From positions 1 to 9,604 of the forward strand of contig JALTID010000142.1 in NCBI GenBank assembly GCA_027004335.1: DNA of 9,604 nucleotides. Direction: 5' to 3'. The notes under the pieces are model-generated. The model did no database searches. It was not told where the DNA came from and worked only from the letters and a program-made list of their open reading frames with translations. The stretch comes from JALTID01 sp027004335 [NCBI: bacterium] (lineage in GTDB: Bacteria; JALSQH01). Of this stretch, positions 1 to 9,604 are shown piece after piece. Numbering within the stretch: position 1 is the first letter of the stretch; every line of letters starts with the position of its first letter. The position numbers were made by a program, and so were the translations under genes.

Positions 1-482
1 GTAGGAAGCCTGTCTATATCCAACTCCCCAGTTACCTGTACAACCCTCCTCCCATTCTCCGAAGTAAAAGCTTCCCACTTAACATTCTTAAAATACTTGT
101 AATTATCAAAGGCCTCTCCAACAGTGATTGACTTATCAAAATCCAGAATGCCACCTTTCACAAGAGCAACATCGCTTGTTGTTTCTTTTATTCCACTTGC
201 AAGAATCCCAACAAAAAACAGCCCGAAAAATCCCAGAACAATGACTCTTCGGGTTTGAGGAACATCAACAGGATGCTCCTTGGCTTTTTCGATTAGTTCT
301 TTTCTCTTTATTAGATAGAGAGGAAATCCAATGATCCACAGCAGCCAGGTTACTACTGCCCATCCCCCCGCAGACATATTTGTAAAGCTCTTCTCCCCTG
401 GAATTTTCCCTATCTTGTTCTTTGTTGCATCGTAATAAACCCAGAAGGCTGAAGCAATTATAATTAATGCTATGTAATTCAT
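1..482 (-). CDS. Small membrane protein of unknown function, partial (3' end beyond window)
   Basis: The reverse strand is open from an ATG at 482 to the window edge, giving 160 codons with no stop, so the C-terminus is missing. The start is supported by a purine-rich AAGGGGGG just upstream (complement of 486-493). The protein begins MNYIALIIIASAFWVYYDAT, a hydrophobic N-terminal segment, followed by a second hydrophobic stretch at about residues 43-63 (WAVVTWLLWIIGFPLYLI), a basic linker, and a third at about 83-103 (VIVLGFFGLFFVGILASGI). A soluble, probably extracytoplasmic part follows, with the phrase GGILDFDKSITVGEAFDNYK and a short WEAFTSENGRRVVQVTGE beta-like segment. Similar unnamed membrane proteins with a small beta domain seem familiar from proteobacterial genomes, but I do not recognise a function. 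It is divergent from the glycyl radical operon and has no evident link to it. Confidence 0.75.
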   Translation of the reverse strand, partial: MNYIALIIIASAFWVYYDATKNKIGKIPGEKSFTNMSAGGWAVVTWLLWIIGFPLYLIKRKELIEKAKEHPVDVPQTRRVIVLGFFGLFFVGILASGIKETTSDVALVKGGILDFDKSITVGEAFDNYKYFKNVKWEAFTSENGRRVVQVTGELDIDRLP

Positions 483-522
483 TTTCCCCCCTTGTTTTTT
501 TACTCTAAATTCCACTATTTGT

Positions 523-551
523 TAAATACAACTTAAGTGCCACAAATGCAA
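523..551 (-). promoter_or_regulatory. Possible promoter of the leftward membrane-protein gene
   Basis: Read on the minus strand there is TTGCAT (complement of 546-551), a 17-base spacer, and TATTTA (complement of 523-528), about 40 bases upstream of the ATG at 482. Both hexamers are imperfect and the region is AT-rich, so this is only the best candidate seen. Confidence 0.25.
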
Positions 552-720
552 CCCACTGAAAATAAAACTTTTCTTTTAATAAAATAAATCTATCCTCAAA
601 TTTTATACATAAGTTTTAGAAAATTGACAAATTTTAACCAAATTTCTCCCTTTCAAAACTAAATATACTGCTCACCATGGTAGAAAATATTTATCCCTTC
701 TTACATTTACCGGCGTTAGC

Positions 721-749
721 TTGACAATTAGGTTACTATATGCTATCCT
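721..749 (+). promoter_or_regulatory. Sigma70-type promoter of the regulator/glycyl radical enzyme operon
   Basis: A perfect TTGACA at 721-726 is followed after exactly 17 bases by TATCCT at 744-749. The latter matches TATAAT at four of six positions. It lies about 35 bases upstream of the regulator ATG, and no other convincing promoter is seen inside the following four genes, so it probably drives the whole operon. Confidence 0.65.
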
Positions 750-754
750 CAAAT

Positions 755-765
755 TGGTACGACCA
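755..765. promoter_or_regulatory. Candidate FadR/GntR-type operator overlapping the transcription start
   Basis: The sequence TGGT-ACG-ACCA at 755-765 is a perfect inverted repeat with a 3-base centre and matches the TNGTNNNACNA pattern of operators bound by the FadR branch of GntR regulators. It begins 6 bases after the -10 hexamer, where a bound repressor would block initiation. The next gene encodes a FadR-branch regulator, so autoregulation is the simple reading. The match and position are seen; binding is inferred. Confidence 0.6.
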
Positions 766-785
766 TTGAACCAGTGGAGGTGATA

Positions 786-1523
786 ATGGATTTTCTGGGA
801 AAAATTGAGCCCTTGAAGCCCCAGAGGATTTCCGATGAAATTCTCAATATCCTGGTAGAAGAGATCCTAACAGGAAAATTTTCATCGGGTGACAAACTCC
901 CACCAGAAAGGATGCTGGCTGAAAAATTTGGTGTCCACCGCAACAGTGTAAGAGAAGCCATAAAAAAATTAGAAATGCTTGGCCTGGTAGAGGTTAAGCA
1001 GGGCAACGGCTCTCTTATAAAAGCCATAGATAAAGAGGGGAATATCCTTCTATTGGGATACATTTTTGAGCATCCAGAATTTGTAACTCTGAAAATTTTA
1101 AAAGATCTGCTGAGATTCAGATATCTTCTTGAGACAGATGCCGCAGAGCAGGCAGCAACAATGAGAAGCGAAAAAGAACTGGTTTTACTGAATGAAATCC
1201 TTTATCAGGAAGAGAGAAATTTCAGCAATTCACCAATTTTTTCTCAGCTGGATTATGAACTACATCAGCAGATTATTACTGCTTCAAAAAATGTAGTTCT
1301 TCAGCTTGTTATAAACTCTATAAAAAATACCTATCTCACTTTTTCAGGAATTTTCTTCAGTGAAGTAGAAGTGATCCCATTCGTATATGAAAGACATGTA
1401 AGGCTAATTGACGCAATAAAAGAAAAAAATGGGAAACTTGCAAGGAAAATAATGGAGGAACTTTTAATCCATGGAGAGGAACATCTCCTTAAAAAACTCC
1501 AGAAGGGAGGGAGCTATGAGTAA
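786..1523 (+). CDS. GntR-family transcriptional regulator, FCD-type (FadR branch)
   Basis: This 245-residue protein has the usual length of a FadR-branch GntR regulator. An N-terminal winged helix (about residues 12-80) carries the classic pattern SGDKLPPERMLAEKFGVHRN, then SVREAIKKLEMLGLVEV. The C-terminal all-helical FCD domain shows the RFRYLLETDAAE helix (111-121) and likely metal/effector ligands Asp156 and His160 (DYELH), His204 (ERHVRLIDAI) and His229 or His233. FCD proteins commonly bind carboxylates beside a divalent metal. I chose the ATG at 786 because GGAGGTGAT lies at 777-785, ending directly before it; a GTG at 774 in the same frame would place that ribosome site inside the gene. 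Its last 8 bases overlap the start of the glycyl radical enzyme gene, which indicates translational coupling and local control. A suitable operator lies at 755-765. The ligand is unknown, but the context suggests the substrate or product of the enzyme. Confidence 0.93.
   Translation: MDFLGKIEPLKPQRISDEILNILVEEILTGKFSSGDKLPPERMLAEKFGVHRNSVREAIKKLEMLGLVEVKQGNGSLIKAIDKEGNILLLGYIFEHPEFVTLKILKDLLRFRYLLETDAAEQAATMRSEKELVLLNEILYQEERNFSNSPIFSQLDYELHQQIITASKNVVLQLVINSIKNTYLTFSGIFFSEVEVIPFVYERHVRLIDAIKEKNGKLARKIMEELLIHGEEHLLKKLQKGGSYE
1505..1510 (+). promoter_or_regulatory. Ribosome binding site deciding the glycyl radical enzyme start
   Basis: GGGAGG inside the last codons of the regulator gene lies 5 bases before ATG 1516. 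This favours that ATG over the in-frame ATG at 1471, which would lengthen the protein by 15 residues and overlap the regulator by more than 50 bases. Confidence 0.6.
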
Positions 1524-3915
1524 AGAATCAGCAACAGTAAGAATCTGGAAACCCTCAGAAAAACTACCCCCCAGAATTAAGAAACTGAGAGATGAGTATT
1601 TTTCATTCTACGACAGAGATTATTTTAGAAATGAGGTGAGGGCATACACCACGGGAATGCCCGGTGATCCGGTATGGTCACCTCACAACTGGGGGGTAGT
1701 CCCCGAACTTTTTCCATTCATGAAAGGGATGTTTGATGCATTGAGAGCTTTGGCTGAAGAAGTTAAAGTGCCTGATGATTTCTGGAAACATACCATTGCA
1801 TATAGAAGAGGATTATTCTTTAAAATTGTTTTAGAAAAATATCTGCCGGTAAAAATCCTTGAGCAGGAGCTGATTGTAGGATCATATTTCAATACAGCCC
1901 TCTCCAAGGTTCTTAGACCTGATGAGCAAAAAGAGTGGTATAAAAGAGAATTCCGCTGGTATAAGAAACTTGAATTTTTAAATGATGTGGGAATTGGAAA
2001 TACCGGTGCAATCCCTGGACACATCATTCCCAATTATCCAAAAGTTTTAAAGATGGGTATGAAAGGGATCGTGGAGTATATTGAAAGTGAGATTGAGAAA
2101 GAAACAGATAAAGAAAAGATAGAGTTTCTCCAGTCCATGATTCTATCTTTAGAAAGTGCAAAGATGCTATCTGAGCGTTACAGCTGGGAGGCAAGAAAAC
2201 TGGCTCAGGAAGAAAAAGACCCTCAGAGAAAGGAAGAGTTAGAGGAGATCGCAAGGATCACGGCAAAAGTACCATGGGAACCAGCTGAAACCTTCTGGGA
2301 GGCGCTCCAGTCCATCTGGATTACCCATATGCTGGTGATGGCAGCTGAATCTTACCCGGGTGCAGGTTTATCCCATGGGAGATTTGATCAATACATGTAT
2401 CCCTACTACAAAAAGGATATTGAAGAGGGCAGGATAACAAAGGAATTTGCCAGAGAGCTTCTCATGGCATACTGGATCAAGCACAACTATGTGTATGATT
2501 ATCAAGGAAGAGTTGGGCAGAATCAGGGAATTAATTCCGGTTTTGGCCAGTTGATGACTCTAAGCGGGAAGGGTCCCAATGGTGAAGATATGACCAATGA
2601 GTTAACATGGTTGATTTTTGATGTGATTGAAGATATGAATTTACTGGAGCCAAAACCAAATATAAGAGTGCATAAAAATACCCCGGAACCCGTTCTCAAA
2701 AGGATCACTTCCATGGTAACCAAAACACAGGGCTCACCTTTCCTCATTAATTTTGATGAACAGGCAATTAAAGGACTTCTCTGGCAGGGGATGCCAGAAG
2801 AAGAAGTATGGGATTACGCTCCAGTAGGCTGTCTTGAAAATACTTTTCAGGGCAAGGATAGATCAGGAACAGTTGATGTGAATATTAATCTTTTAAAGGC
2901 CATAGAATTGACTCTTTTTAACGGCAGGGATATCAGAACAGGCAAAAGAATAGGATTGAAAACAGGTGACCCCAGAAAATTCAAAACATTTGAGGAGTTC
3001 AAACAAGCTTTCGTAAAACAGCTTAAATATATCATTGATAAACTTCTTGAACTTGCCATGGAGGCTGATGCCATAAGGGCAAAATTTGAACCCATTCCCT
3101 ATCTCTCTGCAATTGTTGATGGTTGTATTGAAAAAAGAAAGGATGTTACAGCAGGAGGCCCAGTGTACAACTTTATCACCGTGGAGGGGATCGGCCTTGC
3201 CAACACAGCTGACTCCCTCACAGCAGCTAAAAAACTTGTGTTTGAAGAGAAAAAGATTTCAATGGACGAGTTACTCTACCATATCCAGAATAATTTTGAG
3301 GGCAGAGAAGGTGAAAAGATCAGACAGATACTGATAAATAAAGCACCTAAATATGGCAATGATAATGATGAAGCTGATGCTATGGCACGATTTGTTTCGC
3401 AACTCTGGACAAAATATGTATTTACCAAAAAAAGTCCAACAACAGGAAGGAGATTTAGAGGAGGTTACCTCTCATGGAATTACTGGATAGCATACGCACC
3501 TGCTGTATCAGCCACCCCTGATGGTAGAAGGAGGGGAACATTTCTTGCCAATGCAATTGGACCTATTGACGGAATGGCAAAAAAAGGACCCACGGCGGAA
3601 GCACTTTCTGTGGGTAAATTAGGACTTGAAACAGCACCAAATGGGGATTCCCACACCATGAATTTCAGTCCTGCGATGCTAAGAGACGAAGAGCATGTAG
3701 AAAAAATGGCAAATTTCCTGAGAACTTATAACGAAAAAGGTGGCACTGCTCTGCAGATCAACATAATTGATGCTGATACACTGAGAGAGGCGCAGAAGCA
3801 TCCAGAAGATTACCAAAACCTTCTTGTAAGGATCACAGGCTACAATGCCTACTTTGTGATGTTAGGTAAGGAAATGCAGGATGAAATTATTGCAAGAGAA
3901 TCGCATAAGCTATAA
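1516..3915 (+). CDS. Glycyl radical enzyme of the PFL-like family (PflD / X-succinate-synthase-like or lyase; substrate unknown)
   Basis: The product is 799 residues, normal for the PFL-like family. The PFL domain spans roughly residues 15-670 and the glycyl radical domain the last 120. The thiyl-forming cysteine is Cys439 in DYAPVGCLENT, and the radical glycine is Gly775 in LVRITGYNAYF, followed by the usual EMQDEIIAR ending. Other family landmarks are GHIIPNYPKVLKMG (168-181), FDQYMYPYY (290-298), APKYGND (610-616) and SATPDGRRRG (665-674). The N-terminus (YFRNEVRAYTTG, SPHNWGVVPELFPF) differs from the typical start of choline or glycerol lyases and reminded me of alkylsuccinate/benzylsuccinate synthases and PflD-like proteins. 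The Glu two residues after Cys439 (Cys-x-Glu) is what dehydratases, decarboxylases and C-S or C-N lyases use as an acid-base. True pyruvate formate-lyase is unlikely because it has a Cys-Cys pair. The gene sits between its regulator and activase. The family is certain; the reaction is not. Confidence 0.92.
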   Translation: MSKESATVRIWKPSEKLPPRIKKLRDEYFSFYDRDYFRNEVRAYTTGMPGDPVWSPHNWGVVPELFPFMKGMFDALRALAEEVKVPDDFWKHTIAYRRGLFFKIVLEKYLPVKILEQELIVGSYFNTALSKVLRPDEQKEWYKREFRWYKKLEFLNDVGIGNTGAIPGHIIPNYPKVLKMGMKGIVEYIESEIEKETDKEKIEFLQSMILSLESAKMLSERYSWEARKLAQEEKDPQRKEELEEIARITAKVPWEPAETFWEALQSIWITHMLVMAAESYPGAGLSHGRFDQYMYPYYKKDIEEGRITKEFARELLMAYWIKHNYVYDYQGRVGQNQGINSGFGQLMTLSGKGPNGEDMTNELTWLIFDVIEDMNLLEPKPNIRVHKNTPEPVLKRITSMVTKTQGSPFLINFDEQAIKGLLWQGMPEEEVWDYAPVGCLENTFQGKDRSGTVDVNINLLKAIELTLFNGRDIRTGKRIGLKTGDPRKFKTFEEFKQAFVKQLKYIIDKLLELAMEADAIRAKFEPIPYLSAIVDGCIEKRKDVTAGGPVYNFITVEGIGLANTADSLTAAKKLVFEEKKISMDELLYHIQNNFEGREGEKIRQILINKAPKYGNDNDEADAMARFVSQLWTKYVFTKKSPTTGRRFRGGYLSWNYWIAYAPAVSATPDGRRRGTFLANAIGPIDGMAKKGPTAEALSVGKLGLETAPNGDSHTMNFSPAMLRDEEHVEKMANFLRTYNEKGGTALQINIIDADTLREAQKHPEDYQNLLVRITGYNAYFVMLGKEMQDEIIARESHKL

Positions 3916-4849
3916 TACTGATGAAAACTACGCTATGATCTTTAATATCGAGCGTTTCAGTACCGAAGATGGACCGGGGATAAGGACCACCGTCTTTTTT
4001 AAAGGATGCCCGCTTAAATGCCCATGGTGTCACAATCCAGAGAGTATTGACAGGAATCCTCAGCTTGTATGGTACTCAGTAAGATGTATTGCCACCATGG
4101 ATTGCATTAAAGCATGTAAAGAAAATGCCCTTCAGCTCACCCCCGAGGGGATGTACATAGACAGAATAAAATGTACCGCATGTGGTGATTGTGTTGAAGC
4201 GTGCCCATCAGGTGCTCTGGAGCTTATAGGAGAATATAAGAGTGTGGAAGAAATATTTGATGAGGTTATGAGGGACAACTCTTTTTACAAAAACTCCGAA
4301 GGAGGAGTAACCTTCGGAGGAGGAGAACCATTACTCCAGTATTACCCTTTAACCAGGCTTGCCATGATGTTCAAAGAAGCAGGTGTCCATACGGCTCTTG
4401 ATACTACTGCTTTTACTGCTAAAAAAATCCTAAATATGGTTCTTCCCTACATTGATCTTGTTCTTCTTGATCTCAAACAGATGGACCCAGAGCTTCATAT
4501 AAAATATACAGGAGTACCCAACAAAACAATACTTGAAAATGCAAAATATATTTCTCAGGTTCATAAGAAGAAGATCTGGGTGAGAACCCCTGTGATTCCT
4601 GGGTATACTGACCAGGATGAAAATATTGAAGCTGTGGCGAAATTCATTAAAGAAAATCTTCCCACATGTGAGCGTTATGATCTTCTTGCCTTTAACAACA
4701 CCTGCAAGGATAAATATGATAGATTGGGGATAAAATTTGAATTGGCTGACACTCCACTAATGAGGAGAGGAAGAATGCAGCAACTCCTTGATCTGGCAGT
4801 AAGAAAAGGAATCCCCACTACTTACTGGACAGGAACAGTTAGAGATTAA
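3881..4849 (+). CDS. Glycyl radical enzyme activating enzyme (radical SAM, ferredoxin-like insert)
   Basis: This 322-residue protein is a radical-SAM activase that uses S-adenosylmethionine to form the glycyl radical on the preceding enzyme. The SAM cluster motif is Cys43-x3-Cys47-x2-Cys50 in KGCPLKCPWCHNPES, preceded by RFSTEDGPGIRTTVF. The SAM-binding GGEP-type motif (TFGGGEPLLQYYP) begins near residue 144. A ferredoxin-like insert at 69-108 has a complete motif Cys98-x2-Cys101-x2-Cys104-x3-Cys108-Pro, but its first motif has only three cysteines, Cys69-x5-Cys75-x3-Cys79. The start is uncertain. ATG 3881 has AAGG 7 or more bases upstream and overlaps the enzyme gene by 35 bases. ATG 3935 (MIFNIERFS) would follow the enzyme stop by 19 bases and fits the usual activase N-terminus, but has a poor ribosome site. 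Pairing with the adjacent enzyme is inferred from the shared operon. Confidence 0.93.
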   Translation: MKLLQENRISYNTDENYAMIFNIERFSTEDGPGIRTTVFFKGCPLKCPWCHNPESIDRNPQLVWYSVRCIATMDCIKACKENALQLTPEGMYIDRIKCTACGDCVEACPSGALELIGEYKSVEEIFDEVMRDNSFYKNSEGGVTFGGGEPLLQYYPLTRLAMMFKEAGVHTALDTTAFTAKKILNMVLPYIDLVLLDLKQMDPELHIKYTGVPNKTILENAKYISQVHKKKIWVRTPVIPGYTDQDENIEAVAKFIKENLPTCERYDLLAFNNTCKDKYDRLGIKFELADTPLMRRGRMQQLLDLAVRKGIPTTYWTGTVRD

Positions 4850-4855
4850 GGAGGT
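4848..4855 (+). promoter_or_regulatory. Strong ribosome binding site for the split-barrel protein
   Basis: AAGGAGGT begins within the activase stop codon and lies 5 bases before ATG 4861. It is a near-ideal Shine-Dalgarno sequence and is stronger than the site before the activase, so this last operon gene may be made in higher amount than the activase. Confidence 0.65.
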
Positions 4856-4860
4856 AAACC

Positions 4861-5685
4861 ATGCTCTCAAAAGGAGCTCTTGAAATATTCAGAGGACCGT
4901 TAAATCCAAAATTTCTCGCCACTGTGGGTGAGGATGGAAGGCCCAATGTGGTTCTTATAATCTCCATCACTGCTCCCACAGATGATCATCTTGCTTTCGG
5001 GGAATTTATGATATGGAAAACAAAGAAAAATCTCCTGAACAATAATAAAATATACATATATGCCTTTACACAGAAGTTCAAAGCAACTGCAGGAAGAGCA
5101 CTCTTCAAGGGTTTTGTTAAAATGGGCCCAGAGGTTGACTATATAAACAACATGGATCTCTTCAGATACAACGCCTATACAGGAATAAGAAGCGCAGGGA
5201 TCATTCAGCCACTTTCAGAATTTCCCACTTTCAGAATACCAATAGTGTCCAGTCTTACCGGAATGGGATTACTTCAGGCAGGTAAGACACTTTTCAGGTT
5301 AACCAACAGAAAATCAGAGATTGAAATTCCAGAAGCAGTAAGAGAAAAATTTGATAAACTACTTGGCTTCAAAGTTATCTCTTTTGTAGAAGAAGACGGA
5401 TTCCCGGTAATTTTCCTCACCATGGCAATGAAACTTGTTGGAGATCATCTTATATTTCCCATCAACGGCCAGAACAAAAAAATTAAGAAGTTTCAAGAAG
5501 GTTCTCCTGTGGCAGTTGATATTCTTACTCTTGAACCAGCTTCCTATCAGCTCAAAGGAATATATGAAGGATACTCCCGCTGGGGGACTACCCCTGTAGG
5601 AAAAATCAAAGTCACAGAGGTGTATTCTGCTTCTCCTCCAGTACCGGGAAAGTTGATAAGCAGCGCAGAAGGAAGAGAACCTTAA
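4861..5685 (+). CDS. Tandem pyridoxamine-phosphate-oxidase-like FMN split-barrel protein
   Basis: This 274-residue protein appears to contain two related halves. The first (about 8-110) carries NPKFLATVGEDGRPNVVLI and then IWKTKKNLLNNNKIYIYAF, the usual pattern of FMN-binding split barrels, in which a K-x2-NL helix follows the second pair of strands. The second half (about 165-255) repeats it as LGFKVISFVEEDGFPVIFL, DHLIFPINGQNKKIKKF and PVAVDILTLEPASYQLKGIY. No signal peptide or membrane helix is evident, so it should be cytoplasmic. It follows the activase by 11 bases and so is the fourth gene of the glycyl radical operon. Split-barrel proteins bind FMN, F420 or haem, or act as reductases; which applies here is not visible. 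A role in supplying electrons to the activase, or in handling the enzyme's substrate or protecting it from oxidants, is an inference from position only. Confidence 0.78.
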   Translation: MLSKGALEIFRGPLNPKFLATVGEDGRPNVVLIISITAPTDDHLAFGEFMIWKTKKNLLNNNKIYIYAFTQKFKATAGRALFKGFVKMGPEVDYINNMDLFRYNAYTGIRSAGIIQPLSEFPTFRIPIVSSLTGMGLLQAGKTLFRLTNRKSEIEIPEAVREKFDKLLGFKVISFVEEDGFPVIFLTMAMKLVGDHLIFPINGQNKKIKKFQEGSPVAVDILTLEPASYQLKGIYEGYSRWGTTPVGKIKVTEVYSASPPVPGKLISSAEGREP

Positions 5686-5705
5686 GAAATTCTTAATCTT
5701 AAGAA
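5682..5705. repeat. Three alternating TTAAGAA heptamers at the operon end
   Basis: TTAAGAA (5682-5688), its exact complement TTCTTAA (5690-5696) and TTAAGAA again (5699-5705) lie head to head with spacers of 1 and 2 bases. They span the stop codon of the split-barrel gene. The middle unit can pair with either neighbour, but both hairpins are AT-only apart from one pair, have very tight loops and no U-tract, so this is a poor terminator and could instead be a protein site. Confidence 0.45.
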
Positions 5706-5871
5706 CAGATAATAATTCCCTTTAACAACCTGATCGTTTTGATATAACCATATTGGTGATTTGATAGTCTCAACGACAGATATGTGAGATGGCGAAGCAC
5801 AGGAGAGACAAAAAATCTTTTCCTCTGCAGGTCATACCTACCAAAAATTGTGGTGGAAATTGGGCAGATCG

Positions 5872-5890
5872 ATTGTATACATTATACAAT
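5872..5890. promoter_or_regulatory. 19-bp perfect palindrome abutting the icd promoter (candidate operator)
   Basis: ATTGTATA (5872-5879), a CAT centre, and its exact complement TATACAAT (5883-5890) end one base before the -35 hexamer of the isocitrate dehydrogenase promoter. The size and placement suit a dimeric regulator, either an activator at about -45 or a repressor covering the -35 region. The GTATAC core is reminiscent of GntR-family operators, but no specific regulator can be assigned. Confidence 0.55.
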
Positions 5891-5891
5891 T

Positions 5892-5919
5892 TTGACATCA
5901 ATCTCATCCTCAATATAAT
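5892..5919 (+). promoter_or_regulatory. Near-perfect sigma70-type promoter of icd
   Basis: TTGACA at 5892-5897, a 16-base spacer and TATAAT at 5914-5919 are both exact consensus hexamers. A start near 5926 would give a leader of about 25 bases carrying the GGAGGTGA ribosome site (5939-5946) before ATG 5951. This shows the gene is transcribed separately from the upstream operon and fixes the start codon downstream of the longer open frame. Confidence 0.8.
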
Positions 5920-5950
5920 AGAAGCAAATCAATTTGATGGAGGTGAAAAT

Positions 5951-8194
5951 ATGGAAAAGAGGAAGCCTCTAATTACATGGACCAAGGTTGACGAAGCTCC
6001 CTATCTTGCAACATTCTCACTCTTACCAGCAGCGGAAAAGTTTATCGCAGCTGCAGGAATAGATATTGAAATTAAAAATATCTCACTTGCTGGAAGGATA
6101 CTTGCAACATTCTCCGAATATCTCACAGAGGATCAAAAAGTTCCTGATGATCTTGCTGAGTTAGGGGATAGGGTAGTAAATGACCCCTACATAAATCTTG
6201 TAAAATTACCCAATATCAGTGCTACGGTGGTTCAGGCAAAAGATGCAGTGAAGGAACTTCAGAAGAAGGGATACAAACTTCCTGATTATCCTGAAGAAGT
6301 TAAAACAGAAGAGGATAAAAAAATCCTTGAACTTTATTCAAAGGTGATAGGCAGTATCGTAAACCCCATCATCAGGCAGGGGAATAATATCAGATCTATA
6401 CCTCTCCCCGTTAAAGAAAGCGCAAGGAAATACCCCGACCAGATGGCTGGACTCCCCCTCAAAGACTGGGATAAAGGTTCAAAAACACATGTATCCCATA
6501 TGGATGGCGGAGATTTCTACGAAAATGAAAAATCTATAACTTCTCCGAAAGCTCAAAAAGTCAAGATTTACTTCCTTGATGAAAATGGTAATAAGAAGGA
6601 AATGAAGGCTCTTGAACTCATAGAGGGGGAAGTAATGGACTCCACATATATGGATGTCAGAGAACTCCAGAAATTCTTTGAAAGAGAAGTGGAAGACGCA
6701 AAAGAAAAAGGTGTCCTCTGGTCTGTACATCTTAAAGGCACCATGATGAAAGTTTCTGATCCCGTCATTTTTGGCTATGCAGTCAGAGCTTACTTCAAAG
6801 ACCTCTTTGAAAAATATGGGAAAGAGTTAGAGGAGATAGGATTTAACCCCAATGAAGGGCTTACAGGACTTTATAAAAAATTAGAAAAGGTTCCAGAGGA
6901 GAAAAGAAAAGCCATACAAGATGAAATCCAGAAGATCTATGATAAAAATCCCCCCATGTACATGGTTGACTCCAATAAGGGGATCACAAATTTACACGCT
7001 CCCAATCTGGTAATAATTGACGCCTCTATTCCACCCATTATCAGAGATGGTGGCAAAGCATGGGGACCTGATGGTAAACCTCATGATGTAAAAATAATCG
7101 TTCCAGACCGAAGCTACGGAACTTCATACAAAGAAATTGTTGCGGATTGCAGAAGAAATGGAAAATTTGATAGAAAAACCATGGGCTCAGTAATGAATAT
7201 TGGACTTATGGCAATGAAGGCTGAAGAATATGGTTCCCATGACAAAACTTTTATCGCTCCATCTGATGGAACTTTTCAGGTTGTGGATGAAGAGGGAAAT
7301 GTTCTTATGGAACACAAAGTTCAACAGGGTGACATCTGGAGAGGATGTCAGGTAAAGGACATAGCGGTGAAAAATTGGGTTCAGATCGCAGTGGGAAAGG
7401 CAAGAGAAACCGGAAACACCACCATATTCTGGCTGGACAGAAACAGGGGACACGATACTCAGCTGATCAAAAAAGTTGAAACATATCTCAAAGATTACGA
7501 CACCAGTGACCTTGATATAAGAATTCTACCACCTCCGGAAGCAATGAAGATCACAGTGGAAAAAGTAAGAAAAGGGGAGAATGTGATAGCGGTCACAGGA
7601 AATGTTCTCAGGGATTATCTCACAGACCTTTTCCCTATTCTTGAGGTTGGTACCAGTGCCAAAGTTCTATCTGTTATACCTCTTCTTAATGGAGGTAATC
7701 TGGTAGAAGCAGGAGCAGGTGGCTCTGCTCCAAAACATGTGTGGCAGTTCCTAGATGAAGGACATTTAAGATGGGACTCCACAGCTGAATTCACAGCACT
7801 TATTGAAGCTCTGAGGTTCATAGCTCAAAAATATGACTATCCAAAGGCAAAAATCCTTGCAGATACCGCAGAACAGGGCTTAATAAAACTCCTCCTCAAT
7901 AAGCAGTGGCCATCAAGAAAAGTTGGGGAGCTTGACACCAGAGGAGAGCATTACTACTTCATAAGATACTGGGCGGAGAATTTAGCTGCCCAGAATGATG
8001 ATGAAGAGCTGAAGAAAAAATTTGAAGCTCCTGCAAAAGCTCTTGCTGAAAATGAGGAAAAGATTTTAAATGAACTACTTGCCGCTCAGGGAAAACCAGT
8101 TGACATCAATGGTTACTACTTCTCCGATGAAGAAAAACTGGCAAAAGAGATGAGGCCAAGCCCCACCTACAACTCCATAATTGATTCCATGTAA
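5951..8194 (+). CDS. icd: NADP-dependent isocitrate dehydrogenase, monomeric type (IDH-II)
   Basis: The protein oxidises isocitrate to 2-oxoglutarate and CO2 with NADP+, in the cytoplasm. At 747 residues it matches the large single-chain family. Using the residues I remember from the Azotobacter vinelandii enzyme, the substrate set is present: Ser135, Asn138, Arg142 and Arg148 in [15 protein letters not shown], Lys262 (HLKGTMMK), Tyr427 (EEYGSHD), and Arg554. The metal aspartates are Asp357 (IIDAS), Asp555 and Asp559 ([10 protein letters not shown]). The NADP-selecting His596 (APKHV), Arg607 (HLRWDS) and Arg656 (WPSRK) are also there, predicting NADP rather than NAD. The segment GNNIRS departs from GNSDRR as I recall it from relatives, but keeps the key arginine. 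ATG 5951 is chosen because GGAGGTGA lies 4 bases upstream and the promoter lies just before it; the frame is open from 5789 but that part is not coding. The gene ends at a terminator, so it is monocistronic. It supplies NADPH and 2-oxoglutarate. Confidence 0.96.
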
Positions 8195-8199
8195 TCCTC

Positions 8200-8230
8200 A
8201 GGCGGGTCTTACGACCCGCCTCTTTTACTT
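8200..8230 (+). terminator. Rho-independent terminator after icd
   Basis: A perfect stem GGCGGGTC (8201-8208) with GACCCGCC (8213-8220), extendable by one A-T pair to 8200/8221, has a TTAC loop and is followed by the T-rich TCTTTTACTT. It begins 6 bases after the isocitrate dehydrogenase stop. The opposite strand lacks a T-tract, so it acts in the forward direction only. Confidence 0.92.
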
Positions 8231-8409
8231 CACCTTTCAGTCTCCACTACCTTTTCTTTCTTCCTCTCCTTTTTAAACATCCCCAGTCATCTCTTATGCT
8301 CTTTTATCTCTAATTTTATTGCTTCTCAGCCGTTAACTGACACTCTCCAATATATGTCCTTTCCCTGATATTCTTGAAACTACACCCCTGTAAATGGATA
8401 ATTGAAAAA

Positions 8410-9549
8410 ATGGAGAGTAACAGTAAAACTGTGAGAAATTCCTCAAGATTTTTTCTCGTTACTCTTTTCATCCTTATCATGGCAACTCTGTATGTTGCTG
8501 ATAACATTTATCTGTTCTATTCAATTAAAAGCACTTTTCCTCTTTTTAAAGATAAAACATATCTCAGGATGTTGCAAATCATCTTCTGGAGCTTCGCAGT
8601 TATTTACCCCACAGGAGAGATCACAAGACACCTATGGAGAAAATACAACATTCTTTTAAATATTGGTGTTTTCTGGCTTGGATTTATGGGAATATTCTCA
8701 TCTTTTTATGTCTTAGGAGATATTGCCATATGCATCTTCAACTCACCACAGGAAAAAAAAATAGGTGCTTTCTCCCTTTCCCTGATAATTTTCATAATTT
8801 CTCTGAAGGAATTATTTCTACCAGTAAAAATAAAAAAAGTAAAAATTGTATCTCCAAAAATTAAAAATGAGACCAAAATAATCCAGGTTTCGGATCTCCA
8901 TCTGGGGTATCTCAAGAGTGAAAGGTGGCTGAAAAAAATTGTAAATTCCATCCTCAGGATGGAGGGAGAATTAATTCTTTTAACAGGGGATCTCATAGAC
9001 TGCAATTATCGTTGTATAAAAAAATATATAACGATTCTCCGGGAATTGGGAGAAAGTAAAAATGTACTGATTATTCCGGGGAATCACGACTACTTCTCAG
9101 AATTTAAAATTTTTAAAAGAGTATGCGAAGAAACTAACTTTACACTTCTTGATAACAAATGTAAAAGTGAAAAAGATATAAATATATGTGGAGTTCATGA
9201 CCCCACAGGCAGATTCTTCGGGTTTAACAGGAACATGGGAAAAGTTCTTTCTTCAATATCTTCTGAAAAATTTAATATTCTATTATCCCACACCCCTGTT
9301 AAAGAGAAAAGCGGTAATTTTGATCTAATTCTCAGTGGCCACACCCATGCAGGGCAGATTCCACCGATGGAACTCCTTGTATTTTTAGTATACTGGGATC
9401 CATGGGGATTAAAAAAATATGGAAATACAATTCACTACACCACCTCGGGAACTGGAACATGGGGGCCTCCCATGAGGTTCTTATCAAGGTCTGAAATAAT
9501 AATTTTTGAGTTAATCCCCCAAAAAGGTAAAATAGAGGATAATGGCTGA
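8410..9549 (+). CDS. Membrane-anchored calcineurin-like metallophosphoesterase (YkuE/YaeI type)
   Basis: The 379-residue product has an N-terminal membrane part with about four hydrophobic segments (near 13-35, 53-68, 80-108 and 117-138). A C-terminal phosphoesterase domain follows, probably facing the cytoplasm if all four segments cross the membrane. All metal-binding motifs are present: Asp162 and His164 (SDLHLG), Asp194 (TGDLID), Asn225/His226 (PGNHDY), His294 (LLSHTP), and His311 and His313 (SGHTHAGQ). The ending GTGTWGPPMRFLSRSEI is typical of the YkuE/YaeI subgroup, whose members act on membrane lipids or lipid-linked phosphodiesters. The exact substrate here is unknown. A TTG at 8374 would add 12 residues, but no ribosome site precedes it. 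ATG 8410 has only a weak GGA at 8396-8398, so either start gives low initiation. The gene is separated from icd by a terminator and no clear promoter is seen in 8231-8409, which otherwise holds nothing I recognise. Confidence 0.88.
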   Translation: MESNSKTVRNSSRFFLVTLFILIMATLYVADNIYLFYSIKSTFPLFKDKTYLRMLQIIFWSFAVIYPTGEITRHLWRKYNILLNIGVFWLGFMGIFSSFYVLGDIAICIFNSPQEKKIGAFSLSLIIFIISLKELFLPVKIKKVKIVSPKIKNETKIIQVSDLHLGYLKSERWLKKIVNSILRMEGELILLTGDLIDCNYRCIKKYITILRELGESKNVLIIPGNHDYFSEFKIFKRVCEETNFTLLDNKCKSEKDINICGVHDPTGRFFGFNRNMGKVLSSISSEKFNILLSHTPVKEKSGNFDLILSGHTHAGQIPPMELLVFLVYWDPWGLKKYGNTIHYTTSGTGTWGPPMRFLSRSEIIIFELIPQKGKIEDNG

Positions 9550-9595
9550 AAATATAATAAAAATAGAAAATCCATGAAAACGGCGTACTGAAAAA

Positions 9596-9601
9596 GGGGG
9601 T
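9596..9601 (+). promoter_or_regulatory. Possible ribosome binding site of a gene starting beyond the window
   Basis: The window closes on AAAAAGGGGGTAAT, a purine-rich block a few bases before the edge. If the next bases supply a start codon this would be its Shine-Dalgarno site. The gene would lie some 50 bases after the phosphoesterase and could be co-transcribed with it. Confidence 0.3.
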
Positions 9602-9604
9602 AAT

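What the first reader, a model, noticed from the sequence alone, without database searches (positions are those of the whole stretch)
786..5685. Self-contained glycyl radical operon: GntR regulator, enzyme, activase and a split-barrel flavoprotein
Seen: four plus-strand genes with overlaps of 8 and probably 35 bases and an 11-base gap, behind one promoter. Known: characterised glycyl radical operons usually add a signature partner, such as small FeS subunits (benzylsuccinate/alkylsuccinate synthase, hydroxyphenylacetate decarboxylase), microcompartment shells with dehydrogenases (choline, propanediol), or transporters. None is here; the only extra partner is a tandem split-barrel protein. Inference: this may be a distinct catabolic or detoxifying system whose substrate is sensed by the FCD-type regulator.
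Basis: partly seen in the sequence, partly recalled or inferred. Interest (0 to 1): 0.7.

Follow-up and report, generated by a model that had tools for sequence, protein, structure and literature searches.

The report
Unknown glycyl radical enzyme with flavoprotein partner
This operon encodes an oxygen-sensitive radical enzyme of an unassigned branch that, in many uncultured anaerobic bacteria and about four in ten of the Asgard archaea sampled, nearly always comes with one small flavin-type protein, so it looks like a common but uncharacterised anaerobic reaction.

Summary
In detail: GntR/FCD regulator, glycyl radical enzyme (GRE), activase and tandem split-barrel protein form one tight operon (overlaps 8 and 35 bases, gap 11). 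The GRE reaches no NCBIfam cut-off and forms one fully supported clade apart from CutC, HypD-like, HpsG-like, HPAD and PflB rows. It keeps the eliminase C-x-E motif, but glycerol-dehydratase substrate residues are replaced. The split barrel is a signature partner: same strand, downstream of the GRE in 68 of 84 loci. Ten of the 16 misses end within 2.3 kb of the GRE; the six with room all carry a copy elsewhere in the genome. In 148 genomes of an Asgard phylum both occur in 58, GRE alone in 6 (all cut by contig ends), split barrel alone in 7. The regulator is optional (4 of 84), but all four have a single TGGTNNNACCA palindrome in front. Best guess: a self-contained radical eliminase plus an FMN oxidoreductase acting on its product. 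Substrate, cofactor and partner role are not shown; a redox partner for activation is nearly as likely. New variant of a known kind.

The parts
721..749 (+). promoter-like site TTGACA-17-TATCCT
   Evidence: Pattern scan, not above chance in number; a TTGAC hexamer also precedes the palindrome in L036, L035 and L073 (read).
755..765 (.). TGGTACGACCA palindrome, probable operator of the GntR/FCD protein
   Evidence: Only match in the window, 0.12 expected. TGGTNNNACCA occurs once in each of the four GntR-bearing loci, just before the GntR gene (in L073 if the gene starts at the ATG at 3990). Binding not tested.
786..1523 (+). GntR/FCD-type transcriptional regulator (245 aa; the ORF finder's first start is GTG 774, but a GGAGGTGA ribosome-binding-type sequence precedes ATG 786)
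   Evidence: GntR and FCD Pfam domains over cut-off.
1516..3915 (+). glycyl radical enzyme (799 aa) of an unnamed clade; C439, E441, H169, radical-site G775
   Evidence: PFL-like and Gly_radical over cut-off; below all NCBIfam cut-offs; tree; invariant residues over 45 relatives.
3881..4849 (+). GRE-activating radical SAM enzyme with ferredoxin-like cluster domain (322 aa)
   Evidence: TIGR02494 335.6 bits over cut-off 174; Radical_SAM and Fer4 domains; CPLKCPWC motif read in the translation.
4861..5685 (+). tandem split-barrel, probably FMN-binding protein (274 aa), signature partner of the GRE
   Evidence: AF2 model; structure matches to FMN-binding protein and HupZ; co-occurrence.

Best explanation
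The operon is a self-contained radical elimination system. Shown by sequence: a GRE, its activase and a tandem split-barrel protein that co-occur as a conserved module. Inferred: (1) the activase puts the radical on Gly775. (2) The radical passes to Cys439, which takes a hydrogen atom from a small polar substrate held near His169; Glu441, two residues after the cysteine, acts as base, as in glycerol dehydratase, choline lyase and hydroxyproline dehydratase. A leaving group (water, amine or other) is lost and a carbonyl or imine results. (3) The split barrel binds FMN between its two barrels and reduces or oxidises that product; it is the only dedicated downstream enzyme, which explains why no transporter, dehydrogenase or shell genes recur. 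(4) In this and a few other genomes an FCD-type repressor sits on TGGTNNNACCA at the promoter and is released by a substrate- or product-derived acid.
For: GRE signature and activase over family cut-offs. C439, E441 and H169 invariant in 45 relatives and aligned with C433, E435 and H164 of glycerol dehydratase (the roles of those residues are recalled). Best PDB sequence matches are eliminases (1r8w 405 bits, 9rco 395, 5i2a 385), and the predicted structure ranks with them (Z 40.0-35.8; one choline-free CutC chain 32.7), ahead of or level with decarboxylases (35.3-33.8), fumarate adders (33.7-30.8) and PFL (29.7). The split barrel is constant while no other neighbour recurs outside related lineages. 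Domain 1 resembles an FMN-binding protein (Z 14.9, rmsd 2.0 over 113 residues). Further flavoprotein-type genes sit beside the module in some lineages (weak).
Against: Glycerol-dehydratase substrate residues H281, S282 and D447 are A283, G284 and V453 here. Arylacetate decarboxylases also have C-x-E (GCLE in HPAD rows L144 and L147), so the motif does not prove elimination. The structural gap to the best decarboxylase is small against some eliminases. FMN binding is not shown: sequence links are weak (PNPOx_N under its cut-off in P0002), and HupZ, the best match by Z, is a heme protein (recalled). In three genomes the split barrel pairs with the activase away from the GRE, which fits an activation role at least as well. 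No substrate, product or ligand is known.
Confidence: 0.42

Rival explanations
1. The split barrel is a dedicated redox partner of activation: an FMN electron carrier that reduces the activase's iron-sulfur cluster, or quenches or repairs the radical. The GRE reaction itself needs no flavin.
For: Activase and split barrel stand side by side away from the GRE in L134, L135 and L137 and in L154 without a GRE on the 8 kb fetched. The closest folds include the small Desulfovibrio FMN-binding protein (its electron-transfer role is recalled). Activases need an electron to cleave SAM (PMC11528403, passages).
Against: GRE and split barrel stand together with no activase in the fetched region in L033, L034 and L037, and in L076, L084, L088 and L090, whose contigs end at or soon after the split barrel. 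No match near 25 other GREs or 15 reference loci on short flanks, so other activases do without it. The near-invariant RY(N)AY stretch of domain 1 (R102, Y103, Y106) suggests a specific ligand or partner.
Confidence: 0.33
2. The GRE is a decarboxylase of an arylacetate-like or other acid rather than an eliminase.
For: C-x-E is shared with HPAD rows. Arylacetate decarboxylase 7e7l aligns at Z 35.3, rmsd 2.6 over 712 residues.
Against: Indoleacetate and hydroxyphenylacetate decarboxylase models score 312 and 247 against cut-offs of 1100 and 1150. HPAD rows form a separate branch. No small FeS subunit gene was seen in the window.
Confidence: 0.13
3. It is a fumarate-adding (alkyl/benzylsuccinate) synthase, as some Asgard GREs have been read in print.
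For: PMC8163825 (passages) assigns Hermodarchaeota GREs to Ass/Bss, partly because they have one cysteine only. Whether those sequences belong to this clade was not tested.
Against: 193 bits to TutD and 227 to MasD against 405 to glycerol dehydratase; two other GREs without the Glu after the Cys score 383 and 380 to TutD. The clade has Glu at C+2. Structural Z 33.7-30.8. No synthase small-subunit genes in the window.
Confidence: 0.05
4. It is a pyruvate or 2-oxoacid formate lyase.
For: PFL-like Pfam domain. PMC7015854 (one passage) says the cultured Asgard archaeon MK-D1 has 2-oxoacid-formate lyases; whether its gene is of this clade was not tested.
Against: E. coli PflB has two adjacent cysteines where the clade has Gly-Cys-x-Glu. 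PFL model score 106 against cut-off 994. Lowest structural Z among the GRE groups listed apart from ribonucleotide reductases (29.7).
Confidence: 0.04

Closest known systems
B12-independent glycerol / 1,2-propanediol dehydratase (PDB 1r8w, 5i2a, 9rco)
   Same: Best sequence and structure matches (405-385 bits; Z about 40); shared Cys, Glu at C+2 and His.
   Different: About 30% identity; substrate-binding His/Ser and Asp replaced; no microcompartment or dehydrogenase genes; split-barrel partner instead.
trans-4-hydroxy-L-proline dehydratase HypD (NF043068; PDB 6vxc)
   Same: Stand-alone eliminase type; 465 bits; 370 bits to the solved chain.
   Different: Far below cut-off 1100; separate branch.
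Choline trimethylamine-lyase CutC (TIGR04394)
   Same: Cys and Glu at C+2; RIH stretch and a His at the SHT position.
   Different: 398 bits against cut-off 1050; separate branch.
Asgard (Hermodarchaeota) 'Ass/Bss' GREs of PMC8163825
   Same: GREs of Asgard archaea with a single active-site cysteine (passages).
   Different: Read there as fumarate-adding; our clade has C-x-E and scores low to such enzymes. Identity of the two sets was not tested.
LssP of the limonenylsuccinate synthase operon (PMC12583861)
   Different: That GRE is a fumarate-adding synthase; LssP's sequence was not at hand, so homology is untested.
Desulfovibrio vulgaris FMN-binding protein and HupZ (PDB 1wlk, 5esc)
   Same: Same single split-barrel fold as domain 1 (Z 14.9 and 16.4).
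   Different: One barrel instead of two; 17-22% identity; no known link with a GRE (recalled).

Membership tests
Glycyl radical enzymes | C-terminal glycyl radical loop | tested here: met
   Gly_radical 92.8 bits over cut-off 22.2; T774-G775-Y776-N777 invariant in 45.
Glycyl radical enzymes | Active-site cysteine in the finger loop | tested here: met
   C439 invariant in 45, aligned with C433 of glycerol dehydratase.
Glycyl radical enzymes | Cognate radical SAM activase | tested here: met
   TIGR02494 over cut-off; activase on the same strand in 68 of 84 loci. Activity not tested.
Glycerol/diol dehydratase-type eliminases | Glu at C+2 as base | tested here: met
   E441 invariant in 45; shared with decarboxylases, so not exclusive.
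Glycerol/diol dehydratase-type eliminases | Substrate-binding His281, Ser282, Asp447 (glycerol dehydratase numbers, roles recalled) | tested here: not met
   A283, G284, V453 in the alignment; an Asp follows at 454.
Glycerol/diol dehydratase-type eliminases | Elimination activity | not testable with these tools
   Needs anoxic enzyme assay.
Named NCBIfam GRE equivalogs (HypD, HpsG, HpfG, CutC, IAD, HPAD, PFL) | Score over the curated cut-off | tested here: not met
   best equivalog HypD 465 of 1100; subfamily TIGR01774 535 of 678.
Pyruvate formate-lyase | Two adjacent active-site cysteines | tested here: not met
   GC-x-E in the clade against CC in PflB.
Fumarate-adding synthases (Bss/Ass/Mas) | Close similarity to solved synthases | tested here: not met
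   193 and 227 bits to TutD and MasD, against 405 to glycerol dehydratase.
Fumarate-adding synthases (Bss/Ass/Mas) | Small accessory subunits | tested here: inconclusive
   None among window ORFs of 60 aa or more; shorter ORFs and the rest of the genome were not searched for them.
Aminoacyl radical enzymes (PMC11528403) | Radical glycine replaced by another residue | tested here: not met
   G775 is glycine in 45 of 45; definition from passages.
PNPOx-like split barrels | Split-barrel fold | tested here: met
   Domain 1 Z 16.4 to HupZ and 14.9 to FMN-binding protein. Domain 2 not searched on its own.
PNPOx-like split barrels | Pfam family score | tested here: inconclusive
   24.9 bits, cut-off 28.1; 47 of 55 relatives match PNPOx_N at E 0.01 or better.
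PNPOx-like split barrels | Bound flavin | not testable with these tools
   Needs purified protein.
FadR/FCD-type GntR regulators | GntR DNA-binding and FCD domains | tested here: met
   68.2 and 66.5 bits over cut-offs 27 and 24.3.
FadR/FCD-type GntR regulators | Binding to an inverted-repeat operator | tested here: inconclusive
   TGGTNNNACCA in front of 4 of 4 GntR-bearing operons; binding itself not tested.

The most novel reading that the evidence does not exclude
A first flavin-coupled glycyl radical system: GRE, activase and tandem FMN split barrel form one functional unit in which the flavoprotein is obligatory for the radical cycle or immediately transforms the radical product. It would be one of the commonest GRE systems of Asgard archaea and uncultured sediment bacteria, some of whose GREs have been read as hydrocarbon-activating or formate-lyase enzymes.
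Probability: 0.3. Interest if true: 0.85.

Novelty: new variant of a known kind. Interest (0 to 1): 0.66.

Why it matters
GREs carry out hard anaerobic chemistry, and new branches tend to open new substrates. This branch is in 64 of 148 genomes of the phylum of a Helarchaeote and in 13 named phyla among the 80 best loci, yet it passes no named NCBIfam GRE model. GREs of Asgard archaea have been read in print as alkyl/benzylsuccinate synthases or 2-oxoacid formate lyases. If those belong to this clade, which I could not test, statements about hydrocarbon use and formate metabolism in the closest archaeal relatives of eukaryotes need another look. A nearly constant flavin-type partner also gives a concrete handle: three genes can be co-expressed and assayed.

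Tried and rejected
Viral contigs: 34 pattern matches, none encoding a relative. Plasmids: 142 records, all under 60% identity. Neighbourhood clustering beyond the three genes gave lineage-bound synteny (Thorarchaeota) and scattered genes; apart from the lead below I saw no other gene recur across lineages, and no recurrent transporter, CoA-transferase or shell gene, but most neighbour clusters were judged by eye from sequence starts and only ten neighbour proteins were run against Pfam. An acyl-CoA dehydrogenase-like gene lies on the fetched stretch in 11 of 84 loci, mostly Actinomycetota and Dehalococcoidia, and inside the operon in L042 and L049. It was kept as a lead only, because the loci are related and in L047 it is on the other strand. 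Substrate prediction from residues was tried and given up: the pocket differs from every reference row. No 16S gene was found in the window's genome, so its phylum is unknown.

Literature: ten searches, all used. GRE with split-barrel and with pyridoxamine 5-phosphate oxidase gave 0 papers; GRE with FMN-binding gave 2, seen in the listing only. The second term misses the usual spelling with a prime, and PMC12583861 shows that a relevant paper exists, so absence from print is not shown. PMC13101534 was looked at (passages) and is not about such a protein.

Known weaknesses. Genes in relatives were called by a home-made codon score, not a gene finder. 'GRE' rows past residue 800 are split-barrel hits (a file held two records) and were ignored. 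Flanks in the control are about 1.5 kb, against up to 10 kb for the clade. The tree is a quick one (SH-aLRT only), thinned to 18 of 45 aligned clade members, and lacks glycerol dehydratase, YbiW, PflD, isethionate lyase and Bss rows. Only 10 of the 25 unnamed reference GREs were scored against NCBIfam; other HypD-like and HpsG-like rows are grouped by motif and branch. The phylum is unnamed by the tool; I take it to be Asgard because G106 holds L037, titled Candidatus Helarchaeota. L028 and L031, used as a yardstick for fumarate adders, are themselves not proven to be such (their scores to eliminases are as high).

Full report
What is in the window. Pfam identifies a GntR/FCD regulator, a GRE (PFL-like plus Gly_radical) and a radical SAM activase with ferredoxin-like domains; the fourth protein has only a sub-threshold PNPOx_N match. 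One Gly_radical match was found in this genome of 1.5 Mb, 80% complete. The next gene is monomeric NADP isocitrate dehydrogenase (TIGR00178, 1030 bits over cut-off 950) behind its own consensus promoter, so probably a separate unit.

Which GRE it is. It reaches no NCBIfam equivalog cut-off, nor that of the broad subfamily TIGR01774 (535 against 678). Among 98 genomes (the window's own and relatives) five carry a GRE with 46-100% identity aligned over nearly its whole length (708 bits or more); the next best has 444 bits, about 40% identity over a part. Of the 80 record titles, 79 begin with MAG. In a quick maximum-likelihood tree of 51 rows, 18 clade members form one branch with SH-aLRT 100 and stem length 0.72, apart from CutC (3 rows over cut-off), HPAD (3 over cut-off, 1 like it), a HypD group (6; L007 scored over cut-off), an HpsG pair (L015 scored over cut-off), the IAD-like row L017 and E. 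coli PflB.

What its active site says. In an alignment of 45 clade members C439, E441, H169 and the loop T774-G775-Y776-N777 are invariant. Against glycerol dehydratase, C439, E441 and H169 match C433, E435 and H164, whereas H281, S282 and D447 fall on A283, G284 and V453 (the roles of those residues are recalled). The clade has its own marks: ESYPGxG with extra residues, NFDE with one extra residue, GYLSWNY and PNGxSHT, where the reference rows read otherwise (CutC shares the His and PflB the following Thr of the last one). PflB has a double cysteine, the clade does not. The predicted structure (pLDDT 89.6) ranks with eliminases (Z 40.0-35.8; one choline-free CutC chain 32.7), then arylacetate decarboxylases (35.3-33.8), fumarate adders (33.7-30.8; tied at the edge) and PFL (29.7). 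I conclude that it works like a C-x-E eliminase, with a decarboxylase as rival, but is not a member of any named family tested.

The split barrel is a signature partner. Of 84 loci (the window, three from unnamed relatives and the 80 scanned) 68 have it on the same strand downstream, and 68 have the activase. Of the 16 without a split barrel, ten sit on contigs that end within 2.3 kb of the GRE. The six with about 10 kb of room (L046, L087, L099, L104, L112, L114) all carry a full-length copy elsewhere in the genome; the genomes of L080 and L091, whose contigs end early, gave none; the other eight were not tested (16 genomes given, 14 with a match). In the 98 genomes the five with the clade GRE are the five with a split barrel over 60 bits; the best elsewhere is 57 bits over part of the first barrel. 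In 148 genomes of the phylum of G106 (genome of L037, a Helarchaeote; I take it as Asgard) 64 carry the GRE at E 1e-140 or better and 65 the split barrel at 1e-10 or better: both 58, GRE only 6, split barrel only 7, neither 77; Fisher p 4e-26, not corrected for relatedness. Fifty of 64 split-barrel hits compared (all but six weak or partial ones) lie within 2 kb of a GRE hit. The exceptions: in all six GRE-only genomes the contig ends downstream of or within the GRE or in the activase. Of the seven split-barrel-only genomes, two have weak single-barrel hits only, two have the gene at a contig end, one has a GRE remnant directly upstream of activase and split barrel, one an activase-split-barrel pair, one a single-barrel gene without either. 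Near 25 other GREs and at 15 reference loci no match was found, on short flanks.

How the parts move. GRE and split barrel stand together without an adjacent activase in L033, L034 and L037, and in L076, L084, L088 and L090, where the contig ends at or soon after the split barrel and an activase beyond it is not excluded. Activase and split barrel stand together away from the GRE in L134, L135 and L137; L132, L133 and L136 have the split barrel alone. The split barrel is thus tied to the system rather than to one neighbour. A short, single-barrel form exists beside clade GREs (L034 with 140 residues; G124, G148, G167), so the tandem form may have arisen by duplication or fusion of a dimeric barrel (inference).

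What the split barrel may do. The model is confident (pLDDT 93.4). Domain 1 matches HupZ (Z 16.4, rmsd 2.4, 118 residues), swol_0183 (15.6, rmsd 3.0, 125) and the Desulfovibrio FMN-binding protein (14.9, rmsd 2.0, 113 residues, 22% identity). Over 55 sequences K17, N29, K232, G233 and P260 are invariant and K53, N57, R102, Y103 and Y106 nearly so. FMN is the likeliest cofactor but not shown. I favour an oxidoreductase acting on the GRE product because this partner is constant while little else is. Weak support: some lineages place further flavoprotein-type genes beside the module: acyl-CoA dehydrogenase-like (Pfam-tested in L041, L042, L043, L048, L055, L059), ferredoxin-nitroreductase (L078 tested; like genes in L080 and L082) and FAD oxidoreductase (L111 tested; a like gene in L102). 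The rival, an electron donor or other helper of activation, is nearly as likely.

Regulation. The GntR gene is next to the GRE in 4 of 84 loci (window, L036, L035, L073). In each of the four, TGGTNNNACCA (its own reverse complement) occurs once in the whole locus of 9.6-17 kb, just before the GntR gene (for L073 if the gene starts at ATG 3990). In the window 0.12 matches were expected, and 22 of 200 shuffles had at least one, so it is the recurrence at the same place that carries weight. A TTGAC hexamer lies upstream in all four. This is good evidence for autoregulation and none for the ligand.

What is in print. PMC8163825 (passages) reads Hermodarchaeota GREs as Ass/Bss, partly from the single cysteine. 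PMC6258724 (passages) says some Guaymas GREs group with no characterised enzyme. PMC7015854 (one passage) credits MK-D1 with 2-oxoacid-formate lyases. PMC12583861 (passages) reports LssP, a putative pyridoxamine-phosphate-oxidase-type protein of unclear function in the limonenylsuccinate synthase operon, the only GRE operon with a possibly similar partner that I met. None of those sequences was placed on my tree.

Verdict. Its chemistry class is moderately supported; its substrate and the role of its partner are open. New variant of a known kind.

Noticed in passing
window 5789-8194 and 5892-5919: The isocitrate dehydrogenase ORF is listed from 5789, but a perfect TTGACA-16-TATAAT lies at 5892-5919 and the family match starts at residue 58, so the gene probably starts at the ATG at 5951 with its own promoter. 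A terminator-like hairpin follows at 8200-8221.
   Followed up: partly
window 3-482, minus strand: A protein of about 160 residues, membrane-like at its N-terminus and running off the window, with no Pfam or NCBIfam match.
   Followed up: no
L039, L040, L041, L043, L047, L048, L064: The same 35-base GRE-activase ORF overlap as in the window recurs in seven Actinomycetota loci (starts are the ORF finder's). In L043, L048 and L064 the activase aligns from residue 1. May point to operon transfer or strict translational coupling.
   Followed up: no
genomes, e.g. G205 (locus L164): A second group of about 27 Asgard-phylum GREs at 46-51% identity and about 835 aa, with a more distant split barrel (about 130-160 bits), looks like a subfamily of its own; one member, G205, sits in a single contig of 4.36 Mb.
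   Followed up: partly
L042, L049: An acyl-CoA dehydrogenase-like gene is inserted between GRE and activase on the same strand in both Dehalococcoidia loci.
   Followed up: partly
L078, L080, L082: A ferredoxin-nitroreductase-type gene follows the GRE in three Anaerolineae-type loci.
   Followed up: partly
L077 11686-12805: The activase is matched by two separate ORFs, so it may be frameshifted or broken in this MAG.
   Followed up: no
G124, G148, G167: These genomes also carry another GRE at about 41% identity that aligns only from residue 161 on, possibly the nearest sister group of the clade.
   Followed up: no
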